Source: Candidatus Scalindua arabica (GTDB lineage Bacteria > Planctomycetota > Brocadiia > Brocadiales > Scalinduaceae). From it: a stretch of 64,000 bases of DNA. The notes under the pieces are model-generated. The model ran no database searches, was not told where the DNA came from, and saw only the letters and a list, made by a program, of their open reading frames with translations. This document shows, piece by piece, positions 1 through 64,000 of the stretch. Each line of letters starts with the position of its first letter. Positions within the stretch are counted from its first letter, which is position 1. The translations under genes were made by a program, and so were the position numbers. The DNA is taken from NCBI GenBank assembly GCA_018263435.1, contig JAANXD010000077.1, positions 1 to 64,000 of the forward strand. The letters are read 5' to 3'.

Positions 1-85
1 GTGAGCGAGTCTTTAAAGGGAGTAGAAGACAGGATGAAAAGAGATGAGAAGCTTCGGAAAGAGATTGAAGTGTTAAAAGGACAGC

Positions 86-364
86 TTGTTATTGAATAAT
101 GAAGGTCTGACCCTTGTGTTGGTAAACAACCTTGCTTATTCTGACTACTCTAAACTAACCGGTGAATTGAAAAACATGAGGAGAGTTACGCATGTATTCC
201 CAAGAGGATGGGAAAAGGATACTCCCGCTGTCTATGACATAAAGACCAAGGGCAATGCAGAGGATCTGGCGGCAAGGCTTGAGGCACTCGGTCTGGAGAT
301 AATAAGATTCAGTATGAATAAGATAGAATTAAAGAAGACAAAAACCGTGATGAAGAGAGAATGA
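86..364 (+). CDS. hypothetical protein (small C-terminal-like alpha/beta domain)
   Basis: ORF track; overlaps the end of a truncated ORF 1..99 (VSESLKGVEDRMKRDEKLRKEIEVLKGQLVIE*); TTG start. Confidence 0.5.
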   Translation: MLLNNEGLTLVLVNNLAYSDYSKLTGELKNMRRVTHVFPRGWEKDTPAVYDIKTKGNAEDLAARLEALGLEIIRFSMNKIELKKTKTVMKRE

Positions 365-380
365 ACGGAAAGACTTTCAC

Positions 381-923
381 TTACTCATCAACAAACTTCA
401 ACGATGCCGAATTAATGCAATATCGAAGTCCAGTAGATGGCGGGCCATCGTTGAATACATGGCCGAGATGGGCATCGCATACATTACACATTACTTCTAT
501 CCTTATCATGCCTAGGCTTTTATCTGTAACCGTCTTAATGTTTTGCTCTGAAGCAACATCCCAAAAACTTGGCCAACCTGTACCAGATTCAAACTTTGCT
601 TTTGAATCGAACAGGTCAGAGCCACAGCCTACACATCGGTATATGCCTTCTCCTTTAAAGTTGTAGTATTCATTGTTAAAAGGAGGTTCTGTCCCTTTCT
701 TACGCATTACTCTGTACTGCTCCGGCGTAAGCAGCTGCTTCCATTCTTCGTTGGTTTTATCTACTTTTTCAGGTATGTTTGCTTCTTTCTGTTTATGTAG
801 TCTGGAATTCTCTTCCGGCAATTCAGCAGCCTTGATTTTATTAGAGATGGGTAAGAGGCATAACAATAAAGCCCACGAAACACACGAAAAGATATAAAAA
901 AAACTTTTTATGGTATTTTTCAC
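381..923 (-). CDS. msrB: peptide-methionine (R)-S-oxide reductase MsrB with N-terminal signal/TM segment
   Basis: [43 protein letters not shown] motifs. Confidence 0.96.
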
Positions 924-956
924 TTTGCTTTTGATTGCGGCTCGGCTGCACGGAAT

Positions 957-1910
957 TTAAAAAGCTTTTTCCCCAAAAGCGTCTTCAAACCGCTTGTTAA
1001 AAGATTCAGGTGAAAAGTTGAAATTCTGAGGACCGTAAACCTCAACGCAATAAGCAGCAGTGACTGAACCCATCCTTGCGGCGTGAACAATGTCACCGTC
1101 TGATAAAAAGAATCCCTTAATTAATCCCGCCCTGTAAGCATCGCCGGCTCCTGTAGGATCTTTTACAGAATCAACTTTGGCAGCAGGGATATCAATATTT
1201 TTAGTCTGACCATGCTCTTTCAGTGTTACTATCGAACCGTGTTCACTTTTGGTTTGTACCAGTATCTCAGTCTTCTCCAGAATATCGTCAATAGTCATGG
1301 AGGTTTTATCCTGGGTCAACTGCAATTCATAGTCATTACAGATGAAAACCTTTGAACCATCTATCATTTCTATTAACCGTTCTTTAGTCCAGGCTGGAAG
1401 GGATTGTCCCGGGTCAAAAATATAATCGATTTTTTTCTGTTTATAAATATTTGAGAAATTATACATATCATCCAGATTTCCCGGTGAGACTATGGCAACA
1501 GTGTCATCGTGTGCAACGGATTCAAAATTATAACTGGAACTGAACTTCATTGCGCCCGGATTAAATGCCGTTATCTGATTATCTGACTTATCTGTAGTTA
1601 TGTATGCACCCGCCGTAAGTTCTTCATCAATGATCTTAATATGTTCCGTGGTAATACTACTCTTCATCAACCAATCTTTATAAGAGTCAAAGTCACGCCC
1701 TGCAGTAGTTATTATGGTTGGACTTTCATCAAGCAGGGAAAGGGCATATGCAATATTACCGGCAGTACCTCCAAAGTTTTCTTTTAAACCATCTATCATA
1801 AAACATACATTGAGGACGTGTATCTTATCCGGAAGTATGTGATCAGAAAACTTTCCTGGAAAGTCCATAATCCTGTCATAAGCAAGTGATCCTGAAACAA
1901 GAATATTCAT
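957..1910 (-). CDS. PfkB-family carbohydrate/adenosine kinase
   Basis: N-terminal GG motif (NFGGTAGNIAYALSLL) and C-terminal DPTGAGDAYRAG. Confidence 0.93.
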   Translation of the reverse strand: MNILVSGSLAYDRIMDFPGKFSDHILPDKIHVLNVCFMIDGLKENFGGTAGNIAYALSLLDESPTIITTAGRDFDSYKDWLMKSSITTEHIKIIDEELTAGAYITTDKSDNQITAFNPGAMKFSSSYNFESVAHDDTVAIVSPGNLDDMYNFSNIYKQKKIDYIFDPGQSLPAWTKERLIEMIDGSKVFICNDYELQLTQDKTSMTIDDILEKTEILVQTKSEHGSIVTLKEHGQTKNIDIPAAKVDSVKDPTGAGDAYRAGLIKGFFLSDGDIVHAARMGSVTAAYCVEVYGPQNFNFSPESFNKRFEDAFGEKAF

Positions 1911-2251
1911 TTCATCTCCTCAGAAACTGTAAATCCTCAATAAGTTGTGAAGGTTAAAAATTAAGAATACATAAGACTTATTCAGATATAATAACTGATT
2001 GTTTTTTGAAAATCTAGGAATATTAATGCGAAGTGAAGATAATGGAAGGCAAAAGAATGTTCACCGCAGAGACACAAAGTACGCAAAGAAAAACAAAAGT
2101 ATGGTAAAAAGATAAAAGATAGACACTAATTTCCCCCGGACAAACAGCGCCGAGGGCGAGTAAAAGGCACGAATGGTGAGTAACAAATAACAGACACGAA
2201 GGAGGAAAACAGTTACACAAAAGTAGGTGGCTTTTCATCCCTACTCATCTT

Positions 2252-3577
2252 CTATTGTGTTTTCTTTGACAATTCTACACCGACTACTCTTTCAAGTTCT
2301 GCTATGTTTATACCAAAGTCTGCGACTGCCCTGTAAAATGCAAGGTTAAAATCAAGCAATACTCTCTGGCTGTCAATAAGATTCAGGAAATCAACCTGGC
2401 CTGCCTGATAGCCGATCTCTGCTGCCTTAAGTGACTGTTCTGCCTGAGGTATAATACTATCCCTGTATAGACTTACCAGCCTCTCTGCAGTTTGTACCTT
2501 AAAATGATAATCTTTCACGCTGAAGAGTGTCATGTTTTCCATGTTTTTGTAAGCCTTTTCGCTGGATTTAAGTCTGGCGTTTGCCTCTCTTACGCCTGCA
2601 TCATACTTTCTTTTCTGAAAGATTGGAATATTCATACTCAAAGTTCCTGTATATGAATCCCTGCTTTCGCCAATTGGTGATGACATCACTGTCGACGGCA
2701 AATCATTTATAAAAGTATAATTAAGACCGAATGTAAAATCGGGGTAATACTGTTTTTTTGCAAGCTTATAAGCAGCCTTATCTCTTTCTATCTTGTATTT
2801 AAGGATATTAAGTTCCGGGCTGATTTCTTTCGCCTTTTCGTAAAGATCTTTCAGTGAAACAGTAAGTTCCGTAATATCTACTTCCTCTGGAGTACCAAGC
2901 GGAGCATCAGGGTGGCGATTTAATAAAGTATTTATCTTTGCTATGGCTGTTTCTTTAAGCTGCTCCAGGGTGATCAATTCATTCACTATCCTGGAAAGTT
3001 CTACCTGTGCTTTTAAGACGTCCTGTTGTGTTGCTTTAGCTGTTGCGTATTTTACTTCTGCAATCTTTACAAACCTTTGTAAAAGTCCTTTGTTTTCTTC
3101 GTTTATGTTTATTAATTTATGTACCCAGAACAGTTCATAAAATGCAGATTTGGCTTTTGCTATAACCTCTCGTTCAAGTGTTCTATATCTTTCCCCAGAT
3201 ACCTTTGCTTCGTTTCTGGCAACCTCACCCTTCAATCTGAGCTTGCCGTAGAAGGGTATCTTCTGTGAAGCCGTAACACCGGCCTGTTTTTCTCCTACAC
3301 GCGTTTGAACCCGCTCTCCAAAGTAAGTGAACCCCACGACAGGATCGTCTAAGGCCTTCTCCTGAAGTACTTTTTCTGTCGATGCATCCCAGCCCAGTTT
3401 TGCAGACTGAAGTTCGGGGTTCATCCTTAATGCTTCATCTATAACCCATCTTATTTTCAGAATATCGGATTTATCCACTGCTATTGCAATTCCAGTAAAT
3501 ATTACAACAATTAATAATACAACTGACAATAACCTGGAGAAAAAGAAGAATCTGTTTTTAATGTACTTTGAATTCAT
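2252..3577 (-). CDS. TolC-family outer membrane efflux protein
   Basis: signal peptide, repeated coiled-coil OEP pattern (LDFNLAFYRAVADFGINIAELERVVG). Confidence 0.92.
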   Translation of the reverse strand: MNSKYIKNRFFFFSRLLSVVLLIVVIFTGIAIAVDKSDILKIRWVIDEALRMNPELQSAKLGWDASTEKVLQEKALDDPVVGFTYFGERVQTRVGEKQAGVTASQKIPFYGKLRLKGEVARNEAKVSGERYRTLEREVIAKAKSAFYELFWVHKLININEENKGLLQRFVKIAEVKYATAKATQQDVLKAQVELSRIVNELITLEQLKETAIAKINTLLNRHPDAPLGTPEEVDITELTVSLKDLYEKAKEISPELNILKYKIERDKAAYKLAKKQYYPDFTFGLNYTFINDLPSTVMSSPIGESRDSYTGTLSMNIPIFQKRKYDAGVREANARLKSSEKAYKNMENMTLFSVKDYHFKVQTAERLVSLYRDSIIPQAEQSLKAAEIGYQAGQVDFLNLIDSQRVLLDFNLAFYRAVADFGINIAELERVVGVELSKKTQ

Positions 3578-3659
3578 TATTTCCCCTCTTTTTTACTAAA
3601 CTAAAAATTCGAAAAACGAAGTACGAAATTCGAAACAAATTTAAAATTCAAATTTTCTT

Positions 3660-3704
3660 GTTCCCACGCTCTGCGTGGGAACAGCTACTAAGACGCTCCG
3701 CGTC
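3660..3704. repeat. REP-like double hairpin, left of RAYT gene
   Basis: gttcccacgctctgcgtgggaac (3660-3682) and gacgctccgcgtc (3692-3704). Confidence 0.85.
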
Positions 3705-4236
3705 ACCATTCCATACAAACCTCCAACAAACCTTCTTCTTCAGCATAGTTTCTCGCACTTGAATAACGCCAATGTATTGGATCATCCACATATCCTCTTT
3801 TTACAGGATTGTAATGCATATATTCCAGCTTTTGTATCATCATTTTCTCACCTTGAATCAACTCTGGATGACTACCTTCCTGCCAAAACTGATATGTTCT
3901 ATCCTTTTTGTGTTTAAGTTTGTAAAACTGAAATTGTTTGAGTGTTGCATTTATTTTGTTTTCTTTTAAATAATCAATAATCTTTCTTGCCGTAAATGAT
4001 TTAAAACGTCCTATTTCTAAAGCTAAGTCACTGCCTGAAGCTATAAGATGAAGATGATTTTCCATGATAACATAGCCGTAAAGTTTCAAATGTTTTTGTA
4101 CTTGTAAATGATGCAAAGAATCTAAAACAATCTGTACAATGTCTCTGTTTGTAAAAACTGAGATCCAGTTGACTACCGTACAAGTAAAAAAATGAGGGCA
4201 TTCATCTTCTATAACTTTGTAACGGCTTCTTCCCAT
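3703..4236 (-). mobile_element. REP-associated tyrosine transposase (RAYT, Y1/IS200-like)
   Basis: HUH motif ENHLHLIASG, YMHYNPVKRGYVDDPIHWRYSSARNY; flanking inverted REP hairpins. Confidence 0.93.
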
Positions 4237-4255
4237 TGCATAAGCTTTTAATTAT

Positions 4256-4299
4256 GACGCAGAGCGTCGAAGACTGCATTCCCACGTAGAACGTGGGAA
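4256..4299. repeat. REP-like double hairpin, right of RAYT gene (inverted relative to left)
   Basis: gacgcagagcgtc (4256-4268) and ttcccacgtagaacgtgggaa (4279-4299). Confidence 0.85.
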
Positions 4300-4319
4300 C
4301 AAGTTAAAAGAATTATTTA

Positions 4320-5672
4320 CTATTTTATATCATACTTTTGCATTCTATATATCAGTGTCTGTCTTGAAATATTCAGAAGTTCTGCTGCCCTTGTCTGATT
4401 TTGCCCGGCTTTATTCAGGGCATTTATTATGAGTGCCTTTTCAACCTCCTCTAGTTTAAGGCCTTCATCAGGAATTTCAAGTGACATCTGGCTGCTGGAT
4501 TGTTTTCTTTTTATATGATCAGGGATATCTTCAGGGCTGATTACATTGTCCTCTTTCTTTAAGACAATTGCCCTTTCAATAATATTTTCAAGTTCTCTTA
4601 CATTTCCAGGCCAGTCATAGTGATTAAGAATATCTAAAACTTCCGGCACTATTTTGCACTCTTTATCACCGTGTTTAGTCATAAAGTGCTGTACTAACAG
4701 TGTGATGTCGTCTTTTCTTTCCCTCAGTGGAGGCAGCAGTATCGGTATTACACTGATTCTGTAAAACAAATCTTCTCTAAATTTACCTTCTTCTATGGCA
4801 GTCTCCAGTAGAATATTTGTTGCCGCAATAATGCGTACATCTACATTGATATCCTGAGTAGCACCCACCTTGTCTATAGACTTTTCCTGAAGCACTCTGA
4901 GTAATTTAACCTGTAAATCCTTACGTATATCTCCAATCTCATCCAGGAAAATAGTCCCTCTGTCTGCAGCCTCAAATTTTCCGGCCTTGTCTTTATCCGC
5001 TCCTGTAAAAGCCCCTTTTACGTGTCCAAACAACTCACTCTCCATCAGGTTTTCAGGAATTGCAGAGCAATTTACTGTTATGAAAGGCTTCTTTGCCCTT
5101 GAACTGTTAAAATGTATTGCCCTTGCGATTAACTCCTTACCTGTCCCGCTCTCTCCCTGTAACAGGACTGTTGAATCACTCTTTGCAACTCGCGCAACCG
5201 TATCGTATATCCTCTTCATCTTTGAACTGGCACCTATAATATTGCCAAGGCTGAAACGGTCTGCAAGCTCCTGCCTCAATCTTATGTTTTCTGACATCAG
5301 GGACTGTAAATTCTGTGCCTTCTCAATAATGATTTGAAGCTCATCCCTGTCAAAGGGTTTTGTAATATAGTCATACGCTCCGAGTTTCATAGCCTTTACG
5401 GCTGTTTCAATGCTGCCATGCGCAGTTATCATAATTACAAGTGCATTGCTCTTAAGCCTCTTTATCTCTTCTAAGAGTTCCAATCCGTCAACCTTTTCCA
5501 TCTGTATATCAGTAATTACAATATCAATATCTTCACTCTTAAAGATGTTCAGTGCCTCATTGCCATTGTTTGCAAGGAGTACCCTGTAACCCTTATTGCT
5601 GAGGTTATATTCTATAACCCTTCTCAAGCTTTCATCATCATCTGCTAAAAGAATAGTCTTGTTATTTGACAT
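4320..5672 (-). CDS. sigma-54-dependent NtrC-family response regulator
   Basis: receiver + AAA+ (GESGTGKELIARAIH, GAFTGADKDKAGKFEAADRGTIFLDEIGD) + Fis-type HTH. Confidence 0.97.
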   Translation of the reverse strand: MSNNKTILLADDDESLRRVIEYNLSNKGYRVLLANNGNEALNIFKSEDIDIVITDIQMEKVDGLELLEEIKRLKSNALVIMITAHGSIETAVKAMKLGAYDYITKPFDRDELQIIIEKAQNLQSLMSENIRLRQELADRFSLGNIIGASSKMKRIYDTVARVAKSDSTVLLQGESGTGKELIARAIHFNSSRAKKPFITVNCSAIPENLMESELFGHVKGAFTGADKDKAGKFEAADRGTIFLDEIGDIRKDLQVKLLRVLQEKSIDKVGATQDINVDVRIIAATNILLETAIEEGKFREDLFYRISVIPILLPPLRERKDDITLLVQHFMTKHGDKECKIVPEVLDILNHYDWPGNVRELENIIERAIVLKKEDNVISPEDIPDHIKRKQSSSQMSLEIPDEGLKLEEVEKALIINALNKAGQNQTRAAELLNISRQTLIYRMQKYDIK

Positions 5673-5727
5673 TACTTTTTACATACCTCATAAAAGTAGC
5701 ATAGCCACGGCAAAGCAGATCCATAAA

Positions 5728-5880
5728 ATTTGAAATCTGAAGCACGAAATCCGAAACAAATTCGAATAACTCAAATTATAATTTTCCAAACCACTGAAAC
5801 AAACAATGATTCAGGTTGTCTTGGGTTTTTAGAATTCGAATTTCGACATTGTTTCGTGCTTTGAAATTCGATATTTGGGC
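5728..5880. repeat. MITE-like dispersed repeat with related inverted arms (gaagcacgaaatccgaaacaaattcgaa family)
   Basis: left arm gaaatctgaagcacgaaatccgaaacaaattcgaa; right arm, reverse complement, gaatttcaaagcacgaaacaatgtcgaaattcgaatt. Confidence 0.65.
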
Positions 5881-5920
5881 TTTTCCATTCTTTATTTTGG
5901 TTACAGCTCTGACGCCTGTG

Positions 5921-7042
5921 CTAATCTGTCTCGATCGGCAAACATACTGTAAATATAGTTCCCTCATCTTCCTTTGTAGAAAACTTTATCTTACTCTTGT
6001 GACTCTCAAGTATCCTGTAAACGATTGCAAGCCCCAGGCCCGTACCTTTGCTTTTACTGGTATAGAATGGAGTGAACAGATTCTCCTCTTCCTCTTTGCT
6101 GATTCCTGTTCCTGTGTCGGAGAAAGTGCATACAATTTCTGAATCATTTCGATGAGATCCTACCTCCAAGGCTCCACCATCCGGCATAGCCTGAACTGCA
6201 TTAATAATAAGGTTTAGAAATACCTGCTTCATCTGTTCCGGATCAACATATACAGATGGAAGGGAATCTTCTAATTTTGTCTTGAGATCAATCCTGGATC
6301 TTGCTATCTGATGCTCAGTTAATTTAAGTACTGACAGGATAATTTCATTGATTTTTGATGACTTCAGTTCAGGAGGCTTGGGTTTTGCGAAATCGAGAAA
6401 TTCAGCAACAACGGTATCCAGCCGATTAACCTCCTTTATAAGTATCTCTACAAACTCATATTCTTTGTCTCCCGGTTTAAACTTGTCAGATAAAATCTCT
6501 GCCGTTCCCTTGATCGAAGCAAGTGGATTCCTGACCTCATGCGCAATTCCGGCGGAGAGTTTTCCTAACGCAGACAGGCGGTCAGCACGCCTCAACTGCT
6601 CTTCTGCCTGGACAAGTACCTCGGCTTGTTGCTTCAGTTTATCATACGATTCATCACGTTCTTCAATAGTCTTTTTGAGACTCTTTGTCGCATCCATCTG
6701 TTTTTGTGACAGGAAACCTGTTACAAAACCTATTATGTGGTAAAGAACAATTTCCAGAGTTCTCGGAATATCATCGGTAAGAAAATTGCCACCCCACTGA
6801 TAAATAACGTGAGGCAGATAAAAAAAGCTTACAACAATTGCGCAGGATATCCCGCCTTTTATTCCAAACCAGAAGGCAGACAGGATTATGGGAATATAAT
6901 AAAGCCTTCTGTAAATTTCATGCAGGCCATGATATTTGTGTTCCGTACCCGTAACATAATGTGAAAGGCTTATAATTATTATGAATACGGCCAGGACAAT
7001 AATCTTCCAATAATGTCTGGAATCTCCAGTCGTTGAAACCAA
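5921..7042 (-). CDS. membrane sensor histidine kinase, partner of the NtrC-like regulator
   Basis: SAGIAHEVRNPLASIKGTAEIL, N/G boxes (NLIINAVQAMPDGG, GTGLGLAIVYRI), N-terminal TM helices. Confidence 0.95.
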   Translation of the reverse strand: MVSTTGDSRHYWKIIVLAVFIIIISLSHYVTGTEHKYHGLHEIYRRLYYIPIILSAFWFGIKGGISCAIVVSFFYLPHVIYQWGGNFLTDDIPRTLEIVLYHIIGFVTGFLSQKQMDATKSLKKTIEERDESYDKLKQQAEVLVQAEEQLRRADRLSALGKLSAGIAHEVRNPLASIKGTAEILSDKFKPGDKEYEFVEILIKEVNRLDTVVAEFLDFAKPKPPELKSSKINEIILSVLKLTEHQIARSRIDLKTKLEDSLPSVYVDPEQMKQVFLNLIINAVQAMPDGGALEVGSHRNDSEIVCTFSDTGTGISKEEEENLFTPFYTSKSKGTGLGLAIVYRILESHKSKIKFSTKEDEGTIFTVCLPIETD

Positions 7043-7422
7043 AGGCCTTTACCTCCTGCGAAGAAATTCGCAATTATTGTACCACTACACGATAGGACAC
7101 AGATCTTCACAGATGCCTGCCCGACTGCGTCGTTCGGGCGGGTACACAGATAAAAACAATGACACAGCAACTGGCTTTATGGAGCTTAACTCAGATTTGA
7201 CAGGATTTACAAGATAACCTGGCTTATTAAATACTATATTTATCCTTTTATTCCGTCTAATATTTTCTTAAATCATCATTATCTGCGTTTATCTGCGTCC
7301 GGAATGAGTAAGCAAAGTTGATTGTTTTGCAACAGAAAATTCATTCATATGCAACAGTCGTTGTCCGTAACAGTTTAGCTCACAGCAGTAAATTAAGCAA
7401 TAAATCTGTATTGGTGAAGATA

Positions 7423-7480
7423 TGGAGTGCATCATCCGTGATGATGCGTATTAAAGTAGTGACACGGTCACTACACTCCA
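7423..7480. repeat. perfect three-way-junction (cloverleaf) inverted-repeat element
   Basis: tggagt/actcca outer stem enclosing gcatcat-ccgtg-atgatgc and gtagtgac-acg-gtcactac. Confidence 0.7.
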
Positions 7481-7563
7481 AAAAAGACAAAACTGTACAA
7501 CAATTTGGAAATGCTCCCGGTATTTATTTTCTTTTTTTCCTGAGTTCCTGCTTTCCTCAGCAA

Positions 7564-9732
7564 TTATAATTTGAATCTTCTTAATCTCAGGGAGTTGGTA
7601 ACCACGGATACTGAGCTGAATGCCATGGCGCCTGCTGCAATCATGGGATTGAGGTAGCCAAGTGCGGCAACAGGTAATGCGAGGACATTGTAACCGAAGG
7701 CCCAGAAAAGATTTTGTTTGATTATGTTCATCGTCTGCCTGCTCAGTTTCAGCGCTTCACATGCACGCAAAATGTCACCCTTAACGAGAGTGATATTTGC
7801 AGCCTCCATTGCTATCTCGGTAGCAGTTCCTATGGCAAAGCTGACATCTGCAGTGGCAAGAGCAGGTGCGTCATTTATCCCGTCTCCAATCATCCCGACA
7901 ATCTTGCCGCTTTGCTGAATTTCCTTAATCTCATCACATTTATCTGCAGGTTTGAGATTTGCCTTTACAGTCATTATATCCATTTCTCTACCAACCGTTT
8001 CGGCAACTACCTCATTATCACCTGTGAGCATAACGACCTCAACACCCATATCATTGATTTCTTGTATAGCCGCCTTTGATGTATCTCTCACCACGTCTCC
8101 AATGCCAATGACGGCTTCTGCCTTATTATCAACAGCCAGAAAGGTAACGGTCTTGCCTTCACCTTTGATTTCCATAGCCTTCTGTTTTAATCCTGATACG
8201 TCAATACTGTTTTCTATCATTAATTTATTACTACCGATTAAAACAGTAGATCCATTATAAATCGCTCTGACTCCCATGCCGGCAATAGCCTTGAAATCCT
8301 TTACCTCTTCAAGGTCGATACCCTGGCCCCTGACATAGTGTACTATCGCCATACCTATGGGGTGTTCGGAGTACTGTTCGCAACTTCCTATTATGTGTAA
8401 GATATCCAAAACGTTTTTATTGTCCGTTTCTGCAGCTTCTTTCTCATCATTAACATAAAACAGATCTGTAACCCAGGGCCTGCCTTCGGTTATCGTGCCT
8501 GTTTTGTCCAATACAAGTGTATTAATCTTATGTGCGAGTTCCAGGCTTGCGGCATCTTTGATTAGTATTCCCGCCTCCGCTGCCCTGCCGGTGCCAACCA
8601 TTACGGCTGTGGGGGTGGCAAGTCCCAATGCACACGGGCATGCAATTACCAACACCGCAACTGCAGGGATAAGGGCCTCATTAAATTGACAGCCTGCCAA
8701 AAATATCCACCCCCCCAGTGTTAACAGGGCGATCAGAATAACAATCTGTACAAATACTCCGGAAACCTTATCTGCAAGCCGTTGAACAGGAGCCCTCGAA
8801 CCCTGTGCGTCTGCAACAAGCTTTGCTATGTGGGCAAGCACCGTATCTGCTCCAACATTCTCAGCCGTTATGTAGATAAGGCCTGTCGTATTCACAGTGC
8901 CGCCGAAAACCTTATCACCTTCCTCTTTATGAAGAGGCATACTCTCACCAGTCAACATTGATTCATCAATGGAAGTCCATCCTTCTGTTATTACACCATC
9001 AACCGGTATCTTCTCACCGGGCCTTATTGCCAGCTTCTCACCTGCCTGTACTTCAATTACCGATACCTCTTTTTCCGTACCATCTCTTATCACCCTGGCC
9101 ATCTTCGGCTGTAAATCCATTAGTTTCCTGATTGCTTCACCGGCTTTACCTTTTGCCTTTGACTCAAAGAATCTGCCAAGCAGGATCAACGTAATTATTA
9201 TTGAAGCAGATTCAAAATAAAGACCGCTTCCTCCTTTTATCAGGGTTATTACACTAAAACCGTAGGCGGCACCTGCACCCAATGCAATCAGAGAGTCCAT
9301 CCCTAATGACCAGTGCCTGATCTGTTTGAATGCATTCTTAAAAAAACCAATACCCGGCCAGAAGATTACGGCAGTAGTTAAAACGAGTTGGGCAAGGTCG
9401 GAAAACTTGAAATGAATCATAAACATACTTATTGTGAAGACGGGTACGCTTAATATTGCTGAAACCAGGAACTTCTTCCACTCTGATTGTGCAATCTCAT
9501 TTTCTGATACAGCAGGGGTTTCTTCCTTAACAATACCATAGCCTAGCCCTTCAATAATTTTATAGATTTCTTCAGCAGAAGTGCGGCCGGTAACAATAGC
9601 TTTCCTTGTTGCAAAATTAACTATTGATTTAGTTACACCATTGGTGTTGCCAATTGCATCCTCTATTCTCTTTGCACAAGAGGCACAGGACATTCCGGTT
9701 ATTTCAACGGTAATATTTATTGATTTTGACAT
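7564..9732 (-). CDS. copA: copper-translocating P1B-type ATPase
   Basis: [15 protein letters not shown] domain, [33 protein letters not shown]. Confidence 0.95.
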
Positions 9733-9899
9733 AGTTTTTTCATTGAAAGTTAACAGTTATGTTGTGGTGATGGAGATCAAGTGATATTAAACCAGCTATC
9801 CTTCTTTTTCAACAAGAACAAGTGAAAATGTTGCAAGCTCTTTAATGGTATGGAAATCTTACATAATTAAGGAGTTAGCTTGAGTGATTTGTCAGCAGC

Positions 9900-10178
9900 T
9901 TATTTCTTTGCCTCTACCAGTTTTCCATTAACGAATTTATGGATTATACTGGAAATATATGTCTGGTAAGGCAAGCCCTCGCTCACCGCCTTTTTTTGTA
10001 ATTCTGTCAGGTCTCTTTCGGAAATTCTTATGTTTAGCCTTTTGTCTTTCTTTAATGTATTTCTTGCATACTTCATTAGTTCCGCTTTTCTTTTTGAAAG
10101 CTTTTTAACAGGAACCCATTCACCTTTTTCAAAACCGTTCAATATTTCTTGTTCTTCTTTAGTTAATTTAGCTTTCAT
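9900..10178 (-). CDS. type II antitoxin, BrnA/CopG-like
   Basis: overlaps the upstream toxin ORF by 4 nt; RLNIRISERDLTELQKKAVSEGLPYQTYISSIIHKFV RHH-like. Confidence 0.82.
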   Translation of the reverse strand: MKAKLTKEEQEILNGFEKGEWVPVKKLSKRKAELMKYARNTLKKDKRLNIRISERDLTELQKKAVSEGLPYQTYISSIIHKFVNGKLVEAKK

Positions 10179-10471
10179 TTCTCTCCTCCGAAATAAATGT
10201 CTGTTGCCTTTCTGCTGGGAATAATGGTTTTCAGAAATATTTCTTCCGCATCCTCGACATAAGGAACAAGGTATGCGTAATTATTTATTCCGATTACCAT
10301 TATCCTCTGTTCAGGATACTTTTTATGATTCGGATGTTGATAGTCACCCAAAATGTTGTCTTTTTCAATATAAAAAACAATATCCTCAAAGCAGATGCCT
10401 CTTGATTCTTTGAGTTTCAGACTCTTTTCTGTATTCCAATTGATATGCTTCATCTGCCGATAGATTAGCAC
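10175..10471 (-). CDS. BrnT-like type II toxin
   Basis: NTEKSLKLKESRGICFEDIVFYIEKDNIL...HPNHKKYPEQRIMVIGINNYAYLVPYVED..FLKTIIPSRKATDIY pattern. Confidence 0.82.
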   Translation of the reverse strand: MLIYRQMKHINWNTEKSLKLKESRGICFEDIVFYIEKDNILGDYQHPNHKKYPEQRIMVIGINNYAYLVPYVEDAEEIFLKTIIPSRKATDIYFGGEK

Positions 10472-10507
10472 ATTGTGTGCATTATGGCAACAAATTAATA
10501 TACCATG

Positions 10508-10954
10508 TTATTTCTTGAATATCAGGCAGGGTGAGTTGTGAGAAGAGTTCATCTGGTTTTCTACATCGTCAATAAACATACTTATTGTGAAGACGGGTAT
10601 GCTTAATATTGCTGAAACCATGAACTTCTTCCACTCCGATTGTGCAATCTTTTTTTCAGATATGGCAGGGGTTTCTTCCTTAACAACACCATAACCCAGC
10701 TCTTCAATAGTTTTGTAGATTTCTTCAGCAGAAGTGCGGCCGGTAACCGTGGCTTTCCTTGTTGCAAAATTAACTACTGATTTGCTGACACCATTGGTGT
10801 TGCCAATAGCATCCTCTATTCTCTTTGCACAAGAGGCACAGGACATTCCGGTTATTTGAACTGTAAGGTTTTTTGATTTGGACATAAATAATTCATAATA
10901 TTGAACACCTAACGTTTTGCATAAGCAACCATAGCCTGTGTGTAGTGCATGCAA
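10508..10954 (-). pseudogene. truncated duplicate of CopA N-terminus (single HMA domain)
   Basis: near-identical to copA codons 1-~105 ([54 protein letters not shown]); homology breaks after VFTISMF; likely start MSKSKNL at ~10885. Confidence 0.85.
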
Positions 10955-11032
10955 GAGAGGCTTAGAGCGGTAGCCTCAATAAATATTAAATGGCATAGTT
11001 ATTGGTGGTAATCTTCACGCACTTGTTAGGCA
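10906..11032 (-). repeat. attC-like integron recombination-site candidate downstream of the Fic gene
   Basis: on minus strand GCCTAACAAGTGCG ... central hairpin GAGGCT/AGCCTC (10957-10977) ... CGTTAGGTG. Confidence 0.45.
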
Positions 11033-11044
11033 GTTAAGTAGTTT

Positions 11045-12130
11045 CTATAAAAGGTCGATTTCACCTTTTAGTGCATCTAATAGGTTCCAATTGATGTAGC
11101 CAATTTTTCGATTATATAGTTCATTCGATCTGATTAATAAGCCAGCAGCCTCAAGTTTCTTTAAGTATGTGTGCGCAGTTGAAACACTACCTGTAACACC
11201 GTGATCAACTAAGTGGTTTGCAAAAATTATAGGTCCACGAAAAAGAATATTAACAAGATCTTGCGAATACATATGTGCGTCCAATTCACGTATCTTATTT
11301 TTTACATTCTGCATTGCAATACGTACTTTATTGGCTCGGATAGTGGATTGTAGAGACGCTCGGTGAATCAATTTTACAAACCAGATCAGGTAAGGGAAGA
11401 AATCGTTCGATTCATGTGTGCTCTGCAGTAACGAATAGTATGTATTTCTGTCTATTAGAATTTCACCTGATAGAAATAACACTGGTGCATTTAGCAGTTT
11501 CTGTTCTACCAAATAAAGAACCACCATTATTCGGCCAGTTCTACCATTACCATCAGTAAAAGGATGAATTGATTCGAATTGGTAATGAGCGATAGCTGCC
11601 TTAATAATTGGGTGAATCTGATCTTTGTTGTTCATCCATATAAATAAGTTATCAAGCAAATCTCTCAATAATTTTTCTCTATCAGGTGGAGTATATATGA
11701 TTTGTCCAGCTCGTTCTAATGCAGTTCCTGGAACTTTCCGAACTTTTACTGGCTTATCTCTGATAATCGAGCAAATCTCCTCCATTATGGTTGTGCAAAG
11801 GGGTCTTCTGGCTTTCAATCCGTGGCGTATTGCCTCACTATACCGAAGGACTTCTTTAGTCATTGGGTCTATTGCTTTTTCGGGTAATTCAGATCCGAAG
11901 AGTTTCCCATCTGTGGTCAAAACTTGTTCAATTTCTGAAGAAGCTTTTGCTTCTAGTAAAATCACGCTTTGGTATAATGCTGCTTGGTTTGGTAAATGCT
12001 CTGCTGTTGCTGAGAGTGTTGCGAGTGCTTCCGATGCAGGTACTAGTGCCTTATATAATTCGATTGATTCAAGAGCTTGCTTTGGTGGCAGCAGAGGTAA
12101 ATCATAATATGGTTTCTTTGGGTCAAACAT
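11045..12130 (-). CDS. Fic/DOC-family AMPylase-like protein with C-terminal winged helix
   Basis: ESIHPFTDGNGRTGRI active-site motif; C-terminal HTH-like SVSTAHTYLKKLEAAGLLIR. Confidence 0.95.
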   Translation of the reverse strand: MFDPKKPYYDLPLLPPKQALESIELYKALVPASEALATLSATAEHLPNQAALYQSVILLEAKASSEIEQVLTTDGKLFGSELPEKAIDPMTKEVLRYSEAIRHGLKARRPLCTTIMEEICSIIRDKPVKVRKVPGTALERAGQIIYTPPDREKLLRDLLDNLFIWMNNKDQIHPIIKAAIAHYQFESIHPFTDGNGRTGRIMVVLYLVEQKLLNAPVLFLSGEILIDRNTYYSLLQSTHESNDFFPYLIWFVKLIHRASLQSTIRANKVRIAMQNVKNKIRELDAHMYSQDLVNILFRGPIIFANHLVDHGVTGSVSTAHTYLKKLEAAGLLIRSNELYNRKIGYINWNLLDALKGEIDLL

Positions 12131-12173
12131 CTTTATTTGTCAAAATTAGAATTTTTTCATAAGTATATACCAT

Positions 12174-12207
12174 GTACTTGCGAAATATCAAGGAAATTCG
12201 CAAGTAC
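12174..12207. promoter_or_regulatory. inverted-repeat operator candidate upstream of fic
   Basis: GTACTTGCGAA-N12-TTCGCAAGTAC, 11-bp perfect arms. Confidence 0.7.
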
Positions 12208-12296
12208 GAGTCTGTTTTTTATGATTTATATCACTTAAAAGCAATTTTTAAGTGAAATTACTATAAAACAAATCAGTAATGATTTCTTGATCTTAA

Positions 12297-12494
12297 CTAA
12301 TTCAGTTTCACGAGCTTTCCCGTTCCTTTTTCCCTGGTTTTTTTGAGTGAACCCAGGATTTCTTTACGAAATAAGACCAGGTCAAGCGCACGGTCTATAG
12401 TCTCCGTTTCGGTCCTGGTTTCGAGTATCTTTTGAGCACTCTTTATCTTTGCTTCGTCAAGATAGTAATTTTTCCTTTTAAAGGCTTGCTTCAT
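12297..12494 (-). CDS. orphan VapB-like antitoxin
   Basis: NYYLDEAKIKSAQKILETRTETETIDRALDLVL. Confidence 0.65.
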   Translation of the reverse strand: MKQAFKRKNYYLDEAKIKSAQKILETRTETETIDRALDLVLFRKEILGSLKKTREKGTGKLVKLN

Positions 12495-12575
12495 AAATAT
12501 TTCTCCTTATGCGTACGTATAATATAACGTAACTTCAACTAATAAGTGCAAAACTTAGTTTTATAAGGTAAATCA

Positions 12576-12992
12576 TTAAATAATAGCAATTACATTTAAA
12601 CTTGTTTTTCTGGCGGCTTTGATTTGTCTTTTGTCAGAGGATACAAAATGTTCCGCTTCCCATTCTAACGCACATGCAATATGTAAGGCATCCATCGTTC
12701 TTAACAAATTATTTTCTAATAGTGTAATTGAATGAGCAATTACTTTTGGTGTTAAGTTAATAATTTGAGCATCTTTAACATCTTGCAATAATTTGTTTTT
12801 TGCGAGATTGTAATTATGTGGTGACAAAATACTTTCTTTTTTGTACCTTGTAAGACCGGAAATTATTTCCGGTACTAATATCACGCTTACACCCAGGGAG
12901 GTTGTTTGTTGACATATCTCTTCTACTTTCTGACTACCTTTCTCTGCAATATACCTTTTGGCAAAAGAGGAAGAATCAAATAACACTTTCAT
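12576..12992 (-). CDS. PIN-domain (VapC-like) toxin
   Basis: MKVLFDSSSFAKRYI..., MDALHIACALEWEAEHFVSSDKR. Confidence 0.9.
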   Translation of the reverse strand: MKVLFDSSSFAKRYIAEKGSQKVEEICQQTTSLGVSVILVPEIISGLTRYKKESILSPHNYNLAKNKLLQDVKDAQIINLTPKVIAHSITLLENNLLRTMDALHIACALEWEAEHFVSSDKRQIKAARKTSLNVIAII

Positions 12993-12997
12993 TACGT

Positions 12998-13225
12998 TCA
13001 GGATCTTCTTTCTTCAATAATCGCTTGAGATAAAGATATTCCATTTAGCGAAAGTTTCAGGGCGGGTTTTTTCCACGAAGGAGAGGACAATTCTTCCGAT
13101 TGCAAGGGAGTTATTTCCGCAACCGGTTTACCATGGCGAAGGACATGTATGATTTCCCCTTTTTCTACTTTTGTTATTAACTCAGAGGCATTTTTTCTAA
13201 ACTCTGTAAAACTGACTGTTTTCAT
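12998..13225 (-). CDS. Phd/YefM-family antitoxin
   Basis: FTEFRKNASELITKVEKGEIIHVLRHGKPVAEITPL. Confidence 0.92.
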   Translation of the reverse strand: MKTVSFTEFRKNASELITKVEKGEIIHVLRHGKPVAEITPLQSEELSSPSWKKPALKLSLNGISLSQAIIEERRS

Positions 13226-13249
13226 TGTTGTTTCCTTATAGTAATTTAA

Positions 13250-13271
13250 AACTGTACATTAATGTACAGTT
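13250..13271. promoter_or_regulatory. perfect 22-bp palindrome, probable Phd/YefM operator
   Basis: AACTGTACATTAATGTACAGTT immediately upstream of the antitoxin gene. Confidence 0.75.
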
Positions 13272-13365
13272 GGGTGTGCAGTTGTCAAGAGGTAAAAGAT
13301 TGTAAAATGAAAATAATATTTTGCGTAACAAAACTACAATAAATTAGCTTATTTTGTTCACTAAT

Positions 13366-15246
13366 TCACTTCCAGTAACTATCCCACCGCTCATCTACTT
13401 TTTTAACTATTTCTTCTGACATTACGAGTGGCGCGGGGTAGCCCTTCTTCCATGTAGCATCAATACCCATCTTACCTTTGAAGAGAGGGTTTATGCCTAC
13501 CAGCTTCTCCTCGGCAAACATAATGTCACGTTCCGCATCAAATCTGGTGAAAATACCCCAGATAGTTTGTTCCTCATTGCGAATGTCAACATCAGGACTC
13601 ACAACCGCAATAATCTTTGGACCTACCAGCTCCCTGGATTTTGTTAACTTATTAACCACATCCCTCCCATCACCTTGAACCGTAACTACCAATAGCGTTT
13701 CGCCCAGGAGATTCCAGTCTGATACTCGATTATCTATTGTCTTTATCAAGCTGCCTATTTGAGATTTCGGATTTCGGATTTCGGATTTCGGATTCTTTGA
13801 TTTTGTGGCATCCATAATCATCTTGCTTCCCAGGTTCATCTTATAACTGGTAAAATCAAGTGTATCCAACGGGACTTTTGGAATCATGATAAAATCGTAT
13901 GTGGGATCAAAGTTTTCGCGTATCGCTGTCAGGACAGCATTGAAGTCTCTAGGGTTGACGTCTTCTGAAACTGTTACAATACATTTTGTTAACGAAAGCT
14001 GGCCTTCCCCCATAATAGAAAGGGCAGTCTTCATCGCCTCTTTCTGATAGCGTTCTTCTACAGAGACCACCAGCAGGTTATGGAACCCGGCTTCGTAATA
14101 AGCCCAGAGATTACAGATCTCCGGATGAATCAGGCGAATAAGCGGGCCCAGGACCTGTTGCGTTGCATTCCCCAGATATTTGTCCTCCATAGGGGGGAGG
14201 CCTACTACTGTTGTGGGATAGATGGCATTTTTTCTATGTGTGACTTTGCTTATGTGAAAAACAGGGAATTTTGAGGCGTGAGAATAATGCCCGAAATGGT
14301 CACCAAATGGACCCTCCATGCGTAACTCTGTCAGATGAACGGTTCCTTCAAGTATAAACTCTGCATCCGCCGGTACCTTGATGGACACACTCTTGCCCTT
14401 CACCATTCTTGTCCTTCTGCTGCGGAGAAAACCGCTGAACATAACCTCGTCTATCCCTTCCGGTAATGCGGCAACTGTAGCCAGCAGTAAAGCAGGATCT
14501 GTTCCCAATGCTACAGCAATCTCAAACTCCCTGCCCAGCTTCCTGGCCTGATAGTAATGGAACCCGCCGCCCTTTTGTATCTGCCAGTGCATGCCTGTTG
14601 TCTGTCCGTCGAAGATCTGCATACGATACATTCCCACGTTCCGTTTCCCATCGTGCGGGTCGTAGGTAAAAACCTGCGGCAGGGTAATAAAAGGGCCGCC
14701 ATCCTCCGGCCAGGAGGTTATGATCGGAATATCATTTAAATCCGGATTAATCACCACTTCCTGTGAAGTAGGGCTGCATGTCTTCCGTGGAAGGGTGCTG
14801 AAAATCCGTTTGGTTATTCCGGCGTGTTTGAAAAACACCTTTGGTCCTGGAGGCATGGCATCTTCCATAAACGTAATCAACTCTTCGCCAAGCCGGTCCG
14901 GATGTTTTCCCAGAGCCAGTTCAATCCGTTTATCACTGGCAAGGACGTTCATAGCCAGCGGGAATTTCGCACCCTTTACATTTTCAAAAAGTAAGGCGGG
15001 CATCCCTTCCTTTAAGGCACGGATTGAGATTTCAGTAACCTCTAACCTGGCATCCACCTCGGTCTTGATGCGTATCAGCTCACCGTTTGAGTCCAGATAT
15101 TTGATAAAGTCCTGTAGCGAATATATTTTCAATTTGTATAAATATTCCTGAGTTAAATTTATTAAATAAACAGGACAATATACTAAAACCGATTTGTTTT
15201 TTGGTTTTCTCAAAACCAAATCTTGGTTGCAGTTATCCCCGGACAA
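13366..15246 (-). CDS. ubiD: UbiD-family (de)carboxylase (true start probably near 15130)
   Basis: UbiD-family pattern (PALLFENVKG, MQIFDGQTTGMHWQIQKGGGFHY, EGPFGDHFGHYS, PTTVVGLPPMEDKYLGNAT); extra N-terminal residues translate the upstream hairpin region. Confidence 0.93.
   Translation of the reverse strand: MSGDNCNQDLVLRKPKNKSVLVYCPVYLINLTQEYLYKLKIYSLQDFIKYLDSNGELIRIKTEVDARLEVTEISIRALKEGMPALLFENVKGAKFPLAMNVLASDKRIELALGKHPDRLGEELITFMEDAMPPGPKVFFKHAGITKRIFSTLPRKTCSPTSQEVVINPDLNDIPIITSWPEDGGPFITLPQVFTYDPHDGKRNVGMYRMQIFDGQTTGMHWQIQKGGGFHYYQARKLGREFEIAVALGTDPALLLATVAALPEGIDEVMFSGFLRSRRTRMVKGKSVSIKVPADAEFILEGTVHLTELRMEGPFGDHFGHYSHASKFPVFHISKVTHRKNAIYPTTVVGLPPMEDKYLGNATQQVLGPLIRLIHPEICNLWAYYEAGFHNLLVVSVEERYQKEAMKTALSIMGEGQLSLTKCIVTVSEDVNPRDFNAVLTAIRENFDPTYDFIMIPKVPLDTLDFTSYKMNLGSKMIMDATKSKNPKSEIRNPKSQIGSLIKTIDNRVSDWNLLGETLLVVTVQGDGRDVVNKLTKSRELVGPKIIAVVSPDVDIRNEEQTIWGIFTRFDAERDIMFAEEKLVGINPLFKGKMGIDATWKKGYPAPLVMSEEIVKKVDERWDSYWK
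13758..13798. repeat. dispersed repeat (atttcgg)n inside ubiD, translated NPKSEIRNPKSQI
   Basis: gagatttcggatttcggatttcggatttcggattc. Confidence 0.85.
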
Positions 15247-15306
15247 AAGGCGCCGAGGACTTTACTCGGGCAAAATAGTTTTCGGTTTTTACCGAAAACT
15301 ATTTTG
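15199..15306. promoter_or_regulatory. cluster of three consecutive hairpins between divergent ubiD and the PGK-GDH gene
   Basis: tttggttttctcaaaaccaaa; ccgag-gacttta-ctcgg; caaaatagttttcggt-tttt-accgaaaactattttg (16-bp perfect stem). Confidence 0.6.
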
Positions 15307-15482
15307 TGATGTGTATATAATATAAAATCAGGCAATATAAAACCAGTGTTTTATAATATGCCAGGCAAAGCGGAGCTGTCAAAGTACTATTTTGTTTGAC
15401 AATGGGTTTTATAGATATAATATTAAACAACCTTTTCATTACGACCCTGAATTTGCTAGAATGAGCCTTTGGAGAATATAAA

Positions 15483-18400
15483 ATGACGAAACAGTCTGAA
15501 GTTGGTTTTGAGTGGTATCCATATGCCAACAAAACTCCCGTACGCAATCTTCATAAATCCGCATTAAATGGCAAGCGGGTATTCCTTAGGGTAAACTACG
15601 ATATCGTCTGGGATGCCAGGATAATTGATGACAGGCGGATCAGGGCTACCGTCATGGACATTCGTCACATCCTGAAGCAGGGAGCGAAGACGATTATCAT
15701 TGTATCTCACAATGGCGTAAGGGAGAACTTCTTTAAGGATAATAAGACCTCAGTAGGGGTTAAAAATGACGGGGAGATTTACCATGGTTACAGCCTGAAA
15801 CCCGTGGCAAAAAGACTGACAGAGGTCTTGAAAGATAAGAAAATTCTACCGGAAGATAGAGAGGTTACCATAACTGATGACTGCATTGGGGAGGAAGTTA
15901 AATCCATTATCAGCGGGGAGGGTGTTATCCTGTTGGAAAATGTCATGTTTCGCAGTGGTGAGACCTCGGAGGATGATAATGAGGTTATGGAATTTGCAAA
16001 ACAGCTTCATAATACTACTGATTGTGATGTCTATGTAAATGCCGATCCTGCAACAGCCCATATGGGCCAGCATGCATCACTCGGGCCAATAACGAGGCTT
16101 ATCTCAGGTCCAAAGGTAGCCGGGTTTCTGCTTACTCAGGAATTGACGGCGCTTGATAACTTCATGAGGAAACCTCATAAACCTGTAGTTGCCATTATTG
16201 GAGGAGCCAACGCCTCGGCCAAGACCGAGGCAATGAAGAACCTCGTCGTCTATGGAAAAGTTAACAAACTGATTATTGTTGGCGGTATCGCATTTCCATT
16301 CCTCAAGATACATGGACACAATGTAGATAACTGTATGTTTGAAGAAGACCCTGATTTACAGACACAGGCGCTTCGCAATGCAACCGTAGTGATGGAGCTG
16401 GCTAAAGGATATGGTGTTGATATAACACTTCCAGTCGACCACATTATGGCAAAACTGACTGGACTTAATCCTGAAACCGTTAAGGTCAACAAAATTAACG
16501 GGCGATTTACCAGGTTGAAGGCATACGACATTGGCCCCGACACACTAGTCCTGATAAAGAAAGAGATGCGGAACGCAAAGACCATCATCTTTAATGGAAT
16601 TGCGGGGAAGTACCAGGACGAAACGTTTTGCCATGGCACGAATCAGATCTTAGACCTTGTATTTGCCCATGAAGCTGAGTCCAAGATTATACTTGGTCTT
16701 CATAGTGCTACCGCAGCGCAGAGAAGGCTTGGTGCAAAACCACCTCCTGCAAGGACGTACCTTTCTACAATGGGAGAAGCCGGTTTAAAATTTCTTGCCG
16801 GTGAGGAACTGACGGCGCTTAACCATTTAGATGACCTGCCTGCAAAAACACATCTGAAACCAAAAGAACCGGTGAAGGAGAAAATAAACCTTAATGTAGC
16901 AAATACAGAAGAACTGGAAAAATTCCTGAACATTAAGAGCGGCGTTGCAAAGAATATTACCAACTACAAGAAAAACATCGGAGAATTCGAAAGAGTCAGC
17001 CAACTGTTTTCTGTGCCCGGTGTTACCCTTAAGGAATATGCAAAGATACGGGAGCATGCCGTTGCCCTGCCAAGTCCACTCGAAGTGGCAGAAAGCCAAT
17101 TTGCAGTTGTTTCGGATATTCTCAGACTTCCTCTGTTTTTGAAACAGAAACTGCTTACTCCCGAACGGACAGAGACATTACGGCTGTCAGAAGGCAATAT
17201 AATTGCATATCGGGTACATCATAATTCAGCACGTGGCCCTGCTAAAGGAGGATTCAGAGAACACCCTGAGGTATCATTTGTTGAAGTCAGGGCCCTTGCT
17301 ATCTGGATGACGTGGAAATGCGCCATTGCGGGAATACCATACGGAGGTTCAAAGGGCGGTATTATAGCAAACCCGAGAAGCCTGCTTGATCGAAAAGATG
17401 CATTGATAATCAGAGAATACAGCCGTGAATTGAAGGACAGAAATGCAATTGGGCCGCACCTTGACATCCCCGCGCCGGACGTCAACACAAATGCCACAAA
17501 GATGGCCTGGTTTGTGGATGAATATCTGAAAACGTCAGTCGAGAAAGAAGATTCGTCTGACTGGTTGACGGATGATACGGAATTGAACAATAAAATCATT
17601 GATGATTTCCGTCCGCTTCACAAACAAACTCCCTTTCCTGTTGATACTCCATATCTTGATAAATGTATGGAAATACTTAAAAAACATCCAAAAATAAAAT
17701 GCCGGGCACTTGCCGTGGTTACCGGCAAACCGGACGATAAGGGGGGATCGCTCGGCAGGGCAGAATCAACGGGGCGAGGAGTATTTATTGCCCTGAAAAA
17801 AGCTGCCAGCCATAAAAATATAAACCTTAAAGGCGCTACCGCAGCCATACAGGGATTTGGTAATGTCGGCAGGCCGCCTGCAAAATTCCTGCATGATGAG
17901 GGCGTAAGAGTGGTAGCTATTACAGATGCCAGTGGAGGTATATACAATCCCAATGGCCTCAACGTAGATGCCGTTATGGAACACGTAGAAACGACTGGCG
18001 CAGGTTTTCTGAAAGGATTTGAGGGAGGAAGAGACATTACAAACGATGGCATTTTTGCACTGGATGTTGACTTCCTCGTCCTCGCTGCGCTTGAGAATGC
18101 CATAGACAGGAATGCATATAGCGTAAAGGCCAAAGTTATAGTGGAAGGTGCAAACGGACCTGTTACCCCCGAAGGCGATAGAATTGTAACGAGAAAAGGC
18201 GCCTTTATAACACCCGATATCAGTACAAACCTGGGAGGTGTCTTCGTGTCTTATCTGGAATGGGTACAGAATCTGAAGAACGAGCGTTGGGATTTAGATA
18301 AGATCAATAACCTGCTTGAAGATAATATTTGCATGATTTTTGATGATATCATCAGGATTTCTCAGGAACGAAAGATTGGAATGAGGACGGCGGCGTCCAT

Positions 18401-18788
18401 TATGGCAATAGGACGAGTTGCTGTTGCCGAACTATCTAAGGAAATTGCTGACAGGATAACCCAATCCTCCTTTTTAGTAAAGAAGGGAAGGGGGGATTTA
18501 TTGTCAGAGGAAAGACTCAACGTTATACGCAATTATCTTACTTATCTGGGTAATGATTTGATGAAACGAATACCGCTCGACTACTGGACGCTTGTTACAT
18601 TGATATCAAATATGGAAGCCGTAATAACTGCCAACAATATCCCCGATGAAAGTATAATAGAAATAGTAAAAGACATATATACAGAAGCCATCCACCTTTT
18701 TGCCTCATTTGTTAAAGCCAAGCCGGATAACGATGACCTCCTTATGGCAGTATCAGCCTTGCCTGAGGAAGCGAGAAAGCAATTGTAA
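15483..18788 (+). CDS. trimodular fusion: phosphoglycerate-kinase-like domain + ComEA-like HhH + glutamate dehydrogenase + C-terminal extension
   Basis: single 1101-codon ORF; PGK-like to ~16850; HhH INLNVANTEELEKFLNIKSGVAKNITNYKKNIGEFERVSQLFSVPGV ~16883-17062; GDH GPAKGGFREHPEVSFVEVRALAIWMTWKCAIAGIPYGGSKGGI, DIPAPDVNT, TGRGV. Confidence 0.93.
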   Translation: MTKQSEVGFEWYPYANKTPVRNLHKSALNGKRVFLRVNYDIVWDARIIDDRRIRATVMDIRHILKQGAKTIIIVSHNGVRENFFKDNKTSVGVKNDGEIYHGYSLKPVAKRLTEVLKDKKILPEDREVTITDDCIGEEVKSIISGEGVILLENVMFRSGETSEDDNEVMEFAKQLHNTTDCDVYVNADPATAHMGQHASLGPITRLISGPKVAGFLLTQELTALDNFMRKPHKPVVAIIGGANASAKTEAMKNLVVYGKVNKLIIVGGIAFPFLKIHGHNVDNCMFEEDPDLQTQALRNATVVMELAKGYGVDITLPVDHIMAKLTGLNPETVKVNKINGRFTRLKAYDIGPDTLVLIKKEMRNAKTIIFNGIAGKYQDETFCHGTNQILDLVFAHEAESKIILGLHSATAAQRRLGAKPPPARTYLSTMGEAGLKFLAGEELTALNHLDDLPAKTHLKPKEPVKEKINLNVANTEELEKFLNIKSGVAKNITNYKKNIGEFERVSQLFSVPGVTLKEYAKIREHAVALPSPLEVAESQFAVVSDILRLPLFLKQKLLTPERTETLRLSEGNIIAYRVHHNSARGPAKGGFREHPEVSFVEVRALAIWMTWKCAIAGIPYGGSKGGIIANPRSLLDRKDALIIREYSRELKDRNAIGPHLDIPAPDVNTNATKMAWFVDEYLKTSVEKEDSSDWLTDDTELNNKIIDDFRPLHKQTPFPVDTPYLDKCMEILKKHPKIKCRALAVVTGKPDDKGGSLGRAESTGRGVFIALKKAASHKNINLKGATAAIQGFGNVGRPPAKFLHDEGVRVVAITDASGGIYNPNGLNVDAVMEHVETTGAGFLKGFEGGRDITNDGIFALDVDFLVLAALENAIDRNAYSVKAKVIVEGANGPVTPEGDRIVTRKGAFITPDISTNLGGVFVSYLEWVQNLKNERWDLDKINNLLEDNICMIFDDIIRISQERKIGMRTAASIMAIGRVAVAELSKEIADRITQSSFLVKKGRGDLLSEERLNVIRNYLTYLGNDLMKRIPLDYWTLVTLISNMEAVITANNIPDESIIEIVKDIYTEAIHLFASFVKAKPDNDDLLMAVSALPEEARKQL
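18464..18501. repeat. candidate dispersed repeat in-frame in the GDH C-terminal region
   Basis: tcctcctttttagtaaagaagggaaggggggattta, translated SSFLVKKGRGDLL; resembles a widespread intergenic repeat recalled from other genomes. Confidence 0.5.
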
Positions 18789-18851
18789 TCGGGTCTTTTC
18801 AGCATTGCCTATCAATACATCAATTTATGCTTTAATATCAAAAAAATAAAT

Positions 18852-18891
18852 ATGTTGTATTTGAATTACAATGTTGTATAATAAATACAAC
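18852..18891. promoter_or_regulatory. operator candidate with three GTTGTAT half-sites
   Basis: ATGTTGTAT direct repeats plus palindrome GTTGTAT-aataa-ATACAAC, just upstream of the Xre gene. Confidence 0.7.
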
Positions 18892-18920
18892 AATAAGGAA
18901 AGGAAGAAAGGGGATGATAT

Positions 18921-19295
18921 ATGGCTAATACCATGAAATTTGGGAAATTCTTTAAGAAGCTTCGGATTGACTTAAATAAGACTCTGCGACAGTTCTGCTT
19001 TGAGAATGAATTGGATCCCGGCAATATAAGTAAGCTAGAAAGGGGGTTGTTACCACCACCACAAAGCAGGGAGAAACTTGAAGAGTATGCCAAACTTCTG
19101 AAGATTAGGAAGGGTTCAGATGACTGGTATACATTTTTTGATTTAGCAGCAGCGGAAACAGGTAGGATACCCGATGATCTAATGGAGGGGAAAAAGATTG
19201 AGGATAAACTCCCAATATTTTTTAGAACTCTACGTGGTCAGAAAGTTCCAAATGAACAACTAGAAGAATTAATTAAGAAGCTTCGAGGATCGTAA
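18921..19295 (+). CDS. XRE-family HTH transcriptional regulator
   Basis: FGKFFKKLRIDLNKTLRQFCFENELDPGNISKLERGLLPPPQSREKLEEYAKLL. Confidence 0.92.
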   Translation: MANTMKFGKFFKKLRIDLNKTLRQFCFENELDPGNISKLERGLLPPPQSREKLEEYAKLLKIRKGSDDWYTFFDLAAAETGRIPDDLMEGKKIEDKLPIFFRTLRGQKVPNEQLEELIKKLRGS

Positions 19296-19297
19296 CT

Positions 19298-19915
19298 GTG
19301 GAAAATGATTTAGAGATACCTGTTTTTTCTTATGATGATATTAAGGGTATTGCAACAGTCTTTTTAAATGAATACCATTCAAACTCTGAGATACCAGTAC
19401 CAATAGAAGAGATCATTGAGTTTAAGATGGGAAAAGACATCATTCCTTTACCCGGTTTACACCAGAGTTTTGAGGTAGATGGATGTACTTCGAGCGATTT
19501 AACAAGTATCTATGTGGATGAATTTGTTTACACGAGCCGTCCAGGTAGATATAGATTTACTTTAGCCCACGAAGTTGGTCACATCGTGCTTCACAAGGAA
19601 ATTTACCAGAAAGCAAATTTCCAGGATATAAAGGAATGGAAGGGCTTCATAAACTCAATTTCTGAAAAAGACCATAGCTGGTTAGAATTCCAAGCATACG
19701 CGTTTGGAGGCCTTATTCTTGTTCCTCATAAGCATCTTGAAGAAGTTACTCAGTCTTATGTCAATATTGTTAAAAAGAATAAAATTTCGCTTAAGGAAAA
19801 ATGGGATTTTGCCTGGGATTTAGTAGCTGCCAAGCTTGCAAAGAAATTTGAGGTTTCAACACAGATTATAGAGAAGCGTTTAGATAAAGATAAGATACGT
19901 GAGCAATACATATAA
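19298..19915 (+). CDS. ImmA/IrrE-family metallopeptidase
   Basis: RFTLAHEVGHIVLHKEIY zinc motif; directly follows Xre. Confidence 0.93.
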   Translation: MENDLEIPVFSYDDIKGIATVFLNEYHSNSEIPVPIEEIIEFKMGKDIIPLPGLHQSFEVDGCTSSDLTSIYVDEFVYTSRPGRYRFTLAHEVGHIVLHKEIYQKANFQDIKEWKGFINSISEKDHSWLEFQAYAFGGLILVPHKHLEEVTQSYVNIVKKNKISLKEKWDFAWDLVAAKLAKKFEVSTQIIEKRLDKDKIREQYI

Positions 19916-20047
19916 GAACTACTGAAAGGAGTTGAATTTCTTGCTGGTTCAATCTACAAGATTGAACCAAGACATTTTTGAATTCCCAAATAGCAATGCC
20001 ACATAAAGAACATACCTGATTGGTTTGGGGATTCAGGAACTATATGT

Positions 20048-21382
20048 TCAATGAAGTTTAATAAGTCCTGTTATTATGTCCCCTAAACCGGGCTTGCTTA
20101 GTTCCTGAAGTTCATATTTTGTCCTGACAATAGGTTTGTTTATCTTGATTATCTTGCCTAAATCTATTGGTGTGCCGATGATGACGGTATCACAATCTGT
20201 TCGATTAATGGTTTTCTCAAGTTCGAGGATTTGTTTCCTGTCATAACCCATGGCGGGGAGAAGATTATCAATACTGGAGTACTTTTTGAATGTCTCTTTT
20301 ATACTCCCAACGGCAAAAGGCCTTGGATCAACAAGTATGGATGAACCATACTTCCTGGCTGCCATGACGGCAGCGCCATAAGTCATACCTCCATGAGTTA
20401 CTGTCGGTCCGTCTTCCACGGCAAGAACTCTGCGGTCTTTTATTCTTTCCAGATTCTCAACCGTAATATGCAGAGACGCATCAATTACAGAAGCCTTTGG
20501 ATTTGTTTTCTTAATATTATCTTTAACCTTGATTATGTTCTCAGGATCAGCAAATTCTTCTTTGCTTATAATTACTATATCCGCGAGTATCAGGTTGGTT
20601 TCGCCGGGATAGAACGTTACTTCATGTCCCGGCCTATGGGGGTCTACAAGAGTTATATGGATGTCAGGTTTATAAAAGGGTAAATCATTGTTGCCTCCAT
20701 CCCATATAATAATGTCGGCTTCGCCTTCTGCCTTTCTTAATATGTCTTCGTAATCAACACCTGCATAGACAATAGTTCCCTGTTCAATATGAGGTTCATA
20801 TTCCTCCATTTCCTCAATAGTACAGTCGTGCAGGATAAGGTCTTCATATGTTTCAAAGCGTTGTACTTTCTGCTTTACCAGGTCTCCATAAGGCATTGGA
20901 TGGCGGACAGCTACGACTTTCTTTCCTGCTTCTTTTAGTATCTGGCATATCCTTCTTGTGGCAGCGCTCTTTCCACATCCGGTCCTGACCGCACAGACAG
21001 CAATGACCGGTACCTTGCTCTTGAGCATCGTTTGCTCAGCTCCTAGGATAATAAGATTGGCACCAGCCGCCTGAACCTCACTGGCCTTATGCATAACGTA
21101 TTCGTGGGACACATCGCTATAGGAAAAAACCACTTCATCAATCCTGTGGTCCTTGATAAGTCCCGTTAGCTCTTTTTCATCGTAAATGGGAATACCGTCA
21201 GGATATAATCTACCGGCAAGCTCAGATGGATATTTTCTGTCAGCAATGTTCGGGATTTGAGTTGCTGTGAAAGCTACAACTTCATAGTCTTCGTTATTCT
21301 TATAGAAGACATTGAAGTTATGGAAGTCTCTCCCTGCTGCCCCCATTATTATGGTTTTTATCTTTTTCATATTTATTTCCAT
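20048..21382 (-). CDS. COG2403-type GTPase / cyclic 2,3-diphosphoglycerate synthetase-like protein
   Basis: MGAAGRDFHNFN, AVCAVRTGCGKSAATRRI P-loop, VDPHRPGHE..YPGE, EDGPTVTHGGM. Confidence 0.85.
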   Translation of the reverse strand: MEINMKKIKTIIMGAAGRDFHNFNVFYKNNEDYEVVAFTATQIPNIADRKYPSELAGRLYPDGIPIYDEKELTGLIKDHRIDEVVFSYSDVSHEYVMHKASEVQAAGANLIILGAEQTMLKSKVPVIAVCAVRTGCGKSAATRRICQILKEAGKKVVAVRHPMPYGDLVKQKVQRFETYEDLILHDCTIEEMEEYEPHIEQGTIVYAGVDYEDILRKAEGEADIIIWDGGNNDLPFYKPDIHITLVDPHRPGHEVTFYPGETNLILADIVIISKEEFADPENIIKVKDNIKKTNPKASVIDASLHITVENLERIKDRRVLAVEDGPTVTHGGMTYGAAVMAARKYGSSILVDPRPFAVGSIKETFKKYSSIDNLLPAMGYDRKQILELEKTINRTDCDTVIIGTPIDLGKIIKINKPIVRTKYELQELSKPGLGDIITGLIKLH

Positions 21383-21514
21383 ACTTTTGTTAATATATCT
21401 TTAACCATCTTACGTGATATATCACTGCTCAAAACTACTATAGTGTTTAACAAATATCAATAGAAAACAGTTTCGTTTGTTGTATCTTCAAAATCTCCTT
21501 GCCTTGATTCTGTA

Positions 21515-22954
21515 TTGGGAATACAATCAGCCTTTGCAAAGGAAAGTTCCTACCTTACATATGTTTCTTTCAACATAAAAATATATAGTGGTATAATGTT
21601 AAGGTTATCCGTACTATGTCTACTGGTTATTTCACACTTGCTTATTTATATGCATACTTCAACTGCAGAACAAATAAAATTTGATATTAAGGAACACCGT
21701 CTGGAAAATGGTTTGAGGCTGCTTATACATCAGGACCATTCATCGCCCATTATAAGTTTCCAGGTATGGTATAACGTGGGTTCCATAAACGAGAGACCAG
21801 GTATAACCGGTATTTCACACCTGTTTGAACACATGATGTTCAAGGGATCAAAGAATGTTGATTCGGAAGAGCATAGCCGTATTATTCAACGGAATGGTGG
21901 TACGGATAATGCCTTTACCACTGAGGATATGACCGCTTATTTTGAAAATCTTCCCAGTTCCCAGCTTGAATTAGCAGTAAAACTGGAGGCAGACAGGATG
22001 GCTCACCTTCGGCTTACGGCTGAGACCCTGGCGTCTGAAAGACAGGTGGTAAAGGAGGAGAGGCGCATGCGGGTAGATAATTCACTTTTTGGTAAACTGA
22101 ATGAGGGCCTTTACTCAACTACATTTACCAAACACCCGTATCGATGGCCAGTAATAGGGTGGATGTCCGATATAGATGCCATAACTCTGGATGACTGCAA
22201 GGCTTTTTACAGTACGCACTATGCACCAAATAATGCTACCGTCATAATACTTGGAGACATAGATTTTGATAAAACCATATCCCTGGTGGAGAAGTATTTT
22301 GGACATATACCTTCTGCAGAGCGTCCGGAAGAGTTGATCCAAATGGAGGACCCACAAAGTCAGGAAAGGCATAAAGACCTTTATGTTGATACCCAGTTTC
22401 CCTGGCTTGCTGTTGCTTATCACATACCGGAGGCAGCCCATGATGACATTCCGGTATTAGAACTTATTGAGAATATACTTACGGAAGGACGCAGTTCCAG
22501 ACTCTACAGGAAGATCATATATGAAGATCAGTCTGCCCTTTCTGTCTTCGCATCTGTTGATAAGTACAAAGACCCGGGGTTATTTGTCATTACGGTCAGA
22601 AGTATAAAACAAGGGCATACTCCTGAAGAAGTTGCATCCGTGATTAATGAAAGTCTGGAACAATTCAAGACTGAAAAAGTAACGGACCGTGAACTTGAGA
22701 AGGCAAGAAATAAAATGGAAACAAACCTGATCTTTGGTCTCCAGACCAACTTTGTCAGAGGTATGCGGTTAGGGTTCAGTATGGCAAGGACTGGTGACCC
22801 TCTGGGGTTTTTTAAGAATCTGGAAAAGTACAGACATACAACTGCAGAAGAAATACAAAAGGTAGCAAGGAAATATTTTACACATGAAAATCGAACTATA
22901 GTGAGGTTGCTTCCTAAAGAGGAGAAGTCAGAAACAGTTGAGAGTAGTCTGTAG
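21515..22954 (+). CDS. M16-family zinc peptidase (catalytic type; likely start at 21596)
   Basis: HXXEH motif GISHLFEHMMFKGS; signal peptide from MLRLSVLCLL. Confidence 0.95.
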   Translation: MGIQSAFAKESSYLTYVSFNIKIYSGIMLRLSVLCLLVISHLLIYMHTSTAEQIKFDIKEHRLENGLRLLIHQDHSSPIISFQVWYNVGSINERPGITGISHLFEHMMFKGSKNVDSEEHSRIIQRNGGTDNAFTTEDMTAYFENLPSSQLELAVKLEADRMAHLRLTAETLASERQVVKEERRMRVDNSLFGKLNEGLYSTTFTKHPYRWPVIGWMSDIDAITLDDCKAFYSTHYAPNNATVIILGDIDFDKTISLVEKYFGHIPSAERPEELIQMEDPQSQERHKDLYVDTQFPWLAVAYHIPEAAHDDIPVLELIENILTEGRSSRLYRKIIYEDQSALSVFASVDKYKDPGLFVITVRSIKQGHTPEEVASVINESLEQFKTEKVTDRELEKARNKMETNLIFGLQTNFVRGMRLGFSMARTGDPLGFFKNLEKYRHTTAEEIQKVARKYFTHENRTIVRLLPKEEKSETVESSL

Positions 22955-23021
22955 CGGAACGGCTTTAGCCTTCCATTTATACACTTAGACATGGTAATGG
23001 AAACCTGAAGGTTTCCGCTAC
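22951..23021. repeat. imperfect inverted-repeat element overlapping the M16 stop codon
   Basis: gtagcggaacggctttagccttccatt ... aatggaaacctgaaggtttccgctac. Confidence 0.75.
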
Positions 23022-23136
23022 GTCTTAATTTAATGACATTGCATCCAGTAGGCAGGGTAATAGTACAAAGAATAAGGCCCAATCTATTAAATTATAAGAT
23101 TATTGATAACAGTGTAAAAATCCATATTCATATAAA

Positions 23137-24558
23137 TTGCGTATGTTAAAGATCGCAAATTCTTATTTATGTCGCTATGTGCTCACAATTATTCTGATTC
23201 CATTCACAATCCTTATTAGTGGTATATACCTGCAGGGTGCAGGAATGGATGAAGGAAACGTAGTACCTATGAAATACCAGAAGGCAAAACTTGATAACGG
23301 ATTAAGCATAATCATGGTCGAACACCATGAATTACCAGTTGTGGCTATAGAGTTGCTGGTGAAGGCCGGTTCTGCACATGACCCGCAGGAGAAGTTCGGA
23401 CTTGCACATATAGTTGCACAACTTCTCCGTGAAGGTACACGTTCAAGAAATTCTCTGGAGATATCTGAGGAGATAGACTTTATAGGTGGCTCACTGAGTG
23501 TGGATTGTGATTACGATTCATCATCAGTTACCACTACGGCACTTGTAAAACATTTTAAGACTATACTTGACTTGGTTTCTGAGGTTACAAGATTTCCTGT
23601 ATTTCAATCAAAGGACATAGAATTTCACAGAGATAAGACCATAACATCTATACTAATGGAGAAGGATGATAAGTCGTTTATAGCCAGCAGGCATTTCAGT
23701 GAGATGCTTTACGGTGCTCACCCTTATGCTCATCCTTCCATTGGGACGGTAGAAAGCCTTAAGGAGATTTCAAGAGATGAAATCATACATTTTCACAAGA
23801 CTAATTTTCTTCCCAACAATTCTATACTGACAGTGGTTGGTGATATCGATCCTGCAAACACACTTGCTGCCATTAAAGAAACCTTTGGTGATTGGAAGAA
23901 AGGTAACGTTCAGGAATTAATATTACCGTCTATACCAGAAATAAACGGATATAAGATAAGGATTGTAGATAAGCCGGATTTGACACAGACAGAGATACTC
24001 CTGGGGCATCCGGGTATTACCCGCGATGATCATGATTATTTCCCGGTTATGTTATTGAACTATATTCTTGGCAGGGGGCCTACGTCAAGGCTCTATACAA
24101 GGATAAGAGCGGAGAAGGGTCTTACCTATGGTGCTAACAGTCGTTTTGCGATGAGAGAATTACAGGGGCCATTTTATATTAGGACTTACAGTAAGAATGA
24201 AACCGCAATTGAAACTCTCAGGCTGGTTCTGGATGAGTTGAGGAAACTGAAGTCAAACGGTGTGACAAAGGAAGAATTAGATAGTTCCAAATCATATTTC
24301 GTTGGACACTTTCCCTTGAGTATGGAGACACCTGCCCAGATAGCTGCTAAGATAATAGATCAGGAATTTTATGGCCTGCCTGAGAATTATCTGGATAAAT
24401 ACCTGGATAATATCAAGGCTGTTTCCATGGAAGACATTGAACGTACAATAAAAAGGATACTGGACCCCGGTAATATCGTAATCACACTCGTAAGCAGGGC
24501 AGAAGACATCATGGAGGAGGCGAAGGCATTGGGAGAAGTGGAATTAAAGGGGCTGTAA
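23137..24558 (+). CDS. M16-family peptidase homologue lacking HXXEH (non-catalytic partner)
   Basis: M16 fold sequence; motif region reads FGLAHIVAQLLREGT. Confidence 0.92.
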   Translation: MRMLKIANSYLCRYVLTIILIPFTILISGIYLQGAGMDEGNVVPMKYQKAKLDNGLSIIMVEHHELPVVAIELLVKAGSAHDPQEKFGLAHIVAQLLREGTRSRNSLEISEEIDFIGGSLSVDCDYDSSSVTTTALVKHFKTILDLVSEVTRFPVFQSKDIEFHRDKTITSILMEKDDKSFIASRHFSEMLYGAHPYAHPSIGTVESLKEISRDEIIHFHKTNFLPNNSILTVVGDIDPANTLAAIKETFGDWKKGNVQELILPSIPEINGYKIRIVDKPDLTQTEILLGHPGITRDDHDYFPVMLLNYILGRGPTSRLYTRIRAEKGLTYGANSRFAMRELQGPFYIRTYSKNETAIETLRLVLDELRKLKSNGVTKEELDSSKSYFVGHFPLSMETPAQIAAKIIDQEFYGLPENYLDKYLDNIKAVSMEDIERTIKRILDPGNIVITLVSRAEDIMEEAKALGEVELKGL

Positions 24559-24948
24559 ATAGTGTAGGTTTTCGTGATAAGCACTTAATTGATTCTCGTA
24601 TATAAAAGATGAAGATCTAAGGCATGCTGAACCGTTTTCTTATCATAATAATGCTGTTAGTTCTCTTACAATACTATCATTTTTTAAAGACTTTTAAGTT
24701 AAAGGAAATAGTAATAAAAAAATAATTGCCATCTACAGAAATTGTGTTATATATATTGAGTACTTTATGTCGAAAAAATACATCAATCCACAAACTCACC
24801 TTTTATATCACATATTCAATTGAAGTAATGTCAGAAGCAAAATCTTTCATAATCCATAAGAGAATACTGTTTGAATAAGCAATTTAATAAGCTATATTTA
24901 CAAAATTTACATTATTTGTTTATAACCCAAATTATTGGGAGAGAATGA

Positions 24949-26202
24949 ATGAGTATACAGCCGATAAAGAATGTTGGATTCATTTCAACAAGAATCGCCG
25001 GAACGGACGGCGTTTCTTTAGAGATTGAAAAATGGGCAGAGGTACTGAAACGAAATCGATTCGATTGCTTTTATTTTGGGGGGGAAATTGATCGCGATGA
25101 AGAGATTTCGTTCAAAGTCGATGAGGCTCATTTTGAACATCCAGACATTTGTGACATAAATAAAAGCCTGTTTGGTGTTACAAATCGAACGAGAAAAATT
25201 TCAAAGAATATTCAAAAGATTCAAGAGAAACTAAAATCAGCACTATATGATTTTCGTAAAAAGTTTAAGATCGATTTAATAATACCCGAGAATGCATTAA
25301 CAATACCTTTGAATATTCCATTGGGTATCGCCATTACTGAGTTCATTGCTGAAACAGGCATCCCGACAATAGCACATCATCATGATTTTTATTGGGAGAG
25401 AGATCGTTTTCAAATCAACGCCTGTCAGGATTATCTGGACAAGTCTTTTCCTCCTGACCTTCCTTCGATTCGTCATGCCGTAATCAATTCCCCGGCATCT
25501 AAACAATTGAGTCATAGATTGGGAATTTCAAATACGATTATTCCAAATGTCTATAATTTTGCTGAAGAACCAGAAGGTCTAGAGAATTTTCCCTGCGAGC
25601 TAAAGAGTAAAATCGGCATTAAGAAAGATGATCTTTTTATTTTGCAACCAACCCGTGTTGTGCCAAGAAAATGGATCGAAAGGTCAATTGAGATTGTACA
25701 TAATTTAAAATTACAAAATCCAACTCTCGTAATCTCTCATGCATCTGGAGACGAAGGAGATGATTATTATCATCGGATTATGGAATATGCAAAATTTATG
25801 GGAGTTAAGATCATTACTATCGATAATCTTATAGGCGGCTATCATGGAAACGGAAATAAAAAGTATACGATTGCTGATGTATATAAATGTGCTGATATTG
25901 TCACATATCCAAGTGGCTATGAAGGGTTTGGGAATGCGGTTCTGGAGACCATCTATTTTAATAGGCCGATCGTTGTTAACAGGTATTCAATCTATATTGC
26001 TGATATAGAGCCTAAGGGCTTCGATGTAATTACGATAGACGGAGTTGTCACTACAAAAACAGTTAAGAAGATAAGGCAGGTATTGAAAGATGAAGAGCTT
26101 CGGGAAGAAATGGTTAGAAAGAATTTTGATCTGGCAAAACGGTTTTTTTCATTTGAAGTTCTGGAAAAAAGATTAATGTACATGCTTAGTACATTCGATT
26201 AA
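24949..26202 (+). CDS. GT4-type glycosyltransferase, possibly mannosylglucosylglycerate-synthase-like
   Basis: FISTRIAGTDGVSLEIEKWAEVLKR; C-terminal EGFGNAVLETIYFNRPIVVNRY. Confidence 0.8.
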   Translation: MSIQPIKNVGFISTRIAGTDGVSLEIEKWAEVLKRNRFDCFYFGGEIDRDEEISFKVDEAHFEHPDICDINKSLFGVTNRTRKISKNIQKIQEKLKSALYDFRKKFKIDLIIPENALTIPLNIPLGIAITEFIAETGIPTIAHHHDFYWERDRFQINACQDYLDKSFPPDLPSIRHAVINSPASKQLSHRLGISNTIIPNVYNFAEEPEGLENFPCELKSKIGIKKDDLFILQPTRVVPRKWIERSIEIVHNLKLQNPTLVISHASGDEGDDYYHRIMEYAKFMGVKIITIDNLIGGYHGNGNKKYTIADVYKCADIVTYPSGYEGFGNAVLETIYFNRPIVVNRYSIYIADIEPKGFDVITIDGVVTTKTVKKIRQVLKDEELREEMVRKNFDLAKRFFSFEVLEKRLMYMLSTFD

Positions 26203-26304
26203 TTATCCACTTTAGAGAGGATGTCATATTAGCCAGTTTGTTATTGTAAAAAATATAACTACTACTTTAAGCCTTTCCCGCGGCTTAAACACGAAGAAAG
26301 ATGG

Positions 26305-27555
26305 TTGAAGATGATCAATGTAGCGATTCTTCATTATTCATGTCCACCTGTTATTGGGGGTGTTGAAGAAATTGTCAGACAACAGGCATCTCTTTTATAT
26401 AGATACTATCATCCGGTTAAAGTTATTGCTGGCAGTGGTTCGCAATTTACTGAAGATTTTGCCGTAGAAATAAATCCTCTACTCTCTTCCCGTAATTCTG
26501 AAATTTTGCAGTTACAACAAAATCCTACTGAAAATCATGAAGGAATTCGGGAAATGACTGGTACAATTCTTAAATATTTGAAAGGTAGTCTCCAGAATTT
26601 TGATATCCTTATCGCTCACAATGTGCTTTCGATGCATTACAATCTACCTTTAACGTTAGCATTGCATAAGTTGGCAAATACGAAAACTATTAAGGTGGTA
26701 AATTGGAATCATGATTCGCCGTATTTTTATAAGAATTATTCAAAGGAAATTGAAGAAAAACCGTGGTTGATTCTAAAGAAATATAATCCAAATATATCTT
26801 ACATAACTATCTCACCAAGCCGGGCAAAAGAATTTCAAGCGTTGTACAAAACAAAAAAAGAAATAACTGTTATTCCAAATGGAATAGGCCCCATTCGTGT
26901 TTTTTCTTTAGGAAAAACTGCCATGCGCTTAATCAAAGAAAATAATTTATTTACTGCCGGATTATTAATGATACAACCTTCGAGATTGCACTCCCGGAAA
27001 AATGTAGAGCTTTCTATTGAAGTTTTGAGGGCCTTTCATGGCAAAGGTATTCAGGCCAAATTAATTCTGGCCGGAGCATATGATCCACATGAAAGAAAAA
27101 CATCACATTATTATAACAAACTAAAAGATTTAGCAGAATCCTTACAAGTACAAAAACATATTATCATACTTGGTGATTATGTTTTTGAGAGTGGCGAGAA
27201 AATGATAGCAGACTGGGATACGATACGTGATCTTTACCAAATCTCAGACTTACTTTTTATGCCAAGTAAACAAGAAGGATTTGGTATTCCATTATTAGAA
27301 GCTGGAATGTTGAAATTACCGATTGCCTGTTCCGATATAGACCCATTTAAATCTATTGCCGGAAAGGATGCATTCTATTTTTCATTAAAAGACCGTCCAA
27401 AAGAGATTGCGGAAAATGTTTTGGAATATTTGGAACAATTGCGGCCGCACCGTATGTATCGAAAAGTATTTCGTAATTATTTGTGGGATAATATATATAA
27501 TGATTTACTAAAACCTTTTTTAGAGAAAAATGTAAATATATCGGGATCAGTTTAA
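26305..27555 (+). CDS. GT4-type glycosyltransferase
   Basis: PPVIGGVEEIVRQQASLL, QPSRLHSRKNVELSIEVL, PSKQEGFGIPLLEAGMLKLPIACSDI. Confidence 0.88.
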   Translation: MKMINVAILHYSCPPVIGGVEEIVRQQASLLYRYYHPVKVIAGSGSQFTEDFAVEINPLLSSRNSEILQLQQNPTENHEGIREMTGTILKYLKGSLQNFDILIAHNVLSMHYNLPLTLALHKLANTKTIKVVNWNHDSPYFYKNYSKEIEEKPWLILKKYNPNISYITISPSRAKEFQALYKTKKEITVIPNGIGPIRVFSLGKTAMRLIKENNLFTAGLLMIQPSRLHSRKNVELSIEVLRAFHGKGIQAKLILAGAYDPHERKTSHYYNKLKDLAESLQVQKHIIILGDYVFESGEKMIADWDTIRDLYQISDLLFMPSKQEGFGIPLLEAGMLKLPIACSDIDPFKSIAGKDAFYFSLKDRPKEIAENVLEYLEQLRPHRMYRKVFRNYLWDNIYNDLLKPFLEKNVNISGSV

Positions 27556-27653
27556 AATTAATAGGACGCAACCGCCTATTAGCCTGTCGGGCTATAATCT
27601 GCGTTTATCCATGTCTTATTAATTTATTCTCTAGTATTTAGAAAGGGTATAAA

Positions 27654-28265
27654 ATGGCAGGACAAAAAGCAACTAACATCAAATGGCATCATGGCAAGAT
27701 TACACGAGAAGACAGGGTGAAATTGCTGAATCAGAGGGGTGTAACCATATGGCTTACAGGCCTCTCAGGTTCTGGTAAATCAACAATTGCTGTTGAGCTT
27801 GAACATGCCCTCATTGAGAACAGACATCAGGCATACATACTTGATGGTGACAACATACGTCATGGCCTGAATAAAAATCTTGGCTTCTCGCCTGATGACC
27901 GTACTGAGAATATTCGCCGGATTGGTGAAGTTGCAAAACTGTTTACGGAGGCAGGCATAATAACAATTACCGCCTTTATTTCTCCATATAGAGAAGATCG
28001 GGATGCTGTCAGGAGATTGCTGAATGATGGTGAATTTATAGAGGTACATGTTAAATGCCCTCTTGATGTTTGTGAGGAGCGTGATACAAAAGGTTTATAT
28101 AAGAAGGCACGTGCAGGTGAGGTGAAGGATTTTACCGGCATTTCAGCACCCTATGAAGAGCCGCTCAATCCTGAGATAACAATTGACTCGTCAAAGCTGA
28201 CAGTTGAGGAATCAACAAGAGCAGTATTAAATTATCTTGAGGAAAAAGGATATGTGAAGTTTTAG
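27654..28265 (+). CDS. cysC: adenylyl-sulfate kinase
   Basis: GLSGSGKSTIAVELE, LDGDNIRHGLNKNLGFSPDDRTENIRRIGEVAKL, FISPYREDRDAVR. Confidence 0.97.
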   Translation: MAGQKATNIKWHHGKITREDRVKLLNQRGVTIWLTGLSGSGKSTIAVELEHALIENRHQAYILDGDNIRHGLNKNLGFSPDDRTENIRRIGEVAKLFTEAGIITITAFISPYREDRDAVRRLLNDGEFIEVHVKCPLDVCEERDTKGLYKKARAGEVKDFTGISAPYEEPLNPEITIDSSKLTVEESTRAVLNYLEEKGYVKF

Positions 28266-28324
28266 ACGATGGTGAAAAAATGAAGTGGTAATAAAAATGT
28301 TATTCTGAAAAAGGAGAAGCTTGT

Positions 28325-29125
28325 ATGAAAATTTCCAGGGGCTGTATTAGTCTGATCATAGTTATTTTGTTTCTTTCACTATCCTGTACTACTGTACCAA
28401 TTACAGGCAGGCAGCAGTTTAGTATACTTCCAGATTATGCAATGCTTTCTATGAGCCTTCAACAGTACAATGAATTCCTTAAAACCAATAAAATCAGCCG
28501 TAATCAGGAACAAACTAAAATGGTCAAAAAGGTTGGCAGAAAGATTCAAATGGCAGTGGAACAATATTTTACCGACAAAAATATGTCTCATGCATTAAAA
28601 GATTACAAATGGGAATTTAATCTTATTGAAAGTGAAGAAAAAAATGCATGGGCGATGCCGGGAGGGAAAGTTGTTGTATATGAGGGAATTTTGCCGATTA
28701 CTAAAGATGAGGCCGGCCTGGCAGTAGTTATGGGACATGAAATAGCTCATGCGATTGCCAAACATGGTAATGAGAGAATGAGTCAGGGCTTAATTGCACA
28801 AATAGGTGGGATGACACTCTCAAAAGCCCTGGCAGAAAAACCTGAAAAAACAAGGCAACTCTGGATGACTGTCTTCGGTGTTGGTGCTCAATACGGAGTC
28901 ATGCTTCCTTTCAGTCGTCTCCAGGAATCTGAAGCAGACCACCTTGGTTTAATATTTATGGATATAGCCGGTTACAATCCAGATGAAGCTGTAGAAGTCT
29001 GGAAAAGAATGGCACAATTGAAAGAGGGTCAGGCGCCACCGGAATTTTTGAGCACACATCCCTCTGACGAGACCAGGATAAGAAAGATTAAAGAAACAAT
29101 ACCGAAAGCGAAGCAGTATTTATAA
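28325..29125 (+). CDS. M48-family metallopeptidase lipoprotein
   Basis: LSLSCTTVPITGRQQF lipobox; GHEIAHAIAKHGNERMS; STHPSDETRI. Confidence 0.96.
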   Translation: MKISRGCISLIIVILFLSLSCTTVPITGRQQFSILPDYAMLSMSLQQYNEFLKTNKISRNQEQTKMVKKVGRKIQMAVEQYFTDKNMSHALKDYKWEFNLIESEEKNAWAMPGGKVVVYEGILPITKDEAGLAVVMGHEIAHAIAKHGNERMSQGLIAQIGGMTLSKALAEKPEKTRQLWMTVFGVGAQYGVMLPFSRLQESEADHLGLIFMDIAGYNPDEAVEVWKRMAQLKEGQAPPEFLSTHPSDETRIRKIKETIPKAKQYL

Positions 29126-29180
29126 AGAAGGTATTCTGTTTTTCAGGTAAAGGAAAAATAGCAAACCTTGAAATGGGGAC

Positions 29181-31340
29181 TTAAGCTGGATTTGTCTCTC
29201 GCTGTACATAAGCTCTTACAAGTTTTGCCTCATCATAGCTTACGGCGCCTTTGGAATGTTCGACAACAGGCCCTGTATTCCACGTCTTGAGGGTTAAAAA
29301 TAGCTTCTCGATTGTGTTTCGATTTGCGGGTTCAACGAGGCGGTCTATTTCGATATCACGGCCATTCCTTATCAGGTTTTCAAGGTGCCCTGTGATAGTA
29401 GAGACTGCAAGGTTGCGTTCTTTTGAAATTTCCTCAATTGAAAGCCCTTCCTTGAAAAGATCATAGGTTTTTTCGATTGTTCCCACTTTTACCTTTTTCG
29501 GTAACGTGCCAGCAGGTATGGTAACGGGTTTTCTGTCAGGGATTGAAATCCCGGGATTTTCATCAAGATGTGCCTTTATCTCCTCTGTAAAATCAGTACC
29601 GTATCGTTCAAGTTTGGTATCACCGACACCGCTGATAGTTTTCATATCGGTTAATGTTGCGGGGTAGTAAATGCACATTTCATGAAGAGTCATGTCAGAA
29701 AATATTATGTATGGAGGAACCCTGTGCTCATCAGCAAGTCTCTTTCTGAGTACGCGAAGCCTGTCAAAAAGGACTTCATCATAAGGCTCAAATCCACTCA
29801 CTTTAAATGCTTTGGGTTTTTTCTTTATCTCTTCCCTTTTTAATCCCTCTATCTTTTCTTTACCGTAGAGTATGTCTGTACCCTTTTTTGTCAGTATTAA
29901 CACCGGATACTGTCCGCCGTCCTGTACGATAGCATCCTGTGCCAGGAGTTCGTTGATAATGAACTGCCAGTGTTTCTTTTCTTTGTGCCTGCCTGCGCCG
30001 TAGGTCTTGATCTCATTATGTTGAAGTTCCCTGATACGTTTTGTATCAGCGCCGGCTACAATATCAATGATATGTCTGATTCCAAAATGCTGGCCTGTCC
30101 TTGATATAGCCGACATTACTATCTGTGCATCAGTTGTTATATCAATCTTCTCAACATTACCCATACAAATGTCGCATGCCCCGCAGTTTTCATTAGTATA
30201 ATTCTCGCCAAAATATTCAAGAAGCTGTCTGCGCCTGCATACATTGTGTGAAGCATACTTGACCGTCTGATTCAGCTTTTCCATGGAGATTGACCGCTCA
30301 TTCTCACTGGGCATCTGATCTATAAAATACCTGATCTTAGGAATGTCCTGTCTGCCAAAGAAGAGGAGACAATTAGCAGGCTCTCCATCTCGTCCTGAAC
30401 GTCCTGTTTCCTGATAATATCCTTCTATGTTTTTTGGCAAATCGGCATGGATTACAAAGCGCACGTTTGACTTGTCTATTCCCATACCAAATGCAATTGT
30501 TGCTACAATTACGGTAACTTTGTCCCGGCTGAAAGCCTCCTGGTTTCTCTTGCGTTCCTCTGTAGCCAATCCGGCGTGATAAGGCAGAGCGCTGATGCCT
30601 TGATCTACCAGAAACTCGGCTAATCTGAAAACTGAGTCGCGTGTAGTACGGTAAATTATGCCCGGTTCGTCCTTATGTTCTTTGAGAAATTCCAGTATTT
30701 GTGATTCTAACTCTATTTTACTTTTTACCTGATAAAAGAGGTTCTGGCGATTAAATGATGCACGGATAACATATGGAGATCTCAGTCCGATCTTATTGAT
30801 TATATCTTCCTGAACCCTCGGTGTGGCGGTTGCCGTAAATGCTGTTACCGGAATGTGTGGAAAGGTTTGAGTAAGGCCGGAGAGGCTCAGGTAATCAGGG
30901 CGGAAGTCATGTCCCCATTCTGAAATGCAATGTGCCTCGTCTATGGCAAAAAGAGATAAGGGAATAGTTTTCAGAGTTTCTATGAAACCCTGCATAGCGA
31001 AACGTTCGGGTGCAATGTAGAGTAATTCTAATGTATGATTCTTCAGTCTGTGGTATATGTCAGACATCTCTTGCGTACTCAGAGAACTGTTAATAAAGGC
31101 TGCAGAAATTCCATTCTCAATGGCCGCATCAACTTGGTCCTTCATCAGGGATATCAGTGGACTTATAACAACCGTAGTCCCGGTCATCATTTTGGCAGGT
31201 AATTGATAACAGAGCGATTTCCCTCCCCCGGTAGGCATCACGGCAAAGACATCTTTTTTGTCCAGGATGTTCCTGATTATCGTTTCCTGATTAGGGCGAA
31301 AAGATTGAAACCCAAAAACCTTTTTAAGTGTGTTATGCAT
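29181..31340 (-). CDS. recQ: ATP-dependent DNA helicase RecQ
   Basis: FRPNQETIIRNIL, MPTGGGKSLCYQLP, DEAHCISEWGHDFRPDY, GRSGRDGEPA, HRDC domain. Confidence 0.97.
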   Translation of the reverse strand: MHNTLKKVFGFQSFRPNQETIIRNILDKKDVFAVMPTGGGKSLCYQLPAKMMTGTTVVISPLISLMKDQVDAAIENGISAAFINSSLSTQEMSDIYHRLKNHTLELLYIAPERFAMQGFIETLKTIPLSLFAIDEAHCISEWGHDFRPDYLSLSGLTQTFPHIPVTAFTATATPRVQEDIINKIGLRSPYVIRASFNRQNLFYQVKSKIELESQILEFLKEHKDEPGIIYRTTRDSVFRLAEFLVDQGISALPYHAGLATEERKRNQEAFSRDKVTVIVATIAFGMGIDKSNVRFVIHADLPKNIEGYYQETGRSGRDGEPANCLLFFGRQDIPKIRYFIDQMPSENERSISMEKLNQTVKYASHNVCRRRQLLEYFGENYTNENCGACDICMGNVEKIDITTDAQIVMSAISRTGQHFGIRHIIDIVAGADTKRIRELQHNEIKTYGAGRHKEKKHWQFIINELLAQDAIVQDGGQYPVLILTKKGTDILYGKEKIEGLKREEIKKKPKAFKVSGFEPYDEVLFDRLRVLRKRLADEHRVPPYIIFSDMTLHEMCIYYPATLTDMKTISGVGDTKLERYGTDFTEEIKAHLDENPGISIPDRKPVTIPAGTLPKKVKVGTIEKTYDLFKEGLSIEEISKERNLAVSTITGHLENLIRNGRDIEIDRLVEPANRNTIEKLFLTLKTWNTGPVVEHSKGAVSYDEAKLVRAYVQRETNPA

Positions 31341-31489
31341 ATCACGATTTTATGACATCGGCATAAAACATGTCAAGAATAGAAATGATAAGTTTACTTT
31401 AAATTCTATTTGATTTGATTCTAAAATAAGAATACAATTTCTGCTAACGAAATTATAAATGCTTTATTGTAATACAAAGGAGAAGTTAT

Positions 31490-31789
31490 ATGTCTACAAA
31501 AACATCAAAACAAACGATTCATTCTTATATCACAAGCGATCCCAAAATTTGCGGTGGAGAACCAATAATTATTGATACCAGGATATCTGTTAGACTGATT
31601 GTAAAGTTAGAGAATATCGGGAAAAGTGTAGACGAGATTGTGGCTATGTATCCGCATATAACCCACGCCCAGGTGCACGATGCCCTCTCCTATTATTATG
31701 ACAACAAGGAAGAGATAGACCGGTTTATCGAGGAAAACAGTGAGGAATATATTAGAAAAAGATATAAAGGATCGCCGTGGCTGAAATAA
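31490..31789 (+). CDS. DUF433 (VapB45-like) antitoxin
   Basis: YITSDPKICGGEPIIIDTRISVRLIVKLENIGKSVDEIVAMYPHITHAQVHDALSYYYDNKEEID. Confidence 0.9.
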   Translation: MSTKTSKQTIHSYITSDPKICGGEPIIIDTRISVRLIVKLENIGKSVDEIVAMYPHITHAQVHDALSYYYDNKEEIDRFIEENSEEYIRKRYKGSPWLK

Positions 31790-31938
31790 AGCTGTATCTG
31801 GATGAAGATATTTCTCATACAGTTGCAGAGGTGCTCAGGAGCAGGGGATATGTTCTCAAACTAGGCAAGGTTGTCTTTGAAGGCACACCTGATGAACTAA
31901 GGCAAGAAGGGAATATACAAAAACTGTATTTGACCTGA
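31777..31938 (+). pseudogene. chimeric 53-codon ORF: DUF5615/PIN-like toxin N-terminus fused to ABC-ATPase (LivF-like) C-terminus
   Basis: own translation from GTG: VAEIKLYLDEDISHTVAEVLRSRGYVLKLGKVVFEGTPDELRQEGNIQKLYLT*; overlaps antitoxin stop. Confidence 0.7.
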
Positions 31939-32134
31939 TTCTGTCAATAGTGGCGCTACTTAGCTTTGATTGCAAGAAAGCTAATTTACATAGTATTTGG
32001 ATCAAAATTATTGTTAAGCTTAAGATAATTTTGTTATAAGTATTGTATACTTCAAGTTGAATATATACGAGGAATATAAAGATAGAGACTAGGCAGATTA
32101 CTGTCTACGGAAATCAATTTAAAAAGTTTAAAGC

Positions 32135-32719
32135 ATGAATATTTGGCAGATAGACAAGTTAGCATTATTTCTAACTTTTTTTATACCAGGTTTCATATCA
32201 ATAAAAATATATGATTTATTAGTACCAAGTGAATTAAGAAATTTTCCAAAAACTTTATTTGAAGCGATTGGTTATAGTGCTTTAAATTTTGCTGCGTTAT
32301 CTTGGTTGATTTATTTAATTCATTCAGGAAATTTTTATAGTAATCATGGGTTCTGGTACTTTGTTTTCTTGTTTATCATAATGTTCCTTGCACCTATTTC
32401 CTGGCCATTCCTTTTTATCAAGTTATCATTATGGAAACCTGTTGCTAAATATATTATACATCCTATACATAAACCCTGGGATTATGTCTTTGGAAAGAAG
32501 GAATCATTTTGGATTATTGTTCATCTTAAAGATGGAAGAAAAATAGGCGGTAAGTTTGATACAAATTCTTTTGCTTCTTCTTATCCTGCTGAAGAACAGA
32601 TATACTTGGAAGAAGTGTGGAAATTAAAAGAAAATGGTGGGTTCGTAGAACCTATTGATAGATCTCAAGGAATACTCATCTCAAGCAAGGAAATTTTATC
32701 AATAGAATTTTTTAAATAA
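32135..32719 (+). CDS. DUF6338-like membrane protein
   Basis: WQIDKLALFLTFFIPGFISIKIYDLLVPSE; several TM helices then a soluble C-terminus with DGRKIGGKF. Confidence 0.7.
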   Translation: MNIWQIDKLALFLTFFIPGFISIKIYDLLVPSELRNFPKTLFEAIGYSALNFAALSWLIYLIHSGNFYSNHGFWYFVFLFIIMFLAPISWPFLFIKLSLWKPVAKYIIHPIHKPWDYVFGKKESFWIIVHLKDGRKIGGKFDTNSFASSYPAEEQIYLEEVWKLKENGGFVEPIDRSQGILISSKEILSIEFFK

Positions 32720-32738
32720 AAAATTAGGAGATAATGTT

Positions 32739-32918
32739 ATGTCAGAAGAAGGAAAACAGTCAAAAAAGGAAATACCATTAAAAGAAGAATATCAACCTAT
32801 CGAAAAAGGGTATCAACCAACACAAGGGAATATAGATACTTCGAAGCCCCCTCAAGGTGGTTCAGGAGTTGCATCAGATACTTCTACTGAAAGTAACGAG
32901 ACTGACGAGAAGAAATGA
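32739..32918 (+). CDS. small disordered 'GYQP' protein, 59 aa
   Basis: own translation MSEEGKQSKKEIPLKEEYQPIEKGYQPTQGNIDTSKPPQGGSGVASDTSTESNETDEKK*; RBS-like aggag upstream; tightly downstream of the DUF6338-like gene. Confidence 0.75.
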   Translation: MSEEGKQSKKEIPLKEEYQPIEKGYQPTQGNIDTSKPPQGGSGVASDTSTESNETDEKK

Positions 32919-32992
32919 GTAGGGAAAACTTTTTTACCTAGCATAAGAAACAGAAAAGAAATATACCAATATATGCAGTAAATGTATATTAT

Positions 32993-33100
32993 CAGATATG
33001 GACTGCTTTGCCTTCAATAGCATAAAAGGTTTCGGTGAATACTTCTGAGAGTGTGGGGTGTGGGAATATGTTGGCACTGACTTCCAGATTCGTCACTTCC
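32993..33100 (-). pseudogene. diverged 3'-end fragment of lpdA
   Basis: reverse complement encodes EVTNLEVSANIFPHPTLSEVFTETFYAIEGKAVHI*, matching lpdA at 36606-36713. Confidence 0.93.
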
Positions 33101-33238
33101 TCTATTATAATTACATGTCTATATTATGCAGAAGATTCTGCAAGTAAGATTTTTCATCTATGCATTAGATAGAACCGTGCAAGAAAGAAATAATAAGAGA
33201 TACCGAATCAAATATTGTGTTCCTAGAATTCAAAGATT

Positions 33239-34975
33239 ATGAAATTAGATATAAAATCAACTGGTGCAACTTTTACACCAAGGAAGTTGGCTGATTTTTT
33301 AGCTGAAAAAATTATTAATGAATTTGATTTTGATTCAACCTCACACGAACTGAAAATATTAGATCCAGCTTGTGGTGACGGTGAGCTGTTGCTATCAATA
33401 TCTAAAAAACTTAATACTTTTGGAATTAGTAAATTTAAAACTATTGGGTTTGATTCTAATGGCAAATATGTCGCCGAATCAAAGAAAAGATTAGATTTAA
33501 GTAGTATTCAAAATAAGGAAATAATTCAAGCTGATTTTCTTCAAATGTCAACTGGTTCAGATCCACAATTGGAATTTAATTTTGGTAAGTCTAAAACAGG
33601 TGATTTAAAAAGTTTTGTAGACATAATTATATCCAATCCTCCATATGTACGAACCCAAATACTTGGTTCAAAAAAAGCCAAGCTACTTGCTAAAAAGTTC
33701 AAATTAAAAGGTAGAGTCGATTTATATTATCCATTTTTAATTTCAATGACTAAAAGTTTGAAAACAGGCGGAATATTGGGAGTAATTACTTCAAACCGTT
33801 TCTTGTTTACTAAAAGTGGGGAAAGTGTCAGGAAATTTCTAATTGATAATTACGAAATAATCGAAGTTATTGATTTAGGAGACACAAAATTGTTTGATGC
33901 AGCGGTTCTACCTGCGATTTTTATCGGCAGGAAGGAATTGAAGAAAACCAACGGCAAATTGGATAAAACGAAATTTTTAAGAATTTATGAAGCATTAAAT
34001 GGCTCAAATCGAAAACAGTTTTATATTGAATCTGTCTTTGATGTTTTAAATGTTACTAAAGATGGGATTTATAATACTGCTACTGAACACAAAAAATATA
34101 AGAAAATAAAAGAAAAAATAAAAAAAAAAAAAAAAAAGGGTGAAACATGGACAATGCTTACAAATGATGAAGCAAAATGGACAAAAAAGATAGAGTCAAA
34201 TTCTGAATATACGATAGGTGATTTGTTTAAAGTTAGGGTAGGGATTAAAACAACTGCCGATGAAGTCTTCATTCGTAAAAATTGGGATGAATTAGGAAAC
34301 GAAAAACCGGAAAGAATCCTTCTTAAAGAATTAATATCTCAAGAAAATATAGACAGATGGAGAACACACCCCAATTGTAAAATGAAGGTTTTGTATCCGC
34401 ATGATTTTAAAGATGGTAAAAAGGTAGTAATTAATATCAATAAATATCCAAAAGCTAGAAAGTATTTAGAGAAATACCAAGAAAAGTTAAAATCGAGAAA
34501 GTATCTTATTGCAGCTGGCAGAAATTGGTTTGAGATTTGGGTTCCGCAAAATCCATCTTACTGGAAAAAACCAAAACTAGTTTTCCCTGATATTAGCTCT
34601 AAACCAAGATTTTTCCTTGATGTATGCGGCTCTATTGTAAACGGAAATTGTTACTGGATTGTAAACGAAAACAACGAAAGTATTGACCCTTTATTATTAA
34701 TACAAGGCATTGCTAATAGCAATTTAATGACTAAATATCATGACCTTTCATTTAATAACAAGCTATATTCCGGAAGAAGAAGATATTTTACACAATATGT
34801 TGAAAGATATCCTTTTCCAAAATTAGATTCGATAGAATCGCAAGAAATTATACAAATAGTTAAAGAATTAAATATAGATTCGATTGATTCAACTTCAATT
34901 AAAGTTTTGGAAGAAGAACTAGAAATTAAGGTTGCTAATGCATATGGGGTTAAGCCTATATCTAATCCGGGTTGA
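33239..34975 (+). CDS. N6-adenine DNA methyltransferase of an R-M system (Eco57I/TaqI-type)
   Basis: LDPACGDGELLLSI motif I, IIISNPPYVRTQ motif IV, C-terminal specificity region. Confidence 0.95.
   Translation: MKLDIKSTGATFTPRKLADFLAEKIINEFDFDSTSHELKILDPACGDGELLLSISKKLNTFGISKFKTIGFDSNGKYVAESKKRLDLSSIQNKEIIQADFLQMSTGSDPQLEFNFGKSKTGDLKSFVDIIISNPPYVRTQILGSKKAKLLAKKFKLKGRVDLYYPFLISMTKSLKTGGILGVITSNRFLFTKSGESVRKFLIDNYEIIEVIDLGDTKLFDAAVLPAIFIGRKELKKTNGKLDKTKFLRIYEALNGSNRKQFYIESVFDVLNVTKDGIYNTATEHKKYKKIKEKIKKKKKKGETWTMLTNDEAKWTKKIESNSEYTIGDLFKVRVGIKTTADEVFIRKNWDELGNEKPERILLKELISQENIDRWRTHPNCKMKVLYPHDFKDGKKVVININKYPKARKYLEKYQEKLKSRKYLIAAGRNWFEIWVPQNPSYWKKPKLVFPDISSKPRFFLDVCGSIVNGNCYWIVNENNESIDPLLLIQGIANSNLMTKYHDLSFNNKLYSGRRRYFTQYVERYPFPKLDSIESQEIIQIVKELNIDSIDSTSIKVLEEELEIKVANAYGVKPISNPG
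34120..34137. repeat. A18 homopolymer in methylase coding sequence
   Basis: direct count of the run between ...aaaat and gggtgaaac. Confidence 0.9.
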
Positions 34976-36080
34976 AAATTGACAATCCAGCATACTTTTC
35001 AAAGTAGTTCATCGGGATTGCTCTTTGACATTTGTAGCTTTTGTCACTAACATATGAAAACGCGTCACCAAGTTTTTCGCCAGGTGCAAGTATAATTCCT
35101 TCAATTATGCCTGTTTTTTCATTCGTTAATGCAATTAAGTATCGTACATCAAATGTTGTTAGATTATTCTCCTCTATAACAATTTCCTCAACTTCAGGTG
35201 AAAATTTTCCCAAATCAACAGTTGGCGAATCTTGAACTTTTACTTCTAATAATTGATTCCGAATATCAGGAAAGGCTCCATATAAAAGAGATTTTTTGTT
35301 CGTTTCATAGCCTAATAAATTCAAGACAAGCCTTTCTAATGCTTGACCTCTATTTTTTGTTGCACCAAAATATAATTTCTGCCCAATTAATTTTTTTGCG
35401 ACCATTTCATTTAAAAGTTCAATAGAATAAAGTTTCTCAAATTCAGGTTCTTGAACCATTGGTAAATTTGGTGGTTTGTATTTATGAGTTATTAAATATG
35501 ACAGTTTTTTCGTATCGTCATAACTCAAAACTCTAGTCTCACTTTTATAAATCTTTTCTCTCACCTTTGATGAAATTAGAAGTTGATGTTTGAATGTTGG
35601 CTTCCCAAATTTTCCAAATTTAGTTTCAATATAATCATCTGTTAAAATTATAATTGAAGCAATTACTTTCTTTGATGGGATAATTCTGACAAATACAAAT
35701 CTTACATCATTGCAATACAGAGATTTACCCGATTCATATTTGATTAATAAAGTTTTACTAGCAGGAATTCTATTCCAAACCTGCAAATTATAAGACTTAC
35801 CTGTTGTTACTATATAAGTGTCTATAAATTCTCTTGTTATTTTAGGGATACCTTTACCTCTTGGTGGTACAACTTCATACTCACATTTTGGACACTTTTC
35901 AGGCAAGTCATATTTTCCTAAAGTCTTTTCTATTAACTTCCTGGCATTTGAACCATCTGTTCGTGTTTTGCCAGATAAAATAAATTTTACCCCTACTAAT
36001 TCTTTTAATCTATCTGCAAGAACTTTAGGGTTAGTAAGATTGCTTACTGATTTAGGTGGTATTTTATATTCACCTTTCAT
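34962..36080 (-). CDS. type II restriction endonuclease, PD-(D/E)XK type
   Basis: convergent with and overlapping the methylase 3' end; PDIRNQLLEVKVQ motif; preceded by controller. Confidence 0.85.
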   Translation of the reverse strand: MKGEYKIPPKSVSNLTNPKVLADRLKELVGVKFILSGKTRTDGSNARKLIEKTLGKYDLPEKCPKCEYEVVPPRGKGIPKITREFIDTYIVTTGKSYNLQVWNRIPASKTLLIKYESGKSLYCNDVRFVFVRIIPSKKVIASIIILTDDYIETKFGKFGKPTFKHQLLISSKVREKIYKSETRVLSYDDTKKLSYLITHKYKPPNLPMVQEPEFEKLYSIELLNEMVAKKLIGQKLYFGATKNRGQALERLVLNLLGYETNKKSLLYGAFPDIRNQLLEVKVQDSPTVDLGKFSPEVEEIVIEENNLTTFDVRYLIALTNEKTGIIEGIILAPGEKLGDAFSYVSDKSYKCQRAIPMNYFEKYAGLSIFNPD

Positions 36081-36317
36081 TTATGATTTATATTCAGAAA
36101 ATAATTGTGAAATCTTTATATCAAGTGCATCTGCAATTTTTTTTAAATTCAAAACAGAGATATTTCTTTCACCTCTTTCAACTGAACCTATGTAAGTTCT
36201 GTCCAAATCACATTTAAAAGCTAGTTTTTCTTGTGACAATTCTTTTTGTAGTCGGAATTCTTTTATCGCAAGACCTATTTTTAATAGAAATTGCTTTTCG
36301 AAATTCTTATAAGGCAT
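36081..36317 (-). CDS. XRE-family controller (C) protein of the R-M system
   Basis: IKEFRLQKELSQEKLAFKCDLDRTYIGSVERGERNISVLNLKKIADALDI; abuts REase start. Confidence 0.93.
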   Translation of the reverse strand: MPYKNFEKQFLLKIGLAIKEFRLQKELSQEKLAFKCDLDRTYIGSVERGERNISVLNLKKIADALDIKISQLFSEYKS

Positions 36318-36604
36318 AGTAAACTCCTTTAATAAAATAATAAGATGTAAATAATAATATTAGATGACAATAAGTCTACTGACTATAAGTAGCCAGTGGA
36401 AAGTGGAACATACATCGTACCCACCCCTAGTTAAGATATTGATATTAGGAAGGAATGGTATGAGGAATTAAGGGATTGGAGAAAGATTATTCGAATGACC
36501 CAGATGAAAACACGTTGGGATTGACAGAGGTTAAAAAGGCCAATGCCAGTTAGAAAAAATTAGATCATTTAAGGAGAAATAATAGAAATAAGAGCAAAAT
36601 GTTT

Positions 36605-38014
36605 TCAGATATGAATCGCTTTGCCTTCAATAGCGTGAAAGGCTTCAGCAAAAACCTCAGAAAGGGTTGGATGTGGGAAAACGTTGGCGCTGACTTCCAG
36701 ATTTGTTGCTTCCAGATTCATGGCAAGAGACATGCCGCCTATCAATTCTCCTACTTCATGGCCTATCAGGTGTACGCCCAGGATCTCTCCGCTTGATGCA
36801 TCAGTTATAACTTTTATGAAGCCTTCCTCACCCTCACCCATTATATGAGTCTTAGAGTTAGCCATGAAGGGGAATCTGCCAATCTTTATATCGTAGCCTT
36901 CCAATTCTGCTGCTTCCTGACTCATACCGACGCTTGCAACCTGTGGATTGGTGTAGGTTACACCCGGGATTGTGTTATTATTTATCGGCGGGAAGTCTCT
37001 GCCGGCAATATTGTGTGCAACGAGCAGGCCCTGTGCAGATGCCAGATGTGCAAGTAGAGGCGGCCCGTTTACATCACCAATTGCATAAATGCCGGACTGG
37101 CTTGTCTGCATGTTCTCGTCTACGTTTATGAACCTTCCATTAAATTCAAGATTAAGTTCCTCCAGGCCTGAATCTTTCGTTTCAGGCTTTCTGCCCAAGG
37201 CAAGCAGAACTTTTTCGCTTTGAAGTATTTCCGTATTACCGTCACTATTTCCATCATTTCTCTTGACCGTTGTTTCGGCCGAGTTTTCTTTTATTTCAAT
37301 AAGGTTTAGATTGGTCTCAGTGAGAAAATTTACACCTTTCTTCGAAAGACTCTCTCTCAGCGCACTTCCTACATCTTTGTCATTTGTAGGAAGGATTTCG
37401 TCCATCATCTCAATCACTGTTACCTTGCTTCCAAGCGCATTATAGATATAAGCAAATTCCACCCCTATTGCGCCTCCCCCGATAATCAGGAGTGAAGATG
37501 GTATCTCTTCCAATTCCAGAATATCATCACTCGTCAATACATTTTTTTTGTCATAGGGAAGACCGTCAAAAACCATAGGGGAAGAACCTGTAGCAACAAT
37601 TATATTCTTTGCAGATACTTCTTCTTTGATTCTATCGCCTTCCTTGATCAGAACTTTATCGGGAGATACTACTTGGCCAGTGCCATTCAACATGTCAACT
37701 TTGTTTTTCTTGAGCAGGTGTTTGATGCCGCCGAATAGTCTGGTTACTATTGTTCTCTTTCGTTTGTGGAATTCACTGAAATCTGCACTGACACCTTCTG
37801 TAACTATACCGTACTCTTTGCTCCTTTTACATAGTTCGTATAAATGGGTGGACTGAATCAATGCCTTTGTGGGAATACAGCCTCTGTGCAGGCACGCTCC
37901 TCCAACTTTATCCCTTTCTACCAGTCCTACACTCAGCCCCAGTTGTGCGCCCTTAATCGCCGCAACATAACCTCCGGGTCCGCCACCAATAATCAATAAA
38001 TCATATTCTTTCAT
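36605..38014 (-). CDS. lpdA: dihydrolipoamide dehydrogenase
   Basis: GGGPGGYVAAIKGAQLG, GGACLHRGCIPTKAL, GDVNGPPLLAHLA, HPTLSEVFAEAF. Confidence 0.97.
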   Translation of the reverse strand: MKEYDLLIIGGGPGGYVAAIKGAQLGLSVGLVERDKVGGACLHRGCIPTKALIQSTHLYELCKRSKEYGIVTEGVSADFSEFHKRKRTIVTRLFGGIKHLLKKNKVDMLNGTGQVVSPDKVLIKEGDRIKEEVSAKNIIVATGSSPMVFDGLPYDKKNVLTSDDILELEEIPSSLLIIGGGAIGVEFAYIYNALGSKVTVIEMMDEILPTNDKDVGSALRESLSKKGVNFLTETNLNLIEIKENSAETTVKRNDGNSDGNTEILQSEKVLLALGRKPETKDSGLEELNLEFNGRFINVDENMQTSQSGIYAIGDVNGPPLLAHLASAQGLLVAHNIAGRDFPPINNNTIPGVTYTNPQVASVGMSQEAAELEGYDIKIGRFPFMANSKTHIMGEGEEGFIKVITDASSGEILGVHLIGHEVGELIGGMSLAMNLEATNLEVSANVFPHPTLSEVFAEAFHAIEGKAIHI

Positions 38015-38084
38015 AAAATAGTCTTACCTCTTCCTTTATTCTTTCTTTAGGCGGAAGGATCAAAAAATCCACTTTGTTGCTTTC

Positions 38085-38413
38085 TATTCATCCCCTCCTT
38101 GCGAAGGAGGATTGAAAAGTTTTCATTTTATCACCTCCCCTTTAATCCCCTCCTTCGTAAGGAGGGGGATGAGGGGTGGTTGCAACAATATCACACAAAA
38201 CACCTTCAATATTATTTAAAACATCATTGTTTGTATATCTTAACACTTTAATTCCTAATGCTTCTATTTCTTTTTGTCTTTTCTTTATATACTCTTTTTT
38301 ATTGAATACTTCCGTCATATTCAAAATACCTTTTATTTGACTCTTCTCAAAAAAGGAGCGATATAGAACTTAATTTATAACCACCCCTTTGTCCCCTCCT
38401 TCGCAAGGGGGGG
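38085..38413. repeat. dispersed CCCCTCCTTNNNAAGGAGGGG repeats flanking a DUF559 remnant
   Basis: cccctccttgcgaaggagg, cccctccttcgtaaggaggggg, cccctccttcgcaagggggg at 3 positions. Confidence 0.75.
38142..38324 (-). pseudogene. DUF559 endonuclease-like C-terminal fragment
   Basis: KKRQKEIEALGIKVLRYTNNDVLNNIEGVLCDI followed by repeat-derived TPHPPPYEGGD. Confidence 0.65.
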
Positions 38414-38658
38414 ATATCTATTGTCCGCATTTAGAAGTATAACAAAGCTTGTAGATTTTATCCGCAAGGAATTCCGGTCTCTCGTCGCCTGAGGACGACC
38501 CTGTGGGCAGATCACAGATCCGACTCAGTAGGGAAACGCAGAAAATAATACAAAACAAAGCCTTGGCCTTTTTGACTCTTTCTGTAATTCCTGCTTTCTT
38601 AAGAGGCATTATTATTCGTGTCAATTCGTGTAATTTGTGTCTAGCGCCTTTTTGGGAT

Positions 38659-41367
38659 TTACTGAATCTTTTCTACTTTAGCCGCACAGATTTTGTATTC
38701 TGGCATCAGGTTTGAATTGCCGTTTGTACGTGAAGTACTGATGGGATCTTTTGTAAGCAAGTTTGCCGGAGCGCTTATGAAATGGAATGGGATCCAGACT
38801 TGTTTTGACATTACCCTGTTTGTGATATTAGCTGCAAGAGAAATCTGTCCGCGTTTAGTCGTTATCCTGACCATTTCTCCATCTTTTATTCCGGTATCTT
38901 TGGCATCTTTCTGTGATATTTCTACAAATGGATAAGGTTGCTTTTGTATGCTTCCCTTCGCCCTGTGAGTCATGGTTCCACTGTTAAAATGATAAAGTGT
39001 GCGTCCTGTGCTGAGGATAAAAGGGTAACTCTTGTCAGTTTTCTCAAGAGACGGTTTGCTTTCTGTTGTTGAAAATGTTGCTTTTCCATTGAGGAACTTT
39101 TTCTCGTACAGAAACTTTGTGCCGGGGTGATCAGCTTTTGGACATGGCCACTGAATTCCACCGCTTTCGAGTCTGTAATAATTAATTCCGGCAAAGTTAG
39201 GTGAAACCTTCCTGATCTCCTCCCAGACGGCTTCTGGTGAATCATACTTCATTGGATATCCCACGTAAGTGGAGAGTTCAGATATTATGTTCCAATCCGC
39301 TTTTGCTTTGCCCGGTGGTTCAACACTCTTTTTTATCCTTTGTACTCGTCTTTCAATATTAGTAAACGTACCATCTTTTTCAGCAAAACAGGCTGCCGGT
39401 AGTATTACGTCAGCATATTGAGCCGTATTTGACATAAATATATCCTGTACTATTAATAGCTCCAGTTTGTTCAGTGCCTTCTTTACTTTTGTTGTATCTG
39501 GTTCACTCATCAGGGGATCAGCGCCCATAACGTACATCGCCTTGACCTTCCCTTTTTGTGCGCCATTAAACATCTCTCTGATTTGCAGGCCCTTTTTGTT
39601 AGGTAATGAGGTTTTGTAAATCTTTTCGAATCTCTTACGAACTGTATTATCTGAAATAGGCTGGAAATCTGTGTAGAAATCAGGTACAGCGCCCATGTTG
39701 AAAGCTCCCTGGCCATTGTTCTGGCCTAGGAGTGGATATATTCCCGCGCATTCCTTACCAATATTACCAGTCAATAGGGCGAGGTTTACAAGGCTTTTTA
39801 CATTATCAATACCAGACCTGTGTTGTGTTATGCCATTTCCATATAATATTATAGCGTTCTCTGCATTTGCATAGGTTCTGGCGGCTTCCCTGATTGCCCC
39901 TTTTGGTATACCGGTTAGTTTTACGGTTTTCTCAATATCATCTTTTGCAACAGTCCTTTTAAGCGTGTTAAACTTCTCTGTCTTCTTTTCTATAAACTTT
40001 TCATCATGGAGTTCTTCCTCGATGATTACGTTAATCATGGTGTTGATGAGAGCGGTATCTGTTCCTGGTTGAATATTTAAGAAGGTGCTTGCAATCCTTT
40101 CCAGCCATATCTTGCGCGTGTCAGCTACAATCAGAGTTTTTCCATTACGCACTGCCTTCTTTACCTCAAGCCCTATTATGGGATGAGATTCTGTAACATT
40201 GGCGCCAATCACAAAGATTACATCAGATTTTGAAATTTCCTCGATTGAATTTGTTGTAGTGCTCAGGCCAAGAGTACTTCTCAGGGCGTTTAAGGTTGGG
40301 GAGTGGCATTCTGTTTCTGACTGGTCAATATTATTAGTACCGATTGCGGCCCTTGCGAATTTCTGCATCAGGTAATTCTCTTCGTTCGTACACCGTCCTG
40401 AACTTATAAATGATATGGAGTCTTTTCCATGTTTTGATTTAATACCTTTCATCTTTTCGGAAATAACGCTATATGCCTCTTCCCAACTTGCCTTTTCAAG
40501 GTTTCCATTCCTTCTTACCATCGGGGTATCAAGCCTGTCCGGATGATTTACGAAATCATAGGCGAATCTGCCTTTCATGCAGAGGTTACCGTTGTTTGGT
40601 GTAGACCCCACTTCCGAGGTTATTTTATTTATTCCCTGATGATCAACGTGGATATCAATCTGACACCCGATACTGCAGTAGCCGCATGTTGTCCTGACTT
40701 TCCTGATCTGGAAAGAGCGTCCTCTGCCGGTTGCCTGTTTCTCGCGTATGGCGCCTACCGGACACGTGGATACACATTGTCCGCAAAAGACGCACGGGCC
40801 ATCCAGCAACGACTCACCAAAAGGAGTGGAAACCCACATCTGGAATCCTCTGCCTCCGAACTCTATTGCGCGTTCCTGCGTTACTTCATCACAAATCCTT
40901 ACACAACGACCGCACCTTATACATTTGGGTGTTTCTCTGTAAATAAGCGCGTTTCTATCCTGGAGTTCTCCGCCTCTTTTTTCATCACTTCTGAAATTTT
41001 CTCCCTTGATGCCCATTGAATATGCGACATCCTGAAGCTCGCAGCAGCCTGTGGCCTCGCAGGTCATACAGTCAAGTGGATGGTCTGACAGGATATATTC
41101 CAGGACTCCTTTCCTCGTCTTGCGTACATCCTCAGATTCAGTATTTACGACCATGCCTTCATTGATTTTGGATACGCATGATGGCAGTAGCTGTCTTGCC
41201 CCTTCGACTTCGACCAGACATATTCTGCACCCGCCATATGGATCGAGGCGTTTATCATAGCAGAGAGTTGGAATCGATATGTCGTTTTCCCTGGCTACTT
41301 CGAGTATGGTCTTGTCCTGCTCCGCTTCATAAGTTTTATCGTTAATGGTTAATTTAACCTTTGCCAT
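38659..41367 (-). CDS. fdhA: formate dehydrogenase alpha subunit (2Fe-2S, 4Fe-4S, molybdopterin), Cys-type
   Basis: N-terminal ferredoxin domain, CxxC clusters, TTCGYCSIGCQIDIHV, SETECHSPTLNALRSTLG (Cys at the Sec/Cys position). Confidence 0.9.
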   Translation of the reverse strand: MAKVKLTINDKTYEAEQDKTILEVARENDISIPTLCYDKRLDPYGGCRICLVEVEGARQLLPSCVSKINEGMVVNTESEDVRKTRKGVLEYILSDHPLDCMTCEATGCCELQDVAYSMGIKGENFRSDEKRGGELQDRNALIYRETPKCIRCGRCVRICDEVTQERAIEFGGRGFQMWVSTPFGESLLDGPCVFCGQCVSTCPVGAIREKQATGRGRSFQIRKVRTTCGYCSIGCQIDIHVDHQGINKITSEVGSTPNNGNLCMKGRFAYDFVNHPDRLDTPMVRRNGNLEKASWEEAYSVISEKMKGIKSKHGKDSISFISSGRCTNEENYLMQKFARAAIGTNNIDQSETECHSPTLNALRSTLGLSTTTNSIEEISKSDVIFVIGANVTESHPIIGLEVKKAVRNGKTLIVADTRKIWLERIASTFLNIQPGTDTALINTMINVIIEEELHDEKFIEKKTEKFNTLKRTVAKDDIEKTVKLTGIPKGAIREAARTYANAENAIILYGNGITQHRSGIDNVKSLVNLALLTGNIGKECAGIYPLLGQNNGQGAFNMGAVPDFYTDFQPISDNTVRKRFEKIYKTSLPNKKGLQIREMFNGAQKGKVKAMYVMGADPLMSEPDTTKVKKALNKLELLIVQDIFMSNTAQYADVILPAACFAEKDGTFTNIERRVQRIKKSVEPPGKAKADWNIISELSTYVGYPMKYDSPEAVWEEIRKVSPNFAGINYYRLESGGIQWPCPKADHPGTKFLYEKKFLNGKATFSTTESKPSLEKTDKSYPFILSTGRTLYHFNSGTMTHRAKGSIQKQPYPFVEISQKDAKDTGIKDGEMVRITTKRGQISLAANITNRVMSKQVWIPFHFISAPANLLTKDPISTSRTNGNSNLMPEYKICAAKVEKIQ

Positions 41368-41598
41368 TTAATAGAAACTGCCTTTCTGTTAATTATATTG
41401 TTCAAGAATTATATAAAAAAGAAGTATAATTTTACAAAAACATGCAGAGAATGCAAATGAAACATTTGTGATAGATTTATTTACTTGAAATCAGGGAACT
41501 AATCAGGCATATTCTATGTTCACTATTATATGTTTGTAGCAATTCAGTTTTACACGAAATTTTGTCAATTTTATGTTTTTTAAAGAAGGAGAGGCCTT

Positions 41599-41922
41599 AT
41601 GAAGCGTATGGGAATTTTAATGGGTGCTGTCGTTATTGCATTTTTATTAGTGGCTTTTAACTCTAGCAATCCGGTATTTGCCAACAGTTGTTGTGGTGTT
41701 AAGAAAGATGCTCATGAATGTGATAAAGGGTGTGAAACTGGATGTGTTAAGAAAACTTCTGCCAGTGAAAGTTCGGACAATACATGCCCGGTCTGTGGAA
41801 ATGTTTCGGACAGTAAGGGGCAACAGGTGGATGTAGAACACGGAGGAGAGACTGCTCATTTATGCTGTGAGGGTTGTGCAGACGCATATAAAGAAAATCC
41901 TGATAAATATTCAAAGTCCTAA
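41599..41922 (+). CDS. secreted Cys-rich YHS/TRASH-like metal-binding protein
   Basis: signal peptide; CPVCGNVSDSKGQQVDVEHGGETAHLCCEGCADAYKENPDKY. Confidence 0.82.
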   Translation: MKRMGILMGAVVIAFLLVAFNSSNPVFANSCCGVKKDAHECDKGCETGCVKKTSASESSDNTCPVCGNVSDSKGQQVDVEHGGETAHLCCEGCADAYKENPDKYSKS

Positions 41923-42015
41923 AAGCTCCGGCAGAGTCAACAGTACCCATAAAGAAAAGAGAACGTGGAGCAGGGTATTATTAGTAAGCCGTAATGTAGT
42001 ATCAAAAAGTATTCT

Positions 42016-42060
42016 AAAAAAGGCGTTCCTGTGTTAGTCAGATGCATGAACGCCTTTTTT
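42016..42060 (+). terminator. Rho-independent terminator
   Basis: aaaaaaggcgttc ... gaacgcctttttt. Confidence 0.88.
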
Positions 42061-42220
42061 GTTTATCAGCTTATTTGATTAGAGCTGATTGTAAATAGAA
42101 GTAGTATAGGTTTTTTCATGGTCTTTATTTTCTGCTTAGGGTATAGTGCGGAGTACATAGTTTATGGAAAAGACGTATATTTTGCTTACCCTTAACATCT
42201 TTTAATCAAAAGATTAGTTC

Positions 42221-43762
42221 ATGAAAATTTACCTCATTTACATCCGAGACGAGGATTATTACAATATTCTTCCTGAAAAACTCAGGAGGCGAGGAAACAG
42301 CGACCGGGTTGAGGTGATGGCTTTCCCACCACTTGGCATTCAAACACTTGCACCGATAATCCGCAGTCACGGACACGATGTAACCATGTTCGATACTTGC
42401 CATCCACAGATGAAAGAAGAGCACATCGAGCAGGCAGTGGAAAATGAAAAACCTGATGTAATTGTCCTTTCATTTCTTTCAACTACTTGTTACCTCCTCG
42501 TGAAGAGTATGGCACAAAGGCTGAAGAAGGTCGCCCCAAAAACACCCATTATTATCGGAGGCGCTTTTGCGACGGTGAACGCTGTTAAGATACTGAATGA
42601 TGCGCCATACATCGATTGCGTTGGCAGGGGTGAAGGTGAAGAGCTTATTCCTGAGTATCTCGACAACCTGGATAATCTGAAAGTAGTCGGCGGCCTGACT
42701 TGGCGATCCAATGGTGAAGTGATCCAAAATCCTGACCGTCCACTGATCAGTGACCTTGACAAGTTTCCTTACCCTGACCGCAAAAGCTTACCCATCGAAT
42801 ACATCGAATCGATGCCAATGGATGCGCCGGCAGTTCTTTCTCTCGATCGTTTCTGCACAATGCAAACCACACGCGGCTGTCCTTTCAAATGTATTTATTG
42901 CGACATTCCATCCCTCGCACGTGGCAAGTGGCGGAACCGCTCACCGGAGCATGTCCTGGGTGAAATGCAGCAGCTGCATGATGAAGGCTACAGATCAATC
43001 TACCTGACCGATGACCATTTCCTGATGCAGCGTAAACGCATAGAGGCCATTTGCAACGGTATCATAGACAAAAAGCTGGAGTTTCATTGGGGATGTGAGG
43101 GTAGAGTTGATTCGCTGGCGGTTGAGGAACTTCCATTGATGGTAAAGGCTAACTGTACTTTTCTCGCCTTTGGCGTAGAAGCCGGAACAAAGAAAGTACT
43201 CGACCGCCTGAAAAAGAATCAGACCCTTGAACAGATAGAATATGCCGTAAAACAAGCCAAAAAAGACGGAGTTGAAACGACGCACGGCTTTTTTCTGGTT
43301 GGCTCGCCGGATGAAACCTTTGAAGATATTCTGGAGAGTTTTCGATTTGCCGTCCGGCTTAAACTCGACACATTTAGCTTTAGCCGGTTATGCGCCTACC
43401 GCGGAACTCCTCTATGGCAGGAATATGTGGAAAGGGGTATTATTGATGATGAACGCGACTGGCATAAGTGGTTCAAGTGTTCAGACATCGATCCAACAAT
43501 TCTTCCGAGTGAAGTGATTCAGCAGGCAAGGATAAAGGGATATAAGCAGTTGTTTGGTTATCTGTTACTCCGTCGTCCCATTGCCACATTCAGGCTCCTT
43601 CGCAAGTTCGGCCGGTATATGACGGTCTCAGATATTTTCAAATTGTTATTAAGTCCGTTTATCAAAAAGGCTAAAACCAGAAAACCTGAACTTCCTGAGT
43701 GGATGATTGAGCAGGGACTGGAAGCACCGGTCAGGATTGGATTCACTGCGAAAGCAGGGTAA
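42221..43762 (+). CDS. B12-binding-domain radical SAM protein
   Basis: N-terminal cobalamin-binding-like domain; TTRGCPFKCIYCDIPSLARGKWR CxxxCxxC. Confidence 0.94.
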   Translation: MKIYLIYIRDEDYYNILPEKLRRRGNSDRVEVMAFPPLGIQTLAPIIRSHGHDVTMFDTCHPQMKEEHIEQAVENEKPDVIVLSFLSTTCYLLVKSMAQRLKKVAPKTPIIIGGAFATVNAVKILNDAPYIDCVGRGEGEELIPEYLDNLDNLKVVGGLTWRSNGEVIQNPDRPLISDLDKFPYPDRKSLPIEYIESMPMDAPAVLSLDRFCTMQTTRGCPFKCIYCDIPSLARGKWRNRSPEHVLGEMQQLHDEGYRSIYLTDDHFLMQRKRIEAICNGIIDKKLEFHWGCEGRVDSLAVEELPLMVKANCTFLAFGVEAGTKKVLDRLKKNQTLEQIEYAVKQAKKDGVETTHGFFLVGSPDETFEDILESFRFAVRLKLDTFSFSRLCAYRGTPLWQEYVERGIIDDERDWHKWFKCSDIDPTILPSEVIQQARIKGYKQLFGYLLLRRPIATFRLLRKFGRYMTVSDIFKLLLSPFIKKAKTRKPELPEWMIEQGLEAPVRIGFTAKAG

Positions 43763-43812
43763 GTCCTTCCTTTTGGAAGGAGTCCAGCTTATTTTCGGAT
43801 TAAAGAAGTATT

Positions 43813-44568
43813 TCAAACCTCAATAGTCATTAAGTCCTCAGCTAATACTACCTCTCCGTCAAATTCTTCTCTTCTGCATTGACCCAAAATATCGTAATCA
43901 TCACAGATTGGATAAAAGTGTGTCAGTATGAGTTTCCTGCAGTTCGATTCTCTTGCTATCCGGCCTGCAAGCGTTGAATTAAGGTGTCCGTCCACCTTTA
44001 TGTGTTCGGGGTAGGAACATTCCAGTAACAGCACATCTACGTCACGTGCCAGATCAACAATACTTTCGCAGTAATCCGTATCACCGGAATATACAAGGCT
44101 TTTTCCGTCTTTTGATTCTACACGGTATGCGAGACTGCCCTCGTGGTGATTAATAAGGCTTGAAGTAAGACTGAAGTCTTTAAAGTCTAGATGACCTCCC
44201 GGTAATTCATTGACAGTAAGATCGTATCCTCTGGCCTCGATGAAATTACTGAAAACCTTTGTCAGGTTCCTGTGAAATTCCTTCATACCCGCAGGGCCGA
44301 TTACTGTCAGATCTTTGCCCTTATAGTTGCTGGGAATCCTCAGTGCAAACAGGAGCGAAATAAGGTCTACAACATGGTCAGGATGGAAATGTGTGTAGAT
44401 TGCATAGTCTATGTCTTTGAAGTTTACAGACGCCTCTGCAATCTTCTTTAAGGTCCCTGAGCCGCTGTCAAGCAGCAGTGTCTTGTTGGCAATGTTTATA
44501 AGGTAGCCGGAAGGTCCTCTTCTTGCCGTAACGATACCTGTTCCTGAACCGAGAATGGTAAGTTTCAT
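43813..44568 (-). CDS. MBL-fold metallohydrolase (RNase Z-like)
   Basis: LGSGTGIVTARRGPSGYLI, YTHFHPDHVVDL, VYSGDTDYCE, LTHFYP. Confidence 0.94.
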   Translation of the reverse strand: MKLTILGSGTGIVTARRGPSGYLINIANKTLLLDSGSGTLKKIAEASVNFKDIDYAIYTHFHPDHVVDLISLLFALRIPSNYKGKDLTVIGPAGMKEFHRNLTKVFSNFIEARGYDLTVNELPGGHLDFKDFSLTSSLINHHEGSLAYRVESKDGKSLVYSGDTDYCESIVDLARDVDVLLLECSYPEHIKVDGHLNSTLAGRIARESNCRKLILTHFYPICDDYDILGQCRREEFDGEVVLAEDLMTIEV

Positions 44569-44675
44569 AATAAATTACTCCTTCTTTAGTTCTGCGGAAA
44601 GGAGGTATGTTACTAAATTTCCCTGATAACGTACAGAAATATTAATCTCAATATATTATTATGAAATCTTCTGTA

Positions 44676-44804
44676 TAAACAAAGTAAGCCTACCAAATAA
44701 TGTGGACTTACTTTGTTTACAAATCAACTGCTCAACTCCGCCGGTATCTATTTAATTAATGGTTATATATTTTAAACCGGCATCATTTTACTTGTTTGAG
44801 CAGT
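44676..44804. repeat. two tandem long inverted repeats in intergenic space
   Basis: TAAACAAAGTAAG-N18-CTTACTTTGTTTA; ACTGCTCAA..GCCGGT..ACCGGC..TTGAGCAGT nested. Confidence 0.65.
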
Positions 44805-44849
44805 CCCGTACTTTTAGTAATCGCTATCAGGTAATGATAACACTGACAT

Positions 44850-45275
44850 TTAACCACCCGATATATTAATAAACGGGATGGTATAAATAATTCTTACTGC
44901 TTCGTACTTTCCATCCTTCTTTGAAAAGTTGCATTTTATATAGTCACCTGCTTCGAGATCAGTAATGTCAAATTTGTCTGACGTCTTAAATTCAGTACCG
45001 CCTCTTATTGACGTTATATTTGTCACTTCATCTCCTATATAGCAAGCTGTATCCTCAGTGACCATTAATGGTGCATCACCCAGCAATTCACATCTTTCAA
45101 AACAGATTTCATTCTTTTCAAGATCAATACTCTTGATTGTACCTTCAATTACTGCAAGGTGTGAACCTCCGGCGTAACCTGGCCAATCAACAGACTTTCC
45201 TGCAAATGCATTAAGTCCGAATATAAAAGCTCCTAAAAAGAAGGCTAACATTGTATATGTCGTTAGTCTACGCAT
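44850..45275 (-). CDS. secreted hypothetical protein
   Basis: signal peptide; ORF length; two Cys in FERCELLGD/ACYIGDE. Confidence 0.65.
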   Translation of the reverse strand: MRRLTTYTMLAFFLGAFIFGLNAFAGKSVDWPGYAGGSHLAVIEGTIKSIDLEKNEICFERCELLGDAPLMVTEDTACYIGDEVTNITSIRGGTEFKTSDKFDITDLEAGDYIKCNFSKKDGKYEAVRIIYTIPFINISGG

Positions 45276-45490
45276 CTTCTTACCCTCCTTTTTTCACTAC
45301 TCATTAATTGAACAATTGATTTTTCCCTCTTGTATAAACAACAATTATCACGTCAATTTAGTTCCTTAGCCCAATAAGGAAAGCATGGTAATAAACTTCT
45401 CTGGAACAAAGTGCTATAACTACATTAGAAAAATCCAGATTCTCAGATTATGTCTTAGAAAATGTATACTGTTTCTGATACCATTTTGTT

Positions 45491-46642
45491 ATGGAAATTC
45501 CGGCTCTAAAGAAAGAGATTATAGATTTGATAAATAAGAGAGGGAAGATAACGTTTGCTGATTTTATGGAGTTGGCGCTTTATCATCCTGCACACGGGTA
45601 CTACGCCTCCGGGAAGGAGAAGATAGGTAAAAAGGGTGACTATTACACAAGCTCAGATGTTCATCCCGTATTTGGTGAGCTTATTGCCAGACAGTTGGAA
45701 CAGATGTGGCGGCTGATGGGGAAAGGCCGGTTTACGGTAGTAGAGATGGGAGCTGGTAAGGGCTGGTTTTGTTATGATATACTTAATTTTATAAAAAAGA
45801 AATTTCCAGAATTCTTTGAGGAGATTGATTATAAGATAGTAGAGATAAGCCGGAACCTTATTGAGAGACAATCCAGTGCCTTGAAGGGACTGGAAGAAAA
45901 AGTATCATGGGAATCTTTTTCTGAAGATGGCTTTTTGTTTGAACCCATAGTGGGGAGCTTTTTATCAAACGAATTTGTTGACTCGCTTCCGGTACATCAG
46001 GTGGTGGTAGAGGATGATTGTCTTAAGGAAATATATGTAACGATTAAGGACGATAAATTTTGTGAGGTAATTGATGATCTGTCAGATCCGGTACTGGAGG
46101 ACTACTTTGCAAAGCCTGAAATAGACCTGAAAGAGGGGCAGAGGGTAGAGGTGAATCTGAAGGCACTGGATTGGATGAAGAACATACCTCATTACTTAAA
46201 CAGGGGTTTTGTTATTACGATAGATTATGGACATCTTGCCGAAGACCTCTATTCTGAACAACGGTACAAGGGGACATTGATGTGTTATTACGAGCACACT
46301 ACAAACGAGAATCCGTATGAGAGAGTCGGTAGTCAGGATATAACATCTCACGTGAATTTCAGCAGTTTAATGGATGCAGGAAAAAGATGTGGATTAAACA
46401 CAACCGGCTTTACCAGACAATCAAACTTTTTAATAGCACTTGGCATTCTTGATGAGATGAACAAGGCGCAGGGAGACATCGGCAAGCTCCTGACAATAAA
46501 AAACCTTTTCCTGCCGGGCGGGATGGGTGATGTATTTAAGGTATTAATCCAGCATAAGGGAGTAGATAACCCGGAATTAATCGGTTTAAGGAGTATGTCC
46601 GAACCCGGGCTTGTAGGGGAGGTTGAGGGATTGGGAGGATAG
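45491..46642 (+). CDS. MidA/NDUFAF7-family SAM-dependent methyltransferase
   Basis: ITFADFMELALYHPAHGYYASG, GDYYTSSDVHPVFGELIARQLEQMW, VEMGAGKG, SNEFVDSLPVH. Confidence 0.93.
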   Translation: MEIPALKKEIIDLINKRGKITFADFMELALYHPAHGYYASGKEKIGKKGDYYTSSDVHPVFGELIARQLEQMWRLMGKGRFTVVEMGAGKGWFCYDILNFIKKKFPEFFEEIDYKIVEISRNLIERQSSALKGLEEKVSWESFSEDGFLFEPIVGSFLSNEFVDSLPVHQVVVEDDCLKEIYVTIKDDKFCEVIDDLSDPVLEDYFAKPEIDLKEGQRVEVNLKALDWMKNIPHYLNRGFVITIDYGHLAEDLYSEQRYKGTLMCYYEHTTNENPYERVGSQDITSHVNFSSLMDAGKRCGLNTTGFTRQSNFLIALGILDEMNKAQGDIGKLLTIKNLFLPGGMGDVFKVLIQHKGVDNPELIGLRSMSEPGLVGEVEGLGG

Positions 46643-46794
46643 AAGTAATATTCACCGCAGACCTGCCCGCCAGTTTGTTAGGCGGGGACGCAGAGAACGC
46701 AGAGAAAAGAAATAGATGGGAGATATTGTTATTTAGGAATTACGATTTTAGATTTACGATTTGAAAACACATAAGTTTTGATTAAAGAATTAAA

Positions 46795-47688
46795 ATGAGG
46801 CATAAAGAAATCAGCTCAATGCTACGAGTCTTGTTGTGGGCTTTAGTGGCAATCTATACTTTCGTGCTCCCATATTTAATTGTTATCTACAATGCTATTG
46901 TGAAGCACTTCTCAGCTGCAACAGCGGGGAAAGTTCCCATCACCATCGTCATCGTTATGGGGGTTGTCTTTTCTATTGTGGTCCTGGCCCTGAAAAAGAA
47001 TATAAAGACCCTGATACTGTTAATTCCCTGTACGATTATCGTTTGGATCTCTATTTCTTTGCAACCCAACCCTAACAAATATATCCACATACCTGAATAT
47101 GTGGTCATGTCATGGATTCTGTTTGAGGCCCTTTCTACTGATTACAAGGGTAGAGGGATATTTTGTCTTGTTTTCATATGCGGTGCTTCACTAGGTGTTG
47201 TTGATGAAATGATGCAGGGGATTTTACCTGGCCGATTTTATGGTTGGCAAGATATGATCATGAACTCTGCTGCAACCGTTATTGGAGTCCTTACACTCGT
47301 TGGCCTTAGAGCGCCGCCGGCAGGCGATTGGACCTGGATCGGATGTCTGAAGCAATACAAGAAGGCTCTGGGAATTACACTCTTTGGAGCTGCGGGAGCA
47401 GTCCTGATGTGCGTATCTCTTTTCAATGTTCAAGCACACAGGACGTTTGAGGGTGTTTATCCCGGTTGGTTACTGGGCTGGAGCGGCCTGTTTGTGGTTG
47501 CAGGCCTGGTTGTTTTTATTTTTCCCGGACATTTTTGTATGCCGCAGCGCACCTCCAGCTACAATGGTTCAGCCCCATCCGACCAGGTAGTTACAACCCG
47601 TCTTTGGACCCTGTGCCCGCTTGTCATCCTTATCGTTATGCATGGCATGGTGGTGTTTACAATCGCTAAGGGACTGGCCTTCTTGTGA
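46795..47688 (+). CDS. VanZ-like membrane protein
   Basis: PNKYIHIPEYVVMSWIL, VVDEMMQGILPGRFYGWQDMIMNSAATVIGVL. Confidence 0.82.
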   Translation: MRHKEISSMLRVLLWALVAIYTFVLPYLIVIYNAIVKHFSAATAGKVPITIVIVMGVVFSIVVLALKKNIKTLILLIPCTIIVWISISLQPNPNKYIHIPEYVVMSWILFEALSTDYKGRGIFCLVFICGASLGVVDEMMQGILPGRFYGWQDMIMNSAATVIGVLTLVGLRAPPAGDWTWIGCLKQYKKALGITLFGAAGAVLMCVSLFNVQAHRTFEGVYPGWLLGWSGLFVVAGLVVFIFPGHFCMPQRTSSYNGSAPSDQVVTTRLWTLCPLVILIVMHGMVVFTIAKGLAFL

Positions 47689-47771
47689 GACTCCCCCTGG
47701 ACTGGAAAGCGCTGAGGACAAGCGAGGACAAGGAGACGCAAAGGACACAGAGAAAAAAATAGGGACAAGAT

Positions 47772-48062
47772 GTGGCACTCATGTCATTATTGATTAGACA
47801 TCTTATGACAAAGCTGAAACTGGATTTGCATGAAATATGCAAGAATGGGAATTTGATTGAAAAAGAACTCCATCGAATAATCGAGGAGGCCAATGAGAAA
47901 AGGATAGCCCTCGTGGAAATTATTCCCGGGAAAGGGAGCGGCCAGTTAAAGAAAACCGTTCTACGCTTTCTGGACCGCCCTGAAATAAAAAGGAAATATC
48001 ATCGTATTAAAAAGGACAGTAAAAATTATGGAAGAGTTTTTGTGCATTTTAAACATGATTAA
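47772..48062 (+). CDS. Smr-domain protein
   Basis: LKLDLHEI..., IPGKGSGQLKKTVLRFLDRPEIKRKYHRI. Confidence 0.85.
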   Translation: MALMSLLIRHLMTKLKLDLHEICKNGNLIEKELHRIIEEANEKRIALVEIIPGKGSGQLKKTVLRFLDRPEIKRKYHRIKKDSKNYGRVFVHFKHD

Positions 48063-48102
48063 CTGCCGAGTAAATCTTAAGAAATGATAGGCCTATCTTG
48101 CT

Positions 48103-48402
48103 GTGAGCAACAATAAAGTGAATAATTGGTTTTTGTATTTGATAAGATGTAAACATGGGCGACTATATACTGGCATAACAACAGATGTAGAAAGACGATT
48201 TGAAGAACACAATGGCCATGATACGAAAGGATCAAAATACTTAAGAGGAAAAACCCCTTTAAAACTGGTTATGAAAAAGAAGATAGGAAGCAGAAGTTTG
48301 GCGTTAAAGATTGAAGCAAAAGTAAAGAGATTATCAAAAATAAAGAAAGAGTTGCTGGTAGACGGCAAAATCAATATAAGGGATATAAAGGAAAATATTT
48401 GA
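48103..48402 (+). CDS. GIY-YIG nuclease-family protein
   Basis: WFLYLIRCKHGRLYTGITTDVERRFEEHNGHDTKGSKYLRGKTPLKLV. Confidence 0.95.
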   Translation: MSNNKVNNWFLYLIRCKHGRLYTGITTDVERRFEEHNGHDTKGSKYLRGKTPLKLVMKKKIGSRSLALKIEAKVKRLSKIKKELLVDGKINIRDIKENI

Positions 48403-48506
48403 TACTAGGGGATAGAGTCCTCTCCTTTATGCTAAAGTTGTCCTTGTTTTGTCAACCTGTTCTAGGACATGATAATAGTATTTAGCATCTGATTGAGGTT
48501 CTTAGA

Positions 48507-49322
48507 ATGTATGTAAAAAATATGAACTCGTTCAGGATCTTATTGGCCTCTTTCTTATTCCATATCATATGTATTAATAATGCATTTGCACTTCGCCCCT
48601 TTGTAACAACTAATGCTGGTGTTGTAGAAAAGGGGAAGGAAGAACTGGAACTTGGATACTTCGGTATAAAGGAAGAGAAGAATCCCGGCAGAGACGAACT
48701 TACAATCGAATTTCCTAAAATAAGCCTTCATTACGGTTTATTCTGGGATATAGAGTTTACTATGGAAACGGTGGGAGAATTTGTAGACGACAGGCAAAAG
48801 GGAGATTTCGAACTTAGAGAACAGCAGTTTTCTGACACTGCAGTATTCCTGAAAAAAATCTGGCATCGGGGGAAAGGGATCATTCCAAATTTTGCCACTG
48901 AAACAGGCATACTCTTTCCCACAGAAAAAGGTGGTGAAAGGATTGATTTTAAGGGAATAGGTATATTTACCTGGGAGTTTAAAAGTTTAACATTTCATAC
49001 AACCATAGGTGGTGCTACAGAGAGAAAAAGAAGGCCAGAGAAGCTTGGAGATGAAGAGATCGAAGTTGAAGAAACCAGAGAGGTTTTTATATACGGAAGT
49101 ATAATTGATTACGAAGTTAGTAAGGAAAAAGGGCTTCATCTCGTATCGGAATACAGTCTGGAGAAGGTGGAAAAACAAAACATCGAACATCAGGTATTAG
49201 GTGGAATTGTGTGGGAGGGTCCATGGAATATGGAGTTTGATGCTGCTACATTCTGGGGGCTTAACAGTGATAGTATCGATTGGGGAATGACCACCGGTAT
49301 AACTATATTAATGGGAAAATGA
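48507..49322 (+). CDS. putative outer-membrane beta-barrel/transporter-like protein
   Basis: signal peptide, alternating strands, LRPFVTTNAGVVEKGKEELELGYFG. Confidence 0.6.
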   Translation: MYVKNMNSFRILLASFLFHIICINNAFALRPFVTTNAGVVEKGKEELELGYFGIKEEKNPGRDELTIEFPKISLHYGLFWDIEFTMETVGEFVDDRQKGDFELREQQFSDTAVFLKKIWHRGKGIIPNFATETGILFPTEKGGERIDFKGIGIFTWEFKSLTFHTTIGGATERKRRPEKLGDEEIEVEETREVFIYGSIIDYEVSKEKGLHLVSEYSLEKVEKQNIEHQVLGGIVWEGPWNMEFDAATFWGLNSDSIDWGMTTGITILMGK

Positions 49323-49660
49323 ATACTTCTAGTTGTTACATGACAATTTTAACTGTTTTCCTGTTGCTTATTCAACAAATCCTTTCCGGCTGTGCAATGA
49401 CGGCTTCACAGGGTATTTACAATGAAGACGCAGGATTAAGTGATCGACACGTTTTTCAAGATAAATGTTCTAAATGTCATGAATTGCCGGACATTAAGGC
49501 GTATCCTTATTCTGCAGACGACTGGGCAAAGATAGTTGACTTCATGCTCGATACAAAAGAGGCCGAACAACATATATCAATGAAAGAGGCAGAAGTGATA
49601 AAGAATTTCCTTAGAAGGCATTCAATTCTCAATCATCCACCATTGTTCAATGAAAAATGA
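49319..49660 (+). CDS. small c-type cytochrome-like lipoprotein
   Basis: ATGA overlap with upstream gene; lipobox-like LSGCAMT; CSKCH heme motif. Confidence 0.8.
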   Translation: MNTSSCYMTILTVFLLLIQQILSGCAMTASQGIYNEDAGLSDRHVFQDKCSKCHELPDIKAYPYSADDWAKIVDFMLDTKEAEQHISMKEAEVIKNFLRRHSILNHPPLFNEK

Positions 49661-49701
49661 AAGGTGCAAGTAGTTTTTGTTGTGGAAATGCTAAATTGTC
49701 A

Positions 49702-49780
49702 CCCTGAACTCGTTTCAGGGTCTTTGATCCTTAATTTGATTAAGGACTGAAATATATAGATTCTGAAACAAGTTCAGAAG
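49702..49780. repeat. inverted-repeat dispersed element
   Basis: ccctgaactcgtttcaggg ... ttctgaaacaagttcagaa. Confidence 0.65.
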
Positions 49781-49854
49781 ACATTTTTAGGTATTTACGT
49801 CTTCCAAACAAAAATAAGTAAAATATACAAAGTTTTTAAAAGGAGGTAAGTAAG

Positions 49855-50949
49855 ATGAATGAAGACACAGCAAAAAATACAACTTCACAACTGGAAGAAA
49901 GATTAAATCGAAGGGATTTTGTGAAGTTTGGTTTAACCATTGGTAAAGCCGTATTCATTGGAGGGGTATTGATAGGGAATTTCACAGGTTGTACGACTGC
50001 GTCAAAAAAAGCTGATAAAACAAAAGCTGGTAAGGAGGCGCCTGTCAAGTTTGTCCACATAACAGACACCCATGTTACATTTACCGGCAGAAACAAAACA
50101 TCTCTCTTCGAGGAAAGCTTTAATATCTTCAGGGATATCATAGGCCAGATCAACGAGATGGGCGATATAGATTTCATCCTCTTTGGCGGCGACAATATAA
50201 ACAACACAGACCCAGGTACAAAAGGATTTGACGAATTTATGAATATCATGTCGAGTGTTAAGATCCCCTACTTTGCCCAGTTCGGCAATCGTGAGGTATC
50301 TCCCATCCCTCCCGGAGTCGCACTTTCAAAGGAGCAGTATGCCGAAAAGATGAAGGGTCACGGACTGGACATAAGCAGTTATTCATGGAGCGTGTCGCCG
50401 GTACCGGGACTGAGAATTCTGGGATTAGACACCACTATAGAGGGCCACGATAATGGTAAAATTTCTCAAACAGAAATCAAATGGATTAAGGAAGAAGTTG
50501 CAAAGTATCCAAATGACATGATTATCACACTCGGCCATCATCTCCTTCTTCCTACATGGGGGAACAGGGATATACCAAAATGGAAGAAGAAATATCTCCT
50601 GAAGAATTACCTGGAAGTCAATACGATCCTTGAAGGTGCTCCTCAGGTCAAGGCGTGTCTGATGGGACATCACCATATCTCGAAAGTCCAAACAGTTAAT
50701 GGACTACATTACATCGCTTCCCCTGCAGCAGTTCAGTATCCGCACGCCTTCAGGACAATAACGATTAATGATAACGAAGCCAAGCTACAATTCCATCAGG
50801 TCAGGAACAAGAGAATTATAGAACTGGGGAAGCATAATCTGTTAACAAGTAAAAATGCTGAAGAATACGCAGGCGGCAAAGCTGATGACATACTGGCCTA
50901 TTGTCACGGCAGTGAGGGTGATAATAATGTTACTCTGAAGATAAGGTAA
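49855..50949 (+). CDS. Tat-exported calcineurin-like metallophosphoesterase
   Basis: LNRRDFVKFGLTIG Tat-like; HITDTHVTF, GGDNINNTDPG, GNREV, GHHHISKV. Confidence 0.92.
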   Translation: MNEDTAKNTTSQLEERLNRRDFVKFGLTIGKAVFIGGVLIGNFTGCTTASKKADKTKAGKEAPVKFVHITDTHVTFTGRNKTSLFEESFNIFRDIIGQINEMGDIDFILFGGDNINNTDPGTKGFDEFMNIMSSVKIPYFAQFGNREVSPIPPGVALSKEQYAEKMKGHGLDISSYSWSVSPVPGLRILGLDTTIEGHDNGKISQTEIKWIKEEVAKYPNDMIITLGHHLLLPTWGNRDIPKWKKKYLLKNYLEVNTILEGAPQVKACLMGHHHISKVQTVNGLHYIASPAAVQYPHAFRTITINDNEAKLQFHQVRNKRIIELGKHNLLTSKNAEEYAGGKADDILAYCHGSEGDNNVTLKIR

Positions 50950-51005
50950 GGGATTGACGATTGAAGATTTAAACCTAAGTTGAGCGATTTTATGTTACAT
51001 ACCGT

Positions 51006-51084
51006 TGTAGCCGCTGGCTTTAGCCTGCGTTGTTCATCACTTGATGGGGCTACGTAAGTTACGCAACCTCAAGGTTGCGGCTAC
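51006..51084. repeat. imperfect inverted-repeat element of the gtagcSG...ggctttagcct family
   Basis: gtagccgctggctttagcctgcgtt ... acgcaacctcaaggttgcggctac; cf. 22951-23021. Confidence 0.75.
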
Positions 51085-51225
51085 CAGCCCGATACTCATT
51101 CTGGCAGGCAAAATCGCTCTATTCAGGTTACATATAATCCAGTTTATTATGTGTTATTCAGTACATTCTTGGCAAGTCTTTTGGACAGGTTTTTCCTAGG
51201 AATTGCTTAGCTGTTCCAAAGGTAT

Positions 51226-51630
51226 TTATGGTGATATGAGTTTGACGGTTGGGAAATATGACTTGTATCGCGGCGTATCTCTTGTCATTAATTCCAGTTT
51301 GTCTACGGCGGCATGAGCGCCTATAAAAAAGTCCGGCAGTGGAGACAGCTTGGTTCCCTTACGCTTCCTGTATTTAAGATATGTCTTTCCGGCGAGGAAA
51401 AGAGCCTCTTTCGGTATTTGCAAGGGTTCGAAGCCGCATCCTGATAAAGCATCTTCCAGTTCTTCAATACGTTTAAAACCTATAGAAACCTCGGAATAAA
51501 TAATAGGATTTATGTATATAGTGTGAGTATAACTGTATTGGTGGAGCATTGTTTCCGACCATTCTACCCAACCGGAATCTTCTTCAAATAGATCCAGTAT
51601 AACATTGGAATCAATCAATATTCCGGTCAT
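51226..51630 (-). CDS. vapC: PIN-domain VapC toxin
   Basis: MTGILIDSNVILDLFEED; PDFFIGAHAAVDKLELMTRDTPRYKSYFPTVKLI. Confidence 0.94.
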   Translation of the reverse strand: MTGILIDSNVILDLFEEDSGWVEWSETMLHQYSYTHTIYINPIIYSEVSIGFKRIEELEDALSGCGFEPLQIPKEALFLAGKTYLKYRKRKGTKLSPLPDFFIGAHAAVDKLELMTRDTPRYKSYFPTVKLISP

Positions 51631-51854
51631 TTTCTGCCTCTGGTTAAGGCCATAATTTCATCCGTAGTCATCTTGACAGTTGCAATACCCCGGTAACGGC
51701 GAAATTTGTTGTTCTCCGGAACTGTTACCTTTTTCTTTGTTAAATACACTCGCCTGCCTTCTTCCTGAAAATTAATGTCCGTATTTGGCGTAATCCCCAG
51801 TTTTTCACGAATATGGCGGGGGATTGTTACCTGCCCTTTGACTGTTACCTTCAT
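51627..51854 (-). CDS. vapB: AbrB/SpoVT-type VapB antitoxin
   Basis: MKVTVKGQVTIPRHIREKLGITPNTDINFQEEG; 4-nt overlap with vapC. Confidence 0.94.
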   Translation of the reverse strand: MKVTVKGQVTIPRHIREKLGITPNTDINFQEEGRRVYLTKKKVTVPENNKFRRYRGIATVKMTTDEIMALTRGRK

Positions 51855-51872
51855 TATTCCACCTCCTTAGAA

Positions 51873-51898
51873 AAGTAATACCGGTAATAGTATTACTT
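51873..51898. promoter_or_regulatory. inverted-repeat operator upstream of vapBC
   Basis: AAGTAATAC-cggtaata-GTATTACTT. Confidence 0.72.
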
Positions 51899-51911
51899 CA
51901 GTATAGTCTTG

Positions 51912-52423
51912 TCAAGTATTATTGTTTTCTGTGTTATTCAATGTCAGATACATTTCATACCATTCGAAACCGCCATGTGTTGATTTTGATTTTCCCTTGC
52001 TTAAGAAACCATAGTTTTGATAGTAGGAAATGAGTTCGGATTTACAGAGTAGTAGAATCTTCTCTTTTTTAAGTCCTTTGATACTTCAATAAACCTTGTC
52101 ATCAGTTTCTTAGAGACATCATTTCTCTGGAATTCTGGCAAGACGGCCAGTGAGAAGATAACCATGTTTTTGCCATCTTTAACATGTCCGACCATGTCCT
52201 TAAGTTCTTCGTCGGTTATATCTTCTTTGTCTGTGGATGCGCTATTAACGAGTCCTATTATATTACCACTGGATTCAGCAACCAGAAATCCGTCCGGAAA
52301 CAGACTTATCCGTTTTTGAATTTTTTCCCTTGTTGCACCGTCAGAAGTATAGCAGGCGGATTCCACTCTATAACAATTATCTAAATCATTATCCTCAACT
52401 TGTCTGATTACCAAATCGTTCAC
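51912..52423 (-). pseudogene. GNAT N-acetyltransferase with 1-nt frameshift
   Basis: frame 1 ends ...LKKRRFYYSVNPNSFPTIKTMVS*; alternative frame continues EKILLLCKSELISYYQNYGFLSKGKSKSTHGGFEWYEMYLTLNNTENNNT*. Confidence 0.88.
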
Positions 52424-53091
52424 TTAGTACTGTCGGGATTGTCGTCAAAAATGTCTGCAATACCGTCGCCATCCTTGTCTCTCAGGAAATCAGTATCATT
52501 GTCATTGTTTAATACCCCCTCTCCAAACGGGTTGGATATTTTGCTATGTCCTCTGAAAAAGCCCGGTGATTCCTGATAACCGGTTTCAATCTCTGTTACA
52601 GTGATTTCTCCATTAACTATAAAACTGAAGATACTAGAACGATTGCCCGGCTTTATTGTTGCATCCGGCTTTTCAACTGTAAATTTAGTTTTACTGCCTG
52701 CGCCGAAATACCCGCCATACGTCCAGACAACTTGTTGATCTTTACCTCGTATAGTAACTTTGGAGTCCCAGAGTTTTGGGCCTGTAACATTGTTCCTGAA
52801 TAGGTGATCAGCTGCCGTTGCATCTTTGGATATAAATTTTATAGTTACTGATGCAATATTTTCGGCATGATGCTTCGGGTCGGGTTCATTCTGGTCATCA
52901 TTGGTTATCTGAAAACAGTATCTGATGAATCCGGGTACATAGGTTGCGTTAACATCCGCTCTGACAGAATCGGCAACAACACTCTTTGCCCCTGTAAAAA
53001 TACTGAGGCACAGCGTGGTAAAAAGTAATATTTTGCTAAATTTCCCTTTCATTGAAGGTGTCTCCTTTCTGTTTGCTAGATTATTATTCAT
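52420..53091 (-). CDS. secreted protein with C-terminal TSP3/dockerin-like Ca-binding repeat
   Basis: signal peptide; GVLNNDNDTDFLRDKDGDGIADIFDDNPDS. Confidence 0.78.
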   Translation of the reverse strand: MNNNLANRKETPSMKGKFSKILLFTTLCLSIFTGAKSVVADSVRADVNATYVPGFIRYCFQITNDDQNEPDPKHHAENIASVTIKFISKDATAADHLFRNNVTGPKLWDSKVTIRGKDQQVVWTYGGYFGAGSKTKFTVEKPDATIKPGNRSSIFSFIVNGEITVTEIETGYQESPGFFRGHSKISNPFGEGVLNNDNDTDFLRDKDGDGIADIFDDNPDSTK

Positions 53092-53376
53092 GTTGACATT
53101 ATGCTATTTTACAGATTCTTATGAAGCACAAAATTGTTATTGAAAGTATCATGAATCGGACAAAAAATCAAGGGGAGGTAATAAAAAGTAAAAAGATTGT
53201 AAACTAAAACTTGACATTTTATAAAAAGTATATACTATTAAAAGCCTCATAATGTATTAGTACTCACCCACATACCCATTAATCAACAAATTGGGCACCA
53301 GTTGCATCTGCAAAAATCAGTTTGAACAAATCTGGAAGAAACGTTATTTTTATAGTTAATTAAATTTCACAGGTTT

Positions 53377-54411
53377 ATGGCAAAGAAAACAACATTAGCA
53401 ATCTTAATTGCGTTTTTAACTTTTTCTCTGATCGTACCGTTTATAAGTTACAACAAATATAAAGAGGCATTAAAAGCGGAGTGCTTCAGGCATCTTATTA
53501 CTACCAGGGATGTCCTTAAACATGAGATTTGGAATTATTTTAACAATAGATACGGCGATATAGATGTGCTCTCGAGGAATCCGGTAATTTCCAAGGGTTT
53601 TACCCGATTATCCGGTGCATTTCACGCTTATGGCATTGAAGGCCCCCAATTCCAGAAGATAAAAAGTATTTATCAACCATTAATGGAATATTATGTCGCT
53701 GATTACGGCTATGCAAATATATTCTTTATTGAAAGGGATGGAAGCGTAATATATTCAGCGCTGAGAGAGGACTTTAGCGGCACAGATTTGTTTATCGGAG
53801 AATATAAAGACCACAATATTGCCCATATATTTAAACTGGCGTTGGAAGACGTAAGTTTTGAGGATTATAGCTGGAATGACAAGGTAAATGATTTCACTGC
53901 TTATTTTGCTGCTCCGGTCTTCGAAGCTGAAAGTTTATTAGGAGTTATAGTAATAGAACTTCCTTTCTCCCATCTGGACTCCATATTGACACATAAAGCA
54001 GGCCTGGGAAAAACTGGTGAAATGTACCTGGTTGGTGATGACGGTCTTATGCGATCGAATTCAAGATTTTCTGTTAAACCTACAATGCTTAAGCAAGTGG
54101 TAGATACAGAAGCAACGCGGGAGGCGTTTGAAGGGTATGTTGGCCAGAAGATCGTTAAAGATTATCGAGGTGTGCCCGTATTATGCGCATATACACCGCT
54201 TAATCTAAATTTTATTAACTGGGCTCTTCTGGTTGATATTGAAGAGGCAGAGGCATTTGCCCCGATATTTGAAGTAGAAGGTTTACTTGGAGTAATTGCA
54301 TCTGTAATTGGTACAATAACAATTGGATATATCTATTTTACTCGTAGAGCATATAAAAGAGCAGAAGAAGAACATGATATTTTAGAATCTGAAGAACAAT
54401 CCGAAGCATAG
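53377..54411 (+). CDS. Cache-type sensor membrane protein without recognisable output domain
   Basis: two TM helices flanking a double-Cache-like region (GLGKTGEMYLVGDDGLMRSNSRF). Confidence 0.82.
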   Translation: MAKKTTLAILIAFLTFSLIVPFISYNKYKEALKAECFRHLITTRDVLKHEIWNYFNNRYGDIDVLSRNPVISKGFTRLSGAFHAYGIEGPQFQKIKSIYQPLMEYYVADYGYANIFFIERDGSVIYSALREDFSGTDLFIGEYKDHNIAHIFKLALEDVSFEDYSWNDKVNDFTAYFAAPVFEAESLLGVIVIELPFSHLDSILTHKAGLGKTGEMYLVGDDGLMRSNSRFSVKPTMLKQVVDTEATREAFEGYVGQKIVKDYRGVPVLCAYTPLNLNFINWALLVDIEEAEAFAPIFEVEGLLGVIASVIGTITIGYIYFTRRAYKRAEEEHDILESEEQSEA

Positions 54412-54586
54412 TTACGAACAGATTAAAATCTTACGGCAAGTCCCAAAATACATTCCATCAAGATAACTAAGACTGAAGTCTCTCCTGCACATGAATAATG
54501 TTTTTCATCCCGGCAATATTATTTCTAGACACAAGGTTGTTTTGTTGCTGTAGATGTTAACCTGAATACTGAAAGGATAAATTATT

Positions 54587-55024
54587 ATGGCCGTAGTACG
54601 TGAAGTCAAAGCTGTGAAGATGTTCATGGGAAAGCTTGAATGTGGAGCAGATTTATTAGAAGAAATTACCAGAATCTGTGTCGATAAGGGTATACATCTG
54701 GGTCGGGTTGAAGCATTAGGTGCTGTGAAGAAAGCCAGATTAGGGTATTACAATCAAAAAGAACGTGAATATCATTTCTATGAACTTGATCAAACGCTTG
54801 AGATTACAAACTTAGTTGGAAATGTTTCGATCAAGGATGGTGCGCCAATTGTTCACGCTCATGTAACATTTTCAGATAAGGACGGCCATGCCTATGGAGG
54901 TCATCTTGCACCGGGGACGATAGTTTTTGCTTGTGAGGTAATTATTCAGGTCTTAGATGGCTCAAAGTTTGAGAGAGGGCTTGATCAGGAAACTGGCTTG
55001 CCATTATGGAACATGAATGAATAA
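54587..55024 (+). CDS. PPC/DUF296-domain protein
   Basis: GVSIKDGAPIVHAHVTFSDKDGHAYGGHLAPGTIVFACEVIIQVL-type pattern. Confidence 0.92.
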   Translation: MAVVREVKAVKMFMGKLECGADLLEEITRICVDKGIHLGRVEALGAVKKARLGYYNQKEREYHFYELDQTLEITNLVGNVSIKDGAPIVHAHVTFSDKDGHAYGGHLAPGTIVFACEVIIQVLDGSKFERGLDQETGLPLWNMNE

Positions 55025-55034
55025 AATAATGTTA

Positions 55035-55508
55035 TTATTCATGCCGATCTTTTCGAGTCTGATTATGTCTTTCAATGATTTCATTTAAGTGTTGTGCATA
55101 GTTCTTGGATCCACCTTGCAGGTATCCGGTCTTGGCAACAGGTTCTCCATCCGGGCCGAGAATGATAATAGTTGGGTAACCTTCAATCCCGTACTTATTC
55201 GCTAGTTCCCTGTTTTGTTGTTTCTGTTCCCCGGTCTGCTTCTTATTTCGCGGAAAATCTACTAATACACAAACAAGATTTTTCTCCGCAAAATCCTTGA
55301 AAGCGTCTTGAGAGAATACTTCCTTTTCCAGTTTTATACACCATCCGCACCAGTCTGATCCACTGAAGTCAAGCATAATGTATTTACCGGAAGCCTTGGC
55401 GGTTGAAGATGCTTTCTTAAAATCTGTTTCCCATTCTAAGGCTTCAACCCTGGTACAGTACAGCATTGCGATTACAATCAATAGATATATGGCAAGATTT
55501 CTTCTCAT
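55035..55508 (-). CDS. thioredoxin-fold protein (CGWC)
   Basis: FSGSDWCGWCIKLEKEVF; YGIEGYPTIIILGPDG. Confidence 0.93.
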   Translation of the reverse strand: MRRNLAIYLLIVIAMLYCTRVEALEWETDFKKASSTAKASGKYIMLDFSGSDWCGWCIKLEKEVFSQDAFKDFAEKNLVCVLVDFPRNKKQTGEQKQQNRELANKYGIEGYPTIIILGPDGEPVAKTGYLQGGSKNYAQHLNEIIERHNQTRKDRHE

Positions 55509-55571
55509 GATCTCTCCTCTATTTAGTTATATTCTGCTTTTAGGCTATTAATATACACGTCTTTTCACCTC

Positions 55572-55805
55572 TCACTGCTTTTTTATCGCTTTCCTGTAAG
55601 CCTCCTCAGTCCAGCATGACCTGAAATGTAAGCATATTTTACAGTCCTTGAGCAATCCTCTCCTTTCCATAAGTTTCTTTCCGGAAAGAGATCTTTCGTC
55701 TTCTTCACGTTTCATAAGCAGGCACAAAGGTTCTTCTGTCAAACAACCATGCTGGTTGTAACAATTAATACATATATTTTCTTTTCCTGGTTTTTTCCTT
55801 GTCAT
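55572..55805 (-). CDS. small Cys-rich (zinc-ribbon-like) hypothetical protein
   Basis: CINCYNQHGC...C and CKICLHFRSC clusters. Confidence 0.65.
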   Translation of the reverse strand: MTRKKPGKENICINCYNQHGCLTEEPLCLLMKREEDERSLSGKKLMERRGLLKDCKICLHFRSCWTEEAYRKAIKKQ

Positions 55806-55930
55806 AATCTTTTAGAAAAGGAATCTTTAGGAGCTTCACATGGTAAAGTTGTCTGTGTCCATCTTAATGTTTCCTTTTATTCTGTCATACTTTATTTGTT
55901 CCTGTTTGTCAATTGTCCTGAAAGCAAAAA

Positions 55931-55963
55931 AGGCTTGTACTTAACTAAGTACAAGCCTTTTTA
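55931..55963. terminator. bidirectional Rho-independent terminator
   Basis: aggcttgtactt-aact-aagtacaagcct flanked by A6 and T5. Confidence 0.9.
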
Positions 55964-55968
55964 ATACA

Positions 55969-56043
<75 letters not shown>

Positions 56044-56071
56044 GGAACAATTTACTACAGCAGTATTCATA

Positions 56072-56144
56072 TGAGGGCAGAAGGACTCGAACCTTCGACA
56101 ATCGCCTTAAAAGGGCGGTGCTCTACCAGCTGAGCTATGCCCCC
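56072..56144 (-). tRNA. tRNA-Lys (TTT)
   Basis: reverse complement GGGGGCATAGCTCAGCTGGTAGAGCACCGCCCTTTTAAGGCGATTGTCGAAGGTTCGAGTCCTTCTGCCCTCA. Confidence 0.95.
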
Positions 56145-56155
56145 AATATTATTTG

Positions 56156-56716
56156 TTATATTTTTAAGATTTCCTCAGATTTCTGTTTTAGGAGTTCAGT
56201 CAGTTTTGTTTCATTGTCATGTGTAAGTTTTTGTACTTGCTCCTTTGCCTTTTTTGCCTCATCCTCAGTCAATTTAGAATCCTTTTCCTCTTTATCAATG
56301 TGTTTGTTTGCTTCGCGCCTTATATTCCTGATAGATATCTTGTTTTCTTCTGTCAGTTCTTTAATTTGTGTAACTATTTGTTCTCTTCTATCACCACTTA
56401 AAGGTGGTATGGGAATGCGAATGACCTTTCCATCACTATTGGTTGTTAACCCCAACTCTGATTGTTGAATGGTCTTTTCTATGTCCTTAAGAATGGAAGG
56501 ATCGTAAGGGCTTATAACTATTAATTGTGCTTCCGGAGCAGCTATGTTTGCAAGTTGTTTTAATGGAGTGAGAGAACCATAGCAACTGATTTTAAGATTT
56601 TCAACAAGGCCCGGTGTTGCCCTGCCCGTCCTTATACTCTTTAATTCCTCTTTCATGATTTCAAGAGTTTTTTCCATCTTTCTCTTTGTCTCAGTTTGTA
56701 TTTCTGTCGAACTCAT
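56156..56716 (-). CDS. frr: ribosome recycling factor
   Basis: MEKTLEIMKEELKSIRTGRATPGLVENL; VIRIPIPPLSGDRREQIV. Confidence 0.98.
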   Translation of the reverse strand: MSSTEIQTETKRKMEKTLEIMKEELKSIRTGRATPGLVENLKISCYGSLTPLKQLANIAAPEAQLIVISPYDPSILKDIEKTIQQSELGLTTNSDGKVIRIPIPPLSGDRREQIVTQIKELTEENKISIRNIRREANKHIDKEEKDSKLTEDEAKKAKEQVQKLTHDNETKLTELLKQKSEEILKI

Positions 56717-57501
56717 TTACCTCTTCCTATGTACGTGCCGATTTCATTACCGGCTATAGCTCTCTTTATATTGCCTTTTTTGCTGAAGTTGAACACAATT
56801 ATTGGAAGTTTATTTTCCATGCTTAGAGATATAGCAGTTGAATCCATCACGCCGAGATTTCTTGTCAGTACATCCATATATTCTAATTTAATGTACTTTT
56901 TTGCCCTTGGGTTGGTTACCGGGTCATCAGAATACACACCATCAACCTTTGTCCCTTTAAGAAAAACATCAGCGCCTATTTCTACTGCTCTTAATGCGGC
57001 GGCAGTATCAGTTGTAAAATAAGGATTTCCTGTCCCGCCTGCAATAATAACGACATAATCCTTTCCCAGAAAGCTCCGGCATTTTTGTACTGTATAAGAT
57101 TCTACAATGTTCTGTATTTGTATTGCACTTAAAACACTTGTTGGTATTTTCAGTTTTTTAAGTGAATCCTGAAGGATGATTGCATTGATGTTTGTAGCAA
57201 TCATGCCTAACTGATCAGCCCGAGCGCGATCTACGCCTGATTTACTTAATTCTGCTCCCCTTATTATATTGCCGCCACCCACGACTATGGCAATTTCAAC
57301 TCCAGCTTTTCTTGCACTGCTGATTTCTTTTGCTATAAGGTTGCACTTTGAATTATCTATTATTGTTGATTTTTCTGAGCAGAATCCCTCGCCGCTAATT
57401 TTTAAAAGAACGCGTTTGTGTCTTTTGATTGCAATGGTACTATTCTCCAATAGCGAATCTTGCAAAACGGTTAATCCTGATGTTTTCTCCCAGCTTTGCA
57501 A
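56713..57501 (-). CDS. pyrH: UMP kinase (true start likely internal to this ORF)
   Basis: KRVLLKISGEGFC, VVGGGNIIRGAE, AGGTGNPYFTTDTAAALRA. Confidence 0.97.
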   Translation of the reverse strand: MQSWEKTSGLTVLQDSLLENSTIAIKRHKRVLLKISGEGFCSEKSTIIDNSKCNLIAKEISSARKAGVEIAIVVGGGNIIRGAELSKSGVDRARADQLGMIATNINAIILQDSLKKLKIPTSVLSAIQIQNIVESYTVQKCRSFLGKDYVVIIAGGTGNPYFTTDTAAALRAVEIGADVFLKGTKVDGVYSDDPVTNPRAKKYIKLEYMDVLTRNLGVMDSTAISLSMENKLPIIVFNFSKKGNIKRAIAGNEIGTYIGRGK

Positions 57502-58027
57502 TTGCTTTTTTTAGTATATCTTCTATTGTCTGATCGTTGTCTTTTACAAAAGGCTGATTAATAAGGCAGACTTCTTTATAAAAGCTTTCCATTTTGCCGT
57601 CAATTATCTTTTCCCTTACATTGTCAGGTTTATCTTTGAATTCTTCGCTATATGCCTTTCTTTCTTTGTCAATGATGTCTTGAGGAACAGTCTCTCTGCT
57701 TACGGCCGTCGGGTCGGTTGCTGCCACCTGCATGCAGAGGTCTTTTATCAGGTCAGCGAATACGTCATTTTTGGCCACAAAATCAGTTTCACAATTTACC
57801 TCGATCAGAACTCCAATTTTACCGTTAGTGTGTATGTACGAGCCCACTCTACCCTCTGGCGTTCCACGCGAGCCCTTTTTGATGGCTTTGGCCAACCCTT
57901 TCTTTCTTAGAATTTCACCTGCTTTCTCAAAGTCCCCATTTGCTTCTTCGAGTGCTTTCTTACAGTCTAAGAAACCTGCACTTGTACGATCTCTTAATTC
58001 TCTTACGCTGGATGCATCAATAGTCAT
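57440..58027 (-). CDS. tsf: translation elongation factor Ts (short type)
   Basis: VRELRDRTSAGFLDCKKALEEANGDFEKA; VNCETDFVAKN. Confidence 0.98.
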   Translation of the reverse strand: MTIDASSVRELRDRTSAGFLDCKKALEEANGDFEKAGEILRKKGLAKAIKKGSRGTPEGRVGSYIHTNGKIGVLIEVNCETDFVAKNDVFADLIKDLCMQVAATDPTAVSRETVPQDIIDKERKAYSEEFKDKPDNVREKIIDGKMESFYKEVCLINQPFVKDNDQTIEDILKKAIAKLGENIRINRFARFAIGE

Positions 58028-58140
58028 CTGAATTTAACTCCATATATATTTATTAAATTTTATTGATAATAAAGATCTTGTTTTGAGGAGTGATATTAAC
58101 TGCTACAAGATGTTATTTCGCGAGGATAAGATAAAAACAT

Positions 58141-58872
58141 TTAAACACTTTCTTGTTCTTGCAAGACCTTACTCTCTTCTTCTGTTTTTACTGAAGGTTG
58201 CTCCTCTAATACTGCATCTGCAGTTTTACTTAAGAAGAGTCTTATTGCCCTGATAGCATCATCGTTTCCCGGTACACATATGTCTATAAGATCCGGGTCA
58301 CAATCTGAGTCTGCCAGGCATATTGTTGGTATCCCCATCTTAATGGCTTCTTTAATTGCTATGTGTTCTTTCTTGGGGTCTACGACAACCAGCACAGAAG
58401 GCAGTTTGTTCATATTCTTTATGCCTTCAAGATTTTTTGTAATTTTCTTTCTCTCGCGAGTGAGTGAAGAAATCATCTTCTTGCTGTAATTATGAATTGA
58501 ACCATTACTCTCCATTTCCTCAAGTTCTTCCAGTCTTTTCAATCGTTTGCGTATCGTTTCAAAGTTCGTCAATGTGCCACCAAGCCACCTTTCACAAACG
58601 TAATGCATATTGGAGCGTTTTGCTTCAGCGACAATGGCATCCTTTGCCTGCCATTTTGTACCTACAAAAAGGATTTCTTCTCTGTTGCTGGAAACCTTAT
58701 TGAGAAATTTGCAAGCCGTAATCAAACCTCTTACGGTTTCCTTTAAGTTGATTATGTGAATTAAATTACGCTTCCCAAAAATATAAGGTTTCATTCTTGG
58801 GTTCCAACGGCTGGTTCTATGTCCGAAATGGAAGCCAGCATCAACTAATTCCTGAAGACTCACTATTGGCAA
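58141..58872 (-). CDS. rpsB: 30S ribosomal protein S2
   Basis: [35 protein letters not shown]. Confidence 0.98.
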
Positions 58873-58984
58873 ATTCTACTCCTTTTTGTTTACTCAATTT
58901 AAAAAGCGAAAGACTACATTTATATCAAATAAACTGTATTTGTGTCAAGAATAATTATTGTAAAACCCTTTTCCTGGCAGTATG

Positions 58985-60004
58985 TTAACAACTAACATTC
59001 GCTAATTTTAAGTTTTTATCAATTTCTTCATTTATGATTGCAGCAGCTTTTATGGCATTAATCCCATCTTCACCGGAGACAACAGGTTGTTCACCGTTAT
59101 TTATACAACTAACAAATGATTCCAGTTCTTTTCTCAATGGTTCCTGGTTGTTCATTTTTATTCGTTCGATTTTTAACATATCTCCAAATGAAAAGTTCTT
59201 GAGATCTGTAATGGTTGAAACGCCTTTACTTTCAGGATCAATAGATTTTAAGGTTAACTTTGGAGATTTCTTGTAAATAAGAGCATCTTGTCTTTGATAA
59301 TCAAGCGATATATAGGAATTTTCAGAGAAAAGACGAATCCTTCTCATTGGCTCAAAAGAAACCCTGCTTGCCGTGATGTTTGCTACGCAACCATTTTCAA
59401 ATTGGATGCGAGCGTTTGCAATATCTTCTTTGTCAGATATTACACCTACACCAACAGCATCTATCTTTTTTACTTTAGACTTGGAAAGGTCCAGTATAAT
59501 ATCTATATCGTGAATCATCAAGTCTAAGACCACGCCTATATCGGCAGAGCGGAACGTAAATGGACTTAACCTGTGGCATTCTATGAATTTTACAGTAATA
59601 TCAAGTTTCTGGATTGCCTCTATAGCAGGATTAAATCTTTCTATGTAACCCGGTTGCAATATTGTAGAGGTTTCTTTACTTAATTTTATTAAATCTTCTG
59701 CCTCAGATACTGTTCCGGTCATGGGTTTTTCTACTAATACATGAATACCGTTTTTAAGCAGCTCTTTGGTGATTTCATAATGAGACTTGGTAGGAACAAC
59801 TACACTGGCGGCATCAACCTTGTTTAAGATGTCTTTGAATGAACTATAATATTTGGTATTGCAACGCTGTGCTACTGCTTCACCCGCATTCTTGTCAATG
59901 TCTACAACCCCGACAAGGCTTACTTCCGGTATCTCAGAATAGATTCGTGCATGTTCTTTGCCGAGATGGCCTGTTCCAATAACTGCGATCTTTAATTTTT
60001 TCAA
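58985..60004 (-). CDS. Gfo/Idh/MocA-family oxidoreductase adjacent to lpxA
   Basis: IGTGHLGKEHARIYSEIPEVSLVGVVDID; VEKPMTGTVSEAEDLIKL. Confidence 0.93.
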   Translation of the reverse strand: MKKLKIAVIGTGHLGKEHARIYSEIPEVSLVGVVDIDKNAGEAVAQRCNTKYYSSFKDILNKVDAASVVVPTKSHYEITKELLKNGIHVLVEKPMTGTVSEAEDLIKLSKETSTILQPGYIERFNPAIEAIQKLDITVKFIECHRLSPFTFRSADIGVVLDLMIHDIDIILDLSKSKVKKIDAVGVGVISDKEDIANARIQFENGCVANITASRVSFEPMRRIRLFSENSYISLDYQRQDALIYKKSPKLTLKSIDPESKGVSTITDLKNFSFGDMLKIERIKMNNQEPLRKELESFVSCINNGEQPVVSGEDGINAIKAAAIINEEIDKNLKLANVSC

Positions 60005-60017
60005 AGCCTTGTATCTC

Positions 60018-60836
60018 TTATGATGGATTTGTTAATGCTGACCGTAATGACTCTCTGTATCTACCAAATTTTCCTTTATCAACGTTTCTAAAGAAATCTA
60101 TTAATGCCTTTATTTCTGGCATCAAATTATCCTGATTCTCTAACTCAGAAAGTATCTGACTTCTGTTCAATTGTTCTGTACGAAACAGCTGTTTAAATGC
60201 CCCCTTTATGGCATTTATACTATCCTGTGAAACCCCGGCCCTTTCTAAACCTATTGTATTAACCTTTCGTACCTTGGCAGGGTTTCCTTCCACTATCATG
60301 TAGGGCGGTACATCCTGGACAATTCTGGTGAGCCCGCCCACATATGAGTGTTGGCCAATGGTAGCAAAAGGTTGTATACCTGCAAGACCCATTAACTTTG
60401 CATGATTTTCTATCTTTATATGTCCACCTACAAGTACACCATTAGCGATAAGGACGCGGTCTTCAATGATACAATCATGTGCTATATGTGAACATGACAT
60501 AAAAAGGTTATTATTGCCAATAAGTGTTTCGCCTCCTCCTACTTCTGTGCCGGTATTGATTGTGACACATTCCCGAATAACATTGTTGCTGCCAATTATG
60601 AGTCTTGATTGTTCACCGTAATATTTTAAATCCTGTGGTTCAGAACCTACCACGGCGTTGTGAAATATTACATTATTGCTGGCCAGAGTGGTATTGCCGG
60701 TGATTGTGACATTATTTTTAATAACGTTTCCATCGCCAATATTCACGTTTTTGTCAATTACAGACAGGGGTCCGATTTCAACGTCTTTACCGATTATAGC
60801 TTGAGGATGAATTATGGCGGTTGGATGTATTTTCAT
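60018..60836 (-). CDS. lpxA: acyl-ACP--UDP-N-acetylglucosamine O-acyltransferase
   Basis: IHPTAIIHPQAIIGKDVEIGPLSVID hexapeptide repeats; SHIAHDCIIEDRVLIANG. Confidence 0.97.
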   Translation of the reverse strand: MKIHPTAIIHPQAIIGKDVEIGPLSVIDKNVNIGDGNVIKNNVTITGNTTLASNNVIFHNAVVGSEPQDLKYYGEQSRLIIGSNNVIRECVTINTGTEVGGGETLIGNNNLFMSCSHIAHDCIIEDRVLIANGVLVGGHIKIENHAKLMGLAGIQPFATIGQHSYVGGLTRIVQDVPPYMIVEGNPAKVRKVNTIGLERAGVSQDSINAIKGAFKQLFRTEQLNRSQILSELENQDNLMPEIKALIDFFRNVDKGKFGRYRESLRSALTNPS

Positions 60837-60962
60837 TTGTTTTGTGTTTATTAGATTAGTAATAAAGTTAATGCGAAGGAAACTTTTTATAAACGAAAAT
60901 TATAATGAGCCTTGGCGTAAGTTAATTGAATTGTACAATAAATTAATGTGGTGTGCTTTGGC

Positions 60963-61835
60963 TTAATTATGTACTTGCTTCTTAGAACTTTTAAAGATTT
61001 TCTCGGCCATACATGTGTTTAAATAGTGTCCTGATTTAGTTGCAACTATACGAGCGTGCAATGTAAGATTAGTCAGATAAAGATCGCCTATAATGTCCAG
61101 TATCTTATGTCTGACACATTCATCTGGAAACCGCAGATTAGCAGGGGTCATAGATAAAGGCTTTGTTATTGTGCCGTCCTCATTCAAGATAAGACTGTTT
61201 TCGTCAGTTACTCCTTTTCCCCATCCTCGCTTTCTGTATTCTTCAATAATTGTGCTAAGCCCGAATGTCCTTGCAGGTGCTATTTCCGTGCTAAAATTGT
61301 TTTCTGTCATTTCAATTTCAAAACATTGTCTATTCAGGAAAGATCCGTTGAAATCAAGGATATAAGAAAGGGATAGTCCTTTGTCATATGGTACAGCTAG
61401 TATACTTGAGTCGCCGTCACTTACCTTTAATTCCTCTTGTAGGCAGAAAATATTTTTTGGCTCTCCAAGAGTTTTAATTCCTGTACCTTTTAACAGTTGT
61501 GTAAATACAAGAGAACTGCCGTCTCCTGCTGGTACTTCGTTGCCGTTGATTTCAATTTCTATATTGTCGATACCAAGTCCGGCTAAAGCCGCCATTACAT
61601 GCTCAACACTTTTTACGCCGACTCCCTTTTCTCCTAGTGATACCATCCGATTCGAGCCAGAGAGTGCTTCAACATTTGCCGACACCTTTGGTTGGCTTGC
61701 AATGTCTGTGCGTATGAATTTTATGCCAGTATTTGCAGGAGCAGGTTTAAAGCGAAGTTTAACTCCCTCACCAGTAAAAAGCCCTACTCCAGAATACTCT
61801 ACTATCCTTGAGATTGTTTTTTGTTGATTGTTCAA
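60963..61835 (-). CDS. lpxC: UDP-3-O-acyl-N-acetylglucosamine deacetylase
   Basis: SVEHVMAALAGLGIDNIEIEINGNEVPAGDGSS; HKILDIIGDLYL. Confidence 0.97.
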   Translation of the reverse strand: MNNQQKTISRIVEYSGVGLFTGEGVKLRFKPAPANTGIKFIRTDIASQPKVSANVEALSGSNRMVSLGEKGVGVKSVEHVMAALAGLGIDNIEIEINGNEVPAGDGSSLVFTQLLKGTGIKTLGEPKNIFCLQEELKVSDGDSSILAVPYDKGLSLSYILDFNGSFLNRQCFEIEMTENNFSTEIAPARTFGLSTIIEEYRKRGWGKGVTDENSLILNEDGTITKPLSMTPANLRFPDECVRHKILDIIGDLYLTNLTLHARIVATKSGHYLNTCMAEKIFKSSKKQVHN

Positions 61836-61838
61836 ATT

Positions 61839-62531
61839 CTATTTCTTTTCTTTTTCTTTGGAATACTCTGAATTTAAATGTTCAATTACACTTGCCGTGA
61901 TGTCAACGGCTTTTGAATGGTATAATACAGTCCTGATACCTATCTTAAATTGAAGGTCAGAGATTTGTCCGCTGTCCAGTTCTGGTTCTTCCTTCTTGAT
62001 AATAAGATCATAGCTCTCGCTCTCCCCGATTTCTTCAACCTTTTTTACTACTTCACCATAGATTTGTTCGAAGAAAGTTTTATATCTTTTAAGCAGTTGT
62101 CTTTCTGCAAATTTTGCATAGCCTTCCAATTCTACATTTTTTCTTTCCAGCATATCTTCGTTTTTCCTTCTGGTTTCACTGCCTAAATCCAGTAGCTGTG
62201 TCTCTTCGTTCAGATCTATCATTTCCTTCCTTTTTTTGTTTATTTCATCTTGAAGTTCTTTTTCTAAATCCTTCAGGCCCTGGTCTAGATCGGTTCTTTT
62301 TTCGTACTTTTCAAATACCCTGCTTATATCAACTATACCGATCTTAAACCCCTCTGCATTAGCGTCCATGGGATTCATATTCATGGTAGCGATACTTGCA
62401 AGCAAAACAAATACTAAGCATATAATTGGCGTTCTTGTAAATAAGTTTTTCATAATAGTAAGTTCCTCTCCTTTCCTGATTTTTAAAGAAGCAGACAATA
62501 AAGGGTTTTCCTTACATCCCACTTCCACCAA
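61839..62531 (-). CDS. OmpH/Skp-family periplasmic chaperone
   Basis: KIGIVDISRVFEKYEKRTDLDQGLKDLEKELQDEINKKRKEM. Confidence 0.9.
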   Translation of the reverse strand: MVEVGCKENPLLSASLKIRKGEELTIMKNLFTRTPIICLVFVLLASIATMNMNPMDANAEGFKIGIVDISRVFEKYEKRTDLDQGLKDLEKELQDEINKKRKEMIDLNEETQLLDLGSETRRKNEDMLERKNVELEGYAKFAERQLLKRYKTFFEQIYGEVVKKVEEIGESESYDLIIKKEEPELDSGQISDLQFKIGIRTVLYHSKAVDITASVIEHLNSEYSKEKEKK

Positions 62532-63990
62532 AATTAAATGTTATAGTTTGTTCATCATCAGAATCTTTTCTTACAAATGGGAAACCAAAGTCAATTGCGA
62601 CCACTGAGTTTCCTAAAAATGGTACACGTGCCCTGAAGCCGAAACCCAGTGAAGCACGCAGGTTGGTGAAATTTATGTCATTTACATCGGTGTCGACTTT
62701 TCCTACATCAACAAAGAATGCACCTCTAACCATGTCTGCGTAAACAGGCATGGTGTATTCAGTTGTTCCAGTTATTAATGCTTTGCCGCCTATTTGTTCT
62801 CTTGATGCCGTGTCGATCGGTCCCACACCTCTGAAGCTAAAACCTCGTATGGAATTAGAGCCTCCTGCAAATAGTCGTTCGAAGATCGGTACACCTTCAT
62901 CTGTGGTTGACTCTACTATACCAAAAGTTCCTCCGTATGAGAGGATATGTTTGCCCCAATTAGGAAAGTCAAACATAGTATGATATTTCTTGCCTTTTGT
63001 TACAAATTTCACTATGTCAACATCAAGGCTTGAGACTTCTAAAGATGAATTGATTTCATAACCTTTGGTAGTGAAGTAACGGCTATTCCGCCTGTCTAAC
63101 TTTGCGCTTAGTGCCAGGCTTAATTTTTGATTACTTCCTTCTAACTCTTTAACAGATTGAGGTGCATTATCGTCAACGTCTTGTACTCCTATTACTTCGT
63201 AGTTTGGGGAAAGTCCCAATCTTAATCCCCTGAACCAGTTTACCTGCTTGCCAACACTTAATTTTCCGCCCTTTCTTTCCTCAATATAGTCTTCCCTCTC
63301 ACGGAGGAAAGCATTAGCGCTGAGACCAAGACTATAGCCTGTGTCGTAAACTGAAGGATTTTGGAATGATAACATTCCTTCTGTTCTTTGAAATCCAGGG
63401 CTAAATCTTAAAGTTATTACGTGTCCTGCACCACGAAATGCATTACCAGAAGTAAAGTCTTTCCAGTCTTTAGGCAGATCAAATAAATCGAAGTTTTTGT
63501 TAGAATACGAAACATCTGCGAAGAGGCCGGCATTGGCACCAAAACCTCCACCAAATCTTAACATTCCGGTCCTTCCCTCTTTTACATTGACGATTACGTT
63601 CTTAGTATTATGTTTTGTGCCGGGTTCGTAGCTGATTGCAGTTGGTGTGCCGGATTCTTGATCGAAATACCCTGTACCTGTTAACCTTTGTTCGCTAATA
63701 TGAACTTTTTCAGTATCAAGCCTTTCTCCAGGAAAAAAGAGTAATTCCCTGCGTATTACAGTGTCTTTTGTCTTGTCGTTACCGGTAACAATAATTTTTT
63801 CTATAAAAAACCTTTCATTCTCTCGAATATCATAGGTTATATCTATTTTGGGTTCAACCTGTTTATAGGTATAGTCGGTTTTCACACTTGCATTAATATA
63901 ACCTTGTCTGCCATAAGCCTTCCGTATCATTTGAGTATCTTTTTGAAGAGATTCTGGTAGGAAGGCACTTCCTTTCATTAATTCGAGCAT
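62512..63990 (-). CDS. bamA: outer membrane protein assembly factor BamA, N-terminus outside window
   Basis: POTRA (VTGNDKTKDTVIRRELLFFPGERLDTEKV) + barrel (RLFAGGSNSIRGFSFRGVGP). Confidence 0.94.
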   Translation of the reverse strand: MLELMKGSAFLPESLQKDTQMIRKAYGRQGYINASVKTDYTYKQVEPKIDITYDIRENERFFIEKIIVTGNDKTKDTVIRRELLFFPGERLDTEKVHISEQRLTGTGYFDQESGTPTAISYEPGTKHNTKNVIVNVKEGRTGMLRFGGGFGANAGLFADVSYSNKNFDLFDLPKDWKDFTSGNAFRGAGHVITLRFSPGFQRTEGMLSFQNPSVYDTGYSLGLSANAFLREREDYIEERKGGKLSVGKQVNWFRGLRLGLSPNYEVIGVQDVDDNAPQSVKELEGSNQKLSLALSAKLDRRNSRYFTTKGYEINSSLEVSSLDVDIVKFVTKGKKYHTMFDFPNWGKHILSYGGTFGIVESTTDEGVPIFERLFAGGSNSIRGFSFRGVGPIDTASREQIGGKALITGTTEYTMPVYADMVRGAFFVDVGKVDTDVNDINFTNLRASLGFGFRARVPFLGNSVVAIDFGFPFVRKDSDDEQTITFNFGGSGM

Positions 63991-64000
63991 GTTGCTTATT

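Follow-up and report, generated by a model that had tools for sequence, protein, structure and literature searches.

A dispersed family of short repeats built from the heptamer AATCCGA, often arranged as two inverted, hairpin-capable arms, quite probably occupies loops and linkers of conserved proteins in frame in Candidatus Scalindua arabica and its relatives, with the copy in ubiD being single-armed. Copies are scattered over this genome, at least five of its genes read one in frame, and close relatives lack them at the corresponding sites. RecJ and HypD differ in length by exactly three units (21 nt), which preserves the reading frame.

The array in the ubiD linker

The window analyzed here, a stretch of 64,000 nucleotides, contains a gene for a UbiD-family menaquinone decarboxylase of the futalosine-pathway type (13369-15132 (-), TTG start, stop codon 13366-13368), whose frame is uninterrupted over 588 aa. 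The product scores 531 bits against TIGR03701, above the curated cutoff of 495.9, contains the Pfam domains UbiD_N, UbiD and UbiD_C, and has E. coli UbiD as its best PDB match, both by sequence and by fold. Its closest named relatives are from Candidatus Scalindua and other anammox Brocadiales. Judged by its sequence, it is a menaquinone decarboxylase of the SCO4490 type within the UbiD family, with a predicted activity (prFMN, futalosine pathway). The C-terminal extra domain (13369-13734 (-)) is a partial second copy of UbiD_C, recognized by PF20696 at E=2.6e-10 when the piece is taken alone, and as the second of two UbiD_C stretches on the full-length protein (Pfam). Menaquinone decarboxylases of Brocadiales, and of several phyla besides, share such a partial second copy after the linker, and in one congener (G009, contig C14) the last 24 residues of ubiD recur downstream of the gene as two further short copies, at 21248-21319 and 22202-22273.

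The UbiD fold is joined to the C-terminal UbiD_C copy by a hypervariable linker (13735-13803 (-), residues 444-466), as placed by family alignments and AlphaFold2. Within this linker, TRF finds a repeat of period 7 at 13763-13794, with 4.6 copies, a 100% match and a score of 64, and the heptad scan widens the (AATCCGA)n array to 13760-13794 (-), that is, about 4.6 perfect copies and a degenerate one. The initial annotation had proposed an in-frame repeat peptide in ubiD, and this is borne out, with the array encoding NPKSEIRNPKSQI (13756-13794 (-), residues 447-459 by the coordinate map) in the open frame. The window holds four 18-mer matches at up to 3 mismatches against 0.17 expected, and 0 of 100 shuffles reach four; the array is far from chance. 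It is the sole heptad array in the window at the stringency of the heptad scan, with none for the reversed control, and it has neither an inverted arm nor a hairpin (DNA folding, z=+2.2).

The linker was compared across the UbiD orthologues of 27 relatives in Brocadiales and of about 45 genomes from other phyla, and the family alignments show its sequence to be hypervariable across phyla and unconserved even inside the genus. The AlphaFold2 model has a mean pLDDT of 89 overall, and the linker blocks reach 75 and 69 versus 93-96 just after the linker; on this model, the linker would be a flexible connection outside the conserved core. The peptide is limited to a few close relatives, as had been expected, and is not conserved in UbiD of unrelated taxa, the linkers of Brocadiaceae, Ignavibacteria, Bacteroidota, KSB1 and Chloroflexota all being different.

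The further claim that a dispersed DNA repeat had added a peptide to the enzyme survives in part. A dispersed repeat does encode the peptide, but the linker (GSK...NRV) measures 36 aa here against 35-36 aa in congeners that lack the array, and the full protein comes to 587-588 aa with or without it, which rules out the simple reading of an addition. Given this same length in repeat-less congeners, the array rewrote an existing linker and added no loop; it replaced or overgrew the bulk of an older linker of matching length, with 0-1 aa gained on balance. The congener G002 has a longer linker of 46 aa with two inverted heptad arms (FGLQIADCRVKNPKSEIRNPKSE), and shorter heptad-like stretches stand in the linkers of G013 (KSEIRNQKSE) and G004 (KNPKSD). 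The ubiD genes of S. rubra (L081) and G001 (L036) have different GC-rich, partly palindromic linker inserts (SAKADGRNPWPRPQGGSHQGR and LPDPSPPECSRAG, respectively), and other repeat families thus seem to use the same site. The ubiD linker is thus a site that takes up repeat DNA repeatedly.

An artefact of assembly or binning is scarcely credible, even though the genome is metagenome-assembled and in 102 contigs: the array, at about 35 nt, fits within a single read, the independently assembled G002 has an array in the same linker, and similar arrays occur in genomes of one or few contigs (G030, G039). An ancient insertion, in which the array entered the linker in an ancestor of the Scalinduaceae, was degraded by most lineages and was kept by the genome of the window (G000) and G002, is somewhat unlikely. 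It fits the KSEI-like remnants in most family members, the stretches in G013 and G004 among them, and one HypD insert kept through a clade of seven genomes. However, the DNA of both arrays, in G000 and in G002, is pure against a divergence of about 9% in the remainder of the gene, and pure retention would need homogenisation; nor does the ubiD gene tree resolve G000 with G002.

The same heptamer in other proteins

The search for the repeat peptide in other proteins, which the initial annotation had called for, finds it in unrelated proteins of this genome and of Brocadiales. Arrays internal to long ORFs of the genome lie in UbiD, RecJ, an ammonium-transporter/histidine-kinase fusion (Amt-HK), a second histidine kinase, and a radical-SAM/methyltransferase protein, and Pfam domains flank or span the array in these proteins. 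Unlike the ubiD case, those in RecJ, Amt-HK and HypD are real additions, and the ubiD of G002 is a true longer form.

RecJ, which carries the heptamer as YGNPKSEIRNPKSKISYYIPD, has exactly +21 nt (7 aa) inside its DHH domain against 14 family relatives, and the RecJ of G016 has an insert of its own at the same place. The NADLKSEIRNPKSEIYELIVSDNG array of Amt-HK belongs to an insert of +33 aa in the HATPase hairpin beside SDNG, absent in eight congeners, and the second histidine kinase has its array in the same loop. The 33-aa insert is composite, holding another dispersed palindrome, CCGACTGAGTCG, which recurs at other loci, as well as a 23-nt piece with no second copy in five genomes; no target-site duplication was seen by eye in this comparison. 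Among Brocadiales, seven genomes have in HypD either an inverted heptad pair or a shorter version of one, and 13 have neither; the copy of G043 is exactly 21 nt shorter. FolC-like and PurL proteins elsewhere in the order carry the heptamer in other loops, and the opposite-strand peptide FRISDFGFRI is also found in repeat-bearing proteins.

Two further observations belong beside these proteins. At L174 (G009, 448-2217 (-)), an O-antigen-ligase-like protein bears a heavy in-frame repeat load: peptides derived from the heptads (SAIRNPQSEIDN..., STINLQSENRNLQSTINNPPSQ, SAIRNPKSEI) are numerous along a stretch of about 150 residues. Another dispersed repeat family lies ahead of HypD in G032, where the upstream sequence (translated SPPIPLVKGGKIPSPFLGKG) has dozens of short matches in the genomes G043, G054, G055 and others.

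At identical residues of HypD, the same codon is used in 95% of cases within the insert, versus a mean of 53% and a maximum of 69% over 301 other windows of the same gene. With synonymous codons conserved to this degree, the DNA itself must be conserved or homogenised. Selection on the protein would not explain this, but slippage with hairpin-templated correction, or selection on the hairpin, could. It is accordingly very improbable that the peptide was selected for a function, such as that of a docking or assembly linker, with the DNA resemblance as a by-product. The kept frame and the position of the linker beside the duplicated domain would suit such a role, but the linker is unconserved within the genus, the same peptide recurs in RecJ, the kinases and HypD together with its opposite-strand counterpart, and protein-level selection leaves the HypD codons unexplained. 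The repeat peptide is most likely a neutral linker filler for the enzyme.

Dispersal, hairpins and the origin of the arrays

The census of the genome rests on pattern searches, which give 24 array sites at up to 2 mismatches, five of them in long ORFs. Pure arrays (0-1 mismatch) stand in ORFs in 5 of 9 cases versus 0 of 15 for degenerate ones (p=0.003). Across Brocadiales, 22 of 31 arrays (71%) lie well inside ORFs against 72% of random positions, a count that is indicative, as the 31 loci include overlapping or orthologous cases. A preference of the arrays for genes is thus unsupported, and there is likewise no sign in these 31 of the avoidance of coding regions that, on a view reported in PMC4679880, repeat units with a length not divisible by 3 should show. 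Three 7-nt units make 21 nt and give NPKSEIR in any frame and FGFRISD on the other strand, both stop-free. The AATCCGA repeat is open in all six frames, but so are half of all heptamers (50%); a special role for this openness was rejected, and the property is permissive only.

Inverted arms within 90 bp accompany 20 of 47 arrays, and such pairs fold strongly as single-stranded DNA, with z=-9.4 for the HypD insert and z=-4.3 for the G002 ubiD linker. At up to 1 mismatch, the 21-mer occurs in 24 of 59 Brocadiales genomes (reversed control, one genome). The exact 21-mer is present in 21 of 294 sampled Planctomycetota (reversed control 1), in 39 of 397 genomes of another planctomycete class (control 1), and also in 29 stretches of viral contigs. 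A broader conjecture, which we hold to be rather unlikely, is that (AATCCGA)n is a trans-lineage, self-homogenising coding element, whose hairpin-capable arrays would pass from genome to genome and from gene to gene in Planctomycetota and their viruses, enter loops in frame, stay uniform in DNA, and serve as a general source of new protein loops.

The window also carries two intergenic heptad elements. One, with an AGTACGA core (3604-3641 (+)), is 84% identical to 5725-5762 and was also traced by a pattern search of the genome; the other has an AGCACGA core and an inverted partner arm at 5852-5876 (5725-5876, no strand assigned). These had been taken for the same type as the ubiD array. They are real, heptad-built (AATTYGA-AA..YGA-AGYACGA-AATYCGA-AACAAAT) and have the AATCCGA unit in common with it, but are kin only, since they form a distinct element with a GAAGCACGAAATYCGAAACAAAT core (GAAGCACGAAAT core). 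None of its 21 genome sites lies inside a long ORF, and its identity with the coding element was rejected. Adjoining one heptad element, a 177-aa IS200-like ORF (3703-4236 (-); Y1_Tnp, weak, E=0.004, below the Pfam cutoff) is flanked by TTCCCACGC..GCGTGGGAA palindromes, with inverted repeat arms at 3657-3710 and 4250-4303. The ORF and palindromes together look like a REP-associated tyrosine transposase; a link of this gene to the heptads was considered, and nothing ties them.

In the explanation that we favor, that of a dispersed family settling in loops, copies would enter or grow at tolerant loops through slippage or through copying from other arrays, selection would remove frame-breaking states, and slippage together with hairpin-templated correction would keep the arrays homogeneous at the DNA level. 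Counting against it, no mobilising enzyme, target-site duplication or de novo event emerged, the window's own array lacks arm and hairpin, and KSEI-like sequence stands at the same spot in the UbiD and RecJ of relatives, which fits local seed expansion, or an older array in decay, no less than a fresh insertion. Given such seeds in relatives, the arrays may have been imported from others or have grown from a seed already in place. Local microsatellite expansion only, with a short heptad-like linker seed growing by polymerase slippage and nothing imported from elsewhere in the genome, is an explanation to which we give appreciable but less than even credence. In congeners, the corresponding place holds AAATCTGAAATA (KSEI) in UbiD and AATCAGAAATC (NQKS) in RecJ, and both RecJ and HypD vary in 21-nt steps, as such growth would have it. 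However, it is the same heptamer, and not a gene-specific one, that expanded in unrelated genes and intergenic sites, and neither the inverted pairs nor the composite Amt-HK insert with its other palindrome are simple slippage products.

Relation to known repeat systems

Rickettsia palindromic elements (RPE; Ogata et al. 2000 and 2002, reviewed in PMC10969869) are defined families of about 150 bp. As in the present case, they are dispersed palindromic repeats that lie between genes and in frame inside unrelated metabolic genes, and are tolerated by the proteins (PMC10969869). The two resemble each other in intergenic and coding dispersal within one genome (here 5 of the 24 sites in long ORFs) and in their in-frame presence in unrelated conserved genes with absence from the orthologues of relatives (RecJ, Amt-HK, HypD). 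A hairpin-forming palindrome of defined length (~150 bp) with a family consensus is not what was found here, as the ubiD copy is hairpin-less, arms are present in fewer than half of the arrays (20/47), and lengths vary. The unit here is a 7-mer in short variable arrays with optional arms and Planctomycetota as hosts, and the likeness drawn is one of description.

Heptanucleotide repeats are known as TAACTGA in Beggiatoaceae, Cyanobacteria and Bacteroidetes (PMC4679880), and as GGGAATC and GGGGA(C/T)T in Xanthomonas and Nostoc (PMC4692102). The present family has in common with them the 7-nt period, the patchy occurrence of one heptamer over distant lineages, and the dispersal in the genome (PMC4679880, PMC4692102); the ubiD array is also a perfect tandem 7-mer by TRF, with one heptamer favored and a reversed control near zero. 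Those repeats are mainly intergenic and have been proposed to be regulatory or G4-forming, whereas here pure, hairpin-capable arrays stand in conserved ORFs. The defining features of neither RPE nor bacterial heptanucleotide repeats are therefore fully present.

Palindromic amphipathic repeat coding elements (PARCEL, PMC2996958) likewise encode protein, show dyad symmetry, are patchily distributed and probably move between lineages, but they have a 25-residue motif, long tandem tracts, repeat domains and many membrane-targeted proteins, in contrast to the 1-5 heptads in core-enzyme loops seen here. Prokaryotic MITEs and enterobacterial RU elements with intragenic copies resemble the family as short inverted repeats, some fused in frame to genes (PMC10969869, PMC2759123); some copies here have inverted arms, and no terminal inverted repeats with target-site duplication and no parent transposase were identified. 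A search of open-licence papers gave no mention of NPKSEIR and no account of repeats of this kind in anammox bacteria.

Taken alone, the ubiD case is modest, and the interest lies in the wider coding-repeat system. It is mainly from Rickettsia that selfish repeats invading ordinary enzymes in frame are well described; here a much smaller and different unit does so in Planctomycetota, free-living anammox bacteria among them, with recJ, hypD, folC and purL as examples of the core genes concerned. The many natural empty-site comparisons make it measurable how repeat DNA becomes protein, why one heptamer recurs in distant lineages, and what holds its codons constant. Heptad-derived loops of this kind can also mislead alignments and phylogenies.
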